This document shows positions 1 to 54,271 of a DNA stretch of 54,271 nucleotides, in pieces. Location of the stretch: the NCBI GenBank assembly GCA_947628345.1, contig CANQZM010000003.1, positions 1 through 54,271 of the forward strand, written 5' to 3'. The stretch's first letter is position 1. Each line of letters begins with the position of its first letter. The DNA is from an uncultured Bacilli bacterium. Its GTDB lineage: Bacteria; Bacillota_I; Bacilli_A; RF39; UBA660. A program made the translations under genes and the position numbers. The notes beneath the pieces are model-generated. The model saw only the letters and a list, made by a program, of their open reading frames with translations, had not been told where the DNA came from and searched no databases.

Positions 1-1
1 T

Positions 2-49
2 GAAAAAAATCTTACTGTTGCAGATATAATTATAGAAAGAAATGCATAA
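2..49 (+). CDS. 3' end of an unidentified upstream gene
   Basis: An open frame enters from the left edge and stops with TAA after fifteen codons (the peptide ends in ...IIIERNA). It lies 31 bases before the next gene's start, a normal intergenic distance. Too little is visible to name a family; it is reported only as a probable partial gene. Confidence 0.35.
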   Translation, partial: EKNLTVADIIIERNA

Positions 50-80
50 TTTTCTTAAATAATAAAAGGAAGTGATTCAA

Positions 81-497
81 ATGGAAAATAATATGATGAT
101 TCTAAATGGTGTCAATATTGGCATAAGTAAAATTGAATTAGATGAAAGTGATTTAAGAATTATTGATAAATCTGGTATATATTGTTTCCGAGTTTTTATA
201 TATTATAATTGGAATGAAATCGATAATATAAAAACTGGTGAAAAAGTAGAAATTAATTTTAATGAATATACATTATCAGAGAATAATGAGTCAGCATTAA
301 TTTGGCCAACTAATTCTTATGTAAAAAGAGTAACGAATGATTCTTTATGCTTTTATTTTCATTTTGAAAATATTTCAGAAACAATTACTTATATGAATCA
401 AAGAAATGCTTTTGATATTGTACCTAGTTCTCTTGAAGTTAAAGTTTTACTAAATCATAAAGATGCTAAGAATGGTTCTATTATCTATGAAATTTAA
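81..497 (+). CDS. hypothetical protein, 138 aa
   Basis: I do not recognise this protein. It is acidic and soluble-looking, with no signal peptide or membrane segment, and alternating hydrophobic and polar stretches that suggest a mostly beta fold. I chose ATG at 81 because the Shine-Dalgarno-like AAAGGAAGTG sits just upstream. An in-frame GTG at 72 would overlap that ribosome site. It precedes rbgA by about 110 bases in an A-rich spacer with no clear terminator, so co-transcription is possible. Function unknown. Confidence 0.7.
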   Translation: MENNMMILNGVNIGISKIELDESDLRIIDKSGIYCFRVFIYYNWNEIDNIKTGEKVEINFNEYTLSENNESALIWPTNSYVKRVTNDSLCFYFHFENISETITYMNQRNAFDIVPSSLEVKVLLNHKDAKNGSIIYEI

Positions 498-605
498 TTC
501 CATCGAATTTGATGAATTTAGAAAAATTAAAAAGAATTTGAAAAAAAATAAAATTAGAAAATAAAAAAACTTAAAGAAGTTAAATAATTTATGGAAGTGA
601 TAAAA

Positions 606-1466
606 ATGAATGAAAATAAAACAATCATCAACTGGTATCCTGGACATATGGCAAAAACTAAAAAAGAAATTAAAGAAAAATTAAATTTAATTGATATTGT
701 CTATGAAGTAATTGATGCTAGAATGCCACTTTCTTCTAAGATAGTTGATATAGATGATTTAATTGGTAATAAGAGGCGTATTTTAATTATGACAAAATAT
801 GATCTTTGTGATAAGAATGAAACTGATAAATTTGTCAAATATTATGAGGCATTAGGTTATATTGTAGTTTTAGCTGATTTAATGAATGGAAATGGTGTAT
901 CTTTAATATTATCTAAAAGTCAAGAAATAATAGAAGAAGAAAATAATAAAAGAAAAAATAAAGGCCTAAAACCAAGAAGTATTAGGGCATTAATAGTTGG
1001 AGTACCCAATGTTGGTAAATCAACTTTAATTAATAGGTTAGTTGGTAAAAAATCGGCTAGTGTAGGTAATCGCCCAGGGGTTACTAAAAATCTTTCTTGG
1101 ATTCGTATCAACAAAGATATTGAATTGTTAGATTCACCAGGTATTTTATGGCCAAAATTAGAAAATCAAGAATCAGCTCATATTTTAGCAGCTCTTTCTT
1201 CAATCAAAGAAGAAATAGTAGATACCATGGATTTAGCTTGTTTTATTCTAACAAAGATGATGCAATTATATCCAAAACAATTAGAAAAAAGATATGGCAT
1301 TACAAAGTTAAGTGATGATTTTATTGAGGAGTTCGATATTATTGCCAAAAAAAGAGGTGCTTTAATGCGTGGTGGCGTTGCAGATTATGATAAAGTAGCA
1401 ACAATTATTATCAATGATTTAAAAGTTGGTAATTTAGGTAATGTAACTTTAGATAGAATTGATTAA
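606..1466 (+). CDS. rbgA: RbgA (YlqF) ribosome biogenesis GTPase
   Basis: This is a circularly permuted GTPase that acts late in 50S subunit assembly in the cytoplasm. The N-terminus carries the family signature WYPGHMAK. The G motifs then come in permuted order: G4 as TKYD (NKxD in most members), later G1 as GVPNVGKST, then G3 as DSPG followed by ILWPK. The C-terminal helical domain is complete and the length of 286 residues is normal. ATG at 606 is preferred over the in-frame ATG at 591 because GGAAGTG lies between them at good spacing, and because the resulting N-terminus matches the family. It is followed by rnhB, as in Bacillus subtilis. Confidence 0.95.
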   Translation: MNENKTIINWYPGHMAKTKKEIKEKLNLIDIVYEVIDARMPLSSKIVDIDDLIGNKRRILIMTKYDLCDKNETDKFVKYYEALGYIVVLADLMNGNGVSLILSKSQEIIEEENNKRKNKGLKPRSIRALIVGVPNVGKSTLINRLVGKKSASVGNRPGVTKNLSWIRINKDIELLDSPGILWPKLENQESAHILAALSSIKEEIVDTMDLACFILTKMMQLYPKQLEKRYGITKLSDDFIEEFDIIAKKRGALMRGGVADYDKVATIIINDLKVGNLGNVTLDRID

Positions 1467-1508
1467 AAATAATTATTAGAAAGCAAATATAGAAGTATAG
1501 AGGTTTAT

Positions 1509-2516
1509 ATGAATAAGGAAAAAATATTAGAAGAATTGGAAAGGTTACCCATTAAAAAAGATAAGTATATTGTTATTGGTGAAAGTGCCTTAGTTTTACA
1601 AGAAATAATTGAAGAAGCTAAAGAAATTAATCTTGCTTGTAGTAAAGAAGTTTATGATAAAATTGATTGGGACAGAGCAACTAGTTTTTTTGACTCAGAA
1701 ATAAAATTTTTTTCTTGTTTTAAAATAGGCGTTAATTTTTATGATATAGAAAATGTAATTAAAATTAATGATTACTATATTACTAATTTAGAGTCGTGTT
1801 ATGAACTAAAAAAAATAGAAAATAAAAAGCAAGATCAAAAAATTATTCAGAAATTAGAAATGTTATTGTGTGAGGAAAATAATTATTACTGGTATGAAAA
1901 GCGTTTACATAAAAAAGGAATTTATCTAATAGGTGGTGTTGATGAAGTAGGTCGTGGTCCATTAGTGGGACCAGTAGTTGCTGCTTGTGTGGTTTTACCA
2001 AGAAAATTTAATTTAGAAGGACTTACTGATTCTAAAAAATTAAGTGAAAAGAAAAGAAATTATTTTTTTGAAGAAATTAAAAAACAGGCTTTAGGAATTG
2101 GTATTGGTGTAATAGATGAAAAAACTATTGATAATGTAAATATATATGAAGCTACAAAATTAGCTATGAAAGAAGCTATAAAAAACTGTCAACAAGAAGT
2201 TAAAATAGATCATATTTTAATTGATGCTATGCCTCTAGATGTAGATATTCCAACAACTTCTATAATTAAAGGGGATTTAAAGAGTATAACTGTTAGTGCA
2301 GCTAGTGTTATTGCTAAAGTAACAAGAGATAAGATGATGTATGACCTTGATTTAAAATATCCTATGTATGAGTTTAAAAACAATAAAGGATATCCTACTA
2401 AAAAACATGTCGAAGCTATTGAAAAATATGGAATTATAGATGAACATCGAAAAAGTTATGAACCAGTTAGTAGTTATGTTAAAAATCATAGTTCAGATAA
2501 TCTAAAAATAAAATAA
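1509..2516 (+). CDS. rnhB: Ribonuclease HII with an N-terminal extension
   Basis: RNase HII cleaves the RNA strand of RNA-DNA hybrids and single ribonucleotides in DNA. The catalytic domain starts near residue 140 with GGVDEVGRGPLVGPV (Asp145 and Glu146 are the first two metal ligands). The third carboxylate lies in LIDAM near residue 239, the fourth in VTRD near 272, and HRKSYEP follows near the C-terminus. At 335 residues it is about 80 longer than the usual enzyme. The extra N-terminal 120 residues read like a decayed nucleotidyltransferase domain of the AbiEii/MNT type: an IVIGESALVLQ stretch, then KEINLACSKEVYDKI where DxD would be expected, and a C-terminal helix ending in an xxxDQKIIQKLEMLL pattern. 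The second half of this call is inference. Confidence 0.93.
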   Translation: MNKEKILEELERLPIKKDKYIVIGESALVLQEIIEEAKEINLACSKEVYDKIDWDRATSFFDSEIKFFSCFKIGVNFYDIENVIKINDYYITNLESCYELKKIENKKQDQKIIQKLEMLLCEENNYYWYEKRLHKKGIYLIGGVDEVGRGPLVGPVVAACVVLPRKFNLEGLTDSKKLSEKKRNYFFEEIKKQALGIGIGVIDEKTIDNVNIYEATKLAMKEAIKNCQQEVKIDHILIDAMPLDVDIPTTSIIKGDLKSITVSAASVIAKVTRDKMMYDLDLKYPMYEFKNNKGYPTKKHVEAIEKYGIIDEHRKSYEPVSSYVKNHSSDNLKIK

Positions 2517-2588
2517 ATAAATTAAACTAAAAATTTATAACTAAAACTTTAAATGTGTAAATATAATATTAATGAAACAAAAATTAAT

Positions 2589-2617
2589 TTGACAAATTTT
2601 AATTTCATATGTATAAA
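2589..2617 (+). promoter_or_regulatory. promoter of topA
   Basis: TTGACA at 2589-2594 and TATAAA at 2612-2617 are separated by 17 bases, about 20 bases before the topA start. This is a near-consensus vegetative promoter. Confidence 0.75.
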
Positions 2618-2638
2618 TGTATACGAGGAGTGATGCAA

Positions 2639-4663
2639 GTGAAAAAAAATTTAGTAATTGTCGAAAGCCCTAGTAAAAGTAAAACTATTGAAAAATATTT
2701 AGGTGATGATTTTAAAGTCGTATCCTCTAAAGGACATATTAGGGATTTAGCAACTTCAGGTAAATTTGGATTAGGTGTTGATATAGATAATGGTTTTAAA
2801 CCTAATTATGTATCAATAACTGGCAAGAAAAAAGTAATAAATGATTTAAAAAAAGACGTCAAAGAAAGTAATACTATTTACTTAGCATCAGATCCTGATC
2901 GAGAAGGAGAAGCAATTGCTTGGCATTTGAAGGATGCTTTAGGAATTAAGGATGATAATTACAAGCGTGTTTTATTTAATGAAATTACCCATGATAAGGT
3001 AATAGAAGCTATTAATAATCCAACAGTAATTGATGATGATTTAGTTAAGAGTCAAGAAACTAGAAGAATTCTAGATCGAATTATTGGATTTAGATTGTCA
3101 AAATTATTGCAAAGTAAGATAGGCGCAAAATCAGCAGGGCGTGTTCAAAGCGTTGCCTTAAAACTAATTGTAGACAGAGAACGTGAAATTGAAGCTTTTA
3201 AAGCAGAAGAATATTGGACAATTACATCTAAGTTTGATGAGATTGAAGCAGATTTATTTAAATATAAAGAAGAAGATATTGAATTAAAAACAGAAACTGA
3301 TTGTGATAAAGTCTTAAATGAACTACAAAAAGATTATACAGTTGAAACTATTGAACAAAAGAAGAAAAATAGAAAAAGTAAATTTCCATTTATAACCAGT
3401 ACATTACAACAAGAAGCTTCAACAAAGCTAGGGTTTTCAGCTAAAAAAACTATGAGTATTGCTCAAAAGTTATATGAAGGTATTGATTTAGAAACAGAAA
3501 CAGTAGGTTTAATTACATATATGAGAACAGATTCAATTAGATTAAGTGATGAATTTGTTACAAGTGCTTCTAAATATATTTTAGATAATTATGGTAAAGA
3601 CTATATTGGATATGTAAAGAAAAGTACTAAAAAAGAAAATGTTCAAGATGCTCATGAAGCTATTAGACCAACTAGCATTATGAGAGAACCACTAAAGGTT
3701 AAACAATTTTTATCTAATGACGAATTTAAATTATATAGCCTAATTTATAAAAGAGCATTAGCTTCCTTGATGGCAGATGCAAAAGTCAATCAAACTACAA
3801 TTATTTTAGATAATAATGATTATAAATTTAAGATGACTGGGCAAATTTTAATTTTTGATGGTTATTTAAAAGTGTATAAAGATTATGAAACTAATGAAGA
3901 TAAAATTTTACCAGATATCAAAAAGGATGATATATTATCTACAGAATTGGTAGAAAAAGAACAACATTTTACTAAACCGCCAGCTAGATATACAGAAGCT
4001 AAGTTAATTAAAGAAATGGAAGAATTAGGAATAGGAAGACCATCTACATATGCTAAAATTATTGATACCATTAAAGAAAGAGGTTATGTAGAAATTGAAG
4101 ATAAAAAGTTTAAGCCTACAGAAGTGGGATTTGAAACAACTGATAAGTTACAGGAATTCTTTTCAGATTTAATTAATGTTGAATATACTAAAAATATGGA
4201 AGATGATTTAGATAAAATAGCTGAAGGTAATCTAGTATGGAATAAAGTCTTAGAACAATTTTATCAATTGTTTGAACCGCGTGTTGAAGATGCATTTAAT
4301 CAAATGGAAAAAGTAGCACCTAAAGAAACTGGAGAAATATGTCCTAATTGTGGTAGCCCATTAGTAATTAGAAAAGGAAGATATGGTGAATTTACGGCCT
4401 GCAGTAATTATCCAGAATGTAAATATATAAAAAAAGAAAAAGAAGAAGTTAAAGAAATTATGGATTGTCCAGAATGTGACGGAAAAATTATTGAAAAGAA
4501 AACTAGAAAGGGTAAAATTTTCTATGGATGTAATAATTATCCTAAATGTAAATTTGCCAGTTGGGATTTACCTACTACTGAAAAGTGTCCGGAATGTAGT
4601 AGTATTCTAGTTGTCAAAAATAAGAAGATAAAATGTAGTAAATGTGATTATGAAAAACAGTAA
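2639..4663 (+). CDS. topA: DNA topoisomerase I
   Basis: Type IA topoisomerase that relaxes negative supercoils by cutting one strand. The Toprim domain opens with LVIVESPSKSKTIEKYL and has the acidic DPDREGEAIAWHL. The active-site tyrosine is in GLITYMRTDS near residue 294. The C-terminus carries three Cys4 zinc ribbons (CPNC...CSNYPEC, CPEC...CNNYPKC, CPEC...CSKC). The 674-residue length is typical. GTG at 2639 was chosen because GAGGAG at 2625-2630 gives 8 bases of spacing. The in-frame ATG at 2633 would be only 2 bases from that site, and the family N-terminus is MKKNLVIVES. dprA, often found before topA in Bacilli, is absent here. Confidence 0.96.
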   Translation: MKKNLVIVESPSKSKTIEKYLGDDFKVVSSKGHIRDLATSGKFGLGVDIDNGFKPNYVSITGKKKVINDLKKDVKESNTIYLASDPDREGEAIAWHLKDALGIKDDNYKRVLFNEITHDKVIEAINNPTVIDDDLVKSQETRRILDRIIGFRLSKLLQSKIGAKSAGRVQSVALKLIVDREREIEAFKAEEYWTITSKFDEIEADLFKYKEEDIELKTETDCDKVLNELQKDYTVETIEQKKKNRKSKFPFITSTLQQEASTKLGFSAKKTMSIAQKLYEGIDLETETVGLITYMRTDSIRLSDEFVTSASKYILDNYGKDYIGYVKKSTKKENVQDAHEAIRPTSIMREPLKVKQFLSNDEFKLYSLIYKRALASLMADAKVNQTTIILDNNDYKFKMTGQILIFDGYLKVYKDYETNEDKILPDIKKDDILSTELVEKEQHFTKPPARYTEAKLIKEMEELGIGRPSTYAKIIDTIKERGYVEIEDKKFKPTEVGFETTDKLQEFFSDLINVEYTKNMEDDLDKIAEGNLVWNKVLEQFYQLFEPRVEDAFNQMEKVAPKETGEICPNCGSPLVIRKGRYGEFTACSNYPECKYIKKEKEEVKEIMDCPECDGKIIEKKTRKGKIFYGCNNYPKCKFASWDLPTTEKCPECSSILVVKNKKIKCSKCDYEKQ

Positions 4664-4737
4664 AGAGATTACCAAATATTAAAAATGCAAATTATATTAT
4701 TAATTTGGATTTTTTTATTACTATAATATATTAAAAC

Positions 4738-4766
4738 TTGCAATTTAACTAAATTTATGGTATAAT
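4738..4766 (+). promoter_or_regulatory. promoter of the 4818 gene
   Basis: TTGCAA at 4738-4743, a 17-base spacer and TATAAT at 4761-4766 preceded by TGG (extended -10). It lies about 50 bases before the next start. Confidence 0.75.
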
Positions 4767-4817
4767 TAGCAAGACTTCTAGATAATATCTTAAAATAATT
4801 ATGAGGGGGATTATAAT

Positions 4818-5906
4818 ATGGGTTATCAATTATGGTATGATGATTACATTAAAGTTAATAGTTATCTAAGAAATAAACAAAAAAATATATATCCATATCT
4901 TTATAAGTGTAAGCCTTTAAAACTTAACTCTAGTGATCAAAATGAAAAAAAGTATAGTATCAAGCAAATTGATAGTATAACTTGTAATTATAAAAATGAA
5001 GAAGAATTTATTCAAGATTTGAAAAAAATATCTGAAAATAGAATATTTGATAATCAAGAATATTCTTTAATATTAACTTCTGAGTATAGAGGAAAGATTA
5101 GAAATCAACAAGTGATATATAATGATAAATTACTACAATATTATGCTAGTTCAACACAAAATAAGCAAAAGTTAGATATTACTCCTAAATTACAGGAATT
5201 TATTGATTATATTAAAATTTTAGCAACAAATTCAACTACATCCAGTTATTTATTGAATCCCTATAATGTTACTGATATTAGTGAATATGATCAGGTTAGC
5301 TTGGATTTAGCCTTAGGTAAAGATGTTACAAAATTTGGTGATAATAATACTATTGTTAAACCAAGTTTAAGAACCTTATTGAGACATTATAATGGATTAA
5401 TCTCAAGTTTAAATTTAGGTGAAGAACAAGAAAATATTATGGAAGATATCAGAAAAATAGAAAAACAAATCCAAAACTATTTTACTGATTCATATAAAAA
5501 TCTAAGAGAAGTAATTGTTTGGGAAAAGATTTATCGAGATGTTTTAGAAAAATCTTTTGAAAATACAACTGATGAAGTAAAAAGAATAGTTTTGACTTCA
5601 CAAATAAATCAAGTTGATAGTGAAATTAATTATCGTAATGGTATTTCTGACAACCATTTTAAAGGTGATGTTTTATCATATAGTGATGCAGAAGCAATAT
5701 ACTTAAGTAAATGTGATAATGATGCTAAATATCAAGAAATAACTAATCCTAAAATGAAAGAATTATATGAATGGGGTGGAATTGACGCCGTTAGAGAATA
5801 TATGGATATTGATGAAATTTATCAAAATGGATTAGACGATGCTATTGCTATTGGGTTGATTCCATCAAATTATAAAGAAAAAAATTTTAAAGTTAAAAAA
5901 AAATAG
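4818..5906 (+). CDS. hypothetical protein, 362 aa
   Basis: Not recognised. The start at 4818 has a strong ribosome site (GAGGGGG). The protein lacks a signal peptide and membrane segments. Its centre (roughly residues 190-240) is rich in Glu, Lys and Gln in a pattern that suggests a helical or coiled-coil stretch, and the last ten residues are mostly lysine. It has its own promoter and sits between topA and xerC, the place where trmFO (gid) stands in Bacillus subtilis, but it shows no flavin-binding motif and is not that enzyme. Function unknown. Confidence 0.75.
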   Translation: MGYQLWYDDYIKVNSYLRNKQKNIYPYLYKCKPLKLNSSDQNEKKYSIKQIDSITCNYKNEEEFIQDLKKISENRIFDNQEYSLILTSEYRGKIRNQQVIYNDKLLQYYASSTQNKQKLDITPKLQEFIDYIKILATNSTTSSYLLNPYNVTDISEYDQVSLDLALGKDVTKFGDNNTIVKPSLRTLLRHYNGLISSLNLGEEQENIMEDIRKIEKQIQNYFTDSYKNLREVIVWEKIYRDVLEKSFENTTDEVKRIVLTSQINQVDSEINYRNGISDNHFKGDVLSYSDAEAIYLSKCDNDAKYQEITNPKMKELYEWGGIDAVREYMDIDEIYQNGLDDAIAIGLIPSNYKEKNFKVKKK

Positions 5907-5936
5907 TTTACTAAGTAGATTATTTTTTTTAAAATT

Positions 5937-5945
5937 TGGTATAAT
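5937..5945 (+). promoter_or_regulatory. extended -10 promoter of xerC
   Basis: TGG directly followed by TATAAT (5940-5945), 15 bases before the xerC start. I see no good -35 hexamer, which is common with extended -10 elements. Confidence 0.5.
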
Positions 5946-5960
5946 TGAGATGGTGGTATT

Positions 5961-6860
5961 ATGAAAGTAGCTAATTTAGATTCATATATTGATTATTTAA
6001 AATTTCAAAAAGCTTATTCCGATTACACTGTAGAAAGCTATTATAATGATATAGTAGAATTTTTAAATTATTGTAATCAAGAAGCATTGGATTATAAAAA
6101 AGTAGAATATAGTGATACCAGAATTTACTTGATGTACCTAAAAGAACAAAAAAAAGATACTAATGCTACTATTAATAGGAAACTTAGTGCATTAAGAAGT
6201 TTTTATAAATATTTAGTTAATCAGAAAGTAGTTAAAAGTAATGTTTTTAATTTATTAAATGGGCAAAAAAAAGCAAAAAAATTACCACGTTATTTTGAAT
6301 ACAACGAATTAGAAGAATTATTTAAAGTACCTGATACTAATACTGATATTGGACAAAGGAATCTACTTATTTTAGAAATGTTATATGCAACAGGAGTAAG
6401 AGTAGGAGAATTGGTTAATATCAAGATTAAAGATATTAATAAAAACAGTAGACAAATATTAATACTTGGAAAAGGTAATAAAGAACGAAATGTTTCCTAT
6501 GGCGAATATTGTGAAGATATTTTAAATAAGTATTTACTTTATGGTAGAGTTAATTTAAATAAGAATAATAGTGAATTTTTATTATTAAATCATTTAGGAA
6601 ATCAATTAACTGAACGAGGTGTTAGGTATATTTTGACCGAATTAATTAAACAGACTTCTTTATCTAAAAGTATTTCACCACATATGATTAGGCATTCTTT
6701 TGCTACTCATTTATTAAATGAAGGCTGTGATTTGTTAAGTGTTCAAAAATTATTAGGACATGAAAGTATTAGTGCAACTCAAATTTATACTCATGTTACT
6801 ACTGATAGATTAAAAGAAGTGTACTATAATAGTTTTCCTAGAGCAAAAAAAGATGATTAA
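5961..6860 (+). CDS. xerC: Tyrosine recombinase XerC-like
   Basis: Site-specific recombinase that resolves chromosome dimers at dif with a partner recombinase. The N-terminal SAM-like DNA-binding domain (residues 1-90) is followed by the catalytic domain. All active residues are visible: Arg in ATGVRVGEL (about 147), Lys in GKGNKER (about 171), HMIRH (about 240-244), LLGHES (about 266) and the nucleophile Tyr in QIYTHV (about 276). Length of 299 residues is standard. Its place after topA is the same as codV/xerC in Bacillus subtilis, so I read it as a housekeeping protein and not as a phage integrase. XerD cannot be excluded by sequence alone. Confidence 0.9.
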   Translation: MKVANLDSYIDYLKFQKAYSDYTVESYYNDIVEFLNYCNQEALDYKKVEYSDTRIYLMYLKEQKKDTNATINRKLSALRSFYKYLVNQKVVKSNVFNLLNGQKKAKKLPRYFEYNELEELFKVPDTNTDIGQRNLLILEMLYATGVRVGELVNIKIKDINKNSRQILILGKGNKERNVSYGEYCEDILNKYLLYGRVNLNKNNSEFLLLNHLGNQLTERGVRYILTELIKQTSLSKSISPHMIRHSFATHLLNEGCDLLSVQKLLGHESISATQIYTHVTTDRLKEVYYNSFPRAKKDD

Positions 6861-6872
6861 TTAGTATTTATT

Positions 6873-6900
6873 GCAAAAAATGAGTTGTTTTGCTTTTATT
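6873..6900 (+). terminator. weak terminator after xerC
   Basis: GCAAAA (6873-6878) can pair with TTTTGC (6888-6893), followed by a T-rich run. The stem is short and A+T-rich, so this is tentative. Confidence 0.4.
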
Positions 6901-6952
6901 TTTCTAAGTTTTTAGATATAATTAAATTGGTTTTAGAGATAAGGTGATCTAT

Positions 6953-7204
6953 ATGGATTTAGAATTTAAGACTCAGGAAGAATTATTTACAAGAGTAAAA
7001 CCAGCTCTACATGCTAAATTGCAAGAATTAAGAAGACTTAATTTTCAAGAAGTTACAGAGCAAGATTTATGGCACTTTCTAGCAACTAGTAAATGGAAAA
7101 AGTCTAAAAATTTAATGCTTTCTGATATTGTAAATGATATTATGCATATAGATAATCAAAAATTAAATTTGTATTTAAAAAAACAAATAGATGAAGAGGT
7201 GTAA
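6953..7204 (+). CDS. comN: ComN-type post-transcriptional regulator
   Basis: Small helical protein of 83 residues. The pattern of a short amphipathic helix, then LRRLNFQEVTEQDLWHFLA and KWKK, matches the ComN (YrzD) family. In Bacillus subtilis ComN binds comE mRNA and lies directly upstream of secDF, exactly as here. ATG at 6953 is chosen because AAGGTGAT at 6941-6948 precedes it; the in-frame GTG at 6944 lies inside that ribosome site. It ends one base before the secDF start, so the two are certainly co-translated. The target in this organism is unknown. Confidence 0.8.
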   Translation: MDLEFKTQEELFTRVKPALHAKLQELRRLNFQEVTEQDLWHFLATSKWKKSKNLMLSDIVNDIMHIDNQKLNLYLKKQIDEEV

Positions 7205-7205
7205 C

Positions 7206-9488
7206 ATGAAAAGAACTAAAACAAACAAAAAGAATAGAAAAAAAGTTATTGTTTCAACAATGGTAATGGTTGTTTTAATAGTGGTGGTTATTCTAGGATT
7301 AATCCCAATTTTTCATAATTTGAAATTTGGATTGGATTTACAAGGTGGCTTTGAAGTTTTATATAAAGTCAAGAGTATTGATGGTTCTAAGATGAATAAA
7401 GAAAAACTAACCGCAACCTATAAAACTTTAAGTAAAAGAATTGATGCTTTGGGTGTTAATGAACCAGAGATTATCTTAGAAGGAGAAGATAAAATAAGAG
7501 TTAAGCTAGCAGGAGTTAAAGATCCAGATGAAGCTAGAAAACAATTATCAACAGTTGCTACTTTATCTTTCCGTGATACAGATGATAATTTACTTATGAC
7601 TAGTGATGTTTTAAAAGCAGGTGGAGCAAAAGTAAGTGAAGATTCTAGTGGTAATCCTGCAGTATTATTAACTATTAAAGATAAAAGTAAATTTTATCAA
7701 GTTACTAATAAAATTTCTAAACAAAGCAATAATATGATTGTTATTTGGCTAGATTACAATGGTGCTGAAGATAGTTATAGCAGTGAAAAATCTTACTGTG
7801 GTAGTAGTGGTTCCAATTGTTTAAGTGCCGCAACAGTATCAGAAGGATTTGCTTCTAATGTTATTATTCAAGGTAATTTTGAACTAGAAGAAGTTGAAAA
7901 TTTAGTTGATTTAATTAATAGTGGTTCCCTACCATCAAAACTTACAGAAATTTCCTCTAAAACAGTAGGAGCTTCATTTGGTGATGCTACTTTATCAAAA
8001 ACATTAATTGCTGGTATTATTGGTGTTTGTTCAATTATTATTTTATTATTACTTGTATATCACTTTGCTGGATTTATTTCTAGTATTGCCGTTTTATTAT
8101 ATACTTTCTTAGTCTTCTTTGTTTTTTGGTTAATTGGAGGGGTATTAACTTTACCGGGAATAGCGGCTTTGGTCTTAGGTATTGGTATGGCAGTAGATGC
8201 AACAGTTATTACCTTTGCTCGTATTAAAGATGAATTATATAGTGGTAAAAGCTTATCTAATGCTTTCAAGGCAGGTTCTAAAACCTCGTTAAGAACAATA
8301 CTAGATTCTAACCTAACTACACTATTAATTGCAATTATTATGTTTATCTTTGGAGAAAGTAGTGTTAAAGGTTTTGCAACTATGTTAATTATTACTATTA
8401 TAGTTACGATGTTTACTATGGTCTTTATTACTAGAGTTTTACTTAAATTATTTATTAAAACAGAATTCTTTGAAGATAAATTAAATTTCTTTATTAATGT
8501 ATCGAAAAAAGATATACCTGATGTTAATAAGAATGAATCAATTAAGAAAAAACCATTTGCTAAAGTTGATTTCTTAAAACAAACCAAAGTATTTGTTGGT
8601 TTATCATGTCTAATTATTATTGTTGGATTAGTAATGTTTTTAATAAAGGGATTTAATTTAAGTATTGATTATCAAGCAGGTAGTGATATTACAGTACAAA
8701 CAACTAGTAATATTACTAAACAAGATGTCAATAAAATCACTAAGGATTTAGATTTAGATTTAATTAGTTATAATAAAAGTGAAGACGAAGTTATTTTGAA
8801 AGTCAATAATGTTTTAGGACCAACAAAAATCAAAACTATTAACAATTATTTTGAAAATAAATATGAAAATGCTAAAGTTAATATTGGAGTAGTTTCTAAT
8901 GTTGTAAAAAAAGAGCTTACTAAGAATGCTATTATTTCAGTTATCTTTGCAATTATAGGAATTATTATTTATATTTCTTTACGATTTAAGGTAACTTATG
9001 CAATCTCTGCTGTTGTTGCTTTAATACATGATGTATTAGTAATTTTTGCCTTATTTGCAATATTCCATTTAGAAGTATCAGTTATGTTTATTGCCGCTGT
9101 CTTAGCAATTATTGGATATTCAATTAATGATACCATTGTTTGCTTTGATCGAATTAGAGAGAATTTAGGAACTGATAGTAAGATAACTAAACAAAAATTG
9201 ATTGAAGTATGTAATCAAAGTATTCGTGAAACTTTTATGAGAACAATTTATACATCAATTACAACATTACTTCCAGTTATTGCTTTAATTTTCTTGGGAT
9301 CTAAAGGTATATTAACATTTAATTTAGCTATGTTATTTGGACTTATTTCAGGAACTTACTCATCTATTTATATAGCAACTGTCTTATTTATTGCTTTAGA
9401 AAGTAAAAAGTTGAATAAAAAGTCACCTAAAAAGATAAGTTATGATGATGATTTTAAGGAAAAGAAAATAAAAGGAATTAATTGTTAG
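7206..9488 (+). CDS. secDF: SecDF protein export membrane protein
   Basis: Fused SecD and SecF, the proton-driven RND-type accessory of the SecYEG channel. The protein has 760 residues. The first membrane helix spans about residues 15-35 and is followed by the SecD signature FGLDLQGG and the large outer domain. A five-helix bundle with GMAVDATVITFARI follows, and then the SecF half with its own first helix, an outer domain and a second bundle with GYSINDTIVCFDRIREN. ATG at 7206 has AGAGGTG upstream; the earlier in-frame ATG at 7191 overlaps the comN end and has no ribosome site. It heads toward relA with an 18-base gap, so a secDF-relA-dtd operon is likely. Confidence 0.96.
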   Translation: MKRTKTNKKNRKKVIVSTMVMVVLIVVVILGLIPIFHNLKFGLDLQGGFEVLYKVKSIDGSKMNKEKLTATYKTLSKRIDALGVNEPEIILEGEDKIRVKLAGVKDPDEARKQLSTVATLSFRDTDDNLLMTSDVLKAGGAKVSEDSSGNPAVLLTIKDKSKFYQVTNKISKQSNNMIVIWLDYNGAEDSYSSEKSYCGSSGSNCLSAATVSEGFASNVIIQGNFELEEVENLVDLINSGSLPSKLTEISSKTVGASFGDATLSKTLIAGIIGVCSIIILLLLVYHFAGFISSIAVLLYTFLVFFVFWLIGGVLTLPGIAALVLGIGMAVDATVITFARIKDELYSGKSLSNAFKAGSKTSLRTILDSNLTTLLIAIIMFIFGESSVKGFATMLIITIIVTMFTMVFITRVLLKLFIKTEFFEDKLNFFINVSKKDIPDVNKNESIKKKPFAKVDFLKQTKVFVGLSCLIIIVGLVMFLIKGFNLSIDYQAGSDITVQTTSNITKQDVNKITKDLDLDLISYNKSEDEVILKVNNVLGPTKIKTINNYFENKYENAKVNIGVVSNVVKKELTKNAIISVIFAIIGIIIYISLRFKVTYAISAVVALIHDVLVIFALFAIFHLEVSVMFIAAVLAIIGYSINDTIVCFDRIRENLGTDSKITKQKLIEVCNQSIRETFMRTIYTSITTLLPVIALIFLGSKGILTFNLAMLFGLISGTYSSIYIATVLFIALESKKLNKKSPKKISYDDDFKEKKIKGINC

Positions 9489-9506
9489 ATAAAGGGGATT
9501 AATAAA

Positions 9507-11660
9507 ATGACAAAAGAAAAAAGTAATCTAACAGTTGAGGATTTAATAAATAAGATAAGTAGGTATATTGATGATAATGATAAAATAGAAGCAGTTCGTA
9601 AAGCATACCAATTTGCATCAGAAAAATATCAAGGCTGTTTCCGAAAAAATGGTGATGCTTATATACTTCATCCTTTAAATGTTGCACTTATTTTAACTGA
9701 AATATATGCCGATAGTGAAACTATTCAAGCTGCTTTATTACATGATATTTTAGAAAATACTGATACAACAAAAGATGAAATTGATGATAATTTTGGAGAT
9801 GAAGTAGCTAAATTAGTACAAGGAATTACTAAATTATCAAAAATTAAATTTTCAACTGAAAACGAATATTTAATTGATTACTATAAGAAAATAATAGTTG
9901 GTATTAGTGAAGATGTTCGAGTAATTATTATAAAACTAGCAGATAGATTACATAATATGAGAACTTTATGGATACTAGATAAAGAAAAACAAAAAATAAA
10001 GGCAAGAGAGTCGTTAGAAATTTTAGCACCAATTGCCCATCACTTAGGAATCCATAAAATTAAAAGCGAATTAGAAGATTTATCATTACGTTATTTAAAA
10101 CCCGATGTATTTTATGATATTGCTGAGAAGTTAAATACAACAAAATTAGAACGTGATAATACCGTTTATGAAATGCTACAAGAAGTATCTAATTTATTAA
10201 CTGAGCACAATATAAAACATGAAATTAAAGGAAGAAGTAAAAGTATTTACAGTATTTATAATAAACTTAATAAAGGTAAAAAGTTTTCAGATATTTATGA
10301 TTTATTAGCTTTACGTATTTTGGTAGATACAGAACAAGAGTGTTATTTGGCTTTAGGTATAATTCATTCTAAATTTAAACCTTTACCTAAAAGATTTAAA
10401 GATTATATTGCCATGCCTAAACCTAATATGTATCAATCACTTCATACAACTGTTTTTGGCTTAGATGGTTGTTTATTTGAAATTCAAATTAGAACTCATG
10501 CAATGGATGAGATAGCTGAAAATGGAATTGCTTCTCATTGGGCATATAAAGAAAATAAAGATGCTAAGGCCAATATGAATTCTCTTACAGATCAAAAACT
10601 ACAATTTTTTAAAACTATTATGGATTTAAATAGTGATAAAATGAGTAGTGAAGAATTTATTAACAGTGTTCAAGATGAAGTTTTAAATAATAATATTTAT
10701 GTTTTTACTCCTAAAGGTGATATTATTGAATTACCTAGAGGTGCAACTCCACTAGATTTTGCATATAAAATTCATACTAAGGTTGGAGAAACAACGGTAG
10801 GAGCAATTGTTAATAATAATATTGTACCATTAAATTATGAATTAAAAGATAATGATATTGTTAAGATAAATACTAATAAAAACTCAACTCCATCTAAAGA
10901 ATGGATTGGTATTGCTAAAACTACCCAAGCAAGAAATAAAATTAAAAGTTATTTTTCTAAAAACGAAAAAGAAATTAATATTGAAAGAGGTAAATATCTA
11001 CTAGAAAAAGAACTTCGTAAAAGAAAGATTGTCTTTAACGATTTCTTTACTGAAAAAAATATTGAAACTATAAAAAAATCACTTAAATTGGATGACTTAG
11101 AAGATATTTATCTAGTAATTGGAAACAATAAAAACTCAGCTAGCTTTGTTATTAATTTAATTAATAAGTATAAAGAAGAAGTTATACCTAAGGCTGCCAA
11201 ACCATTTGAAAAACCAACTGATTTTGATATTATTGTTTCAGGAATTGATAAAGTAAAAGTTAATTTAGCTAATTGTTGTAATCCGATTTTTGGTGATGAT
11301 ATAGTTGGTTATATTACTAAAGGAAATGGTATAACCATTCATAGAAAAACTTGTCATAATATTACGATGATTGAAAATAGAACTGTTAATGTTGCTTGGA
11401 ATAATGATACTAAATTGGATAAAAAATATTTAACTATTTTAGTAGTTTATTCTAATACTAATGAAAATAAAATGTCTGACTTAGTTCAAAGATTATCAGC
11501 TATAAGTATTAATATTGAAAGTATTAAAACAATTAGTAAAGATAATGATAAGGTATACCAATTAGATATTTATCTTAAAGGATTGGAACAGTTAGATCAT
11601 GTTTTAAAGCAATTAGAGAAATTATCCTATATTTATAAGGTAGAAAGGTTAATTAGATGA
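9507..11660 (+). CDS. relA: Bifunctional (p)ppGpp synthetase/hydrolase RelA/SpoT (Rel)
   Basis: Stringent-response enzyme that makes and degrades (p)ppGpp. The N-terminal HD hydrolase is intact (His55 in YILHPLNVA, LLHD at 79-80, Asp146 in KLADRLHNM). The synthetase domain follows with GRSKSIYSIYNK and YQSLHTTV. The synthetase loop reads RFKD near residue 295, the RXKD form known from bifunctional Rel proteins (EXDD marks RelA-only synthetases). A TGS domain lies near 395-455, a CC...C conserved cysteine region near 590-620, and an ACT domain at the end. Length of 717 is normal. The stop overlaps the dtd start by four bases. Confidence 0.97.
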   Translation: MTKEKSNLTVEDLINKISRYIDDNDKIEAVRKAYQFASEKYQGCFRKNGDAYILHPLNVALILTEIYADSETIQAALLHDILENTDTTKDEIDDNFGDEVAKLVQGITKLSKIKFSTENEYLIDYYKKIIVGISEDVRVIIIKLADRLHNMRTLWILDKEKQKIKARESLEILAPIAHHLGIHKIKSELEDLSLRYLKPDVFYDIAEKLNTTKLERDNTVYEMLQEVSNLLTEHNIKHEIKGRSKSIYSIYNKLNKGKKFSDIYDLLALRILVDTEQECYLALGIIHSKFKPLPKRFKDYIAMPKPNMYQSLHTTVFGLDGCLFEIQIRTHAMDEIAENGIASHWAYKENKDAKANMNSLTDQKLQFFKTIMDLNSDKMSSEEFINSVQDEVLNNNIYVFTPKGDIIELPRGATPLDFAYKIHTKVGETTVGAIVNNNIVPLNYELKDNDIVKINTNKNSTPSKEWIGIAKTTQARNKIKSYFSKNEKEINIERGKYLLEKELRKRKIVFNDFFTEKNIETIKKSLKLDDLEDIYLVIGNNKNSASFVINLINKYKEEVIPKAAKPFEKPTDFDIIVSGIDKVKVNLANCCNPIFGDDIVGYITKGNGITIHRKTCHNITMIENRTVNVAWNNDTKLDKKYLTILVVYSNTNENKMSDLVQRLSAISINIESIKTISKDNDKVYQLDIYLKGLEQLDHVLKQLEKLSYIYKVERLIR

Positions 11661-12091
11661 GAATTGTTGTCCAAAGAGTATTATCTTCTAGTGTTGAAGT
11701 TAATAACAGGCAAGTTGGAAAAATTAATCAAGGTTTAACTTTACTAGTTGGATTTCATCAAGATGATACTATTGATAAATTAGATAAAATGGTTCGAAAA
11801 ATTGTTAATTTAAGAATATTTGATGATTCCAATCATATAATGAATAAATCAGTACTAGATATTGATGGCAGTATTTTATCAGTTTCACAATTTAGTTTAT
11901 ATGCTGATACTAAAAAAGGTAATAGACCAAGTTATAAACAAGCCATGAAAAGTGAAGATGCTGTTAAATTATATGATGAATTTAATAAAAGATTAAAAGA
12001 ATATATAGAAGTAGAAACAGGTATTTTTGGTAGTGATATGAAGTTAAATATAGAAAATGATGGACCTATTACGATTATTCTAGAGGAGTGA
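11657..12091 (+). CDS. dtd: D-aminoacyl-tRNA deacylase
   Basis: Removes D-amino acids (and mischarged glycine) from tRNA, protecting translation. Family motifs are clear: MRIVVQRV at the start, the SQFSLYADTKKGNRPS active-site strand, and NDGPITI near the C-terminus. The 144-residue length is standard. The ATG overlaps the relA stop (ATGA), the usual relA-dtd arrangement in Firmicutes, which implies translational coupling. Confidence 0.95.
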   Translation: MRIVVQRVLSSSVEVNNRQVGKINQGLTLLVGFHQDDTIDKLDKMVRKIVNLRIFDDSNHIMNKSVLDIDGSILSVSQFSLYADTKKGNRPSYKQAMKSEDAVKLYDEFNKRLKEYIEVETGIFGSDMKLNIENDGPITIILEE

Positions 12092-12097
12092 TAGTTG

Positions 12098-13159
12098 ATG
12101 TTTTCTAACAAACTTAATTATAAAATTATCAATTTTGCAGCGTTGATGCTTCTTTTTTATATGACTTTTTCTAATATTGGTATTTGGTTAAGTTTAGTTA
12201 AAAAAATTATTGAAGTTATTGCTCCTATTTTATTTTCTTTTGCCTTTGCTTATTCTTTATATCCTTTAGTATTAATACTTAAAAACAAAAAATTGACTAA
12301 ATTATTAGCAGTTACTATAACTATAATTAGTTTTACTCTTATTTTTATATTAATTATTAATAAAAGTTTACCTATTATTTATGAACAATTAGTCTTATTT
12401 TCCAAATATATTTTAACTTTTATAAATCAATTTAGTAATCGTTTTAATATTAATATAGGTATAGAAAAATTTCATTTATTAGATTATTTAAACACAATTA
12501 TTACTCAACTTAGTAATATAATTAGTAAAAGTACTATTACTATTTTTAATAAATCAGTTAACTTATTTATACAATTATTAACTGGCTATCTTTTTGGAAT
12601 ATATTTTTTATGGAATATGGATAAGATAAGACAAGAAGTTAAAAATATAAGTTTAAAAATATCAATTAAGTTGTATAATTATTTAAAAATAGTAGATATT
12701 GAAATTAATAATTATGTTAAAGGTTTAATTTTATCAATGATTATTCAGTTAGTAGAATATTCACTCCTATTTTTATTAATAGGACACCCTAATTGGTTAT
12801 TGTTAGGTATTTTAGCTGCTGTTAGTAATATAATTCCTTATTTTGGGGCTTTAGTTACTAACATTTTAGGAATTATTATTGCTTTTAATGTTTCGACTAG
12901 AGTTTTAATTGGAACTATCTTAGTATGTATTATTTGTCCTTTTATAGATAATTATCTAATTATGCCAAAAATTTATAAAAAAACTAATGATATTAATCCA
13001 TTTATCGCAATAATTTTAATAACTATTAGTGGTTCTATTTTTGGATTAATGGGAATTATAATTATTTTACCTATCTATTTATTATTACGAACTACTTACT
13101 TGTATTTAATAGATAATTATAAAACGAATTTAAGAAAAATTAAGATAACTCACTTCTAA
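12098..13159 (+). CDS. AI-2E family transporter (YtvI/PerM-like permease)
   Basis: Integral membrane protein of 353 residues with about eight hydrophobic segments in the 2+1+5 pattern of the AI-2E/PerM family: paired helices at about 10-65, a central amphipathic region, then a long C-terminal bundle with GHPNWLLLGILAAVSNIIPYFG and GLMGIIIILPIYLLL. These GLIAGLLNFIPYFG- and GPVGLIIAVPI-like motifs define the family. The substrate cannot be read from sequence; family members have been linked to signal export or to sodium/proton exchange. ATG at 12098 follows GAGGAG at a workable distance and starts 6 bases after dtd. Confidence 0.85.
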   Translation: MFSNKLNYKIINFAALMLLFYMTFSNIGIWLSLVKKIIEVIAPILFSFAFAYSLYPLVLILKNKKLTKLLAVTITIISFTLIFILIINKSLPIIYEQLVLFSKYILTFINQFSNRFNINIGIEKFHLLDYLNTIITQLSNIISKSTITIFNKSVNLFIQLLTGYLFGIYFLWNMDKIRQEVKNISLKISIKLYNYLKIVDIEINNYVKGLILSMIIQLVEYSLLFLLIGHPNWLLLGILAAVSNIIPYFGALVTNILGIIIAFNVSTRVLIGTILVCIICPFIDNYLIMPKIYKKTNDINPFIAIILITISGSIFGLMGIIIILPIYLLLRTTYLYLIDNYKTNLRKIKITHF

Positions 13160-13168
13160 CGAAGAACG

Positions 13169-13197
13169 TTTACTTTTTTTTTGACATAGGTTATAAT
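13169..13197 (+). promoter_or_regulatory. promoter of murC
   Basis: TATAAT at 13192-13197 lies about 20 bases before murC. The best-spaced -35 is TTTACT at 13169-13174 with 17 bases between. A perfect TTGACA at 13181-13186 is too close to the -10 to serve it. Confidence 0.5.
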
Positions 13198-13218
13198 GAA
13201 GAAGAAAGAAGTGATAAT

Positions 13219-14523
13219 ATGAAATATTACTGTATAGGAATTAAGGGTTCTGGTATGTCTACTTTAGCTCAAATTTTAAAAGATTTAGGTAATGATGTAT
13301 CTGGTTATGATGATGCTAAAGATTATAAGTTTACGCAAAAAGGATTAGAAGAACGTAATATTCCTATTTACTATGATGGTAATCATACTTTAGATAAAGA
13401 TACAATTGTTACATATTCTGTTGCTTTTTCTAAAGATCATAAAGAATTAAAACGTGTAGAACAACTAGGATTAACAATAAAAAAATACAATGAAATAATT
13501 GGGGATATTGTTGATTTATTTGATACTATTAGTGTTTCAGGTACTCATGGAAAAACTACAACTTCTTCTATAATTAAACATATTTTAGAAGAAACTATAG
13601 GTGACTGTAACTATTTTATAGGGGCTGGGGATGGACATTTAAATAAAGATAATAAATATTTTGTTTTAGAGTCAGATGAATTTAATCGTCATTTTTTAGC
13701 TTACCATCCTAAATACAGTATAATTACAAATATAGAGGCAGAACATTTAGAAATTTATAAAGATATTGATGATATTAGAACTACTTTTGAAAAATTTGCT
13801 AATCAGACAAAAGAATTAATTGTAGCTTGTGGAGATAATAAAGAAATTAGGAAAATAAATTTTAAGACAAAAGTATTATTTTATGGATTTAACGATGATA
13901 ATGATATAATTATTAAAAATCAACAATTAACTTCAACAGGAAATAGTTTTGATTTATATATAAATAACCAGTTATATGATCATTTTGAAATGCCTTTATA
14001 TGGAAATCATATGACTTTAAATGCTGCAGCTGCAATTGCTATTTGTAATCATTTAAAAATAGATAAAGAAAAACAGAAACAGGCATTAAAAACTTTTAAA
14101 AATGCCGCTAGACGTTGTAGTGAAGAAAAAGTAGGAGATACTATTATTATTGATGATTATGCCCATCATCCTACAGAAATTAAAGTAACTATAAAAGGGA
14201 TAAAGCAAAAATACCCTAATAAAAAAATTGTAGTAGTATTTAAACCTAATACTTATTCAAGAACTAAAGATTTTACTAAACAGTTTATTGAATCCTTATC
14301 CATGGCTGACAAAGTATTTTTAACAGAAATCGAATCAAATCGTGAAAAACCAGAAGACTATCCTGGCATATCTTCTTCCCTTATTGTAGATGAAATAAAA
14401 AATGGGGAAATAATATCAGAAGAAACCATTCAAAAATTAGAGCCATACAAAAATGAAGTTATTTGTTTTATGGGTTGTGCACCAGTTGCTCATCTAATTA
14501 GTGAATTTAAAAAAATATTATAG
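13219..14523 (+). CDS. murC: UDP-N-acetylmuramate--L-alanine ligase
   Basis: Cytoplasmic ATP-dependent ligase that adds the first amino acid to the peptidoglycan stem peptide. The N-terminal Rossmann domain has GIKGSGMSTLAQIL. The central domain has the ATP loop SGTHGKTTTSS and the NIEAEHLEIY motif. The C-terminal domain has DDYAHHPTEIK, typical of MurC. Length of 434 residues agrees. The GIKGSGM start separates it from MurD, MurE and MurF. It has its own promoter and ends on a terminator hairpin, so it is probably monocistronic. Confidence 0.95.
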   Translation: MKYYCIGIKGSGMSTLAQILKDLGNDVSGYDDAKDYKFTQKGLEERNIPIYYDGNHTLDKDTIVTYSVAFSKDHKELKRVEQLGLTIKKYNEIIGDIVDLFDTISVSGTHGKTTTSSIIKHILEETIGDCNYFIGAGDGHLNKDNKYFVLESDEFNRHFLAYHPKYSIITNIEAEHLEIYKDIDDIRTTFEKFANQTKELIVACGDNKEIRKINFKTKVLFYGFNDDNDIIIKNQQLTSTGNSFDLYINNQLYDHFEMPLYGNHMTLNAAAAIAICNHLKIDKEKQKQALKTFKNAARRCSEEKVGDTIIIDDYAHHPTEIKVTIKGIKQKYPNKKIVVVFKPNTYSRTKDFTKQFIESLSMADKVFLTEIESNREKPEDYPGISSSLIVDEIKNGEIISEETIQKLEPYKNEVICFMGCAPVAHLISEFKKIL

Positions 14524-14540
14524 AGCTTTAGGCTCTTTTA
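14522..14540 (+). terminator. terminator overlapping the murC stop
   Basis: AGAGC (14522-14526), loop TTTAG, GCTCT (14532-14536) and then TTTT. The stem begins inside the TAG stop codon. Confidence 0.7.
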
Positions 14541-14601
14541 ATTAGCCTTTTTTTGGATAATTAATTTTAAATCTATAACATATTCTTTAATAGGTGATTT
14601 T

Positions 14602-14844
14602 ATGTTGAATCGAGTTAAGGAATATATAAATGATAATGAATTTAGATTAACAATATTTGAAAACCAGATTTATGCGATAAACTATTTAAGAATAATCTCT
14701 TTAGAAGATGAGTACATTTCTTTAATTACTAAAAAAGGGAAAGTCATTATAAAGGGAAACAATCTTTGTTTAAATAAACTATTAGATAATGAAATCTTAA
14801 TAAGTGGTTCAGTTACTAGTATTGAGGTTGATTTTAATGAATAG
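14602..14844 (+). CDS. yqfC: YqfC-like sporulation protein (YabP/YqfC family)
   Basis: Beta-rich 80-residue protein with the YabP/YqfC pattern: an N-terminal NRVKEYINDNEFRLTIFENQIYAINYLRI strand set split by a turn, then SLEDEYISLITKKGKVIIKG. In spore formers this family is expressed in the mother cell and needed for efficient sporulation. Its start has AGGTGAT upstream. It overlaps yqfD by 8 bases, the usual yqfC-yqfD pairing, which makes the family call much stronger than the short sequence alone would. Confidence 0.85.
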   Translation: MLNRVKEYINDNEFRLTIFENQIYAINYLRIISLEDEYISLITKKGKVIIKGNNLCLNKLLDNEILISGSVTSIEVDFNE

Positions 14845-16021
14845 TAGATACAAAGTAAAAATAATTGGCAAAGATCCAAAACGTTTTGTTAAGGAAATAA
14901 TTACTAAGAAAATTTCAATTTATCAGGTGGAAAATTTAGATAGTGATCCTATAATAATAGTAGATGAAGAGGGATTAGCAAAATTAAAAGAAATTAAAAC
15001 TAGTTATAAAATAAAAGTAATAAGAGAATATGGCCTAATTAGAATTAAACACTTAATTAAAAAATATTCTTACTTTTTAATGGCTTTATTAGTAGGTAGT
15101 TTACTTCTTTTATTACTTTCTAATATGATATTTACAGTAGAAGTACAACATTCTAAAAGTGAAATTAGAAATCTTATTAAACAAGATTTAAAATTGTATG
15201 GAATTTCTAAATATAAATTTAGAGTTAGCTATAATAAAAAAGAAGAAATCAAGAAAAAGATTTTAGCTAAGGAAACTGATAAAATCGAATGGTTAGAAAT
15301 AGAACGTATCGGTACTAAATATTTAGTAAAAGTAGAAGAACGTATTAAAAATGAAGTAAAAACTGATAATAAAGCCCAAAATATTATAGCTAAAAAAAAT
15401 GCAATGATTTTAAGAATTAGTGCTACTTCTGGAGAAGTAGTTAAAAAGAAGTTTGATTATGTTCAAAAAGGAGATGTCTTAATCAGTGGCTTTATAACTA
15501 AAGATGAAAAAATTGTTTCTAAAACTAAAGCTATTGGTAGTGTATTTGGTGAAGTTTGGTATCAGGTACAAGTAGATTTACCTAAAGCTTATAAAGTAGT
15601 TAATAAAACTGGTAAAAGTAAAAAAAGATTAGAATTAACTATTTTTGATAAAAATATTTTTCTATTTGATTTTAATAAATATAAAACCTACCAAGTAGAA
15701 AAAAAAGAACTATTAAGAAATAATATATTACCAGTCAGTCTTAACTATGCAACTATTTACGAAACTAATGAAATTTCTAAAAATTATGATATTTCTAATG
15801 TTTCAAATGAAGCTATCAAATTAGCTAGTAATAAATTAAAACAAAAATTAGGTCCTAAAGACAAAATAATTTCTAAAAAAGTTTTGAAAAAAACTGAAAG
15901 AGATAGTAGAATAATAGTAGATGTATTTTTTAAGGTAGAAGAAGACATTACAGAAGAAGAAAGTATCGAAAATATTAAAATAGAAGACATTGAAGGTGAA
16001 AAGAGTGGAACAAGTAACTAG
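14837..16021 (+). CDS. yqfD: YqfD sporulation membrane protein
   Basis: Member of the YqfD family, with 394 residues. A cytoplasmic N-terminal domain (about 1-75) is followed by one membrane helix near residues 80-103. The outer region has the repeated beta pattern RIGTKYLVKVEERI and the family's GEVVKKKFDYVQKGDVLISGFI. Bacillus yqfD mutants have reduced sporulation. The chosen ATG at 14837 lies in the yqfC tail and is downstream of TGAGGTTGAT; an earlier in-frame start at 14804 would lie well inside yqfC. phoH and pgpH, which normally follow yqfD, are missing and a VanZ gene stands in their place. Confidence 0.9.
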   Translation: MNSRYKVKIIGKDPKRFVKEIITKKISIYQVENLDSDPIIIVDEEGLAKLKEIKTSYKIKVIREYGLIRIKHLIKKYSYFLMALLVGSLLLLLLSNMIFTVEVQHSKSEIRNLIKQDLKLYGISKYKFRVSYNKKEEIKKKILAKETDKIEWLEIERIGTKYLVKVEERIKNEVKTDNKAQNIIAKKNAMILRISATSGEVVKKKFDYVQKGDVLISGFITKDEKIVSKTKAIGSVFGEVWYQVQVDLPKAYKVVNKTGKSKKRLELTIFDKNIFLFDFNKYKTYQVEKKELLRNNILPVSLNYATIYETNEISKNYDISNVSNEAIKLASNKLKQKLGPKDKIISKKVLKKTERDSRIIVDVFFKVEEDITEEESIENIKIEDIEGEKSGTSN

Positions 16022-16601
16022 AACAATTCAAGGTATTATTAACCTCACATGGCCAATGATTTTAATATCAGTAGTAATTATTGTATCATTACGAATAACC
16101 TATCTAATTAAAAATAAACAACACTTAACATTATATAAAGAATTATTAATGCTATCTTTTATTATTTATATATTATGTTTATTCCAAATAGTTACTTTTC
16201 AAGATGATGTTATGTGGAGTAGTAATAATTTTATTCCTTTTAAAGAAATATTTAGATATAGATTAGGAAGTAGATTATTTTTAAAAAACGTTTTAGGTAA
16301 TGTTGTTTTATTTCTACCATTTGGTTTTTTTACAAGTTATTACCTTAATCCTAAAAAATCATATTCTGTAATTATTTTAACCTTAATAGCATCCATCTCT
16401 ATTGAAACGGTACAATTAGTAATTGGTAGGGTTTTTGATGTTGATGATATTATTCTTAATTTAATTGGTGGAATTATTGGTTATTTAGGATATTGTTTTT
16501 TAAGAAATATTGGTAATAAATTACCTAATTTTATGAAATCAGAAATATTTTTAAATATTATTTCAGTAATTATTTTACTAGGAATAATTAGTTTACTGTA
16601 G
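16005..16601 (+). CDS. VanZ-like family membrane protein
   Basis: Membrane protein of 198 residues with about five helices. It shows the VanZ signature: a short NFIPFKEI loop, then the NVLGNVVLFLPFGFF helix, and later SISIETVQLVIGRVFDVDDIILNLIGGIIG split over two lines of helix and loop. VanZ family members affect teicoplanin and envelope antibiotic tolerance in some hosts, but most have no known role. GTG at 16005 is chosen because GAAGGTGA at 15992-15999 precedes it. The gene overlaps the end of yqfD and runs on to ybeY after 14 bases. Confidence 0.88.
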   Translation: MEQVTRTIQGIINLTWPMILISVVIIVSLRITYLIKNKQHLTLYKELLMLSFIIYILCLFQIVTFQDDVMWSSNNFIPFKEIFRYRLGSRLFLKNVLGNVVLFLPFGFFTSYYLNPKKSYSVIILTLIASISIETVQLVIGRVFDVDDIILNLIGGIIGYLGYCFLRNIGNKLPNFMKSEIFLNIISVIILLGIISLL

Positions 16602-16615
16602 GTAGGAGAGTAGTT

Positions 16616-17065
16616 ATGAATAAAATAGAAATATTTAATGAAACAGCATCAATAGTAAAAGAGTTATCTAAATTAAAAGAAGTACTAGAGTATGCAGTTA
16701 AAAAAGAAAAATTAAAAAATGTTGAATTTAATGTTATTATTGTAGATAATAATTATATACATAAATTAAATAAAGAATATCGTAATATTGATAGAGTAAC
16801 AGATGTAATTACTTTTGCTTTAGAAGATGATAATGTGGTAATCAATGCCGGAAATACTAGAGTATTGGGAGATATTTATATTTCAATAGATAAAGCTAAA
16901 GAGCAAGCTGTAAATTATGGTCATTCTTTTGAAAGGGAATTAATTTTTTTAGCAGTCCATGGTTTTTATCATTTGTTAGGTTATGATCATATGAATGTAG
17001 AAGAAGAAAAAATAATGTTTAGTAAACAGGAGGCAGTATTAGATGAGTGTAAAATTCAAAGATAA
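16616..17065 (+). CDS. ybeY: Endoribonuclease YbeY (rRNA maturation factor)
   Basis: Metal-dependent RNase involved in 16S rRNA 3' processing and ribosome quality control. The zinc site HGFYHLLGYDH (H-x3-H-x5-H) is intact near residues 119-129, and the upstream strand LNKEYRNIDRVTDVITFAL is typical. The 149-residue length fits. The start has a GTAGGAGAG ribosome site. It overlaps dgkA by 23 bases. Confidence 0.95.
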   Translation: MNKIEIFNETASIVKELSKLKEVLEYAVKKEKLKNVEFNVIIVDNNYIHKLNKEYRNIDRVTDVITFALEDDNVVINAGNTRVLGDIYISIDKAKEQAVNYGHSFERELIFLAVHGFYHLLGYDHMNVEEEKIMFSKQEAVLDECKIQR

Positions 17066-17450
17066 TAAAAAAATATTAGATAAAAAAAGATTACGTAACA
17101 GTTTTAAATTTGCTTTAGAAGGAGTTAGAACTGCATATAAAACTGAGCAAAATTTAAAAATACATACTATTATGGCTATTATTGTCATTATTTTAGGGTT
17201 TATTCTAAAAATAACCTATTTAGAATGGTTTGTTTGTTTAATTGTAATTGGATTAGTTCTAATGGCGGAATTTTTTAACACCGCATTAGAAAATATTGTT
17301 GATATGATAACAACAGAAATTAATCCATATGCTAAAAATGCGAAAGATATGGCTAGTAGTGGAGTTTTGGCTATGTCAGTAATTTCTTTTATAGTTGGAT
17401 TAATTATTTTTGGTCCTAAAATTATTAGCATAATCGGAGGGTTACTATGA
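17043..17450 (+). CDS. dgkA: Undecaprenol/diacylglycerol kinase (DgkA family)
   Basis: Small membrane kinase of 135 residues. Gram-positive DgkA proteins mainly phosphorylate undecaprenol and so recycle the cell-wall lipid carrier. Three hydrophobic helices are visible (about 43-60, 63-80 and 108-130). The catalytic stretch AEFFNTALENIVD precedes a second conserved patch NAKDMASSGV. The start lies inside ybeY with AGGAGG upstream. Its last four bases overlap the era start. The cdd gene that separates the two in Bacillus subtilis is absent. Confidence 0.92.
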   Translation: MSVKFKDNKKILDKKRLRNSFKFALEGVRTAYKTEQNLKIHTIMAIIVIILGFILKITYLEWFVCLIVIGLVLMAEFFNTALENIVDMITTEINPYAKNAKDMASSGVLAMSVISFIVGLIIFGPKIISIIGGLL

Positions 17451-18334
17451 AATGCGGGTTTGTTAGTTTAGTTGGTAGGCCTAATGTTGGTAAAAGTACA
17501 CTTTTAAATAATATATTAGGACTTAAATTAGCTATTACTTCTAATGTAAGCGGTACAACTAGAAATATAATTCAAGGAATTTATAATGATAAAGATTCAC
17601 AAATTATTTTTGTAGATACTCCAGGTATTCATAAGCCAACTCATAAATTAGGTAATGTTATGAATAAAAAAGCTTATGATCATACTGAGGGTGTTGATGT
17701 CATTTTATTTTTAATAGATATTGATAAAGGTTTTGGTAAAGGAGATTTATTTGTTTTAAATCAAATTAAAGATAAAAATATTCCTGTTTTTCTCCTATTA
17801 AATAAAATTGATAAAATAAAAAATAAAGAATTATTACTAGAAAAAATTGCAAGTTTACAAAAGTTATATAATTTTGCAGAAATTATTCCTCTTTCGGCAC
17901 TTAAAAATGATAATATTTCTACTTTAATTGAATGTATAAAGAAATATTTAGACGAGGGAGATAGAGTCTATCAAGAAGAAGAATTAACTAATGTTTCAAC
18001 TAGATTTATTATGGCTGAATTTGTTAGAGAAAAAGTTTTAGAACTAACAAGAGATGAAATACCACACACTGTTACTTGTTATGTTGAAAATTATGAAGAA
18101 GATGATAAAGTTGTTCATATTCAAGTGTTAATTGTAGTGGATAGGGATAATATTAAAAAAATTATTATTGGTAAAAATGGTTCTATGTTAAAAGAAATTG
18201 GTTCTAGAGCTAGAATTGACATGGAAAAGTTTTTAGGTAAAAAAGTATATTTAGAAAGTTATGTTAAAACACTAAAAAATTGGCGTGATCAAGAAAAATA
18301 TTTTGAAGAATTAGGCTTAAAAGATAGTGAATAA
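17447..18334 (+). CDS. era: GTPase Era
   Basis: Essential GTPase that binds the 3' end of 16S rRNA during 30S assembly. G1 GRPNVGKSTLLN, G2 SGTTRNIIQG, G3 DTPGIHKP and G4 NKIDK are all intact in the first 130 residues. The KH RNA-binding domain lies near residues 200-280 (IIIGKNGSMLKEIGSRAR). Length of 295 is normal. The ATG overlaps the dgkA stop. Confidence 0.97.
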   Translation: MKCGFVSLVGRPNVGKSTLLNNILGLKLAITSNVSGTTRNIIQGIYNDKDSQIIFVDTPGIHKPTHKLGNVMNKKAYDHTEGVDVILFLIDIDKGFGKGDLFVLNQIKDKNIPVFLLLNKIDKIKNKELLLEKIASLQKLYNFAEIIPLSALKNDNISTLIECIKKYLDEGDRVYQEEELTNVSTRFIMAEFVREKVLELTRDEIPHTVTCYVENYEEDDKVVHIQVLIVVDRDNIKKIIIGKNGSMLKEIGSRARIDMEKFLGKKVYLESYVKTLKNWRDQEKYFEELGLKDSE

Positions 18335-18376
18335 ATAATTAATAAAATCACCACTATAATAATAGAGGTGAATACA

Positions 18377-18466
18377 ATGAATGATCTTATTTGGGATTTA
18401 TTTAAAAAAACAGGAGATATAAAATATTATATGTTATTAAAAGAAATGAACAGAAGAAGGGATTAA
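18377..18466 (+). CDS. yqzL: YqzL-like small protein, 29 aa
   Basis: A 29-codon gene between era and recO with AGAGGTGAA upstream of its ATG. The peptide starts MNDLIWDLFKKTGDIKYYM and continues LLKEMNRRRD. This recalls the YqzL family (a tryptophan near the start, F-x-x-TG, then a leucine-rich KEM segment), and yqzL occupies exactly this place between era and recO in Bacillus subtilis. Its TAA stop abuts the recO ATG with no gap, so the two are translated together. No function is known for the family. Confidence 0.8.
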   Translation: MNDLIWDLFKKTGDIKYYMLLKEMNRRRD

Positions 18467-19210
18467 ATGAAAATCGAAGAAGTAGAAGGTATCATTGTAG
18501 GTGAGGTTAACTATAGTGAATCAAGCAAAATATTAAATGTTTTGACTAAAGAACACAAAATGATTGGAATTATTTCTAAAGGATGTCGTAATATTAAAAA
18601 CAAGTTACGTGCAGTAAGTAGAAAATTAATCTATGGTAAATTTAATATATATTATAAAGAAAATGGTCTTTCTACGTTAATTAGTGTTGACATTATAAAT
18701 TCATTTAATAATATATTAACTGATATTAGTAAAATTTCTTATGTTTCTTATATTGTTGATTTAGTATCTCAAGTTTCTAAACAAAACGATGAAGATAATT
18801 TATTTGATCTATTAAAAGCCAGTTTACTTAAGATAGAAGAGGGTTATAATCCTCAAATTGTAATGTGTATAGTGGAATTAAAACTTCTATCATACTTAGG
18901 AGTTGCACCTATTTTAGATGGATGCAGTTTTTGTGGTAGTACTAAAAATATAGTAGCCTTAAATGCCAGTAGTGGTGGATATGTATGTTCTAATTGCCAT
19001 CACAACGAACCATTGACTGATGAAAAAATTATCCATTTAATTAGAATGCTTTATTATGTTGATATTGAAAGTATAACTAAATTAGAGATTACTAATAAAT
19101 ATTTAAAAGAAATAAATAAATTTTTAGATGATTATTATGATAGATATACAGGACTTTATTTAAAAAGTAAAAGTTTTCTAAAACAATTAGATAAATTAGA
19201 ACAGGTTTAA
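18467..19210 (+). CDS. recO: DNA repair protein RecO
   Basis: Recombination mediator that loads RecA with RecR and anneals single strands. The N-terminal OB fold has EGIIVGEVNYSESSKILNVLT. The helical C-terminal domain contains a zinc site CSFC...CSNC near residues 147-175. Length of 247 residues is normal. Start is set by the end of yqzL and by AGAAGAAGGG upstream. Confidence 0.94.
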   Translation: MKIEEVEGIIVGEVNYSESSKILNVLTKEHKMIGIISKGCRNIKNKLRAVSRKLIYGKFNIYYKENGLSTLISVDIINSFNNILTDISKISYVSYIVDLVSQVSKQNDEDNLFDLLKASLLKIEEGYNPQIVMCIVELKLLSYLGVAPILDGCSFCGSTKNIVALNASSGGYVCSNCHHNEPLTDEKIIHLIRMLYYVDIESITKLEITNKYLKEINKFLDDYYDRYTGLYLKSKSFLKQLDKLEQV

Positions 19211-19288
19211 TAAAAATGTTCATAAAAGTTTTTTACAAATAAGTAATTTTATAATAAAATGTAGGACACTAGGAAGTGAGATGGTTAT

Positions 19289-20653
19289 ATGTCATATAAT
19301 AAAATATTTGAGGAATTTTTAGAAGAAATTCAAAATGAATCATATGCATCAGTAGATGAAGTACGTAAAGTTACTTACGATATGTTACAAATTATTCAAA
19401 ATAATAAAGATGCTACGCCAGAGGAATTAGTAGAAAAAATAATAGTAGATAATGTTAGATTATTAGAAGATATTAAAAATTCTTATCCTATTCCTGGATA
19501 TACTGTAGGAGTTACTGTTAACAATATTAATGTAAAGTTATTTGGTGGAGATATTGATTCTATGCAAAGAAAAATGCCTGATAATGCTTTATTTGATATT
19601 GCATCAATGACAAAATTTTATACTCAAATAGTTGCTTATAATTTAATAAAAGAAAAAGTATTTTCTCTTTCTGCTAAAATTAGTGATTTAGATCCTAAAT
19701 TTGAAAATTTAAATGATTTAACAGTAAGAGATATACTAACTTTTACAACTAATATAGCAACTAATGGACGTGTTGAGGATGCTAACACTGTTACAGAAGC
19801 ATTAGATAGATTATACCAATCTAGTGTTGTTTCTAAAGGAGAATATCAATATACTGATATTGGACTTATGATAATGAAAGAAGTAATGGAAAACACTACT
19901 GGTATTTCTTATGCTGATTTAGTAGATAAATATATTATAAAACCGTTAGGATTAAAAGATACTCATTTAATAGTACCAAAACAAAAAATAGATTTAGTTA
20001 CGGGAACACCTAATGCTAAGATGGGTAAAGTAAATGATCCTAAAGCTCTAGCTCTAGGAGGATATAGTGGTCATGCTGGAATAGTTGCTTCCAGTGATGA
20101 TTTAATCAAATTAGCTAAAGGAGTAACAGAGGGAATTATTCTTCCAAAAGAAGGACTAAAAGATGCTTATACTCCTGGTGTTAAGCCTATTCGTGGTGTG
20201 ATGGGTAATACTTATACTTCTCATGAAAAAGGAATAGACGCTAGTTATGTTGATAAATTAGAACCTATTACTAATTTTGCTATTCAAGGAAGTACTCGAG
20301 TTCAAATGAACATAAGTAAAACTTGGAAAGGAGCTGCTACTATCTTATTCAATCCAGCTTCTATGTCACTTGAACAAGCCTTAGAAGAAGAAACTAAGAT
20401 TAATGAGAAAAGAGCATTAAATAATCAAGCTCCTCTATCCTTAGTAAAGCATTTCAAATTTAACCAAAAAGGTGATGCTATCGAATACGACTTAATTAAT
20501 CCTGTTCAAATGGCACCAAGTGGCAAAACGGTTGAACCAGTTACTACTGAAAATGCCAAACTTGCTTTACGACTTAGATTCCTAAGTAAAGTAATTGACG
20601 CTTATGATAAAAATTATACTAAGGAAATTACTGTTAGTAAAAATATCAAATAG
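19289..20653 (+). CDS. Serine hydrolase, beta-lactamase/class C fold
   Basis: Protein of 454 residues with the penicillin-binding fold. The nucleophile motif SMTK is at residues 106-109. The second motif appears as YTD within EYQYTDIGLM (YxN in most members), and SGHAGI lies near residue 262 in the usual third-motif region. There is no signal peptide or membrane helix, so it would act in the cytoplasm unless exported another way. That argues against a classical peptidoglycan enzyme and for an esterase or peptidase of this superfamily. ATG at 19289 follows GGAAGTGAG. It separates recO from the glyS transcription unit. Confidence 0.85.
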   Translation: MSYNKIFEEFLEEIQNESYASVDEVRKVTYDMLQIIQNNKDATPEELVEKIIVDNVRLLEDIKNSYPIPGYTVGVTVNNINVKLFGGDIDSMQRKMPDNALFDIASMTKFYTQIVAYNLIKEKVFSLSAKISDLDPKFENLNDLTVRDILTFTTNIATNGRVEDANTVTEALDRLYQSSVVSKGEYQYTDIGLMIMKEVMENTTGISYADLVDKYIIKPLGLKDTHLIVPKQKIDLVTGTPNAKMGKVNDPKALALGGYSGHAGIVASSDDLIKLAKGVTEGIILPKEGLKDAYTPGVKPIRGVMGNTYTSHEKGIDASYVDKLEPITNFAIQGSTRVQMNISKTWKGAATILFNPASMSLEQALEEETKINEKRALNNQAPLSLVKHFKFNQKGDAIEYDLINPVQMAPSGKTVEPVTTENAKLALRLRFLSKVIDAYDKNYTKEITVSKNIK

Positions 20654-20657
20654 ATTA

Positions 20658-20686
20658 TTGACATGATAACAAAAAATTAGTAAGAT
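20658..20686 (+). promoter_or_regulatory. promoter of the glyS T-box operon
   Basis: TTGACA at 20658-20663, 17 bases, TAAGAT at 20681-20686. It starts just 4 bases after the stop of the serine hydrolase. The expected transcript start near 20693 leaves only about 68 bases before the T-box sequence. Confidence 0.65.
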
Positions 20687-20692
20687 TAAAAT

Positions 20693-20816
20693 GAATGTTG
20701 TGATGACCGGGGTGGAATCTCGACCAGCAGTATATAGAAAGTGATTCTTCTAGAATAAATAAGGTGGAACCGCGGGGTAACTCGTCCTTATATAAGTTCT
20801 AGAAGTTTTTGTTTTT
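20693..20816 (+). promoter_or_regulatory. short T-box riboswitch, probably glycine-specific
   Basis: The T-box core AAGGTGGAACCGCGG at 20761-20775 and the pairing CGTCCTT downstream form the antiterminator. CTTCTAGAA (20747-20755) pairs with TTCTAGAAG (20797-20805) before a T-run, giving the competing terminator. The tRNA-acceptor-pairing bases are TGGA (20765-20768), which match a tRNA ending UCCA, as expected for bacterial tRNA-Gly. Upstream there is room only for a tiny Stem I: CGGG (20708-20711) and CTCG (20719-20722) close a loop holding GGA, a glycine codon followed by A. It precedes a LOG-like gene and glyS. The specifier assignment is inference. Confidence 0.85.
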
Positions 20817-20829
20817 TAAGGAGGAGTAG

Positions 20830-21375
20830 ATGAATTTATTTGTTGGAAGTAGTTCTTATAATGAGATTAGTAAAAATTATTTAGAAGATGCCAAAGAACT
20901 AATGGAAGAAATTGCTAAAATACCTAACCTTAATCTAGTAATTGGGGCATGTCAAAAAAATTGTGGTATTATTGATATTTGTTATGAGAAATTTAGAAAA
21001 AATGCTAAGCAAATATGTGGTATAACTTTAAAAAAGTATCATGATAATAATGACTTAGAAGTTGATGAAACTATTGAAGTAGATACAACCATGGACCGCA
21101 CTAAATTAATTTATCAAAAGAGTGATTTTATTTTATTCTTACCAGGAGGACTTGGAACTCATAGTGAATTATTTTCAATACTTAGTGAAAAGATAGAAAA
21201 AAACGATAATAAAACAGTAATAATTTATAACAAAGACTTTTTTTATACACCTATAATTAAAGAATTATACTACTTATATCAAAATAAATTTATTAAGAAA
21301 AATATAAGTGATTATTGTTTAATTGAAAGTGACAAAGAAAAACTTATAAAGTTAATAGAAAAGGAGAGTATGTAA
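20830..21375 (+). CDS. LOG-family (lysine decarboxylase-like) nucleotide phosphoribohydrolase-like protein
   Basis: Rossmann-like protein of 181 residues. It has the LOG-family nucleotide motif PGGLGTHSE near residue 103 and the preceding MDRTKLIYQKSD helix. LOG proteins cleave nucleoside 5'-monophosphates to free base and ribose phosphate; the natural substrate in bacteria is usually unknown. The start has AAGGAGGAG and sits 13 bases after the T-box terminator, and the stop abuts glyS. It is therefore under the same tRNA-sensing control, which is an unusual placement. Confidence 0.8.
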   Translation: MNLFVGSSSYNEISKNYLEDAKELMEEIAKIPNLNLVIGACQKNCGIIDICYEKFRKNAKQICGITLKKYHDNNDLEVDETIEVDTTMDRTKLIYQKSDFILFLPGGLGTHSELFSILSEKIEKNDNKTVIIYNKDFFYTPIIKELYYLYQNKFIKKNISDYCLIESDKEKLIKLIEKESM

Positions 21376-22746
21376 ATGTCAAAATTAACGATGGAAAAAT
21401 TAGTAGCATATTGTAAACAATATGGATTTATCTTTCAGGGAAGTGAGATATATGGTGGTTTAGCTAATACTTGGGATTATGGACCATTAGGAGCTAGATT
21501 AAAAAATAATATTAAAGATTCATGGCGTAAGAGATTTATTCAAGAACGTCCTAATGCTTATGAAGTTGATGCAGCAATTTTAATGCATCCAAAAGTTTGG
21601 GAAGCAAGTGGTCATGTTCAAAGCTTTTCAGATCCTTTAGTAGATTGTAAGGAATGTAAAATGCGACATAGAGTCGATAATTTAATTGATGAATTTAATC
21701 CTGATGCTCATGCTGATGGTATGACAGAAGAAGAAATGATGCAATATATCAAAGATAATCATATTCCATGCCCTAATTGTGGTAAACATAATTTTACAGA
21801 TATTAGAGAATTTAATTTAATGTTTGAAACTCATCGAGGAGTTACTAAAGATAGTAAGGGATTAGTTTATTTACGACCTGAAAATGCTCAAGGTGAATAC
21901 GTTAATTTCTTAAATGTTCAAAGAACTATGAGAGCTAAATTACCATTTAGTATTGGTCAAATTGGTAAAGCTTTTAGAAACGAAATAACTCCTGGTAACT
22001 TTACTTTTAGAACAATTGAATTTGAACAGATGGAATATCAAACCTTTTGTAAAGAAGGAACAGACAGTGAGTTATATAATTATTTTAAGGACTTTGCTAA
22101 AAAGTATTTTGTTGATTTAGGAATTAAAGAAGAAAAATTAAGATTTCATGATCACGAAAAATTAGCTCATTATGCCAAAGAAGCTTGTGATATTGAGTAT
22201 GAATTTAATTTTGGATGGGGAGAGATAAATGGTACTCATAATAGAACTGATTACGATTTATCACGTCATGAAGAATACTCAACAGTATCACAACAATATC
22301 TTGATCCAGAAACCAATGAAAAATTTATTCCATATATAATTGAATCAACTGTAGGGTGTGATAGAACTGTTTTAGCAATTTTAGATAATTCATATGAAGA
22401 AGAATTACTAGAAAATGGTGAAACAAGAGAAGTAATGCATTTTCATCCCTATCTTGCTCCATACAAGGTGTCAGTACTTCCTCTTGTTAAAAAGTATCAT
22501 AGTAATGAGGCAACTAAAATTTATGAAGAACTTTCTAAAAAATTTATGTGTTCATATGATGAAGCAGGTAGCATTGGAAAAAGATATCGTAGACAAGATG
22601 CAATTGGAACTCCTTTCTGTATCACGATTGATGATAATACTATAAATGATAATACTGTAACAGTAAGAGATAGAGATACAATGGAACAAATTACATTATC
22701 ATTAGATGAAGTATCAAAATATATTGAAGAAAAGATTGTATTTTAA
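21376..22746 (+). CDS. glyS: Glycyl-tRNA synthetase, alpha2 type
   Basis: Single-chain dimeric class IIa GlyRS of the archaeal/eukaryotic type (456 residues), not the GlyQ-GlyS pair. The N-terminus has FIFQGSEIYGGLANTWDYGP. The C4 zinc-like site CKECKMRH...CPNCG lies near 92-137. Class II motif 2 reads FRNEITPGN..TFRTIEFEQ, and the anticodon-binding domain starts near 360. The start at 21376 directly follows the LOG-like gene stop with AAGGAGAG upstream. Regulation is by the T-box at 20693-20816. Confidence 0.96.
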   Translation: MSKLTMEKLVAYCKQYGFIFQGSEIYGGLANTWDYGPLGARLKNNIKDSWRKRFIQERPNAYEVDAAILMHPKVWEASGHVQSFSDPLVDCKECKMRHRVDNLIDEFNPDAHADGMTEEEMMQYIKDNHIPCPNCGKHNFTDIREFNLMFETHRGVTKDSKGLVYLRPENAQGEYVNFLNVQRTMRAKLPFSIGQIGKAFRNEITPGNFTFRTIEFEQMEYQTFCKEGTDSELYNYFKDFAKKYFVDLGIKEEKLRFHDHEKLAHYAKEACDIEYEFNFGWGEINGTHNRTDYDLSRHEEYSTVSQQYLDPETNEKFIPYIIESTVGCDRTVLAILDNSYEEELLENGETREVMHFHPYLAPYKVSVLPLVKKYHSNEATKIYEELSKKFMCSYDEAGSIGKRYRRQDAIGTPFCITIDDNTINDNTVTVRDRDTMEQITLSLDEVSKYIEEKIVF

Positions 22747-22756
22747 TATTTAACTT

Positions 22757-22782
22757 AAAAGGAAATAAAATTCCTTTTTCTT
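22757..22782 (+). terminator. terminator after glyS
   Basis: AAAAGGAA (22757-22764) pairs with TTCCTTTT (22771-22778) around a six-base loop, followed by more T. Confidence 0.75.
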
Positions 22783-22785
22783 TTG

Positions 22786-22815
22786 TTGACAAATATACTA
22801 GTTTAATTGTTTAAT
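22786..22815 (+). promoter_or_regulatory. promoter of the 22854 gene
   Basis: TTGACA at 22786-22791 and TTTAAT at 22810-22815 with 18 bases between, about 40 bases before the start. Confidence 0.55.
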
Positions 22816-22853
22816 ATATTTAAATAATAATAAAGATTACAAGGAGATATTAT

Positions 22854-23576
22854 ATGAAACCAATTATTGGAATTCCATTAAGACCAGAAAAAGATGCTGA
22901 AACAGATTTATATATGTATACAATTTATGAAAATCTTATTAGAAGTCTTCAATCTTTAGGGGCAGATATTATGCCTATAGTTCCACCATTAGAATGTGAT
23001 AGTAGTAAAACTAAATATAGTGATTATGAATCTTTATCAGACGAAGGAATAAAAACCTTAAATCGTTTTTTAAAACTTTGTGATGGGTTTATTTTACCAG
23101 GAGGAAATAGATATGTTCCAACTAATCAATATATTATAGAATACGCTATTAGAAACGATATTCCAATTTTAGGCATTTGTTTTGGTATGCAAGAAATGGC
23201 ATGCTTTAGAAAAGATTTTCTGGTTGATAAAATTGATTCTAGTACAATAAAACATTGTCAAAATAAAACAGATGATTTTCAACACTCAATTTATATAAAA
23301 AAAGATTCACTTTTATATGAGATAATGCAAGAAGACAACATTAAAGTAAATAGTTTTCATAATTATAAAGTAAGACCAAGTGATTATTATGAAATAGTTG
23401 CTAATAGTGAAGATGGTATAATTGAAGCGATAGTTTATCCTAAAAATACATTTAATATGGGAGTTCAATGGCATCCAGAGCGCCCTAGTGATGCTGATAT
23501 TTATTCTCAAAAATTATTGAAGTATTTTATAGAAAAAGCAACTTTAAAAAATAGTAGTATACCAAAATCAATATAG
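22854..23576 (+). CDS. Gamma-glutamyl-GABA hydrolase-like protein (peptidase C26, class I amidotransferase fold)
   Basis: Class I glutamine amidotransferase fold, 240 residues. It starts with the family's KPIIGIPLRPE. The nucleophile cysteine is in GICFGMQE, and the histidine-glutamate pair is in QWHPERPS. An oxyanion region ILPGGNRY precedes the cysteine. Relatives such as PuuD hydrolyse gamma-glutamyl amide bonds of gamma-glutamyl-GABA and related compounds. No puu genes are nearby, so the true substrate is open. Strong ribosome site AAGGAGATAT; bounded by a terminator upstream and a new promoter downstream. Confidence 0.88.
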   Translation: MKPIIGIPLRPEKDAETDLYMYTIYENLIRSLQSLGADIMPIVPPLECDSSKTKYSDYESLSDEGIKTLNRFLKLCDGFILPGGNRYVPTNQYIIEYAIRNDIPILGICFGMQEMACFRKDFLVDKIDSSTIKHCQNKTDDFQHSIYIKKDSLLYEIMQEDNIKVNSFHNYKVRPSDYYEIVANSEDGIIEAIVYPKNTFNMGVQWHPERPSDADIYSQKLLKYFIEKATLKNSSIPKSI

Positions 23577-23592
23577 AATTTTCTTAAAAAAG

Positions 23593-23621
23593 TTGTTTTT
23601 CAAATAAAGTTGTATTATAAT
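23593..23621 (+). promoter_or_regulatory. promoter of the serpin gene
   Basis: TTGTTT at 23593-23598, 17 bases, TATAAT at 23616-23621, about 36 bases before the start. Confidence 0.65.
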
Positions 23622-23656
23622 TCTCAATAAGAAGAATATAAATGGAGGAAAATAAA

Positions 23657-25249
23657 ATGGATGAAAATTTATCAAATAGTGAAATGATACCTAACAATTC
23701 TAACAAGAAGAAGAAAAAATCTGGAAAAGTATTTTTAATTGTATTATTAGTATTAGTCCTTGTAGTGGGTATTATAGTAGTATTAAAATTTATACCTCAA
23801 TTAATAAAGAAAGATGAAACTAATAATATAGAATCTAAAAAAGTATATTCCAAATATAGAATGGATGGTAACGGTCTTCAGAATTTTGATTTATCTTTTC
23901 TAAAAATAGAAAATTCTGATAATAATATTATTTATAGTCCACTATCTATTAAATATGCATTAGGAATGCTTAATGAAGGAGCTAATAAGAATACAAAGAA
24001 ACAAATAACTGATGTTATTGGTGATTATAAAATTAATAAATATACTACTAATAATAACATGTCATTTGCTAATGCTTTGTTTATAAAAGATAATTATAAA
24101 GAATATATTAAAGCTAATTATACGGATAATTTAACTAATAAATATAATGCTGAACTTATATATGATTCATTTCAAACACCAGATAATGTAAATAAATGGA
24201 TTAGTGATAAAACATTTGGATTAATTAATCAATTAGTTAATGATGTTTCTGAAACAAAATTTATGCTTATAAATGCACTTGCTATTGATATGGAATGGAA
24301 CAAATTAATTCAAGCAACTAGTAAAACATTAAAGGATGCATATTCTGTACAATATAAACATGAAGATTTTTCAGATTTTGTTGAGATTATTATGGGTGAT
24401 AAATACCCATCTGTAGCATTTAACAACAGTCAAATAAATGCCAAAGCAGTAGAAATAGGTGCAGCTATTAATAACTATGATATTATAAGTGACCTTGGTG
24501 AAGATAATATTAGACAAACTATTACAAAGGAATACACGGAATGGTTAGCTCAAGGTGATAATATTTGTGGAAATGATTTACCTGTTGATCAATACGTTAA
24601 CAAATTTATTGAAGAATTAAAGTCAAATTATGGACAAGTAAAGTCATCAACTGATTTTATGTTTTATGATAATGATCATGTTAAAGCTTTTGCCAAAGAT
24701 TTAAAAGAATATTCAGGTACAACATTACAATATGTTGGTATTATGCCTAAAGATCAAGATATTAATCAATACATCGAAAATGCCGATAATAAAAAAATTA
24801 ATGATATTATTACTAATTTAAAAACTATTGAATTAGATAATTTTACTAAAGGTAAAGTAACAGAAATATCAGGATATATTCCACTATTTAAATATGATTA
24901 TGAATTAAAATTAAATAATGATTTAAAGGAATTAGGAATTACTGATATTTTCAATAAAGAAAAAATGGATTTATCTAATATGACTTCAGATAAAAATATT
25001 GTGATAGATACAAAGCATAAAGCAAATATAGAATTTTCAAATGAAGGGATTAAGGCGGCAGCAGCTACTATGGTAAGTGGTTTAGGTGCAGCAAGTTGTG
25101 GATTTGAGCATTTGTATAAAGTACCAGTAGAAAAAATTGATTTAACTTTTGATAAACCATATATATTCTTAATCAGAGATAAGAATAGTGGAGAGATTTG
25201 GTTTGTTGGAAAAGTTGTTCAGCCAACTGAAAATAATATAATTAATTAA
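23657..25249 (+). CDS. Membrane-anchored serpin (serine protease inhibitor)
   Basis: Suicide-type protease inhibitor, 530 residues. A lysine-rich cytoplasmic start is followed by one membrane helix (about residues 24-44), so the inhibitor domain faces outside. Serpin features include NNIIYSPLSIKYALGMLNEGA, then SFANALFIKD, the hinge NEGIKAAAATMV near residues 461-472, and the C-terminal FDKPYIFLIRDKNSGEIWFVG. The reactive loop after the hinge is about 14 residues longer than in typical serpins, and hinge P14 appears to be Ile where Thr or Ser is usual. The scissile bond is not certain. A roughly 100-residue insert lies near residues 210-330. ATG at 23657 is chosen because GGAGG sits 8 bases upstream; the ATG at 23642 lies before that site. 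Confidence 0.9.
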   Translation: MDENLSNSEMIPNNSNKKKKKSGKVFLIVLLVLVLVVGIIVVLKFIPQLIKKDETNNIESKKVYSKYRMDGNGLQNFDLSFLKIENSDNNIIYSPLSIKYALGMLNEGANKNTKKQITDVIGDYKINKYTTNNNMSFANALFIKDNYKEYIKANYTDNLTNKYNAELIYDSFQTPDNVNKWISDKTFGLINQLVNDVSETKFMLINALAIDMEWNKLIQATSKTLKDAYSVQYKHEDFSDFVEIIMGDKYPSVAFNNSQINAKAVEIGAAINNYDIISDLGEDNIRQTITKEYTEWLAQGDNICGNDLPVDQYVNKFIEELKSNYGQVKSSTDFMFYDNDHVKAFAKDLKEYSGTTLQYVGIMPKDQDINQYIENADNKKINDIITNLKTIELDNFTKGKVTEISGYIPLFKYDYELKLNNDLKELGITDIFNKEKMDLSNMTSDKNIVIDTKHKANIEFSNEGIKAAAATMVSGLGAASCGFEHLYKVPVEKIDLTFDKPYIFLIRDKNSGEIWFVGKVVQPTENNIIN

Positions 25250-25273
25250 ATTTTAAGAAAATAAAAAATTTCC

Positions 25274-25303
25274 TTGACAAATTAACTATTATTTGCATAT
25301 AAT
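25274..25303 (+). promoter_or_regulatory. promoter of infC-rpmI-rplT
   Basis: TTGACA at 25274-25279, 18 bases, TATAAT at 25298-25303. Confidence 0.8.
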
Positions 25304-25309
25304 AGTAGA

Positions 25310-25430
25310 GTCAAGAAAAAGGAAAGAGATTATATCCACCTGATTGCCAGTAGCGATAGGTAAATGCCTTAAGTTTTTATTATATAACTATTATTAGGTA
25401 AAGTGGGTATAATTTATATCCACTTTTCTT
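25310..25430 (+). promoter_or_regulatory. infC leader attenuator (L20 leader type)
   Basis: The untranslated leader of the IF3-L35-L20 operon. A terminator hairpin lies at 25401-25425 (AAGTGG paired with CCACTT) followed by TTCTT. An upstream copy of TTATATCCAC at 25330-25339 can pair instead with GTGGGTATAA (25403-25412), which would break the terminator. In Bacillus subtilis this operon is controlled by L20 binding to such a leader. The position and the mutually exclusive pairings are seen here; L20 control is inferred. Confidence 0.75.
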
Positions 25431-25450
25431 AGTTTATGGAGGTGTTAGTT

Positions 25451-25984
25451 ATCGCAAAGAATAATGATAACATGCTAATCAACGATCAAATTAGAGTACG
25501 TGAGGTTTTGGTAATTGGACCAAATGGAGAACAAGTAGGAGTAAAGTCAATTGAAGATGCTTTAACACTAGCTTCTTATGCTGCACTTGACTTAGTACTT
25601 ATTAGTCCTAATGCAAATCCACCAGTTTGTAAAGTTATGGATTATAATAAGTATCGTTATGAAAAACAGAAAAAAGCCAAGGAAGCGTTAAAAAAGCAAA
25701 AAGCAAATATGTCTGAATTAAAAGAATTTAGATTATCTCCAGTTATTGATATAGGTGATTTTGAAACCAAATTAAGAAATGCTACTAAGTATTTACAAAA
25801 AGGAGATCGTGTTAAATTAACAATTAGATTCAAAGGTCGTCAAATGGCACATACAGAATTAGGAAAAGAGGTTCTTTTACGTTTTGCTAGTCGAGTTGAT
25901 GATTGTGCAGTAGTAAAAGATCAAATAAAACTTGATGGTAGAGTAATGACTATGTTGTTAGAACCAAAAAAAGATAATAAGTAA
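25451..25984 (+). CDS. infC: Translation initiation factor IF-3
   Basis: IF3 keeps 30S subunits free and checks start codons. The N-domain has INDQIRVREVLVIGPNGEQ and the C-domain has GDRVKLTIRFKGRQMAHTELG. The start is read as ATC at 25451: GGAGGTG (25439-25445) lies 5-6 bases upstream, and the protein then begins IAKNNDNM like other IF3s. The in-frame ATG at 25436 overlaps the ribosome site and has none of its own. Non-AUG starts are a known hallmark of infC because IF3 represses its own rare start codon. Product is 177 residues. Confidence 0.95.
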   Translation: MAKNNDNMLINDQIRVREVLVIGPNGEQVGVKSIEDALTLASYAALDLVLISPNANPPVCKVMDYNKYRYEKQKKAKEALKKQKANMSELKEFRLSPVIDIGDFETKLRNATKYLQKGDRVKLTIRFKGRQMAHTELGKEVLLRFASRVDDCAVVKDQIKLDGRVMTMLLEPKKDNK

Positions 25985-25998
25985 TAGGAGGAATAAAT

Positions 25999-26175
25999 AT
26001 GCCAAAAATAAAAACTCATAAAGGATATGCAAAGGTATTAAGAGCCAATAATAAAATTGGAAAACCAGGTAGTAGACATAATACAGGAAAGAAATCAGCT
26101 AAATTTAATAGAAGCTGCCGTAATGGATCAACTCTATCTAAGGCTGATTACAACAGATTAAAAAATATTATCTAA
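25999..26175 (+). CDS. rpmI: 50S ribosomal protein bL35
   Basis: A 58-residue basic protein between infC and rplT, starting MPKIKTHKGYAKVL with later KPGSRHNTGKKSAKF and a C-terminal LSKADYNRLKNII. These match L35, which packs inside the large subunit. Start at 25999 follows AGGAGGAATAAAT. The gene order infC-rpmI-rplT is near universal. It is slightly shorter than the usual 64-66 residues in its middle part. Confidence 0.95.
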   Translation: MPKIKTHKGYAKVLRANNKIGKPGSRHNTGKKSAKFNRSCRNGSTLSKADYNRLKNII

Positions 26176-26203
26176 TTATTAAAAATATATAGGAGGAAAA
26201 AAC

Positions 26204-26782
26204 ATGGCAAGAGTAAAAAACGGAGCAGTAACAAAAGCTCGTCATAAAAAAGTATTAAAACAAGCAAAGGGTTACTTTGGTAGTAAACATAGATTATATA
26301 AAACTGCTAAAGAACAATTAATGCATTCTGGTCAATATGCATTTAGAGATAGAAAGCAAAGAAAAAGAGAATTTAGAAAGTTATGGATTACAAGAATTAA
26401 TGCAGCTTGTAGACAAAATGATATTAGTTATTCAAGATTTATTGAAGGCTTAACTAAAGCAGGTGTAGAAGTAAATCGTAAAATGTTATCAGAAATTGCA
26501 ATTAATGATCCTAAAGCATTTACAAAACTTGTCCAAGTAGCACGTGATGGTAAAGCTGGAAAAGTTAGTAAAAATGAAAAAATGGTAGTAAATGAAGTAA
26601 CTATTAATAGTAGTGAAAAAAAGACTGCTGCTAAAACTGTAAAAGTAGATAAAAAACCTACTAAAGAAAAAGAAGATTTATCTAGCTTAACTTTAGCAGA
26701 ATTAAAAGAAAAAGCTAAAGAAGCAGGAATTAAGGGATATTCAACAATGAAAAAAGCTGATTTAGTCGCAGCTTTAAAATAA
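26204..26782 (+). CDS. rplT: 50S ribosomal protein bL20 with a C-terminal Rho_N-like tail
   Basis: The first 118 residues are an ordinary L20 ([16 protein letters not shown], then [31 protein letters not shown]). The usual protein ends there. This one goes on for about 74 more residues: a Lys/Thr/Val-rich linker, then a 32-residue helical module ([19 protein letters not shown]...ADLVAALK) that resembles the Rho N-terminal or SAP-like nucleic-acid-binding fold. Ribosomal protein uS2, encoded next, carries the same tail. L20 is an early assembly protein and the likely autoregulator of this operon. Start follows AGGAGGAAAAAAC. Confidence 0.95.
26687..26782 (+). repeat. 96-bp coding repeat, copy in rplT
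   Basis: Encodes the C-terminal helical module of L20. It is similar at both DNA and protein level to 27742-27837 in rpsB; both copies are 96 bases and end at the stop codon. Confidence 0.85.
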
Positions 26783-26868
26783 ACATATTAGTGAATTTAT
26801 TTATCTAGTGCCTTTTAGGTGATAAGTATTAGAAACTAATAGAAGTAAAAAACGAAAAGGAGAAAAAT

Positions 26869-27837
26869 ATGACAGTAATTTCAATGAATTATTTATTAGA
26901 AGCAGGTGTTCATTTCGGACATCAAAGAAGAAGATGGAATCCAAAGATGAAGGAATACATCTATACTACAAGAGATGATATTTATATTATCGATTTATCT
27001 AAAACAGTGAAAAAGATAGAAGAAGCTTATGAGGCTTTAAAAGCAATCGCAGAAGCAGGTGGAAAGGTATTATTTGTTGGTACTAAAAAACAAGCTCAAG
27101 AAGCAGTAGAAGAAGCAGCAACTAGAACTAATATGTACTTTATGAATGAAAGATGGCTTGGAGGAACTCTAACTAACTTTAAAACAATTAGAAGTAGAGT
27201 TAAAAGATTAGAGGATATTGAAAAACAAGAAAGTGACGGAACATTTGATTTATTACCAAAAAAGGAAGTAATTAGTATTAAGAAAGAATACGATAAGTTA
27301 AATAGAAATCTAAGAGGTATTCGTGAGATGAAGAAACTTCCTCAAGCTTTAGTAATAATCGATCCACGTAAAGAGGAAATTGCTATTAAGGAAGCTCACA
27401 TTTTAGGCATTCCAGTATTTGGTATTGTAGATACAAATTGTGATCCTGATGTAGTTGATTATGTTATTCCGGGTAATGATGATGCAGTTCGTTCTGTTAA
27501 ATTATTAATTGGAGCTTTAACAAATGCTATTGCAGAAGTAAATGGTAATGAAATCATTGATTATGTAACCGATGAAGATAAAGCTAAGGATAGTAAGAAA
27601 ATAGTTAAGAAAGAAAATACTAAAAAGGAAGAAAAAGTTGAAAAACAAGTAGAGGAAGATATAGTTAAAACTACTCCTAAAAAAGAAGAAAAAATTGAAA
27701 AAGTAGAAAAAGAAGATACTAAGAGTGTAGATTTAACTGATTTAACTTTGGCAGATTTAAAGAAAAAAGCTAAAGAAGTAGGAATTAAAGGTTATTCAAC
27801 AATGAAAAAAGCAGAGTTATTAGATGCTTTAAAGTAA
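26869..27837 (+). CDS. rpsB: 30S ribosomal protein uS2 with a C-terminal Rho_N-like tail
   Basis: Residues 1 to about 232 are canonical S2 ([21 protein letters not shown], then [38 protein letters not shown]). The protein then has a charged Lys/Glu linker and ends in [19 protein letters not shown]...AELLDALK, a module nearly identical to that of L20 upstream. Total length is 322 residues against about 230-260 in the family. S2 joins the 30S late and contacts the S1/mRNA exit region. Ribosome site AAAAGGAG. The 86-base gap before it holds a small TATTAG/CTAATA hairpin but no clear promoter or terminator, so read-through from rplT is possible. Confidence 0.95.
27742..27837 (+). repeat. 96-bp coding repeat, copy in rpsB
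   Basis: Partner of 26687-26782. Encodes the same C-terminal module in frame and ends at the rpsB stop. Confidence 0.85.
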
Positions 27838-27849
27838 ATAAAAAGGGAA

Positions 27850-27875
27850 GGAGGAGGTAACTTCTCCATTTTATA
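27850..27875 (+). terminator. hairpin between rpsB and tsf
   Basis: GGAGGAG (27850-27856) pairs with CTTCTCC (27861-27867) around GTAA, followed by ATTTTAT. It may be a partial terminator or attenuator that lowers tsf relative to rpsB. Confidence 0.4.
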
Positions 27876-27901
27876 TAAAAGTAAATTATAAGGAGGATAA
27901 A

Positions 27902-28783
27902 ATGTTTAAAGCAAGTGATGTAAAAGAATTAAGAGAGAAAACAGGAGCAGGAATGCTTGATTGTAAAAAAGCCTTAGAAGCAACAGAAGGGAATATGGAA
28001 AAAGCAATAGATTGGTTAAGAGAAAATGGTATTGCTAAAGCTGCTAAAAAGGAAACAAGAATTGCAGCTGAAGGATTAACCTTAGCTAAAGAAGATTTAA
28101 ATAATGCAACTATAATTGAAATAAATTGTGAAACAGACTTTGTTGCTAAAAATGAAGAATTTAAAGCAATGGCAGATAATATACTTACCACTCTATTAAA
28201 AAATGATGTTAATACTATGGAAGAAGCTAATAAATTAAAATTAGCAAATAGTGATGAAACAATTGAAGAGGCAGTTGTTAATCTTACTGCTAAACTTGGA
28301 GAAAAGATTAGTTTCCGTAGATTTAAAAAATTAACTAAAACTGATAATCAATATTTTGGTATCTATTCTCATATGGGTGGAAAAATAACAGCTTTGGTTG
28401 TAGTTGATGGAGCTAATAATGAAGTTAGTAAAGATGTCGCTATGCACGTTGCTGCTATGAACCCAACCGCTGTGAAAAGAAGTGATGTTGATCCTGAATT
28501 AGTAGAAAGAGAATCACACATTATTAAAGAACAAGTTTTGGCAGAAGGTAAACCTGAAGCTATAGCTGAAAAAATGGTAACAGGAAGATTAAATAAATTT
28601 TATAAAGAAATTTGTTTAGAAGAACAACCATTTATTAAAGAAAATTCAATGGATGTTAAAACCTATGTAGAAAATAATAATGGAACTATTATTGATATGG
28701 TTAGATTTGCCGTTGGTGAAGGTATTGAAAAGAAACAAGAAGATTTCGCTGAAGAAGTAATGAATCAAGTTAACGGAAACTAA
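27902..28783 (+). CDS. tsf: Elongation factor Ts
   Basis: Nucleotide exchange factor for EF-Tu. The N-terminal UBA-like domain has VKELREKTGAGMLDCKKALE, and the core has EINCETDFVAKNEEF, whose TDFVAKN motif contacts EF-Tu. Length of 293 residues is normal. Strong ribosome site AAGGAGGATAAA. rpsB-tsf order is conserved, but pyrH, which normally follows and precedes frr, is absent here; two envelope proteins lie in its place. Confidence 0.96.
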   Translation: MFKASDVKELREKTGAGMLDCKKALEATEGNMEKAIDWLRENGIAKAAKKETRIAAEGLTLAKEDLNNATIIEINCETDFVAKNEEFKAMADNILTTLLKNDVNTMEEANKLKLANSDETIEEAVVNLTAKLGEKISFRRFKKLTKTDNQYFGIYSHMGGKITALVVVDGANNEVSKDVAMHVAAMNPTAVKRSDVDPELVERESHIIKEQVLAEGKPEAIAEKMVTGRLNKFYKEICLEEQPFIKENSMDVKTYVENNNGTIIDMVRFAVGEGIEKKQEDFAEEVMNQVNGN

Positions 28784-28787
28784 TTAT

Positions 28788-29351
28788 ATGAAAAAAGTAG
28801 TATTTATTTTCGTAATATTCTTATTTTGTATAATGATAACTGGATGTTCTGTTAAAAAGGTACAAGAACTAACTGATGCCGAAAAATTTAGTAATGAATA
28901 TAATGTTTCAAAAAATAATCCCTTTGTGTATACTAACATTAATAATATTATTGATATATTAGAAAAAGGAACTGGTATTTTCTTTTTAGCAAGTCCTGAT
29001 AATGAAGGATCAATTAGAGCTGCTTCATATATTTTAGATATTGCTAAAAAAGAGAATATTGAAAATATTTATTATTATAATCCTAACAAAATAAAAACTA
29101 AAAATACCAAAAATTATCAAAAATTAGTTGAATATCTAGTACCTAGTCCCATTGATGATAAAGAACAACAAGATGAATTAGAAATATCTATACCTACTTT
29201 TTATTCGGTAAAAGATGGTAAAATTTTATGTATAAGTACTAATTTTTCAAATGAGGAAGAAATTTCAGAAGACTATTTAACTAAAAAAAGAATCCAAAAT
29301 ATTAAAAATTTATACTTAAAAATTTTAAAATATGAAGAATGCACTAGTTAG
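28788..29351 (+). CDS. Lipoprotein with a thioredoxin-like pattern but no CxxC
   Basis: 187 residues. A signal peptide ends in the lipobox ITGC (cysteine at residue 20). After a linker, the stretch GTGIFFLASPDNEGSIRAAS and IENIYYYNPNKIK resembles the thioredoxin-like lipoproteins and accessory proteins of Firmicutes, where a CPWC-type motif follows the first strand. Here SPDNEGS occupies that spot and both cysteines are missing, so a redox role is unlikely. The fold call is inference. It starts 5 bases after tsf with only a weak ribosome site and ends in a terminator. Confidence 0.7.
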   Translation: MKKVVFIFVIFLFCIMITGCSVKKVQELTDAEKFSNEYNVSKNNPFVYTNINNIIDILEKGTGIFFLASPDNEGSIRAASYILDIAKKENIENIYYYNPNKIKTKNTKNYQKLVEYLVPSPIDDKEQQDELEISIPTFYSVKDGKILCISTNFSNEEEISEDYLTKKRIQNIKNLYLKILKYEECTS

Positions 29352-29363
29352 TGTATTTTTTTT
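29339..29363 (+). terminator. terminator overlapping the lipoprotein stop
   Basis: GCACT (29341-29345) and AGTGT (29350-29354) close a loop that contains the stop codon, followed by eight T. Confidence 0.7.
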
Positions 29364-29444
29364 GATCATTATATAATAATGAATTTTATAGTTATAATTA
29401 GATTTTTAGTTAAATTGATAATCATATAAAATTTAGTTTATTTA

Positions 29445-29473
29445 TTGCAATTTTTAATCAATTATTTTATAAT
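29445..29473 (+). promoter_or_regulatory. promoter of the 29508 gene
   Basis: TTGCAA at 29445-29450, 17 bases, TATAAT at 29468-29473. Confidence 0.75.
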
Positions 29474-29507
29474 AAAAATATAAGATAAGTGATAAAGGAG
29501 AATAAAA

Positions 29508-30599
29508 ATGGAAGAAAACAATAATAAAAATATTGAAAATGATATGAGTAATACTTTTGTAGCTGAAGTGGGTCAAAAGTCAGCCATTGCAAATAATGAT
29601 ATAGAAGAATTAATTCCTCAAAATACAGCTACTAATTTTTCAGAAACAACAAATACACTAGATTCTGAAAGACCAGCAGTTATACCTGCAGAAAATGTTA
29701 ATAATGTATCTAATGTCAACGATTTATCTGATATTAATAATTTAGCTAACGAGGATATTCCAGGATTTGAAAAAGAATCTACAATATATTCAGAACCTAA
29801 ACAAAAAAAGACAAATCCATTATTAATAATTTTATTAATTATCATTGCTTTAGCTGTAGGAGCAGGTGGTAGTTATTACTATTTTGAAATACTTAATCAA
29901 AAAGAAGTGAACTCCCAAAATACTGGAAATAAAGAATCTAAAACTGATAAAGTTAGTAGTGAGGAGTTAAAACCAGATAGTATCTTAGTTAATAGTTTAA
30001 TTAAGAGGTATGATGCTTATGTATTATCTTCTATTGAAATTTATCAAACTTTATATAGTAAAGAAAAAATGTTAGCTAATGAAATGAGTGAAGATGATAT
30101 TAAGTATTTAGCTGCTAAAACAGCCTTAAGTATGAGTGATGTTAAAGGAAAAATGTCATTTACCAGTGAACAACTTCATGAAGCTGCTCAGATGTTATTT
30201 GGACCAAGTGTTGCTATTACAGATGGTGATATTAATTTAATGGCAAATAAACAGGGTGTGGTATTTAAGTATGATAATGCTAATCAAACATATAATTATC
30301 AAGCTCCAGATGGTTTAGGAGGCATGAATACAGTTACAATGGATCGTAAGACTGTTAAAGCAGTTAAAAATTCAGATAATATTGAAATTACAGTAGTTGT
30401 TGCTGTTTTAGATAGTGCAACTAATAAAGTTTATAAAAATTATACCGATAGTGCTGCTTATGATGAAATTAGCGATGTTGCTGCAGATAACTTTGATATT
30501 AATAATAATTACACTGACTTAAATCAATATAAATATGTATTTAATTATGATACTGATAATAATAATTATTATTTAGAAAGTATTGAATTAGTTAAGTAG
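29508..30599 (+). CDS. single-pass membrane protein of unknown function, 363 aa
   Basis: A long, acidic, Asn-rich cytoplasmic region (residues 1-100, low complexity with repeated NVNN/DIN patterns) precedes one membrane helix at about 104-126 that ends in GAGGSYYYF. The remaining 235 residues would be outside the cell and contain two alpha-beta blocks. The general design (disordered N-terminus, one helix, small outer domain) is common in Bacilli surface proteins, but I do not recognise the outer domain. It has its own promoter and its own terminator. Confidence 0.75.
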   Translation: MEENNNKNIENDMSNTFVAEVGQKSAIANNDIEELIPQNTATNFSETTNTLDSERPAVIPAENVNNVSNVNDLSDINNLANEDIPGFEKESTIYSEPKQKKTNPLLIILLIIIALAVGAGGSYYYFEILNQKEVNSQNTGNKESKTDKVSSEELKPDSILVNSLIKRYDAYVLSSIEIYQTLYSKEKMLANEMSEDDIKYLAAKTALSMSDVKGKMSFTSEQLHEAAQMLFGPSVAITDGDINLMANKQGVVFKYDNANQTYNYQAPDGLGGMNTVTMDRKTVKAVKNSDNIEITVVVAVLDSATNKVYKNYTDSAAYDEISDVAADNFDINNNYTDLNQYKYVFNYDTDNNNYYLESIELVK

Positions 30600-30620
30600 A
30601 AATTTTTCTACTTTTTCTTT
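30596..30620 (+). terminator. terminator before frr
   Basis: GTAGA (30596-30600) pairs with TCTAC (30607-30611), followed by TTTTTC. The stem starts in the stop codon of the upstream gene. Confidence 0.7.
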
Positions 30621-30640
30621 ATTTTATTTTTTGAATATAT

Positions 30641-30646
30641 TATAAT
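30641..30646 (+). promoter_or_regulatory. -10 element before frr
   Basis: TATAAT 23 bases before the frr start and just after a terminator; the matching -35 is weak (T-rich). Confidence 0.45.
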
Positions 30647-30668
30647 GATAATATGAGGAGAGATAAAA

Positions 30669-31214
30669 ATGAGTGATGATTTAATATTAGAAATAGAAGA
30701 AAAAATGCAAAATGCTATAGATGCTTATGAACAAAGATTAAAAACAGTAAGGGCAGGGCGTGCTAATCCATCCAGTCTAGATGGTATTTCAGTTGACTAT
30801 TATGGAACGATGACACCTCTAAAACAATTAGCTACTATTTCAGTACCTGAGGCTACTCAACTATTAATTAAACCATTTGATAAAAGTTGTTTAAAGTCTA
30901 TTGAAAAAGCTATTTTTGAATCAAACTTAGGGTATACTCCTAATAATGATGGAGAAACCATTAGAATAGTTATACCAGCTTTAACTGAAGAAAGAAGAAA
31001 AGAATTAACTAAGCAAGTAAAAGCAATTTCAGAAGATGCTAAAGTTTCAATTAGAAATGCTAGACATGAAGGTATTGAAAAAGCTAAAAGATTAGAATTA
31101 CCAGAAGATGAACAAAAAAATATAGAGAAAAATATTCAAGATTTAGTTAATGACTATAACAAAAAAATAGAGACTATTTTAAAAGAAAAAGAACAAGAAT
31201 TATTAACGGTATAA
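30669..31214 (+). CDS. frr: Ribosome recycling factor
   Basis: RRF splits post-termination ribosomes with EF-G. The 181-residue protein shows the family order: KTVRAGRANPSSLDGISVDYYG, a central LLIKPFDKSCLKSIEKAI, and the C-terminal EDEQKNIEKNIQDLVNDYNKKI helix. The ribosome site is GAGGAGAG. It has its own promoter because the usual pyrH-frr link is broken. Confidence 0.96.
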   Translation: MSDDLILEIEEKMQNAIDAYEQRLKTVRAGRANPSSLDGISVDYYGTMTPLKQLATISVPEATQLLIKPFDKSCLKSIEKAIFESNLGYTPNNDGETIRIVIPALTEERRKELTKQVKAISEDAKVSIRNARHEGIEKAKRLELPEDEQKNIEKNIQDLVNDYNKKIETILKEKEQELLTV

Positions 31215-31227
31215 ATTTATATTATTA

Positions 31228-31257
31228 TTGACAAAATTAAGATACATATGTTATAAT
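31228..31257 (+). promoter_or_regulatory. promoter of the 31286 lipoprotein gene
   Basis: TTGACA at 31228-31233, 18 bases, TATAAT at 31252-31257 preceded by TGT. Confidence 0.75.
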
Positions 31258-31285
31258 ATTGCTCAAATTTAAAGGAGTGATAAAA

Positions 31286-31942
31286 ATGAAAATAAATATT
31301 AATCCGACAGCACTAAAAAAGGGTTTATTATTAACTGGTTTATCTTTAATGTGTACTTCAGTATCTGGATGTAGTAAAGAAAAACCGCAAGTCAATAATT
31401 CTATTAATTATACAGAATTAGCTAATGACATTATAATGTTATCATCAGCTGATACAATAAATGTATTAAATACTTATAACAGTACATTAAAAAGTACTAA
31501 GTTAAATATAGACGATCTAGAATGGTTATCGAGTTGTTGGAATGGTATAATATCATTAAAGCGTGATAACGAAACATATACTCAGGTTTCATATGATTCT
31601 TATAATATTTATACTGATTATGATAATTCTCAAACTTTAATCATTGATTCTTTTAATTCTATATTACCACATATTGATCAATTGACAGGAAAAAAAGTAG
31701 ATTCTTTATCGGGAAATCCAATTCCTTTAAGAAGTTTTATTTATGAAAATAACATACAACCTAAAGGTTATACTTTTCCAAAAACACGAGCTTGGAGTGA
31801 TAGTGATAAGGAAAGTATAATTAAGAAGTATGGAGAAGAAGTTTGGGAGGCTACAACAAATTTTGGTATTCCTATCAAAATGTATGATGTTAAAGACTTT
31901 TATACTAAAAAGGAAAAAAATTATGTAAAATGTTTGTTATAA
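31286..31942 (+). CDS. putative lipoprotein of unknown function, 218 aa
   Basis: Signal peptide with a hydrophobic core (about residues 12-25) and the lipobox SVSGC, which would anchor the mature protein outside the membrane. The rest contains a WLSSCW patch near the middle, many Tyr and Asp residues, and a basic C-terminus. I recognise no domain. ATG at 31286 follows AAAGGAGTGA; the alternative TTG at 31259 lies inside the promoter region and has no ribosome site. Confidence 0.75.
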   Translation: MKININPTALKKGLLLTGLSLMCTSVSGCSKEKPQVNNSINYTELANDIIMLSSADTINVLNTYNSTLKSTKLNIDDLEWLSSCWNGIISLKRDNETYTQVSYDSYNIYTDYDNSQTLIIDSFNSILPHIDQLTGKKVDSLSGNPIPLRSFIYENNIQPKGYTFPKTRAWSDSDKESIIKKYGEEVWEATTNFGIPIKMYDVKDFYTKKEKNYVKCLL

Positions 31943-31962
31943 ATTTATCATAATGTTATAAT
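31934..31962 (+). promoter_or_regulatory. promoter of pheST
   Basis: TTGTTA at 31934-31939, 17 bases, TATAAT at 31957-31962 with TGT before it (extended -10). The -35 lies in the last codons of the upstream lipoprotein gene. Confidence 0.7.
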
Positions 31963-31968
31963 ATAGCT

Positions 31969-32180
31969 ATCGACAGTGATTAAGAAGTAGTAATAAATGA
32001 TTTATTTATAGAGAGATTGCATTTGGTGGAAGCAATTAATAATAGTTTATGAATTCGTCTTAGGAGTCCTTATTAATAGTAAGCGTATTTCTTGCGTTAA
32101 AAGATTTAAGCGTATAGTATTAACTATAAATTAAGGTGGTACCGCGAACATTTCGTCCTTATGATGAAATGTTTTTATTT
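31969..32180 (+). promoter_or_regulatory. T-box riboswitch, phenylalanine-specific
   Basis: A full-length T-box. Stem I carries GAAGTAG on the 5' side, AGAGAG, a GGTGGAAG distal loop, and the specifier TTC (Phe) at 32054-32056. The T-box core AAGGTGGTACCGCG lies at 32133-32146. The acceptor-pairing bases are TGGT, matching a discriminator A as in tRNA-Phe. The competing terminator pairs AACATTTC (32147-32154) with GAAATGTT (32166-32173) before a T-run. It controls pheS and pheT by tRNA charging. Confidence 0.95.
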
Positions 32181-32195
32181 TGAGGAGGAAAAATA

Positions 32196-33245
32196 ATGAA
32201 ATATGAACAAATAAACAAAGTAAAAGAAATGTTAGAACAAGATATTAAATCTATTTTTGATATCAAAGAATTGAATGATTTAAAAGTAAAATATTTAGGT
32301 AAAAAAGGTTTAATTAGTGAATTAAATCAGTTGATTCGTGATATTCCAAATGAAGATAGAAAAGACTTTGGTCAGGCAGTTAATGAAGTTAGATCTTTTT
32401 TTAATGATTTTTATGATACTAAAAAACAACAATTTGAAGAAGAAACTTTGAATAAAAAATTAGAAAGTGAAGCTATTGATATTTCATTGCCAGCTGCTAA
32501 AGTTACCCAAGGAGCTCCAAGTATATTAGAAAAGTTGATTGAGGAAGTAGAAGAAGTTTGTATGGCAATGGGTTATGACGTTGTAGATGGACCAGAAATC
32601 GAAGAAGATAAATATAATTTTGAAATGTTAAATATTCCAAAAGGACACCCTGCCCGTGATGCCCAAGATACTTTCTATGTTGAAGGTGAAGAGTTATTAT
32701 TACGTAGTCAAACGTCACCAGTTCAAGTACGTACAATGTTGGAAGGTAAAGGTGTTACTCCAATTAGAATGATTTGTCCTGGTAAAACTTATAGGAGAGA
32801 TGATGATGATGCTACTCATTCACATCAATTTATGCAAATAGAAGGATTATTAGTAGATAAAAATATTTCCTTATCCGATTTAAAAGGTACAATTGATATT
32901 ATTGTTAAAAAATTGTTTGGAGAAGATATTGAAACTAGATTTAGACCGAGCTACTATCAATTTACAGAACCATCTGTAGAAGTAGATATTAGTTGCTTTA
33001 ATTGTAAAGGCAAAGGGTGCAGTATTTGTAAAAAGACTGGTTGGATTACTGTTGCTGGTGCAGGAGTAGTTCATCCTAATGTGTTACGAATGAGCGGCTA
33101 TGATCCAAAAGAATGGAGTGGCTTTGCTTTTGGTTTTGGAGCTGAACGTCTTGCTATGCTTAAATATGATATTAATGATTTAAGAGTATTTTATAATACA
33201 GATTTAAGGGAAAGCAAAATTTTTGATAGAGAGGAGAGTCTATAA
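32196..33245 (+). CDS. pheS: Phenylalanyl-tRNA synthetase alpha subunit
   Basis: Catalytic subunit of the heterotetrameric class II PheRS. It has the N-terminal coiled coil (residues 1-85), GHPARDAQDTFYV, LRSQTSPVQVRTM, CPGKTYRRDDDDATHSHQF as motif 2 in two halves, and GFGAERLAMLKYDI as motif 3. A cysteine cluster CFNCKGKGCSICKKTGW lies near residue 270, as in many PheS proteins. Length of 349 is normal. Ribosome site GAGGAGGAAAAA follows the T-box. Confidence 0.97.
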   Translation: MKYEQINKVKEMLEQDIKSIFDIKELNDLKVKYLGKKGLISELNQLIRDIPNEDRKDFGQAVNEVRSFFNDFYDTKKQQFEEETLNKKLESEAIDISLPAAKVTQGAPSILEKLIEEVEEVCMAMGYDVVDGPEIEEDKYNFEMLNIPKGHPARDAQDTFYVEGEELLLRSQTSPVQVRTMLEGKGVTPIRMICPGKTYRRDDDDATHSHQFMQIEGLLVDKNISLSDLKGTIDIIVKKLFGEDIETRFRPSYYQFTEPSVEVDISCFNCKGKGCSICKKTGWITVAGAGVVHPNVLRMSGYDPKEWSGFAFGFGAERLAMLKYDINDLRVFYNTDLRESKIFDREESL

Positions 33246-35617
33246 TGATTAGTTTAGAATGGGTTAAAGATTATGTTAATATAGAAGATCAAGATCCACA
33301 GGAATTAGCCGTTAAAATTACTAAAGCAGGAATTAATGTTGAATCAGTAATTTCTCATAATATTGATAATTTAGTGATTGGCGAAATTGTGAAATGTGTA
33401 GATCATCCTGATAGTGACCACTTACATATTTGTTCAGTAAATATTGGAACAGATGGATTACAACAAATTGTTTGTGGAGCACCCAATGTCAGAGAAGGTT
33501 TGAAAGTAATAGTAGCCCTTCCTGGAGCTATCTTACCTGGTAATTTTGAAATAAAAACTAGTAAGATTAGGGGGATTGAATCTAATGGTATGATTTGTGC
33601 TTTATTTGAATTAGGAGTTGAAGAAGAAACTGAAGAAAATTATGCTAAAGGAATTCATGAACTAGATGATAATGCACCAATAGGTCAAAATCCATTAAGA
33701 TATTTAGGCTATGAAGATACCCTATATGAATTAGATGTCCATAAACACCGTAATAATGATTGTTATTATCATATTGGTTTTGCTTATGAAATTGCAGCCA
33801 TTTTAAATAGAAAAGTAACGTTACCAGAGGCTAACTATAATGAAATAGAAGATTCAATTAATAATCATTTTAATCTAAAAGTCGATACTGAAAAATGTCC
33901 ATTTTATCTAGCTAAGATGGTAACAGATGTAAAAATAGGTGAATCCCCTGAATTTATCAAGCGCAGATTAATCTCTGCTGGTATGAGGCCAATTAATAAT
34001 GTTGTTGATATTTCAAATTATGTTATGCTTGAATATGGACAACCTCTTCATTTTTTTGATAAAGATAAATTAGGTAATAATATTTTAGTCCGTAATGCTA
34101 AAGAAAATGAAGAAATTATAACTTTAGATGGTAAATGTAGACATTTAAAAGCTAATGATATTGTAATAACAGATGGTAAAAAGGCTGTGTGTATTGCTGG
34201 AATAATGGGTGGAGAAAATACCGAAGTGGATAATAACACTAAAACCATTTTAATTGAGAGTGCTATCTTTGATGCAGTTAATATTAGAAATACTGCTTCT
34301 AGATTGGATTTAAAAAGTGAGGCTTCTATTAGATATGGTAAGGGATTAAATTATGAATATACAAAGCTAGCAATTGATAGAGCGTGTTATTTACTTGAGA
34401 AATATGCCGATGCCAAAATTTTAAGTGATATGGTTACTTATGATAATATTGATAAAGCTGCTAAGGTTGTAAAATTTACTCCAGACGATGTTAATAAAAT
34501 TTTAGGTATTAAAATAAGTGCAGATGATATGAAAATAGAATTAGCTAGGCTAGATTTTGATTATAAGTTAAAAGATGATTTGTTTGAAGTTACTATTCCA
34601 TCAAGAAGACTTGATATTGATCCAAATGTAAACGATATAGCAGAAGAAATTGGTCGTCTTTATGGATATCATAATCTAGTATCTACTTTACCAAGAGTAC
34701 CAATTAGAAGAGGGCAATATATTGGTGATGTTAAATATCGTAAAAAAATATCTAAAAGATTACGCTCATTAGGCTTAAATGAAGTTAAGACCTATACGTT
34801 AGTATCAAAAGAATTAACTAAAGATTTTAGTTTTAATAATAAAGAAAATATTTTATTACCTAATCCAATGAGTAGTGATAAAGCTTATGTACGTACTAGT
34901 ATAATACCTTCTTTATTAAATGTTTATAATTACAATAAAAAAAGAAAAGTAAATGACATTTTAATCTATGAAATAAGTAAAACTTATGATAATAATTTTA
35001 AAGAAGAAAGTTTAATTTCAGGATTGTTATCAGGGACATATATTGGAAATGAATGGGCAACTTCAGTAAAAGTTGATTTCTATTTAGTAAAAGGAATTAT
35101 TGAAAACCTTCTTAATTATATTGGATTTAAAAATAGATATAGTTTTGAAATAGGGGATAATAATTCACTTCATCCTGGCATAAGTGCTAAAATTTTACTT
35201 GATAGAGAGCCAATTGGTTATCTAGGACGTATTCATCCTAAAATTTCTAAAGATGAAATATATGTATTTGAACTTTCCTTAAATGAACTTATGAGAAAAA
35301 TAAAACCACTTAAATTTAAACCAGCTAGTATTTATCCTGGTATTAAAAAAGATATGGCATTTATTGTTTCTAAAGATATTACTGCTGGTGAAATTATGGA
35401 AACAATTAAGAAAAACGGTGGACGCTTATTAGAAAGTATTTCTGTTTTTGATTTATATATGGGAGACAAAGTTAATAATAATGAAAAATCTATTGCATTT
35501 TCATTATACTTTGAAGATCCTAATAAAACCCTAAGTGATGACGAAGTAATGGTTATCTTTAATAAAATTATTGAAAAAGTTACTACTAGTTATAATGCCA
35601 AGTTAAGAGATAATTAA
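33245..35617 (+). CDS. pheT: Phenylalanyl-tRNA synthetase beta subunit
   Basis: Large PheRS subunit, 790 residues, with editing and tRNA-binding domains. The N-terminal EMAP-like tRNA-binding domain (HPDSDHLHICSVNIG, QIVCGAPNVREG) is followed by the B3/4 editing region (RPINNVVDISNYVMLEYGQPLHFFD), B5 (IAEEIGRLYGYHNL), and the C-terminal anticodon-binding FDX-ACB domain (SIYPGIKKDMAFIVSKD). Its ATG shares one base with the pheS stop (TAATG). It ends before a two-way terminator. Confidence 0.97.
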   Translation: MISLEWVKDYVNIEDQDPQELAVKITKAGINVESVISHNIDNLVIGEIVKCVDHPDSDHLHICSVNIGTDGLQQIVCGAPNVREGLKVIVALPGAILPGNFEIKTSKIRGIESNGMICALFELGVEEETEENYAKGIHELDDNAPIGQNPLRYLGYEDTLYELDVHKHRNNDCYYHIGFAYEIAAILNRKVTLPEANYNEIEDSINNHFNLKVDTEKCPFYLAKMVTDVKIGESPEFIKRRLISAGMRPINNVVDISNYVMLEYGQPLHFFDKDKLGNNILVRNAKENEEIITLDGKCRHLKANDIVITDGKKAVCIAGIMGGENTEVDNNTKTILIESAIFDAVNIRNTASRLDLKSEASIRYGKGLNYEYTKLAIDRACYLLEKYADAKILSDMVTYDNIDKAAKVVKFTPDDVNKILGIKISADDMKIELARLDFDYKLKDDLFEVTIPSRRLDIDPNVNDIAEEIGRLYGYHNLVSTLPRVPIRRGQYIGDVKYRKKISKRLRSLGLNEVKTYTLVSKELTKDFSFNNKENILLPNPMSSDKAYVRTSIIPSLLNVYNYNKKRKVNDILIYEISKTYDNNFKEESLISGLLSGTYIGNEWATSVKVDFYLVKGIIENLLNYIGFKNRYSFEIGDNNSLHPGISAKILLDREPIGYLGRIHPKISKDEIYVFELSLNELMRKIKPLKFKPASIYPGIKKDMAFIVSKDITAGEIMETIKKNGGRLLESISVFDLYMGDKVNNNEKSIAFSLYFEDPNKTLSDDEVMVIFNKIIEKVTTSYNAKLRDN

Positions 35618-35625
35618 AACAAACG

Positions 35626-35650
35626 AAAAACGGATTTTATCCGTTTTCTT
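35626..35650. terminator. bidirectional terminator between pheT and sspI
   Basis: AAAACGGAT pairs with ATCCGTTTT around TTT (35627-35647), with T-runs on both strands. It ends pheT on the plus strand and overlaps the 3' end of sspI on the minus strand. Confidence 0.85.
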
Positions 35651-35864
35651 TTGTACCTTCAGCAACACGATTTTTGATAATTTCAAGCATTTCATTTTTT
35701 AATCTTTGATCAGCACCTTGCCAAACAATTTCAAAAAATACACCCATACCAGGTAGAGTTACTTCATCTTTAGATTCGATTGATTCATTAATAGCACTCT
35801 GTAAGCTATCATAATCATCACCTTTAAAATTATTAATTATATGATCTCTTATACTTATATTCAT
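35637..35864 (-). CDS. sspI: Small acid-soluble spore protein SspI
   Basis: A 75-residue protein with the SspI pattern: MNISIRDHIINNF, then LPGMGVFFEIVWQ and KNEMLEIIK. The Bacillus protein has LPGLGVLFEVIWQ and KNEML at the same places. SspI is a minor spore-core protein expressed in the forespore. In Bacillus subtilis sspI also sits beside pheST in the opposite direction, so synteny agrees. The start has a strong AGGAGGAAAATT on the minus strand. I could not identify a convincing sigma-G promoter upstream. Confidence 0.88.
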   Translation of the reverse strand: MNISIRDHIINNFKGDDYDSLQSAINESIESKDEVTLPGMGVFFEIVWQGADQRLKNEMLEIIKNRVAEGTKENG

Positions 35865-35942
35865 AATTTTCCTCCTACTTTTATATTGTTGTTATTTAAA
35901 AATTTTATACATAAAATTTTTGGTTACTTTATAATAAAAAAG

Positions 35943-35951
35943 TGATATAAT
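35943..35951 (+). promoter_or_regulatory. extended -10 promoter of the 35983 gene
   Basis: TGA followed by TATAAT (35946-35951), about 32 bases before the start. Confidence 0.55.
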
Positions 35952-35982
35952 ATAGAAAATATTTTATTAGGAAGTAATTATT

Positions 35983-36837
35983 ATGAGTTTATGTTGGAAT
36001 CAATTTGAAAAAACTGAAACAGTTACCCAATATGAAGAAGAAAAACTTTTTGATAAAGTTTTTACTGAATGCAGTAAAAAAAATATCATTAATAAAGGCA
36101 AAAAAAATATGACTAAAAAACAAATATGCTTAAAGTATTTAAACTATTATCATATGACTAAAAATATTGATAATTTAAAAATTATTTTTGATATTTTAGA
36201 TAACTACAATTTTAATTTAGAATCAGAAATATATTATGCAATTAATACATTGGCTTATTTAAAAAATGTGAAACATAATAAAAAAATGATACAGAGACTT
36301 TTAAGTTCGCCAATTATAGATGATATTAGTTTTAATGATGGTATTTTTAATGTATCTAGTCAAAAATGTGGTGATTACAGTTTTGGTGTTGCTTCATATT
36401 TTTTAAAGGATAATAAAGATATCAATGATTATATAACAACAAATAAAAAAGAATTAGAAATGTGTTGTCATGATAATATAGAATTTTTGACAAAACAATA
36501 TCCAAATTTATATGCAGTAACTACTAAATCTTTATCCTTTTTTGCAAATTACCGATACTATCATTCTTATGCATATGATGATACTAATGATATAGTAATA
36601 GATTTATGTCTTAATGCTATTATGAATAGGGAAGATTATGAACGATTACAGCATCCTATAATTGTTTCACAAATACAAAATAAAGATATTGATACGGAAT
36701 TTGCAAATATTGAAAAATCATTTTATAATTTATCAGAGATAAATACTAGGCTTTTAATAATTGCTTTACACAAAGAATATATAGCTAGTAAATTAAATAA
36801 TTCTAATCAAAAAGTGTTAACTAAAGTAAATAATTGA
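35983..36837 (+). CDS. hypothetical protein, 284 aa
   Basis: Not recognised. It is a soluble-looking protein, rich in Asn, Lys, Ile and Tyr, with several cysteines (CWNQF at the start, KCGDYS, EMCCHDN) and a CCHDN patch near residue 164. The middle reads as mixed alpha-beta and the C-terminus as helical. The TATAAT and ribosome site (AGGAAG) argue that it is a real gene. It stands next to sspI and the 6S RNA gene with no operon partner. Confidence 0.7.
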   Translation: MSLCWNQFEKTETVTQYEEEKLFDKVFTECSKKNIINKGKKNMTKKQICLKYLNYYHMTKNIDNLKIIFDILDNYNFNLESEIYYAINTLAYLKNVKHNKKMIQRLLSSPIIDDISFNDGIFNVSSQKCGDYSFGVASYFLKDNKDINDYITTNKKELEMCCHDNIEFLTKQYPNLYAVTTKSLSFFANYRYYHSYAYDDTNDIVIDLCLNAIMNREDYERLQHPIIVSQIQNKDIDTEFANIEKSFYNLSEINTRLLIIALHKEYIASKLNNSNQKVLTKVNN

Positions 36838-36846
36838 TAAAAATTC

Positions 36847-36875
36847 TTGGATAAAATAAACCTATATGTTATAAT
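36847..36875 (+). promoter_or_regulatory. promoter of 6S RNA
   Basis: TTGGAT at 36847-36852, 17 bases, TATAAT at 36870-36875 preceded by TGT (extended -10). The expected transcript start is at about 36882. Confidence 0.7.
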
Positions 36876-36881
36876 TAAATT

Positions 36882-37062
36882 ACCTAAAAGATGCGATACT
36901 GGCAACTCATAAAACCCACTAAAGTAACGATACGGGAGTTCGGATCAGTTATCCGTGTTGAAGACCTATATTAATAGGGATCCTAAAGATAACGTATGGA
37001 CACCCACCTGTAAATGTGCAGGTTTTATCGTTTCGCTAAGACGCTCTTTTGGGCTTTTTTTA
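36882..37062 (+). ncRNA. ssrS: 6S RNA (SsrS/BsrA type)
   Basis: A roughly 180-base gene-free transcription unit with its own promoter and a terminal T-run. Its two ends pair as a closing stem: CCTAAAAGATGCG (36883-36895) with CGCTCTTTTGGG (about 37043-37054), twelve pairs with one bulged T. Inner parts form further helices around an open centre, for example AACTC (36905-36909) with GAGTT (36936-36940), and the segment GGACACCCACCTG near the 3' end resembles Firmicutes 6S RNAs. 6S RNA mimics an open promoter and holds the housekeeping RNA polymerase. In Bacillus subtilis bsrA also lies near the tcdA homologue yrvM, as it does here. Confidence 0.78.
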
Positions 37063-37130
37063 TGCTATTGTACTTTTTAAAAAAACACTGCAAAATCAGT
37101 AATTTTATAATAATCTATCTTACTAAAAAA

Positions 37131-37159
37131 TTGTTTTTTTCTAGCATATGTGTTATAAT
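37131..37159 (+). promoter_or_regulatory. promoter of the 37181-tcdA unit
   Basis: TTGTTT at 37131-37136, 17 bases, TATAAT at 37154-37159 with TGT before it. Confidence 0.75.
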
Positions 37160-37180
37160 ATCAGAACGGAGGGTGGTAAT

Positions 37181-38002
37181 ATGTTAGTAATGCCAATTTT
37201 AAATACTAATAGAAATGGTGTTTCTAAAATATTTTTTGTAGAAGTTGAACTAAAAAAGTCACAAAAAATTAAAGAGGGAACAGTTATAAAAGGAATTAAT
37301 GAAAGTGATGTTACTTTAAATGGTAATTCGTTCAATAATTCTTCATATGAAAATAAAAGTGTTCATCCTAATAGAACTGTTAATTTCCTAAGAGATTTTA
37401 ATTATCAGGCAAATAAGCGAGATTTTTTAGTCTCAACAAAACATTATAGTGATTCTGATAGCTATGATTTGTATAGTATTCCTATGCCTCCAAGGAAAAT
37501 AACAGCAGGATTGGATAACTTATATGGAAGTGTTATCCTTGATATCAAAAACAGAATTCCTGATATAGATCAAGGTAATTATTTATCTTTAAAGCAGCTA
37601 AATCTTGATAAACATATAACTACTGATAAAATGGATAAATTAAAATATTGTGTATCAATTGAAAAAGACAAAATCAAAAGAAATAATCTATTTCAACTAA
37701 ATAATGTTAGTGATTTATCTAAAACAGTAGATTTTATGAAATTGTTTAATTTTACAATAATTAAAAATGCTACTTTAACAGAAACAGAATTAACCCATTT
37801 GTTGGATGCTTTAAAAGCTATTAATACAAGTGATTTTAATAAATTATCACAAATTTATAATATTGCTAAAGATAATAAAGAAGTTTATTCCAAACTAACG
37901 AATATTAGTAAGGTTATAGATAATAAACCACTTAATTTAATTCAAAGTAGATCAAAATCAAAAGTATTGGTGAAAACAAATGACACAAACAAAGCAGCCT
38001 AA
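37181..38002 (+). CDS. hypothetical protein, 273 aa
   Basis: Not recognised. There is no signal peptide or membrane helix. Residues 1-100 look beta-rich; the C-terminal 100 residues are helical, with leucine-rich LTHLLDALKAIN. ATG at 37181 follows GGAGGGTGG; an earlier in-frame ATG at 37148 lies inside the promoter. It overlaps tcdA by 23 bases, so the two genes are co-translated and perhaps linked in function, but nothing in the sequence says how. Confidence 0.72.
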   Translation: MLVMPILNTNRNGVSKIFFVEVELKKSQKIKEGTVIKGINESDVTLNGNSFNNSSYENKSVHPNRTVNFLRDFNYQANKRDFLVSTKHYSDSDSYDLYSIPMPPRKITAGLDNLYGSVILDIKNRIPDIDQGNYLSLKQLNLDKHITTDKMDKLKYCVSIEKDKIKRNNLFQLNNVSDLSKTVDFMKLFNFTIIKNATLTETELTHLLDALKAINTSDFNKLSQIYNIAKDNKEVYSKLTNISKVIDNKPLNLIQSRSKSKVLVKTNDTNKAA

Positions 38003-38684
38003 TGAGTTTTCTAGATTGGAAAGTTTAATTGGAAAGAGTAATTTATCTAAAATAGAAAATACATATATTTTAGTTATAGGTCTAGGTGGGGTTGGTAGTT
38101 ATGCTGCTGAAGCATTAGTTAGAAGTGGTATTTTGAATATAATTATTGTTGACTATGATGTAGTTGATATTACTAATTTAAATAGACAAAATATTGCTCT
38201 TCATTCTACTATTGGTAAATACAAAGTGGATGTTTTAAAAGATAGACTTTTAGATATTAATCCTAATCTTAATATAAAAACTTATAGAACTTTTTTTGAT
38301 GATAATTGTAAAGATAAGATTTTAAGTAATAAAATTGATTTTATAGTTGATTGTTGTGATAGTGTTGATAGTAAAAAAATGTTAATTAAAGAAGCTTTAA
38401 TTAGGAAAATTGATATTATTTCTTCAATGGGAACAGCTAATAAATTAGATCCAACAAAATTAGAAATTGTTGACATAAGAAAAACATTTAATGATCCATT
38501 GGCTAAGAAAATCAGAAAATTTATAAACGATGAAAAAATTAAAGAAAAGGTAATGGTTTTATCATCTACTGAAGTTCCAGTTAAAAAAGGCAATATTTTA
38601 GGTTCAACAGCATTTGTACCTAGTAGTGCTGGGTTATTAATTGCTAGTTATGTTATAAATAAAATAATAAGTAATTCCAACTAG
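37980..38684 (+). CDS. tcdA: tRNA threonylcarbamoyladenosine dehydratase TcdA (YrvM)
   Basis: E1-like ATP-dependent enzyme that cyclises t6A37 of tRNA to ct6A. It has the nucleotide-binding VIGLGGVGSYAAEALVRSG (residues about 32-50), then DYDVVDITNLNRQ, the catalytic-region DCCDSVDSKK, and the family end GSTAFVPSSAGLLIASYVI. Length of 234 is typical. Synteny with 6S RNA supports the assignment. Confidence 0.93.
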   Translation: MTQTKQPNEFSRLESLIGKSNLSKIENTYILVIGLGGVGSYAAEALVRSGILNIIIVDYDVVDITNLNRQNIALHSTIGKYKVDVLKDRLLDINPNLNIKTYRTFFDDNCKDKILSNKIDFIVDCCDSVDSKKMLIKEALIRKIDIISSMGTANKLDPTKLEIVDIRKTFNDPLAKKIRKFINDEKIKEKVMVLSSTEVPVKKGNILGSTAFVPSSAGLLIASYVINKIISNSN

Positions 38685-38698
38685 GAATTACTTTTTTA
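38670..38698 (+). terminator. terminator after tcdA
   Basis: AGTAATTCC (38670-38678) pairs perfectly with GGAATTACT (38684-38692), followed by TTTTT. Confidence 0.85.
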
Positions 38699-39001
38699 AA
38701 TGTAGAAAATAGGTTTATTATCGTTTTCAATATTATTATTCATTGCACTAGTCGTATCAGTAGTGTTACTTGAATTAGAGGTAGTAGTATCTTTCATCGC
38801 ATCAGCTATTTTAAACATAGTTTTAGCATTATTAATAATTGGTTTAACTTGATATACTATTGGAATTGCTTGATTAATAATACCTAACGATTTTTGTGCA
38901 TTAGATAGTAAACTTCCCCAATTAATTCTTCTTAAAGCACCTGCTCCAAATAATCTACTAAATAATCCAGCTCTTTGATATAAGAAAGGATTGTTATACA
39001 T
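38696..39001 (-). CDS. YqfQ-like (VrrA-type) spore protein
   Basis: 101-residue protein on the minus strand. The N-terminal part (NPFLYQRAGLFSRLFGAGAL) and the centre (LSNAQKSLGIINQAIPIVYQ, VKPIINNAKTMFKIADAM) follow the YqfQ/VrrA pattern of an arginine- and glycine-rich start, then an N-x-Q-K-x-L helix, Pro-x-Val and K-x-x-x-NAK. The tail is Thr/Ser/Asn-rich and low in complexity. In Bacillus, YqfQ is a sporulation protein. The start has AGAGGTGG on the minus strand. The call is tentative but agrees with sspI, yqfC and yqfD in this window. Confidence 0.6.
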   Translation of the reverse strand: MYNNPFLYQRAGLFSRLFGAGALRRINWGSLLSNAQKSLGIINQAIPIVYQVKPIINNAKTMFKIADAMKDTTTSNSSNTTDTTSAMNNNIENDNKPIFYI

Positions 39002-39058
39002 ATGACGCCACCTCTATTACAATATATGTTAATGTACCTATTTTGTTCTAAAAATAAG

Positions 39059-39086
39059 TTGTGTATCTAAAAAATTATGTTATAAT
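39059..39086 (+). promoter_or_regulatory. promoter of the comGB-like gene
   Basis: TTGTGT at 39059-39064, 16 bases, TATAAT at 39081-39086 preceded by TGT. Confidence 0.65.
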
Positions 39087-39121
39087 TAATACTAGATAGA
39101 ATAATTTGGGAGATGAGTTTA

Positions 39122-40456
39122 ATGGATTTATTTAAGAAAAAAAACAAACAATTTATACAAAAAGATCAAGCTCAAGCTACTGCAAATGCTACAACTCAGA
39201 GCAATTTTGAAGGTATAACCTCTAAAAATCATGTACAATCTAATAAACCCTTAATCCCTTATAGATATACAGTTTTAAATGCTTCTAATAAAAAAGAAAC
39301 AGGTATATTTGCAGCTGAAAATGAAAGTGACGTTAGAAATTTTTTAACAGCACAAGGTTATCAAATTTTAAAAGTAGAAGTTAAAAAATTTTATGATATT
39401 GAATTGGGTGGTAATGGTAAATTAAAAACATCTGCATTAGCCTTCTCACTTACTCAATTATCTACTTATATCAAAGCTGGAATTCCATTGGTGGATGCGG
39501 TTCGTATAATTGCTAGACAATCTAGAGATCCAGGTGAAAAAAAAGCATATAATAGATTAGTTTATGATTTATTAAAAGGTGAAAATTTATCAGATGCCAT
39601 GATGAAACAAGACAAGAAATTTCCAAAACTTTTAATTAACATGATAAAAACAGCAGAAATGACAGGTGATTTACCTACTATTTTGGATGATATGGCTGAT
39701 TATTATACTTCAATGGAGCAAACTAGAAAACAAATGATAAGTGCTATGACATATCCTGCTGTAGTATTGTGTTTGGCTATTGGTGTTTTGATATTTATGT
39801 TGATATACTTAGTACCACAGTTTGTTGATTTATTTGAAAGTCAAGAAGCTACTTTACCAGCAATAACAATAGCTATTATTAATATTAGTAACTTTTTTAA
39901 AAAGCATTTTATTTTAATAATAGGTGGTACACTTGGATTTATTTTGTTATTTAGATTTTTATATAAAAATATTATAGTTTTTAGAACTTTTATTCAAAAA
40001 ATATTGATGCATCTACCAGTTTTTGGAAATATTATCATTTACAATGAAATAGCTAATTTTACAAAAACTTTTGCATCTTTGCTAAATCATGGTGTTTTTA
40101 TTACTGACAGTATGGAAATTTTATATAAAATTACTAATAATGAAATATATAAAAGAATCATTCATAAAACCTTAGATAATTTGGGAAAAGGTGAATCTGT
40201 TTCAAAGGCATTTAAAGGCGAATGGGCTGTTCCTATTGTTGCCTATGAAATGATTGTAACAGGAGAAAATACAGGACAGTTAGGTCTTATGATGGACAAA
40301 GTTGCTGTGCATTTTCAAAGCCTTCACAAAAGTTTAATTAATCAAGTTAAAAGTTTAATTGAGCCATTTATGATTATAGTTTTAGCTGTTATAGTTGGAA
40401 TTATATTAGTATCTATAATTGTTCCAATGTTTGATCTATATGGCAAAATTCAATAG
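39122..40456 (+). CDS. Type II secretion/type IV pilus inner-membrane protein (PilC/GspF/ComGB family)
   Basis: Platform protein of type IV pilus or competence pseudopilus assembly, 444 residues. After an N-terminal low-complexity cytoplasmic region it has a small PilZ-like/GSPII-F1 start (YRYTVLNASNKKETG) and then two GspF repeats. The first has SLTQLSTYIKAGIPLVDAVR and ends with a membrane pair near 220 and 270. The second has IANFTKTFASLLNHGVFITDS, MIVTGENTGQLG and a final helix. ATG at 39122 is preferred over 39113 because GGGAG is only then at proper distance. The partner ATPase and pilins are not in the window; a prepilin peptidase gene follows. Confidence 0.92.
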   Translation: MDLFKKKNKQFIQKDQAQATANATTQSNFEGITSKNHVQSNKPLIPYRYTVLNASNKKETGIFAAENESDVRNFLTAQGYQILKVEVKKFYDIELGGNGKLKTSALAFSLTQLSTYIKAGIPLVDAVRIIARQSRDPGEKKAYNRLVYDLLKGENLSDAMMKQDKKFPKLLINMIKTAEMTGDLPTILDDMADYYTSMEQTRKQMISAMTYPAVVLCLAIGVLIFMLIYLVPQFVDLFESQEATLPAITIAIINISNFFKKHFILIIGGTLGFILLFRFLYKNIIVFRTFIQKILMHLPVFGNIIIYNEIANFTKTFASLLNHGVFITDSMEILYKITNNEIYKRIIHKTLDNLGKGESVSKAFKGEWAVPIVAYEMIVTGENTGQLGLMMDKVAVHFQSLHKSLINQVKSLIEPFMIIVLAVIVGIILVSIIVPMFDLYGKIQ

Positions 40457-40464
40457 GTGATAGT

Positions 40465-41229
40465 ATGGATATATGGTATGATATAACTTTCTTTGTATTT
40501 GGTCTTTATATGGGTTCTTTTTATACTGTTGTAGGGTTGAGATTACCTATAAAGGCTAATTTTATTACTGGTAGATCAGTTTGCGATGAATGTAAACACC
40601 AACTATCATTATTAGATATGATCCCCATAGTTTCCTATTGCTTTTTGAAGGGCAGATGTCGTTATTGTGGCAGCAAAATAGATCATTTTTCTACTTGTAT
40701 TGAATTTTTTACCGGGTTGCTTTTTATGGTATCCTTTTATAGTTTTGGATTCACTTGGAATTTAGTTTTAGCATTAGGTATTGTCTCTTTATTAATCATT
40801 GTAATAGTTAGTGATTTGACTTACTTAATTATTCCAGACGGATTACTAATCTTTTTTAGTATTTACTTCATCATATGTAGAATTTTTATTAGTGGATTAA
40901 TGTCTGCTTTATATCACATTGGTGTAGGAATCTTTTTATTCTTTGTTATGTATGGTATCATGCTCTTGGGTAATAAAGTTTTTAAAAAGGAAAGTATGGG
41001 TGGAGGAGATGTCAAATTGATGTTTTTGTTCGGTTTAGTTTTAGACCCATTATTAGGAACCTTAACAATTTTTTTTGGTAGTTTATTTGCATTACCCATG
41101 GCTATATTTTTGTATTTAAGAGAACAGGAAAAAGTGATTCCATTTGGCCCTTTTTTATTAGTTGCTTTCGCCTTTATCTTTTTTACTAAAATGACTTCAT
41201 TAGATGTAATTAAATTTTTAGGATTTTAA
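40465..41229 (+). CDS. Prepilin peptidase (ComC/PilD)
   Basis: Membrane aspartyl protease of 254 residues that cleaves and usually methylates type IV prepilins. It has the N-terminal domain with paired cysteines (CDEC and CRYC, about residues 37-70). The first aspartate is in SDLTYLIIPD and the second in the GGGD motif (ESMGGGDVKLM). Seven to eight membrane segments are visible. It starts 8 bases after the GspF-type gene, forming a two-gene unit that ends at a terminator. Confidence 0.94.
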   Translation: MDIWYDITFFVFGLYMGSFYTVVGLRLPIKANFITGRSVCDECKHQLSLLDMIPIVSYCFLKGRCRYCGSKIDHFSTCIEFFTGLLFMVSFYSFGFTWNLVLALGIVSLLIIVIVSDLTYLIIPDGLLIFFSIYFIICRIFISGLMSALYHIGVGIFLFFVMYGIMLLGNKVFKKESMGGGDVKLMFLFGLVLDPLLGTLTIFFGSLFALPMAIFLYLREQEKVIPFGPFLLVAFAFIFFTKMTSLDVIKFLGF

Positions 41230-41250
41230 CTAAATCCTTTCTTTTTTTTT
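41220..41250 (+). terminator. terminator after the prepilin peptidase gene
   Basis: AGGATTT (41220-41226) pairs with AAATCCT (41232-41238) around the stop codon, followed by a long T-run. Confidence 0.8.
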
Positions 41251-41282
41251 ATTTTTAGTTTATTATATAGTTGGTGGTTAAT

Positions 41283-42584
41283 ATGACTAGTAATATAACA
41301 ATTTTACCTGCAGATACGTATACAGTAATAAATAAAACTATACTTAATAATAATGATCGAAAATTAATTACAATGTTATACCAGCCTATAATAGGGTATA
41401 TGGCTGTATCTTTATATTTTACTTTAATTGATGATTTAGATAAATTAGAAATTTTAAGTGATGATTTGACTCATCATCACTTAATGTCTACCATGCAATT
41501 AAAATTAGAAGATATTGTTGAATCTCGTGAAAAATTAGAAGCTGTTGGACTTTTGAAGACTTTTTATAAAAAAGGGAATATTAATCATTATGTATATTTG
41601 ATATATTCACCAATTTCTGCTCATGAATTTTTTAATCACCCAATCTTAAATATTGTTCTTTATAATAATTTAGGGAAAATAGAATATGATAAATTAATAA
41701 ATTATTATAAAATACCAAGACTTAATTTAAAAGATTATATTGATATTACTTCTTCATTTAATAATGTTTTTACTCCTGTTGCTGGTAAAACTTTAGACAT
41801 AAACGATGATTTAGTTAAGAAAAATAGTAATTTACTTCAGTTAAATAATCTAATAAATTTTGATTTATTAATATCATCTATTCCTAAAGAAATGATAAAC
41901 GAAAAATGCTTTACTGAGGAAACTAAATATTTAATTAATTGTTTGGCATATACTTATAAAATAGATGAATCAGTAATGACTTCACTAGTTAGAGACTCAA
42001 TTAATGAAAAAGGGTTAATTGATAAAACCTATTTAAGAAAGAATTGCCGTAATTATTATCAATTTGAGGAAGGTGGCAAACTTCCAACACTTATTTATAA
42101 TAAGCAACCAGATTATTTGAAAAAACCAGAAGGTGATAATAGTAAATGGGCTAAAATGGTTTATACTTTTGAAAATGTATCACCGTATGATTATTTAAAA
42201 GCAAAATATAAAGGTGCTGAACCTACTAGTAGAGACTTAAAATTAGTTGAAAACTTATTATGTGACCAAAAATTATCACCTGGAGTAGTTAACGTTTTAT
42301 TAGCTTATGTTTTAAAAATTAATAATCAAAAATTAAACAAAAATTATATTGAAACTATAGTTGGACAATGGAAAAGACTAAATATTGAAACAGTTGAAGA
42401 TGCTATGAAAATAACAGAAAAAGAGCATAAAAAATTGAAAAAAATAATTAATAAAGAAGAACCAAAGAAAAAAATTAATAAAGAAGAAACTCTACCTGCA
42501 TGGTTTAATAAAGAACTAGATAGACAAGAACCAACTAAAGAAGAAAAAGATGAACTAAATAAAATATTAGAAGAACTTATATAA
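41283..42584 (+). CDS. dnaB: Replication initiation/membrane attachment protein DnaB (Gram-positive helicase co-loader)
   Basis: Primosome protein that with DnaD and DnaI loads the replicative helicase at oriC. The N-terminal domain shows winged-helix character (NDRKLITMLYQPIIGYMAVSL, then KLEDIVESREKLEAVGLLKT). A DnaB_2-type domain lies at about residues 305-395 (EPTSRDLKLVENLL, LSPGVVNVLLAYV, NYIETIVGQWKRLNI). The C-terminus is Lys/Glu-rich. ATG at 41283 follows GGTGG. dnaI, almost always the next gene, is not present; an HD hydrolase follows instead. nrdR is also missing upstream. Confidence 0.88.
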   Translation: MTSNITILPADTYTVINKTILNNNDRKLITMLYQPIIGYMAVSLYFTLIDDLDKLEILSDDLTHHHLMSTMQLKLEDIVESREKLEAVGLLKTFYKKGNINHYVYLIYSPISAHEFFNHPILNIVLYNNLGKIEYDKLINYYKIPRLNLKDYIDITSSFNNVFTPVAGKTLDINDDLVKKNSNLLQLNNLINFDLLISSIPKEMINEKCFTEETKYLINCLAYTYKIDESVMTSLVRDSINEKGLIDKTYLRKNCRNYYQFEEGGKLPTLIYNKQPDYLKKPEGDNSKWAKMVYTFENVSPYDYLKAKYKGAEPTSRDLKLVENLLCDQKLSPGVVNVLLAYVLKINNQKLNKNYIETIVGQWKRLNIETVEDAMKITEKEHKKLKKIINKEEPKKKINKEETLPAWFNKELDRQEPTKEEKDELNKILEELI

Positions 42585-42702
42585 ATACATTATGTAAAAA
42601 CTTGTAAAGTAAAATAATTATAATGCATAAATATTTATTGAAATATGGTCAAAATTAATAAATTTTATAATAAAAATGACATGTTTTAATAAATATTTTT
42701 AC

Positions 42703-42731
42703 TTGCCAATAATAAGTTAATATGATAATAT
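42703..42731 (+). promoter_or_regulatory. promoter of the HD hydrolase gene
   Basis: TTGCCA at 42703-42708, 17 bases, TAATAT at 42726-42731. The stretch 42585-42777 holds this and an A+T-rich AATTTTATAATAAAA motif seen at several other promoters. Confidence 0.5.
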
Positions 42732-42777
42732 TAGAAAGTAGGTAACCGAAGATAGTAAATAAAGGGTGAAACAATAA

Positions 42778-43278
42778 ATGGATAAATACTATTATAATGA
42801 AGAATTTAATCGGATTATAAAACCGATATTAGATAATAAAGAGTTTATGAAAGTAAAAAGTCAATCTCATCATGGAATTAGTAGATTGGAACATCTTTTA
42901 AGAGTTTCTTATTATTCGTATTTAATTACTAAAAGCTTAGGTCTTAATTTTAATGAAACTACTAGAGCTGCCTTATTACATGATTTTTTCATAAATGAAA
43001 CTAAAAATGAGTCAGCATTTAAAGCTTTGCAAAATCATCCTAAGTATGCGCTTAAAAATGCTCAGAAATATTATAATTTAACAGATAGAGAACAAGATAT
43101 TATTAAAACTCATATGTTTCCAGTAACATTTACACCTCCTAGATATATAGAAAGTTGGATTGTAGATATAGTTGATGATGTTGCTGGAATTTATGAAAAG
43201 TATAAAAGTGGTTGTCATGAAATGAAAACAGCCTTAACATTCTTGTTTATATTCTTTATTAATTTTATTCAAAAATAG
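42778..43278 (+). CDS. HD-domain phosphohydrolase
   Basis: Small cytoplasmic metal-dependent phosphohydrolase of 166 residues. The HD ligands are visible: His in RLEHLLRVS, the HD pair in AALLHDFF, the following HPKYALKNA and KTHMFP histidines, and Asp in WIVDIVDDV. This order (H...HD...H...H...D) is that of stand-alone HD hydrolases related to YqeK and YedJ; the substrate is unknown. The C-terminus (ALTFLFIFFINF) is hydrophobic and may touch the membrane. Ribosome site AGGGTGA. Confidence 0.85.
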   Translation: MDKYYYNEEFNRIIKPILDNKEFMKVKSQSHHGISRLEHLLRVSYYSYLITKSLGLNFNETTRAALLHDFFINETKNESAFKALQNHPKYALKNAQKYYNLTDREQDIIKTHMFPVTFTPPRYIESWIVDIVDDVAGIYEKYKSGCHEMKTALTFLFIFFINFIQK

Positions 43279-43305
43279 TTATAATTTAGTAACTATTTTT
43301 GTTTG
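43270..43305 (+). terminator. terminator after the HD hydrolase
   Basis: AAAAATAGTTA (43271-43281) pairs perfectly with TAACTATTTTT (43290-43300); the right arm is itself a T-run. Confidence 0.8.
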
Positions 43306-43313
43306 TTTTATTA

Positions 43314-43342
43314 TTGAAAAATTATCTTATATATATTATAAT
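43314..43342 (+). promoter_or_regulatory. promoter of tRNA-Arg
   Basis: TTGAAA at 43314-43319, 17 bases, TATAAT at 43337-43342, 36 bases before the tRNA. Confidence 0.65.
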
Positions 43343-43377
43343 TTTTATAATATTCCAAATATATTTGAAAATTAGAT

Positions 43378-43454
43378 GTCCTTGTAACTCAGTTGGATAG
43401 AGTATCCCTCTCCTAAAGGGAAAGTCGGCAGTTCGAATCTGCCCAAGGACACCA
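43378..43454 (+). tRNA. tRNA-Arg (anticodon CCT)
   Basis: Full cloverleaf: acceptor GTCCTTG with CAAGGAC, D arm with AGTTGGA, anticodon stem TCCCT/AGGGA around the loop CTCCTAA (anticodon CCT, reads AGG), T arm with GTTCGAATC, and an encoded CCA (43452-43454). The gene stands alone between two terminators. Its 3' end is part of a repeat found again at 44792 and 47488, which marks it as the likely target of past integrations. Confidence 0.97.
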
Positions 43455-43472
43455 GGTTGATAGGAAACTCGG
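43449..43472 (+). repeat. tRNA-end repeat, copy 1 (attachment-site-like)
   Basis: A 24-base segment that starts in the tRNA 3' end (ACACCA) and continues GGTTGATAGGAAACTCGG. It differs from copy 2 (44792-44815) at 3 positions and from copy 3 (47488-47511) at 4. Confidence 0.75.
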
Positions 43473-43496
43473 ACTTTTAGAGTTCGAGTTTTAAAA
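43465..43496 (+). terminator. terminator of tRNA-Arg
   Basis: AAACTCGGACT (43465-43475) pairs with AGTTCGAGTTT (43481-43491), eleven pairs with one G-T, loop TTTAG, then TTAAAA. Confidence 0.75.
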
Positions 43497-43547
43497 TGAT
43501 TAAATTTATGATAGAATATTTATTAAATTTAAAATTGATATTTGTCA

Positions 43548-43576
43548 ATTTAGAAAACACACTTGCATATTGACAA
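43548..43576 (+). repeat. 29-base repeat, copy 1
   Basis: Begins ATTTAGAAAACACACTT and ends ATATTGACAA. It matches 45185-45213 at 28 of 29 positions. A decayed third copy lies near 47894-47918. Confidence 0.8.
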
Positions 43577-43602
43577 AGTCAATATACTTATGGGGGGATA
43601 AG

Positions 43603-44391
43603 ATGGATAAAAATATATTATTAATAATCAATCAATTTATTGAAAAAATGGAATATTTACAAAATGAACATGTGCTAGGCATATATTTTTATGGAAGTTA
43701 TTTAACTGGTTATAATAATAAACATTCAGATATTGATTTACATGTTATTTTTGATAACAATGATTTAAAACATTTAATTAGAGGCTCAACGTATATTGAA
43801 GGAATAAGAATTGAATATTTTGAAAAACCTATTGGGGATATATATTTATCTATACAAAATGATTACCAAAATCAAAATAATGCTTTATTGTCAATTATAG
43901 GAACATCAAAAATAATAATTGATAAAAAAGGATTTTTAAAACAGCTGCAAGACTATACAAAGGAAAAGTTTTCTAAACCTTTACCTCTATTAGATCAAGA
44001 AGATGCAAGGGAATATGTGTCAATTATTAATAATAGAATGGAAAAATTAAGAATAGCTGCAGAAGAAAATAGTCCCTATTTTATTCATTTATATCATTTA
44101 ACGTTAGAAAAAATTAGAAAATTTTATCATAGATTAAATGGTTTACCTGAGGTTCAAACTTCAAAGGTTTTTAGAGTATATACTGATGAAAATTATAGAA
44201 AATCATTTTACAAAGATAAAATACCTGAGGATGATTTTATACAAATGTATTTACGATCAATTACTTATATGACTAATGATAAAGATTTATTGTTACAAAA
44301 TGCTGAGAGTTTATTTAATTATTCAAAAAGAAATGTTTTATTAAACGAGAAAGAAGATTATAGAATTCTTATTAAAACCCGTAATAAATAG
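43603..44391 (+). CDS. Nucleotidyltransferase of the DNA polymerase beta superfamily
   Basis: 262-residue protein with the superfamily motif FYGSYLTGYNNKHSDIDLHV near residues 24-43 (GS-x-x-x-G...SDID, the catalytic GS and DxD). The C-terminal two thirds look helical, as in aminoglycoside-adenylyltransferase-like proteins and related stand-alone enzymes. I cannot tell whether it modifies a small molecule, an RNA or a protein. ATG at 43603 follows GGGGGGAT. It is the first gene after the tRNA and ends before two tandem hairpins, a typical cargo position. Confidence 0.82.
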   Translation: MDKNILLIINQFIEKMEYLQNEHVLGIYFYGSYLTGYNNKHSDIDLHVIFDNNDLKHLIRGSTYIEGIRIEYFEKPIGDIYLSIQNDYQNQNNALLSIIGTSKIIIDKKGFLKQLQDYTKEKFSKPLPLLDQEDAREYVSIINNRMEKLRIAAEENSPYFIHLYHLTLEKIRKFYHRLNGLPEVQTSKVFRVYTDENYRKSFYKDKIPEDDFIQMYLRSITYMTNDKDLLLQNAESLFNYSKRNVLLNEKEDYRILIKTRNK

Positions 44392-44430
44392 TTGTCGCAC
44401 TTCTTCCCTTAGGGCACCATTGGGAAATCT

Positions 44431-44486
44431 GTTCGAGCTATTCGAACTTTTGATATAGAATCAATCGAGAGATTGGTTTTTCTTTT
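44431..44486 (+). terminator. two tandem hairpins after the nucleotidyltransferase gene
   Basis: GTTCGA (44431-44436) pairs with TCGAAC (44442-44447), followed by TTTTG. Then AATCAATC (44459-44466) pairs with GATTGGTT (44471-44478), followed by TTTC. The segment around 44424-44450 resembles 47050-47066. Confidence 0.65.
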
Positions 44487-44521
44487 GTTAGAAAAAATCA
44501 TAGTCGGAAAGGTTGGTGTCT

Positions 44522-44644
44522 ATGGTAAATATAATCAAAAAAGAAATTGATATGGAAGAATCCTTAAAGAAAAGAATAGATCTGCGCTTAACAGTAAAAA
44601 AAGTGTACTTCAAAAAACACTTGTCAAAAGACAGCCTAATTTAA
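44522..44644 (+). pseudogene. short ORF, possibly a remnant of an antitoxin-like gene
   Basis: Forty codons starting MVNIIKKEIDMEESLKKRID, which weakly resembles the start of RelB/DinJ-type antitoxins (a short strand followed by an acidic-basic helix). After about residue 30 the frame loses this character, while another frame stays open to 44672, as if a frameshift had occurred. No toxin gene follows. A terminator hairpin comes soon after. I treat it as a decayed gene; it could also be a small intact one. Confidence 0.35.
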
Positions 44645-44685
44645 CTATTGCAAATCATATTAAGTATATGTAAATAAATTATGGA

Positions 44686-44715
44686 AGTGGCATTAAAACT
44701 ATTGCTACTTTTTCT
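44686..44715 (+). terminator. terminator-like hairpin
   Basis: AGTGGCA (44686-44692) pairs with TGCTACT (44703-44709), then TTTTTC. A similar hairpin ends the gene at 46322-46924. Confidence 0.65.
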
Positions 44716-44760
44716 TTGTTTGTTAAAATATATTTAGTGATTGATTCTTACAATGTTGTT

Positions 44761-44789
44761 TTGAGAAAAGTTGTAAATAACTTTCTCAA
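44761..44789. repeat. inverted repeat just before tRNA-end repeat copy 2
   Basis: TTGAGAAAAGTT and AACTTTCTCAA face each other around GTAAAT with one bulged A. There is no T-run, so it is not a standard terminator. It stops 3 bases short of the 44792 repeat. Confidence 0.55.
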
Positions 44790-44791
44790 CT

Positions 44792-44815
44792 GCACTAGAT
44801 TGATAGGAAACTCGG
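44792..44815 (+). repeat. tRNA-end repeat, copy 2 (attachment-site-like)
   Basis: GCACTAGATTGATAGGAAAC followed by TCGG; 21 of 24 positions match the tRNA-Arg copy at 43449-43472. It lies 1343 bases after that copy and directly before the first toxin-antitoxin-like locus. Confidence 0.75.
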
Positions 44816-44843
44816 GAAATTTCTGAATATTAAGCAAAACGAC

Positions 44844-44872
44844 TTGTCAAAAAGTCGTTTTTATGATATATT
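44844..44872 (+). promoter_or_regulatory. promoter of the antitoxin-like RNA A
   Basis: TTGTCA at 44844-44849, 17 bases, TATATT at 44867-44872. The -10 and the 24 bases after it are identical to the promoter of RNA B at 47540-47568. Confidence 0.7.
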
Positions 44873-44879
44873 GAATATG

Positions 44880-44987
44880 TCAAGGAAACTTGCATAAAAT
44901 AAAAATGGAACATTCAATATCGCATGTCGAGTGTTGCCATATAGTGGCATCACCTAAATCATTGCTGAGTTAGGTGATTTTCTTTTT
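44880..44987 (+). ncRNA. putative type I antitoxin RNA A
   Basis: A short transcript with a clear promoter and a strong terminator (ATCACCTAA at 44949-44957 pairs with TTAGGTGAT at 44970-44978, then TTTCTTTTT). It has no evident ORF. It runs toward the minus-strand peptide gene at 44986-45069 and meets it tail to tail. A 41-base block at 44856-44896 is identical to 47552-47592. GGCATCACC in the RNA can pair, with one bulge, with GGGTGATTGCC in the 5' leader of the peptide mRNA. The arrangement is that of txpA/ratA or bsrG/SR4 loci, but the RNA itself is predicted, not seen. Confidence 0.6.
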
Positions 44988-45069
44988 ATATTAAAACCAT
45001 AAATAGTAATAATACTAATAGGAAGATAAGAATGATTAAAGATAGAATTAAAAAATCCTTCTTGTTCAT
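44986..45069 (-). CDS. putative type I toxin peptide A, 27 aa
   Basis: A 27-residue peptide: five polar or charged residues at the start (MNKKD), then one unbroken hydrophobic helix rich in Leu and Ile to the end. Its ATG has a strong ribosome site (GGGAGG, 7 bases upstream on the minus strand) and its own minus-strand promoter. Such lengths and composition are typical of membrane-acting type I toxins and holin-like toxins. A paralogous gene with the same layout lies at 47687-47764. Confidence 0.65.
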   Translation of the reverse strand: MNKKDFLILSLIILIFLLVLLLFMVLI

Positions 45070-45131
45070 TATATCGCCTCCCTTCTTTTATGAAGTTTGG
45101 CAATCACCCAACTATTAAATGTTCCATACAT

Positions 45132-45160
45132 ATTATACCAAACAAATGTTCTTTGTTCAA
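45132..45160 (-). promoter_or_regulatory. promoter of toxin-like gene A
   Basis: On the minus strand: TTGAAC (45155-45160), 17 bases, TATAAT (45132-45137). The transcript would begin near 45125 and have a leader of about 55 bases before the peptide ATG. Confidence 0.7.
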
Positions 45161-45184
45161 CACTTTTTCACTAAATTTATGACG

Positions 45185-45213
45185 ATTTAGAAAACACACT
45201 TACATATTGACAA
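45185..45213 (+). repeat. 29-base repeat, copy 2
   Basis: Partner of 43548-43576 with one difference. It lies just behind the toxin A promoter; the same place behind toxin B (47894-47918) holds a decayed copy. Confidence 0.8.
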
Positions 45214-45354
45214 CTAATATGCGGGTGTATGTAATTTTAGTAAACTAATTTGGCAGGAACTACAAAGTTTAGAAATTTAACATTTAAAGGATTTTGTGAT
45301 ATTATATTTCTCAATTTAAGGGGGATATTATAAAAAAAAAAAGAATCTTTGTTA

Positions 45355-45912
45355 ATGCTCGAATATATGATATCAGAAGGATTTAATCCTAATAATTATG
45401 AAAAAATATTAGAATTGTTACAATCTGCACCATTATCATTATCAAAAGATTTAACAAAATATAATCCATATTTATTATCAGATAAAGTAGTTTATTCAGA
45501 GTTAGATGAATATGGCATTGATGGAGCATATGGTTATTTAGAAAATTCAGAAATTGTTGTTCCTAAAACAATTGAAAATGATATGCGATTTTTGTATACT
45601 CCAAACAAAATTCCATATAAAAAGCATAGCTATGGAGCTCCAAACATTAATGAATTCGATGTAGCCGTATTTTGTGAAGATTCATTAGCAGAAAATTTTA
45701 CTAATATTTATAAAACTGTTATTAATAGTTTGAATTTCAATAATGTATATTTTGGATTTATCACAGAAATGTATCCTAAAATAGATCATGGTGATCAAAG
45801 GTTAGTTTATGTTTTCCGTCAGTTAATGAATAAATTTAATAGTGGTTATAAGTTATCATATGAAACAATTAGTGAAGAAAATAAAAAATTATATTTAATT
45901 AAGAAAAAATAG
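45355..45912 (+). CDS. hypothetical protein, about 185 aa, start uncertain
   Basis: Not recognised. It is a soluble mixed alpha-beta protein with a central DVAVFCEDSLAENFTNIY and a YFGFITEMYPKIDHGDQRLVYVFRQL segment. The start is doubtful: the good ribosome site AAGGGGGAT is at 45318-45326, but the frame there meets a stop at 45331, followed by a run of eleven A. A one-base change in that A-run would join the ribosome site to this frame, so the native start may have been lost or may be mis-sequenced. ATG at 45355 (or TTG at 45349) is the first usable start. A strong hairpin follows the gene. Confidence 0.6.
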   Translation: MLEYMISEGFNPNNYEKILELLQSAPLSLSKDLTKYNPYLLSDKVVYSELDEYGIDGAYGYLENSEIVVPKTIENDMRFLYTPNKIPYKKHSYGAPNINEFDVAVFCEDSLAENFTNIYKTVINSLNFNNVYFGFITEMYPKIDHGDQRLVYVFRQLMNKFNSGYKLSYETISEENKKLYLIKKK

Positions 45913-45961
45913 AGGTGTCAAAGATATAAAAATTGTTTTTAGTCTTTGTCGCCTCTTTTTT
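45911..45961 (+). terminator. terminator after the 45355 gene
   Basis: AGAGGTGTCAAAGAT (45911-45925) pairs imperfectly with GTCTTTGTCGCCTCT (about 45942-45956), followed by TTTTT. Confidence 0.7.
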
Positions 45962-46252
45962 GATAAAGAAGATATAAAGGAAATTAAGGATTATATTGAA
46001 CAAACTACTGAAACTACAAATGATTTAACTACTATACTTGAAAAATATAAGGAAGATTTAAAAATTCACTCTAACGAAGTAAAAACTTACAACAAAAGAT
46101 TTATAATCATGATGGAAAAATTCTTCTCTACCAATCAATATGATAACTTTATTAATGATTTATACAATGAAAATATATTTGATGATGACGATCTAAAATT
46201 TATTGAAAACATTAAAAAAGCAATGGAAAATATGATGATTTTGAAAAAATGA
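45917..46252 (+). pseudogene. 5'-truncated ORF, about 111 codons
   Basis: An open frame with normal coding character (Lys/Glu/Asp-rich, coiled-coil-like: IKEIKDYIEQTTETTNDL, later NQYDNFINDLYNENIFDDDD). It has no start codon or ribosome site, and its 5' end runs into the terminator of the gene before it. The first ATG (46110) would give only 47 residues. It looks like the tail of a gene whose front was replaced. It ends in a small tandem duplication of ATGATGATTTTG. Confidence 0.5.
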
Positions 46253-46321
46253 TGATTTTGAACGATAATTGTTTGAAACAAAAAAGTATGATAAAATAAT
46301 AGATAGTTAATGGAGGTTTAT

Positions 46322-46924
46322 ATGAGTAATTTAAAAGAAGAATATGATAAAATTATTGAACAAAGAAAAAAAATCCTTGAGGAAATGAAACCACTTGGAG
46401 AAAATGAAATAGTAAAAAGATATATGGAGCTAACAGAACAAAATGAAAGTTTATTTAATCAACAACTTAGTTTATATAAAGAACTAAAAATGGAAAAATA
46501 TGCATCTTGTGATCATATATTGGTATACTCCCAAATAGATTATGATAGATATGAAGGACGTACATATAAAAGTTGTGGATGTATAAAGTGTGGTTTAGAC
46601 AATAGTGTTTTAAATGGAGATAGAGAATGGCTATCTGGTAGTCGACAAATAATGTACGATTACCTTAGAAAAAATAGAATTTATAACAAAGGTATTGCAT
46701 CTGAAGTTTTATGTGACTTAGACTTAGCACAAGCAATATATTCTAAAATCAAACAAGCACATCCTGATATTGATGATGAAACAGCTAGAAAATACTTTGA
46801 AATAGCTTTAGACGACATAAGAAATATTAAAGTAAGTGATGATAGAAAAGCTAGTAGAGCAAAAAGATTATCTTTAAAGGATAATTTCAAAAGATGGAAT
46901 AGCGGCGATGTTTGTAGTAATTAA
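46322..46924 (+). CDS. hypothetical protein with a Cys/His cluster, 200 aa
   Basis: Family not recognised. The first 60 residues are a charged coiled coil (EEYDKIIEQRKKILEEMK). A likely metal site follows: CDHILVYSQ, then CGCIKCGL near residues 63-94. The C-terminal half is helical and basic. ATG at 46322 follows GGAGG; an in-frame ATG at 46310 would overlap that site. The gene lies between the two toxin-antitoxin-like loci and ends at its own terminator, consistent with cassette cargo. Confidence 0.68.
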   Translation: MSNLKEEYDKIIEQRKKILEEMKPLGENEIVKRYMELTEQNESLFNQQLSLYKELKMEKYASCDHILVYSQIDYDRYEGRTYKSCGCIKCGLDNSVLNGDREWLSGSRQIMYDYLRKNRIYNKGIASEVLCDLDLAQAIYSKIKQAHPDIDDETARKYFEIALDDIRNIKVSDDRKASRAKRLSLKDNFKRWNSGDVCSN

Positions 46925-46935
46925 AAATGCATGAA

Positions 46936-46963
46936 AGTAACAGAAAATAATTGCTACTTTTTA
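46936..46963 (+). terminator. terminator after the 46322 gene
   Basis: AGTAACA (46936-46942) pairs with TGCTACT (46952-46958) with one mismatch, followed by TTTT. It resembles 44686-44715. Confidence 0.6.
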
Positions 46964-47093
46964 TTTGATAAAGTTATATTGAAAAATTGATATTAGATAG
47001 TATTAATTCCTAATTTGACGACGAGTTGTAGATAACAATCGCTATCGCACTATTGTAAATCTGTTCGAACTTTTTTGGACTTAATATAAAAAA

Positions 47094-47115
47094 GATAACC
47101 CCTTAGGTTATTTTA
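47094..47115 (+). terminator. short terminator-like hairpin
   Basis: ATAACC (about 47095-47100) pairs with GGTTAT (47106-47111), followed by TTTAA. Confidence 0.45.
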
Positions 47116-47151
47116 ATATGCTTGTCAAAATACCTAGAGGGGTTAATAATT

Positions 47152-47461
47152 TTGTTAAAGACAAAATATACCTAAAGAATACAAAGATTCTATATTACAA
47201 TATTTTGAAACGATATATTTTCCTGAATTTGCAATACCAAGTTTTTTAGTTAATATAAATATGATAGTTGGAATCGAAAATAAAAAAAGGATTACACCAA
47301 TAAATAATATATATTTTTATGAACTTAATGATATCATTTTAAAAAATCAAAGTGATTTTTTGGAATATGAAAAATGGTTATTTGCGAATGGAACAAACAT
47401 ATCAAAGGATTTAGTGTTAAAAAAAAGTAAGAGTTTATTTCCAATAAATAGTAGAAAATGA
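47152..47461 (+). pseudogene. frameshifted small gene
   Basis: AGAGGGG at 47136-47142 gives a ribosome site for TTG at 47152, but that frame stops after seven codons (47173-47175). A second frame, open from 47159 to the stop at 47461, continues with convincing coding sequence (IPKEYKDSILQYFE, then FPEFAIPSFLVNIN and a helical end). One lost or gained base near 47165 would join them into a protein of about 100 residues. Family unknown. Confidence 0.5.
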
Positions 47462-47487
47462 AAAAGTTATAGACATCTACGTCATCA

Positions 47488-47511
47488 GCACCAGATTGAT
47501 ATCAAACTCGG
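47488..47511 (+). repeat. tRNA-end repeat, copy 3 (attachment-site-like)
   Basis: GCACCAGATTGATATCAAAC followed by TCGG; 20 of 24 positions match the tRNA-Arg copy. It lies 2696 bases after copy 2 and directly before the second toxin-antitoxin-like locus. Confidence 0.72.
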
Positions 47512-47539
47512 AAAATTTGAGTAAAAATAGAGAACGTAC

Positions 47540-47568
47540 TTGATAAAAGCACGTTTTTATGATATATT
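47540..47568 (+). promoter_or_regulatory. promoter of the antitoxin-like RNA B
   Basis: TTGATA at 47540-47545, 17 bases, TATATT at 47563-47568, inside the block shared with locus A. Confidence 0.7.
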
Positions 47569-47574
47569 GAATAT

Positions 47575-47688
47575 GTCAAGGAAACTTGCATAGAATAAAA
47601 AAGGATACATTTGATAGCAAGAATCAGATGTTATCCCTTCTGGATTGCATCTGAAATCAACGACTGTTGAAATCAGATGTTTTTTATT
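47575..47688 (+). ncRNA. putative type I antitoxin RNA B
   Basis: Paralogue of RNA A. The 5' part is identical to A for 41 bases (47552-47592). A hairpin follows (GGATACATTTGAT with ATCAGATGTTATCC), then the terminator CATCTGA (47648-47654) and TCAAC paired with GTTGA and TCAGATG (47673-47679), then TTTTTTATT. The leader of the facing peptide mRNA begins with a nearly identical hairpin (GGATACATTTGA...TCAGGTGTTTTCC). Because each hairpin is self-complementary, the arms of one RNA can pair with the arms of the other. Expression is predicted only. Confidence 0.6.
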
Positions 47689-47764
47689 ATTTAAATAGTA
47701 AGGTGATTACTATAAAAAATAATAGCAGAATTATAATAAATAGAGATATTTCTCTTTTTGTCAT
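47687..47764 (-). CDS. putative type I toxin peptide B, 25 aa
   Basis: A 25-residue peptide: MTKRE, then an unbroken hydrophobic helix rich in Ile, Leu and Phe, ending in a single Lys. The start has AGGTGGTGG upstream on the minus strand. The polar start (M, Asn/Thr, Lys, Lys/Arg, Asp/Glu) matches that of peptide A. Its stop lies in the terminator T-run of RNA B, so the two transcripts converge and overlap at their 3' ends. Confidence 0.65.
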   Translation of the reverse strand: MTKREISLFIIILLLFFIVITLLFK

Positions 47765-47842
47765 AATTAACCACCACCTTTCTTTTATCTTCTGATAATT
47801 GAAAGGGAAAACACCTGATATATTTCAAATGTATCCGATAGC

Positions 47843-47871
47843 ATTATATCAAACAAACGTTTTTTAAACAA
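47843..47871 (-). promoter_or_regulatory. promoter of toxin-like gene B
   Basis: On the minus strand: TTGTTT (47866-47871), 17 bases, TATAAT (47843-47848). The spacer resembles that of toxin A (shared TTTGTTTG). Confidence 0.7.
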
Positions 47872-48099
47872 CATTTTTATTCTAAATTATGTTAATTTAG
47901 AATAAACTTATCTATTTCAAATACAACATATTTTTAATTGAAATCTATTAGTGTTTATAAGTATATTATTATGAAGTAATTAAAAATCAATATGTCAAAA
48001 AATCCAGACTATGATGATTTATATGATAAAGTAATAAATTTATTAGATAATAATGGCTTTTTCTTATCTCATGATAAATAAAAATTAAGATATGAAATA
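47872..48099. other. stretch without a convincing gene
   Basis: Holds the decayed 29-base repeat (about 47894-47918) and a 29-codon ORF at 47992-48081 (starting MSKNPDYDDLYDKVINLLDN) with no visible ribosome site. The ORF may be a fragment of a lost gene. Nothing else is supported here. Confidence 0.4.
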
Positions 48100-48136
48100 A
48101 AAAAGTGAATCCTGCACAATATTGAGGATTCACTAA
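48100..48136 (-). terminator. terminator of the minus-strand gene at 48207
   Basis: AGTGAATCCT (48106-48115) and AGGATTCACT (48127-48136) pair perfectly. The T-run lies on the minus-strand side, so it ends the gene transcribed from the right. Confidence 0.8.
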
Positions 48137-48206
48137 TAAGTTTGCACTTAATCTTGTCTAAGTGTTTTTTATTCTAAATTCATAAGTATACTATATCATT
48201 GGGTAA

Positions 48207-49325
48207 TTAGTAATTATGTATATTTACAAAACCACCACTTAAATCAATTCTTAATGATTTTAATTTAGTATATGAGCAATCACCATTAACACAAGAATTT
48301 ACCTTTTCTATAAAATTGTTTATTTCATCATTAGAAAAGTCAGTATTTAGCGTACTAATAATATATTTTAACTCATCATCACTATAAGAGGAAATATCAT
48401 AATATAAATCTAAATCAACTTTGGTTATATTACCATTTTTATTAATATTATATTTTATAGTAGATGTCCTAGTATTAGAAACTATTTTTTCAAAATTACA
48501 ATTTCTATTTATAGAATAACCATAATTATTCAAATTAGTTTGTATGAATTCACAAGTATTATTAATATTAGATTTATTTTTATTATTATTACTAATTCCT
48601 ATAAATAAATCTATCATTGAAAATATGAAAAATATGCATAGTACAATTAAACTTCTTACTAATACACGTGATAAAAGTGAACTTTCACTACCATTATTTT
48701 TAGTTATATTCATTCCTTCATATAATTTTGGAATAACTAATTTTTTATTACCATCACAAATATATATCAATGAATATTTTGTTTCTTTTATCAATTTAGG
48801 GTTATTATAAATTTTCTTTTTATAAATATCGGTATCAAAGAATTTATTAACAAATTCTTGATTGGTATTAAGCTTTGTTAAGTTATCTATAGTATTCATA
48901 TTTATAGCTGCATTTCCTGCCATAACCGATGTTGAATTAGTAATATTTTCTGCCATATATGTTGTCATTATAGCATCAAATGCTAAATCCTTACCTTTTA
49001 TTTTTTCAGAATTTATTATTCTACCTTTTATGATTTTATTATCTTCAAATTTATAAGAGTATAAGGGAGTAATCAAAAATTTATAAAGACCAATCCCAAA
49101 TATAAGGGCAAATATTATAATATAGGTTACCATAACTATTCCTAAATTATCTAATATAAATGCACTTACAATATCAAAAAAATCACTCAAAAATAAATAT
49201 GGAACTATCACAAATAAAAAAGTACTAAACATTGATATTAGTCCTACAAAACCCCATACTGATATATTAAGGGCTTTTGTTTTTCTCTCAAATTTAAAAG
49301 ATGGATAAAAAATATTATTGTTCAT
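48207..49325 (-). CDS. membrane protein of unknown function, 372 aa
   Basis: Two adjacent membrane helices near residues 25-47 and 62-84, a cytoplasmic-looking middle (residues 90-220, with NKIIKGRIINSEKIKG, a pattern seen in membrane proteins with a PH-like beta domain), a third helix near 227-247, and a C-terminal outer domain with CEFIQ, NCNFEKI, SCVNGDC cysteines. I do not recognise the family. It is the only large minus-strand gene in the second half of the window and marks the right edge of the variable region. The ribosome site (AAAGGTAG) is weak and somewhat distant. Confidence 0.72.
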   Translation of the reverse strand: MNNNIFYPSFKFERKTKALNISVWGFVGLISMFSTFLFVIVPYLFLSDFFDIVSAFILDNLGIVMVTYIIIFALIFGIGLYKFLITPLYSYKFEDNKIIKGRIINSEKIKGKDLAFDAIMTTYMAENITNSTSVMAGNAAINMNTIDNLTKLNTNQEFVNKFFDTDIYKKKIYNNPKLIKETKYSLIYICDGNKKLVIPKLYEGMNITKNNGSESSLLSRVLVRSLIVLCIFFIFSMIDLFIGISNNNKNKSNINNTCEFIQTNLNNYGYSINRNCNFEKIVSNTRTSTIKYNINKNGNITKVDLDLYYDISSYSDDELKYIISTLNTDFSNDEINNFIEKVNSCVNGDCSYTKLKSLRIDLSGGFVNIHNY

Positions 49326-49472
49326 TAAAAAATCAACTACCTTTCATAATTACTATATCATAAACATTTTTACTTTTAGTAGTTATTTAAAAAAATTGTA
49401 AATTTTATAATTAAAAATGTAAAATATATTGTATAATAAAAGCGTATTATAATTTTTAATTGGAGGTCAAAT

Positions 49473-51140
49473 ATGAAATATGATGTCTGTGTATTAGGAG
49501 GATGTTCTTTAGCTCAAACATTCTTCCAAAAAGTAGATGGTACTTATGCTGATACTCCTGATATTATCTCGCCTGGAGGTAAAGGTGCTAATCAAGCAGT
49601 TGCTGCTTCTAAAGCAGGAGCAAAAACTGTAATGTTAACAAGAATTGGGAAAGATGATATAGGTAAGAAAATATTAGATAATTTAGATTTTTATCAGGTA
49701 GATACTACTAATATTGAAATAGTTGAAGGCTTAGAAAATGATTATTCTAATATTTATATAAAACTTGAAGATAAAGATAATTATATAGAAAGATTTAGTG
49801 GGGCAATAAATAGTTTTACTAAAGATATAGTAGACAAATATCAAGATATTATTTTAAAATCAAAAATTATTGTATGTCAATTAAAAGTACCAAAAGAGGT
49901 TACTGAATATTTGATAAATTTTTGCTATAAAAATAATAAAATATTAATATTAACACCATGTCGACCAGAAAAATTATCTATAACAGAAAAAGAAAATATA
50001 GATTTAATTGATAAGATTTCAATAATTACTTGCAATAGAAAAGAATGTACCACTATTTTTAATACAGATGATATAGAAACTTGCGTAAAAAAATATCCTA
50101 ATAAATTAATTGTAACATTAGGTAGTGAAGGCTTAATTTATTACAATGGTAAAAGAACAATAAGGATGCCTTCAATAAAAACAGAAGTAATTGATACTAC
50201 TGGTGCTGGAGATACTTTAAATGGTAATTTAAGTGCATTTTTATCAAGAGGAATGGATTTACAACATGCCTTAAGAAAAGCTATGTATGCATCAGCTATG
50301 AAATTAATGCAAGAAACAGCCCAAGCTGGTATGCCTTATTATGAAGATTTAGAAAATTTTATTCAAAATGAGAGAAATAAGAAATTTGATTACAGTAATG
50401 AATTAAATTTAGCATTAGACATAATTAAAGATGCCTATGATATGGTTAAATATACTACCAAATTTAAAATAAGTACAAAAGAAGATTATACGTTAGTAAC
50501 TGATATGGACTTATATATAGAAAAGTATTTAATAAAAAAAATAAGAGATAAATTTCCTCAAGATAATTTTGTTACAGAGGAATATAACTCAAATAATAAA
50601 TTAACAAATAGAAGTTGGATTATTGATCCGATTGATAGAACATCACATTTTATTAAAAATGATGGTTTATGGGGAATACAATTAGCATTTTATGATAATG
50701 AGGCAACTAGATTTTCTATAATATATCTACCTGATAAAAAAGAATTATATTATGCAGCAGAGAATATAGGAGCATTTTTAAATAATAATAAAATATTACC
50801 AACAGATGCTGTCCCATTAAATCAGGCTATAGTTGAATTTGGAGGTTCAATATATAAAGAAAGAGATGTTAAAAAAGTTCTACTTGATGATTTTATTACA
50901 GATAATCATTTAATAATCTCAAACGTATTACATGTTAATTCTTGTTGTATTTCATATACAAATTTAGTTTCTAACAAAACAGATGCATTAATAATTTCTT
51001 CTAAAAAGGCTTGGGATATAATGCCTGGAGAATTTTTATGTAAGGTATGTGGTATTCCTATTTATTATTTAGATTCTAATAAAAATGTAAGACTTATTAC
51101 AAAAAATAATGAAATTAAAAAGCTACTTTTACATAAATAA
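49473..51140 (+). CDS. PfkB-family sugar kinase fused to an inositol monophosphatase-family domain
   Basis: 555 residues in two enzyme halves. The N-terminal 300 residues are a ribokinase-like PfkB kinase: SPGGKGANQAVAASKAGA, then LIVTLGSEGLIYYNG, and the catalytic DTTGAGDTLNGNLSAFL near residue 240. After a short linker (about 300-310) comes an IMPase-family fold with TDMDLYIEKYL, the metal site IIDPIDRTSHFI near 384 (DPIDGT in most members, here Arg for Gly), and AWDIMPGEFLCKVCG near 514. One protein would thus carry a phosphorylating and a dephosphorylating active site. The substrate is unknown. Strong ribosome site TTGGAGG. Confidence 0.88.
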   Translation: MKYDVCVLGGCSLAQTFFQKVDGTYADTPDIISPGGKGANQAVAASKAGAKTVMLTRIGKDDIGKKILDNLDFYQVDTTNIEIVEGLENDYSNIYIKLEDKDNYIERFSGAINSFTKDIVDKYQDIILKSKIIVCQLKVPKEVTEYLINFCYKNNKILILTPCRPEKLSITEKENIDLIDKISIITCNRKECTTIFNTDDIETCVKKYPNKLIVTLGSEGLIYYNGKRTIRMPSIKTEVIDTTGAGDTLNGNLSAFLSRGMDLQHALRKAMYASAMKLMQETAQAGMPYYEDLENFIQNERNKKFDYSNELNLALDIIKDAYDMVKYTTKFKISTKEDYTLVTDMDLYIEKYLIKKIRDKFPQDNFVTEEYNSNNKLTNRSWIIDPIDRTSHFIKNDGLWGIQLAFYDNEATRFSIIYLPDKKELYYAAENIGAFLNNNKILPTDAVPLNQAIVEFGGSIYKERDVKKVLLDDFITDNHLIISNVLHVNSCCISYTNLVSNKTDALIISSKKAWDIMPGEFLCKVCGIPIYYLDSNKNVRLITKNNEIKKLLLHK

Positions 51141-51239
51141 AAATTATATAAATGAAAATAATAAAAAATAGTAAAGATACATATAATAATTATATACATT
51201 TTGAATAAATTATTACTTTACTAAATTACAAAATATTGT

Positions 51240-51296
51240 ATTACCTAAATCGATTGTTTAGGTAATTTTCTTTTTATATTAATATCATAAATTATA
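51240..51296 (+). terminator. terminator that is a remnant of a toxin-antitoxin-like locus
   Basis: ATTACCTAA (51239-51247) pairs with TTAGGTAAT (51258-51266), followed by TTTCTTTTT. This and the bases after it (TATATTAATATCATAAAT) closely match the terminator and toxin C-terminal codons of locus A at 44949-45004. On the minus strand the end reads F-M-I-L-I-stop against F-M-V-L-I-stop in toxin A. No promoter or rest of the peptide remains. Confidence 0.65.
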
Positions 51297-51361
51297 TTTC
51301 ATTAATTTAAGTTTTAAGACAGTTTGTTTTATAATAGAATAATATAGGAGTTGATTTAGAA

Positions 51362-52438
51362 ATGACTGTATCTAGAGATACTTATGTTGAAGTTAATTTA
51401 GCAAATATAAAAGATAATGTTTCAAAAATTATAAAAAAGTATAATCAATATAAATATTATTTTGGGGTTGTTAAGGCAGATTGTTATTCACATTATGGAA
51501 TTAAACCAATTAGGGCTATGATAGCTGGTGGTGTGAACTATTTAGCCGTTTCTAGTTTAGAAGAAGCTTTAGAAATAAGAACTAAAATAAAAAAGATACC
51601 TATATTATGTTTAGGAATTATTCCAGTTGACTATTTAGCCATTTGTCAAAAAGAAAATATTACTTTGACTGTTAATTCTTTGGAGTACGCTAAAAATTTA
51701 GTTAAGACACCTCACCACAAGCTAAAAGTTCATATAAAAATTAATACAGGTATGAATCGTTTAGGAATAAATGATAAAGTTGAAGTAACTGAAACTTATC
51801 AAATTCTACTTAATAATAAAATAGAAGTAGAAGGAATTTATACTCATATTTATAATGCAGCAAATCGAAAGGATACTTATCAGCAATTTGAAAATTTTGA
51901 TAAATTAATTACTAACCTTAAAGATAAGAATATTCCAATTATTCATATTGCTGCTAGTGAGGGATTAGTTTTGTATAAAAAATTAGACTACGTTAATGGA
52001 GTAAGATTAGGCATTATGATGTATGGATTTACTACAGATAAAACATTGGCATTAAATTCTACCTTTGCTTTATATAGTAAAATAATTCAAATTAATAAAC
52101 TTAAAAAAGGTGAAACAGTAGGATATGGTGCCAAATATGTAGCTAAAACCAATCAAACAATAGGTGTAGTAGCAATTGGATATGCTGATGGAATTATCAG
52201 GAAAAATACTGGAAGATATGTTTATATTAACGATAAAAAATATAAAATAGTTGGTAATATTTGTATGGATATGTTGTTTGTAAAAATAGATGATAATGTT
52301 AAATTATATGATAAGGTTACTATCCTTAAAGATTTAGATCATATTAAATATGTAGCAAAATATTTAAAAACCATTCCTTATGAAGTACTATGTAATATTG
52401 GTAAAAGAGTAGCTAGAATTTATTTAGAAAAAGATTAA
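51362..52438 (+). CDS. alr: Alanine racemase
   Basis: Pyridoxal-phosphate enzyme that supplies D-alanine for peptidoglycan; 358 residues. The PLP lysine is in GVVKADCYSHYG (VVKANAYGHG in most). The barrel continues with KINTGMNRLGI and HIAASEG. The second catalytic residue, Tyr, is in GYGAKYVA, followed by GYADG and the conserved NICMDM. Changes around the PLP lysine (Asp-Cys for Asn-Ala) place it away from classical Alr and toward the broader Alr/VanT-type group, so a different amino-acid preference is possible. Ribosome site AGGAGTTGAT. Confidence 0.88.
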   Translation: MTVSRDTYVEVNLANIKDNVSKIIKKYNQYKYYFGVVKADCYSHYGIKPIRAMIAGGVNYLAVSSLEEALEIRTKIKKIPILCLGIIPVDYLAICQKENITLTVNSLEYAKNLVKTPHHKLKVHIKINTGMNRLGINDKVEVTETYQILLNNKIEVEGIYTHIYNAANRKDTYQQFENFDKLITNLKDKNIPIIHIAASEGLVLYKKLDYVNGVRLGIMMYGFTTDKTLALNSTFALYSKIIQINKLKKGETVGYGAKYVAKTNQTIGVVAIGYADGIIRKNTGRYVYINDKKYKIVGNICMDMLFVKIDDNVKLYDKVTILKDLDHIKYVAKYLKTIPYEVLCNIGKRVARIYLEKD

Positions 52439-52504
52439 AATTTACTTTTATAAATAGCTAATCTGTATTATAATAATTAATATAGTAGTGTGGAGTTAAA
52501 TATA

Positions 52505-54175
52505 ATGAAAAAAATCAAAACAATGCATAAGAAAAAACTAATTATAATCATTATTACATCAATTTTAATTATATTATTGATGATTTTTGGTATTTTTGAA
52601 TATATTCAGTATAAAAATGAAAAAGCCAGATTAAACTTAATTACAGATATTAAAAATTCTTATAGTAAATATATTGTTTTGAAAAAGGATGCTAATATTT
52701 ATAACAAAAAACATGAAGAAATAGGTCATACTAATCAAAAATTATTCTTAGAAATAACTAAAGTTAAGAAAAAAGATGTTCCTTTTTATCAAATTAAAAA
52801 TACTTCTTACTATGTGTATTATAAAGATGTAGCAAAAACAAAAACAAAAGAAGATAATAATTTATATCCACATTATATTAATTTAAATAAAGATGTTGTT
52901 ACTAAAACAAATGCTAAACTATACTATAATACACAGCTAGTGCTTACTTTAAAAAATTCAATGACCTTACCAATTAAATTTATTGATGATGATGTTTATT
53001 ATGTTGAATATTTAAATAAAATATTTGCGTTAAAAAATGAAGACGTTGTGAAAGTGACTGATACTGCTACTAATACTAATCCAGAAGCTGACTATATTAG
53101 TATTATTAATTATAATAAAATCGCAACTACATGTGAAAGTGATGATTGTGTTTCGCTAGCTACTATTGAAGAAGAGTTAAATTACTTAACAAGTGATGGA
53201 TTTTATGGAATTAACTTTAAAGAATATAAAAATTGGTTAAAATCTAATATCCGTTTACAACCTAAAGCTATTCTTTTAATGACTTCTACTGAGACAGATG
53301 AAGTTAAACAATTAAATGAAAAATATCAAAATATAATTAATATAGGTAATGCTAGTGATGATATAAAATTTCTTGATAATAATAACAAGACTACTAAAGA
53401 TAGTAATTTAACTAGTTTGTCTAGGTATAATGTTAAATTAAATACAAAATTAGATACATTTAAAAAAATGGTTTTAGGAGAAAATGTTCCTATTGAAGTA
53501 AAAAAGGAAACTAATAATCAAAAAATAGCAGTTATTAATTATCATTTTTTCTATGATGCAACTAGTGAGATATGTAATGAAAATATTTGTTTAGATATTC
53601 AAAATTTTAGACAAGAACTTGATTATTTGAAAGCTAATAATTATAAAACTCTAACTATTGAAGAGTTTAGAGCATGGATGTATAATGAAATAGAGCTACC
53701 TACTAATAGTGTTTTATTAACCATTGATGATGGCGCTCTTGGTACTGGTACACATAATGGTAACAAATTAATTCCTATTTTAGAAGAATATAATATGCAT
53801 GCAACCTTATTTTTAATTACGGGATGGTGGGATATAAATAATTATCGATCACCTAACTTAGATATTGAATCACATACTTATGATATGCATAATACTGGCC
53901 CATGTGGAAAAGCACAAATGATTTGCGCTAATCATGATGAGCTAATGAATGATCTTCAAAAGTCTATTAGTATCACCAATAGTACAAAAGCCTTTTGTTT
54001 TCCATTCTATACATTTGATGATGAAGCTATTCAAGCTGTTCAAGAATCAGGTTTCAAACTAGCTTTTATTGGTGGTAGCAGAAAAGCAAGTAGATTAGAT
54101 AATAAATTTAAAATTCCTAGATATCCTGTTCACAAAGGAACAACCTTAGAACAATTTATTAACATGGTTAGTTAA
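52505..54175 (+). CDS. membrane-anchored polysaccharide deacetylase (NodB domain)
   Basis: 556 residues. A short basic start and one membrane helix (about 10-33) anchor it with the catalytic part outside. An SH3-like region may follow (about 50-190). The NodB domain begins near residue 340 (IAVINYHFF) with the metal Asp motif LTIDDGA near 406 and the SHTYDMH histidine motif near 456. Such enzymes remove acetyl groups from cell-wall sugars. Residues about 195-265 repeat the start of the NodB domain in decayed form. ATG at 52505 follows GTGGAG; the GTG at 52490 would lie before that site. Confidence 0.88.
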   Translation: MKKIKTMHKKKLIIIIITSILIILLMIFGIFEYIQYKNEKARLNLITDIKNSYSKYIVLKKDANIYNKKHEEIGHTNQKLFLEITKVKKKDVPFYQIKNTSYYVYYKDVAKTKTKEDNNLYPHYINLNKDVVTKTNAKLYYNTQLVLTLKNSMTLPIKFIDDDVYYVEYLNKIFALKNEDVVKVTDTATNTNPEADYISIINYNKIATTCESDDCVSLATIEEELNYLTSDGFYGINFKEYKNWLKSNIRLQPKAILLMTSTETDEVKQLNEKYQNIINIGNASDDIKFLDNNNKTTKDSNLTSLSRYNVKLNTKLDTFKKMVLGENVPIEVKKETNNQKIAVINYHFFYDATSEICNENICLDIQNFRQELDYLKANNYKTLTIEEFRAWMYNEIELPTNSVLLTIDDGALGTGTHNGNKLIPILEEYNMHATLFLITGWWDINNYRSPNLDIESHTYDMHNTGPCGKAQMICANHDELMNDLQKSISITNSTKAFCFPFYTFDDEAIQAVQESGFKLAFIGGSRKASRLDNKFKIPRYPVHKGTTLEQFINMVS

Positions 54176-54181
54176 TGCATG

Positions 54182-54199
54182 TGTTATAATTAAGAAGGA
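54182..54199 (+). promoter_or_regulatory. extended -10 promoter and ribosome site of the next gene
   Basis: TGT then TATAAT (54185-54190), followed by AAGGAG at 54194-54199. The coding sequence it serves is not resolved before the window ends. Confidence 0.45.
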
Positions 54200-54271
54200 G
54201 TCTAACTATTAAAAGTCAAGTACATTTTAATAGAAAGATATAAATTGGAAAAAATCCCACGCCAAAAAGAT

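Follow-up and report, generated by a model that had tools for sequence, protein, structure and literature searches.

We describe a T-box leader of ~125 nt, spanning 20693-20817 of the window (the whole stretch of DNA analysed here, 54,271 nt from an uncultured Bacilli bacterium), with a LOG-like gene and then glyS downstream. We hold it very probable that this leader is a transcription-terminating tRNA-Gly T-box whose Stem I is reduced to a kink-turn and a hairpin, 3-7 bp long across relatives, with the codon in its apical loop, and which lacks the interdigitated T-loop contact to the tRNA elbow, along with Stem II and the IIA/B pseudoknot. That a T-box leader with an ultrashort Stem I is real, beyond chance, is confirmed at the level of sequence; comparison of related leaders, and only that, establishes the hairpin and its codon box, the C-stem of the kink-turn, the absence of the other domains and the pairing of the terminator.

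The leader, its promoter and its homologues

A promoter-like pair of boxes, the hairpin, the T-box UGGA and the U-tract were all found at their stated positions (Table 1).

Table 1. Features of the glycine T-box leader and its operon, in window positions.
Feature	Positions	Strand	Details	Basis
Promoter -35 box	20658..20663	+	TTGACA	direct reading
Promoter -10 box	20681..20686	+	TAAGAT, 17-nt spacer	direct reading
Kink-turn, 5' side	20699..20706	+	C-stem UGU (20699-20701), then GAUGA	C-stem covariation; GANGA in relatives
Ultrashort Stem I hairpin	20708..20722	+	4 bp, 20708-20711 with 20719-20722; possible closing G-U 20712/20718
Specifier codon (putative)	20714..20716	+	GGA (glycine); U20713 before, A20717 after	GGN-purine in relatives; own tRNA-Gly(UCC)
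Kink-turn, 3' side, and C-stem 3' arm	20726..20729	+	A-GCA	comparative alignment
Linker	20730..20743	+	single-stranded, replaces Stem II and IIA/B; ends in purine string AAGUG (RRRNG)
Stem III	20744..20756	+	AUUCU-UCU-AGAAU, then AA	helix in 134/134
Antiterminator	20760..20790	+	A1 UAAGG/CCUUA, 7-nt bulge UGGAACC, A2 GCGGG/CUCGU	RF00230 alignment
T-box bulge	20765..20768	+	UGGA, complementary to tRNA-Gly 3' UCCA	relatives; own tRNA-Gly
Intrinsic terminator	20747..20817	+	CUUCUAGAAU (20747-20756, within Stem III) with GUUCUAGAAG (20796-20805), U-tract 20806-20817
Shine-Dalgarno	20819..20824	+	AGGAGG; 3' of the terminator, outside it	direct reading
LOG/SLOG-type ORF	20830..21375	+	TIGR00730-like, 181 aa, ATG at 20830; first gene of the regulated operon
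glyS, glycine--tRNA ligase	21376..22746	+	second operon gene	NF003211, 637.9 bits

Against the Rfam T-box model RF00230, the stretch 20645-20792 scores 41.9 bits, with an E value of 3.3e-8 when scanned locally and 3.4e-8 genome-wide, well short of the model's gathering threshold of 93 bits. From this match the discriminator is certainly that of a T-box, and the rest of the leader scores poorly because Stem I, as the model sees it, is missing. Eight better-scoring T-boxes occur in the same genome, five of them above the RF00230 threshold; among 20 ultrashort loci sampled, Rfam lists 17 at E <=0.01 with scores of 32-47 bits, which all fall short of the threshold, and at this standard cutoff it misses ultrashort glycine leaders. 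The leader has the features that define a T-box discriminator, with A1, the 7-nt UGGN-ACC bulge, a terminal G-U pair in A2 and a Stem III of the form RRRNG...AA.

Twelve leaders that precede LOG-glyS or glyS in related genomes share the same compact design, and a covariance model was built from six of them with the Stem I hairpin left unpaired. At E up to 1e-3 this model finds a match in 189 of the family's 193 genomes (>120 above 60 bits), the weaker matches including canonical T-boxes for other amino acids. Loci were taken for ~137 leaders, three with a long Stem I were removed, and 134 ultrashort leaders were aligned; the design recurs in most genomes of the family, about 130 in all. Samples of the class (296 genomes) and of the phylum (392 genomes) gave no clear match outside the family. 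Among the named carriers are Candidatus Faecimonas gallistercoris and Candidatus Scybalousia intestinigallinarum, Faecimonas being placed by NCBI in Bacilli incertae sedis. A LOG/SLOG-type gene separates the glycine T-box from glyS in the genus of the window and in some others.

Across the 134 leaders the T-box bulge reads UGGA in 131 and UGGG in 3, the RRRNG purine string is present in 118, and the spacer between Stem I and Stem III has a median of 14 nt and a maximum of 20 nt, which is too little to accommodate Stem II or IIA/B. Upstream, where transcription is predicted to start at ~20693, the distance from the kink-turn to a -10-like hexamer (at least 5/6 matches) has a median of 14 nt in the relatives; the two-box promoter score reaches at least 9/12 in 122/131 of them, against 30/131 for a control window further upstream. 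Since the promoters sit just upstream of the kink-turn, no long Stem I is concealed. A transcript start far upstream that would restore a normal Stem I, which the sequence-only reading had named as grounds for refutation, is therefore unlikely.

Folding of the leader as a single sequence gave no significant result against shuffles (z -1.49, 16/200), so that the case against chance is comparative and rests on the 134 homologous leaders. Counting against the proposed structure, the minimum-free-energy fold pairs the 5' part differently, and the Stem I hairpin contains G-U pairs. The leader could also be the non-functional remains of a T-box whose Stem I has decayed away, a reading in keeping with both the poor Rfam score and the insignificant fold but scarcely credible in view of the family-wide conservation and of compensatory changes in the C-stem, the hairpin and Stem III/terminator. 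Real decay looks different: a decayed copy of the ultrashort leader at L246:179-269 has both its codon loop and its T-box degraded and gives a picture of real loss.

An ultrashort Stem I with a glycine codon in its loop

The base of Stem I is a putative kink-turn whose C-stem pairs covary among the relatives (UGC/GCA, AGC/GCU, UGU/GCA, AGU/GCU, AAC/GUU and GGC/GCC), with the reservation that the alignment was fitted to this stem, which biases the counts toward it. GANGA follows the C-stem in 123/134 leaders; counting against a kink-turn, the 3' strand in the window is ACCA, not the canonical GGA. The hairpin above it was tested separately, having been left unpaired in the covariance model because automatic alignment misplaced its arms. 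When 3' arms were swapped among 115 distinct arm pairs, the observed helix score of 9.10 stood against 7.22 after swapping (standard deviation 0.18), a z of ~10 that 0/2000 swaps reached. In the largest gapless group (35 sequences) the four successive pairs form in 71, 100, 97 and 80 percent, each with three to five pair types. The relatedness of the sequences makes arm-swap tests optimistic; the number of compensated types is nonetheless large.

The loop of this hairpin reads UGGAA in the window. GGN followed by a purine occupies the codon positions in 134/134 leaders, with variation confined to the third codon base (GGA 114, GGC 15, GGG 3 and GGU 2, with L118 reassigned by eye from GGU to GGC); the preceding base is U in 133/134. 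The freedom of the third base is the more telling because the covariance model, built from GGA members, is biased to GGA. The genome of the window encodes a tRNA-Gly(UCC) with discriminator U73 and CCA, which fits both GGA and UGGA, and the inference from the sequence alone that UGGA suits a tRNA-Gly with U73 thus agrees with a tRNA of the organism itself. The GGC-specifier leaders keep UGGA as their T-box. We found tRNA-Gly(GCC) in 11/15 of the GGC-specifier genomes, which are drafts, and its presence cannot separate GGC from GGA genomes since most carry both tRNAs. On this comparative evidence the apical-loop GGN is read as the glycine specifier and not as a Stem I distal loop, tRNA-Gly binding being inferred, and the original proposal of an ultrashort glycine T-box with an apical codon is supported.

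Two other readings of the loop were weighed. The first, already raised as a doubt in the sequence-only reading, takes it for a remnant of the distal T-loop end of Stem I, contacting the tRNA elbow, with no specifier at all; the window loop GGUGGAA does fit the distal consensus GGUGNAA, and the pheS T-box in the same window carries UUGGUGGAAGC in its distal loop. Yet GGUGNAA occurs in only 15/134 relatives while UGGNR occurs in 133/134, the AG-bulge sequence AGAGA in 0/134, and the one variable base is exactly the wobble position. The hairpin also stands directly atop the kink-turn, in the place of the specifier region. Moreover, long-Stem-I glycine leaders of the same family (L045 and L209) have a separate distal loop of their own together with the same UAUGGA on the 3' side, shortly 5' of the kink-turn GAGC, and share the discriminator of the ultrashort leaders. 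From this layout the ultrashort form looks like a Stem I cut just above the specifier, and a distal-end remnant is very improbable. The second reading makes the loop UGGA a duplicated T-box bulge, that is, another acceptor-end site and not a codon. It draws on the occurrence of UCCA at both 34-37 and 73-76 of tRNA-Gly(UCC) and of GGUGGAA twice in the leader; against it, the loop reads UGGC in 14 of the 15 GGC leaders and AGGC in the remaining one, with the T-box still UGGA, a pattern that suits a codon but not pairing to a constant U73, and ultrashort aspartate leaders carry GAC in their loop, so that it deserves next to no weight.

These aspartate leaders, in another Bacilli family (f5; L315/L338 and L341-L346), appear to provide an independent check on the reading of the apical loop as a codon, with the codon swapped. 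Their short hairpin bears the loop CUGACA, which contains GAC (Asp) plus A, and its stem is compensated in several different ways. They stand before hisS (L315/L338, L344 and L346) or aspS (L341, L342 and L345), and a long-Stem-I hisS leader of the same family, L340, contains GTGACACTT in the corresponding region. Like the glycine leaders they combine an apical-loop codon on a short hairpin with a U-tract terminator in a Bacilli host; unlike them they have a GAC codon and hisS/aspS targets and keep an IIA/B-like ACG...CGUUA element. No obvious Stem II was seen in them. They form a second, codon-swapped group of short-Stem-I transcriptional T-boxes in Bacilli.

A Stem III-based terminator and a proposed switch

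A U-tract is present in 132/134 leaders, and in 127 of these 132, where it is clear, the 3' arm of the terminator pairs best with the Stem III region, so that the terminator encloses the antiterminator. Swapping of arms between terminator and Stem III gives z ~18, and ~20 when restricted to the 80 leaders whose Stem III is variant. The 5' arm of the terminator is Stem III and not, as had also been considered, the antiterminator's 3' half.

Control at the level of translation, as in the actinobacterial short-Stem-I T-boxes, with the U-tract hairpin as an incidental feature, would accord with the mostly translational action of the short-Stem-I T-boxes known so far (PMC7583486, PMC10482949), but the near-universal U-tract, the covarying terminator and a Shine-Dalgarno sequence that lies 3' of the U-tract and is unpaired in the OFF fold render it highly unlikely. 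Termination remains our preferred reading. With it, the description of the leader now goes beyond that of the sequence-only reading in its kink-turn base, its lack of Stem II and IIA/B, its Stem III-based terminator and its family-wide design.

For the window, an ON fold (Stem I, Stem III and antiterminator) was computed at -12.4 kcal/mol and an OFF fold (terminator with the antiterminator nested inside) at -22.5 kcal/mol. Since the OFF fold keeps the antiterminator and lies 10 kcal/mol below the ON fold, it is not obvious how tRNA blocks termination, and the terminator raises the question of how a T-box switches if terminator and antiterminator coexist on paper. We propose that uncharged tRNA-Gly(UCC) would be read twice, the specifier GGA pairing with UCC and the UGGA bulge with the 3' UCCA, while U-1 and A+1 of the specifier loop could add pairs to A37 and U33. 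The discriminator assembled on the tRNA (antiterminator plus the Stem III purine string) would then hold Stem III, whose sequence, the 5' arm of the terminator, would be occupied; no terminator would form and glyS would be transcribed. With charged tRNA the discriminator would stay unassembled, the 3' arm would invade Stem III and transcription would stop before the operon. The binding of tRNA, the sensitivity to charging and the locking of Stem III are all inferred here, with no binding or transcription data.

A Stem III-based terminator enclosing the antiterminator is also found in the long-Stem-I glycine T-boxes of the same family (L045), so this arrangement is not tied to truncation. Another T-box of the window's own genome, in L002, may use a similar one.

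Relation to known T-box classes and occurrence in Bacilli

Four classes of T-box have been distinguished (PMC10482949): class I with a long Stem I and Stem II; class II, specific for glycine, with a long Stem I and a linker; class III with a short Stem I, an apical specifier and a required Stem II, mostly translational; and the intermediate class IV. By the same account, pairing at the specifier, and with it tRNA binding, always has the help of the elbow-binding T-loop module, of Stem II or of the two together (PMC10482949). In other T-boxes a truncated Stem I deprived of Stem II shows hardly any tRNA binding (PMC7583486, PMC10482949), which counts against the design proposed here, and the elbow contact is described as necessary for the speed of transcriptional T-boxes (PMC7583486). 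It has been argued that the strength of GGC-GCC pairing lets glycine T-boxes manage without Stem II (PMC7583486), whereas most of the ultrashort glycine leaders use GGA-UCC. Set against these classes, the leaders compare as follows:

(i) With class II (the B. subtilis glyQS type) they share glycine specificity, a glyS-type target, a kink-turn followed by a linker without Stem II, a discriminator with a Stem III purine string, and transcriptional control. They differ in a Stem I that has nothing above the specifier region, and hence neither an internal specifier loop nor a T-loop elbow contact, in a specifier that is mostly GGA and apical, and in a terminator drawn from Stem III instead of the antiterminator 3' strands.

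(ii) With class III (the Nocardia farcinica ileS type) they share a short Stem I without elbow contact, a kink-turn base and a specifier in an apical loop of ~5-8 nt. Class III, whose members act mostly on translation, depends on the IIA/B pseudoknot and on a Stem II with an S-turn, whereas the ultrashort leaders have neither Stem II nor IIA/B, control termination, belong to a Bacilli host and have tRNA-Gly as their ligand.

(iii) In described T-boxes generally, the 3' strands of A1 and A2 become the 5' strand of the terminator (PMC7583486); in the ultrashort leaders these strands do not form the terminator 5' arm and the antiterminator stays nested.

The ultrashort leaders join a Stem I resembling that of class III to the linker of class II and have neither aid to specifier pairing, a combination that fits none of the four classes of that 2023 paper (PMC10482949). 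We somewhat favour a fifth class, transcriptional and devoid of both elbow T-loops and the Stem II S-turn, in which a kissing-loop pairing of the codon and a contact with the tRNA 3' end would suffice and in which locking of Stem III would replace the mutual exclusivity of antiterminator and terminator. TBDB mentions class I matches with a predicted truncated Stem I (PMC7778990), and single ultrashort examples may therefore already sit there; the searched passages of a 2008 survey do not mention the ultrashort glycine form, the comparative literature being covered only in part. A ~125-nt leader that has neither grip and is conserved in a gut Bacilli family allows a direct test of how little a tRNA sensor can consist of, with >100 natural variants and the long-Stem-I relatives as built-in controls; an ultrashort T-box would also offer engineers a compact part.

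The long-Stem-I leaders fall at scattered places on the GlyS tree (4 changes), which establishes neither a single nor a multiple truncation; Stem I may have been truncated repeatedly, or glyS may have been transferred along with its leader.

Two ultrashort glycine leaders occur together in the genomes G151 (L069 and L155, with specifiers GGA and GGG) and G212 (L167 and L308, with GGA and GGC). L334 (G344) contains a tandem pair of T-box antiterminator/terminator units. Elsewhere in the window, a canonical T-box (122.7 bits) lies at 31967-32163, directly before the pheS- and pheT-like genes, and Rfam reports a 6S RNA at 36878-37059 and a tRNA gene at 43378-43451.
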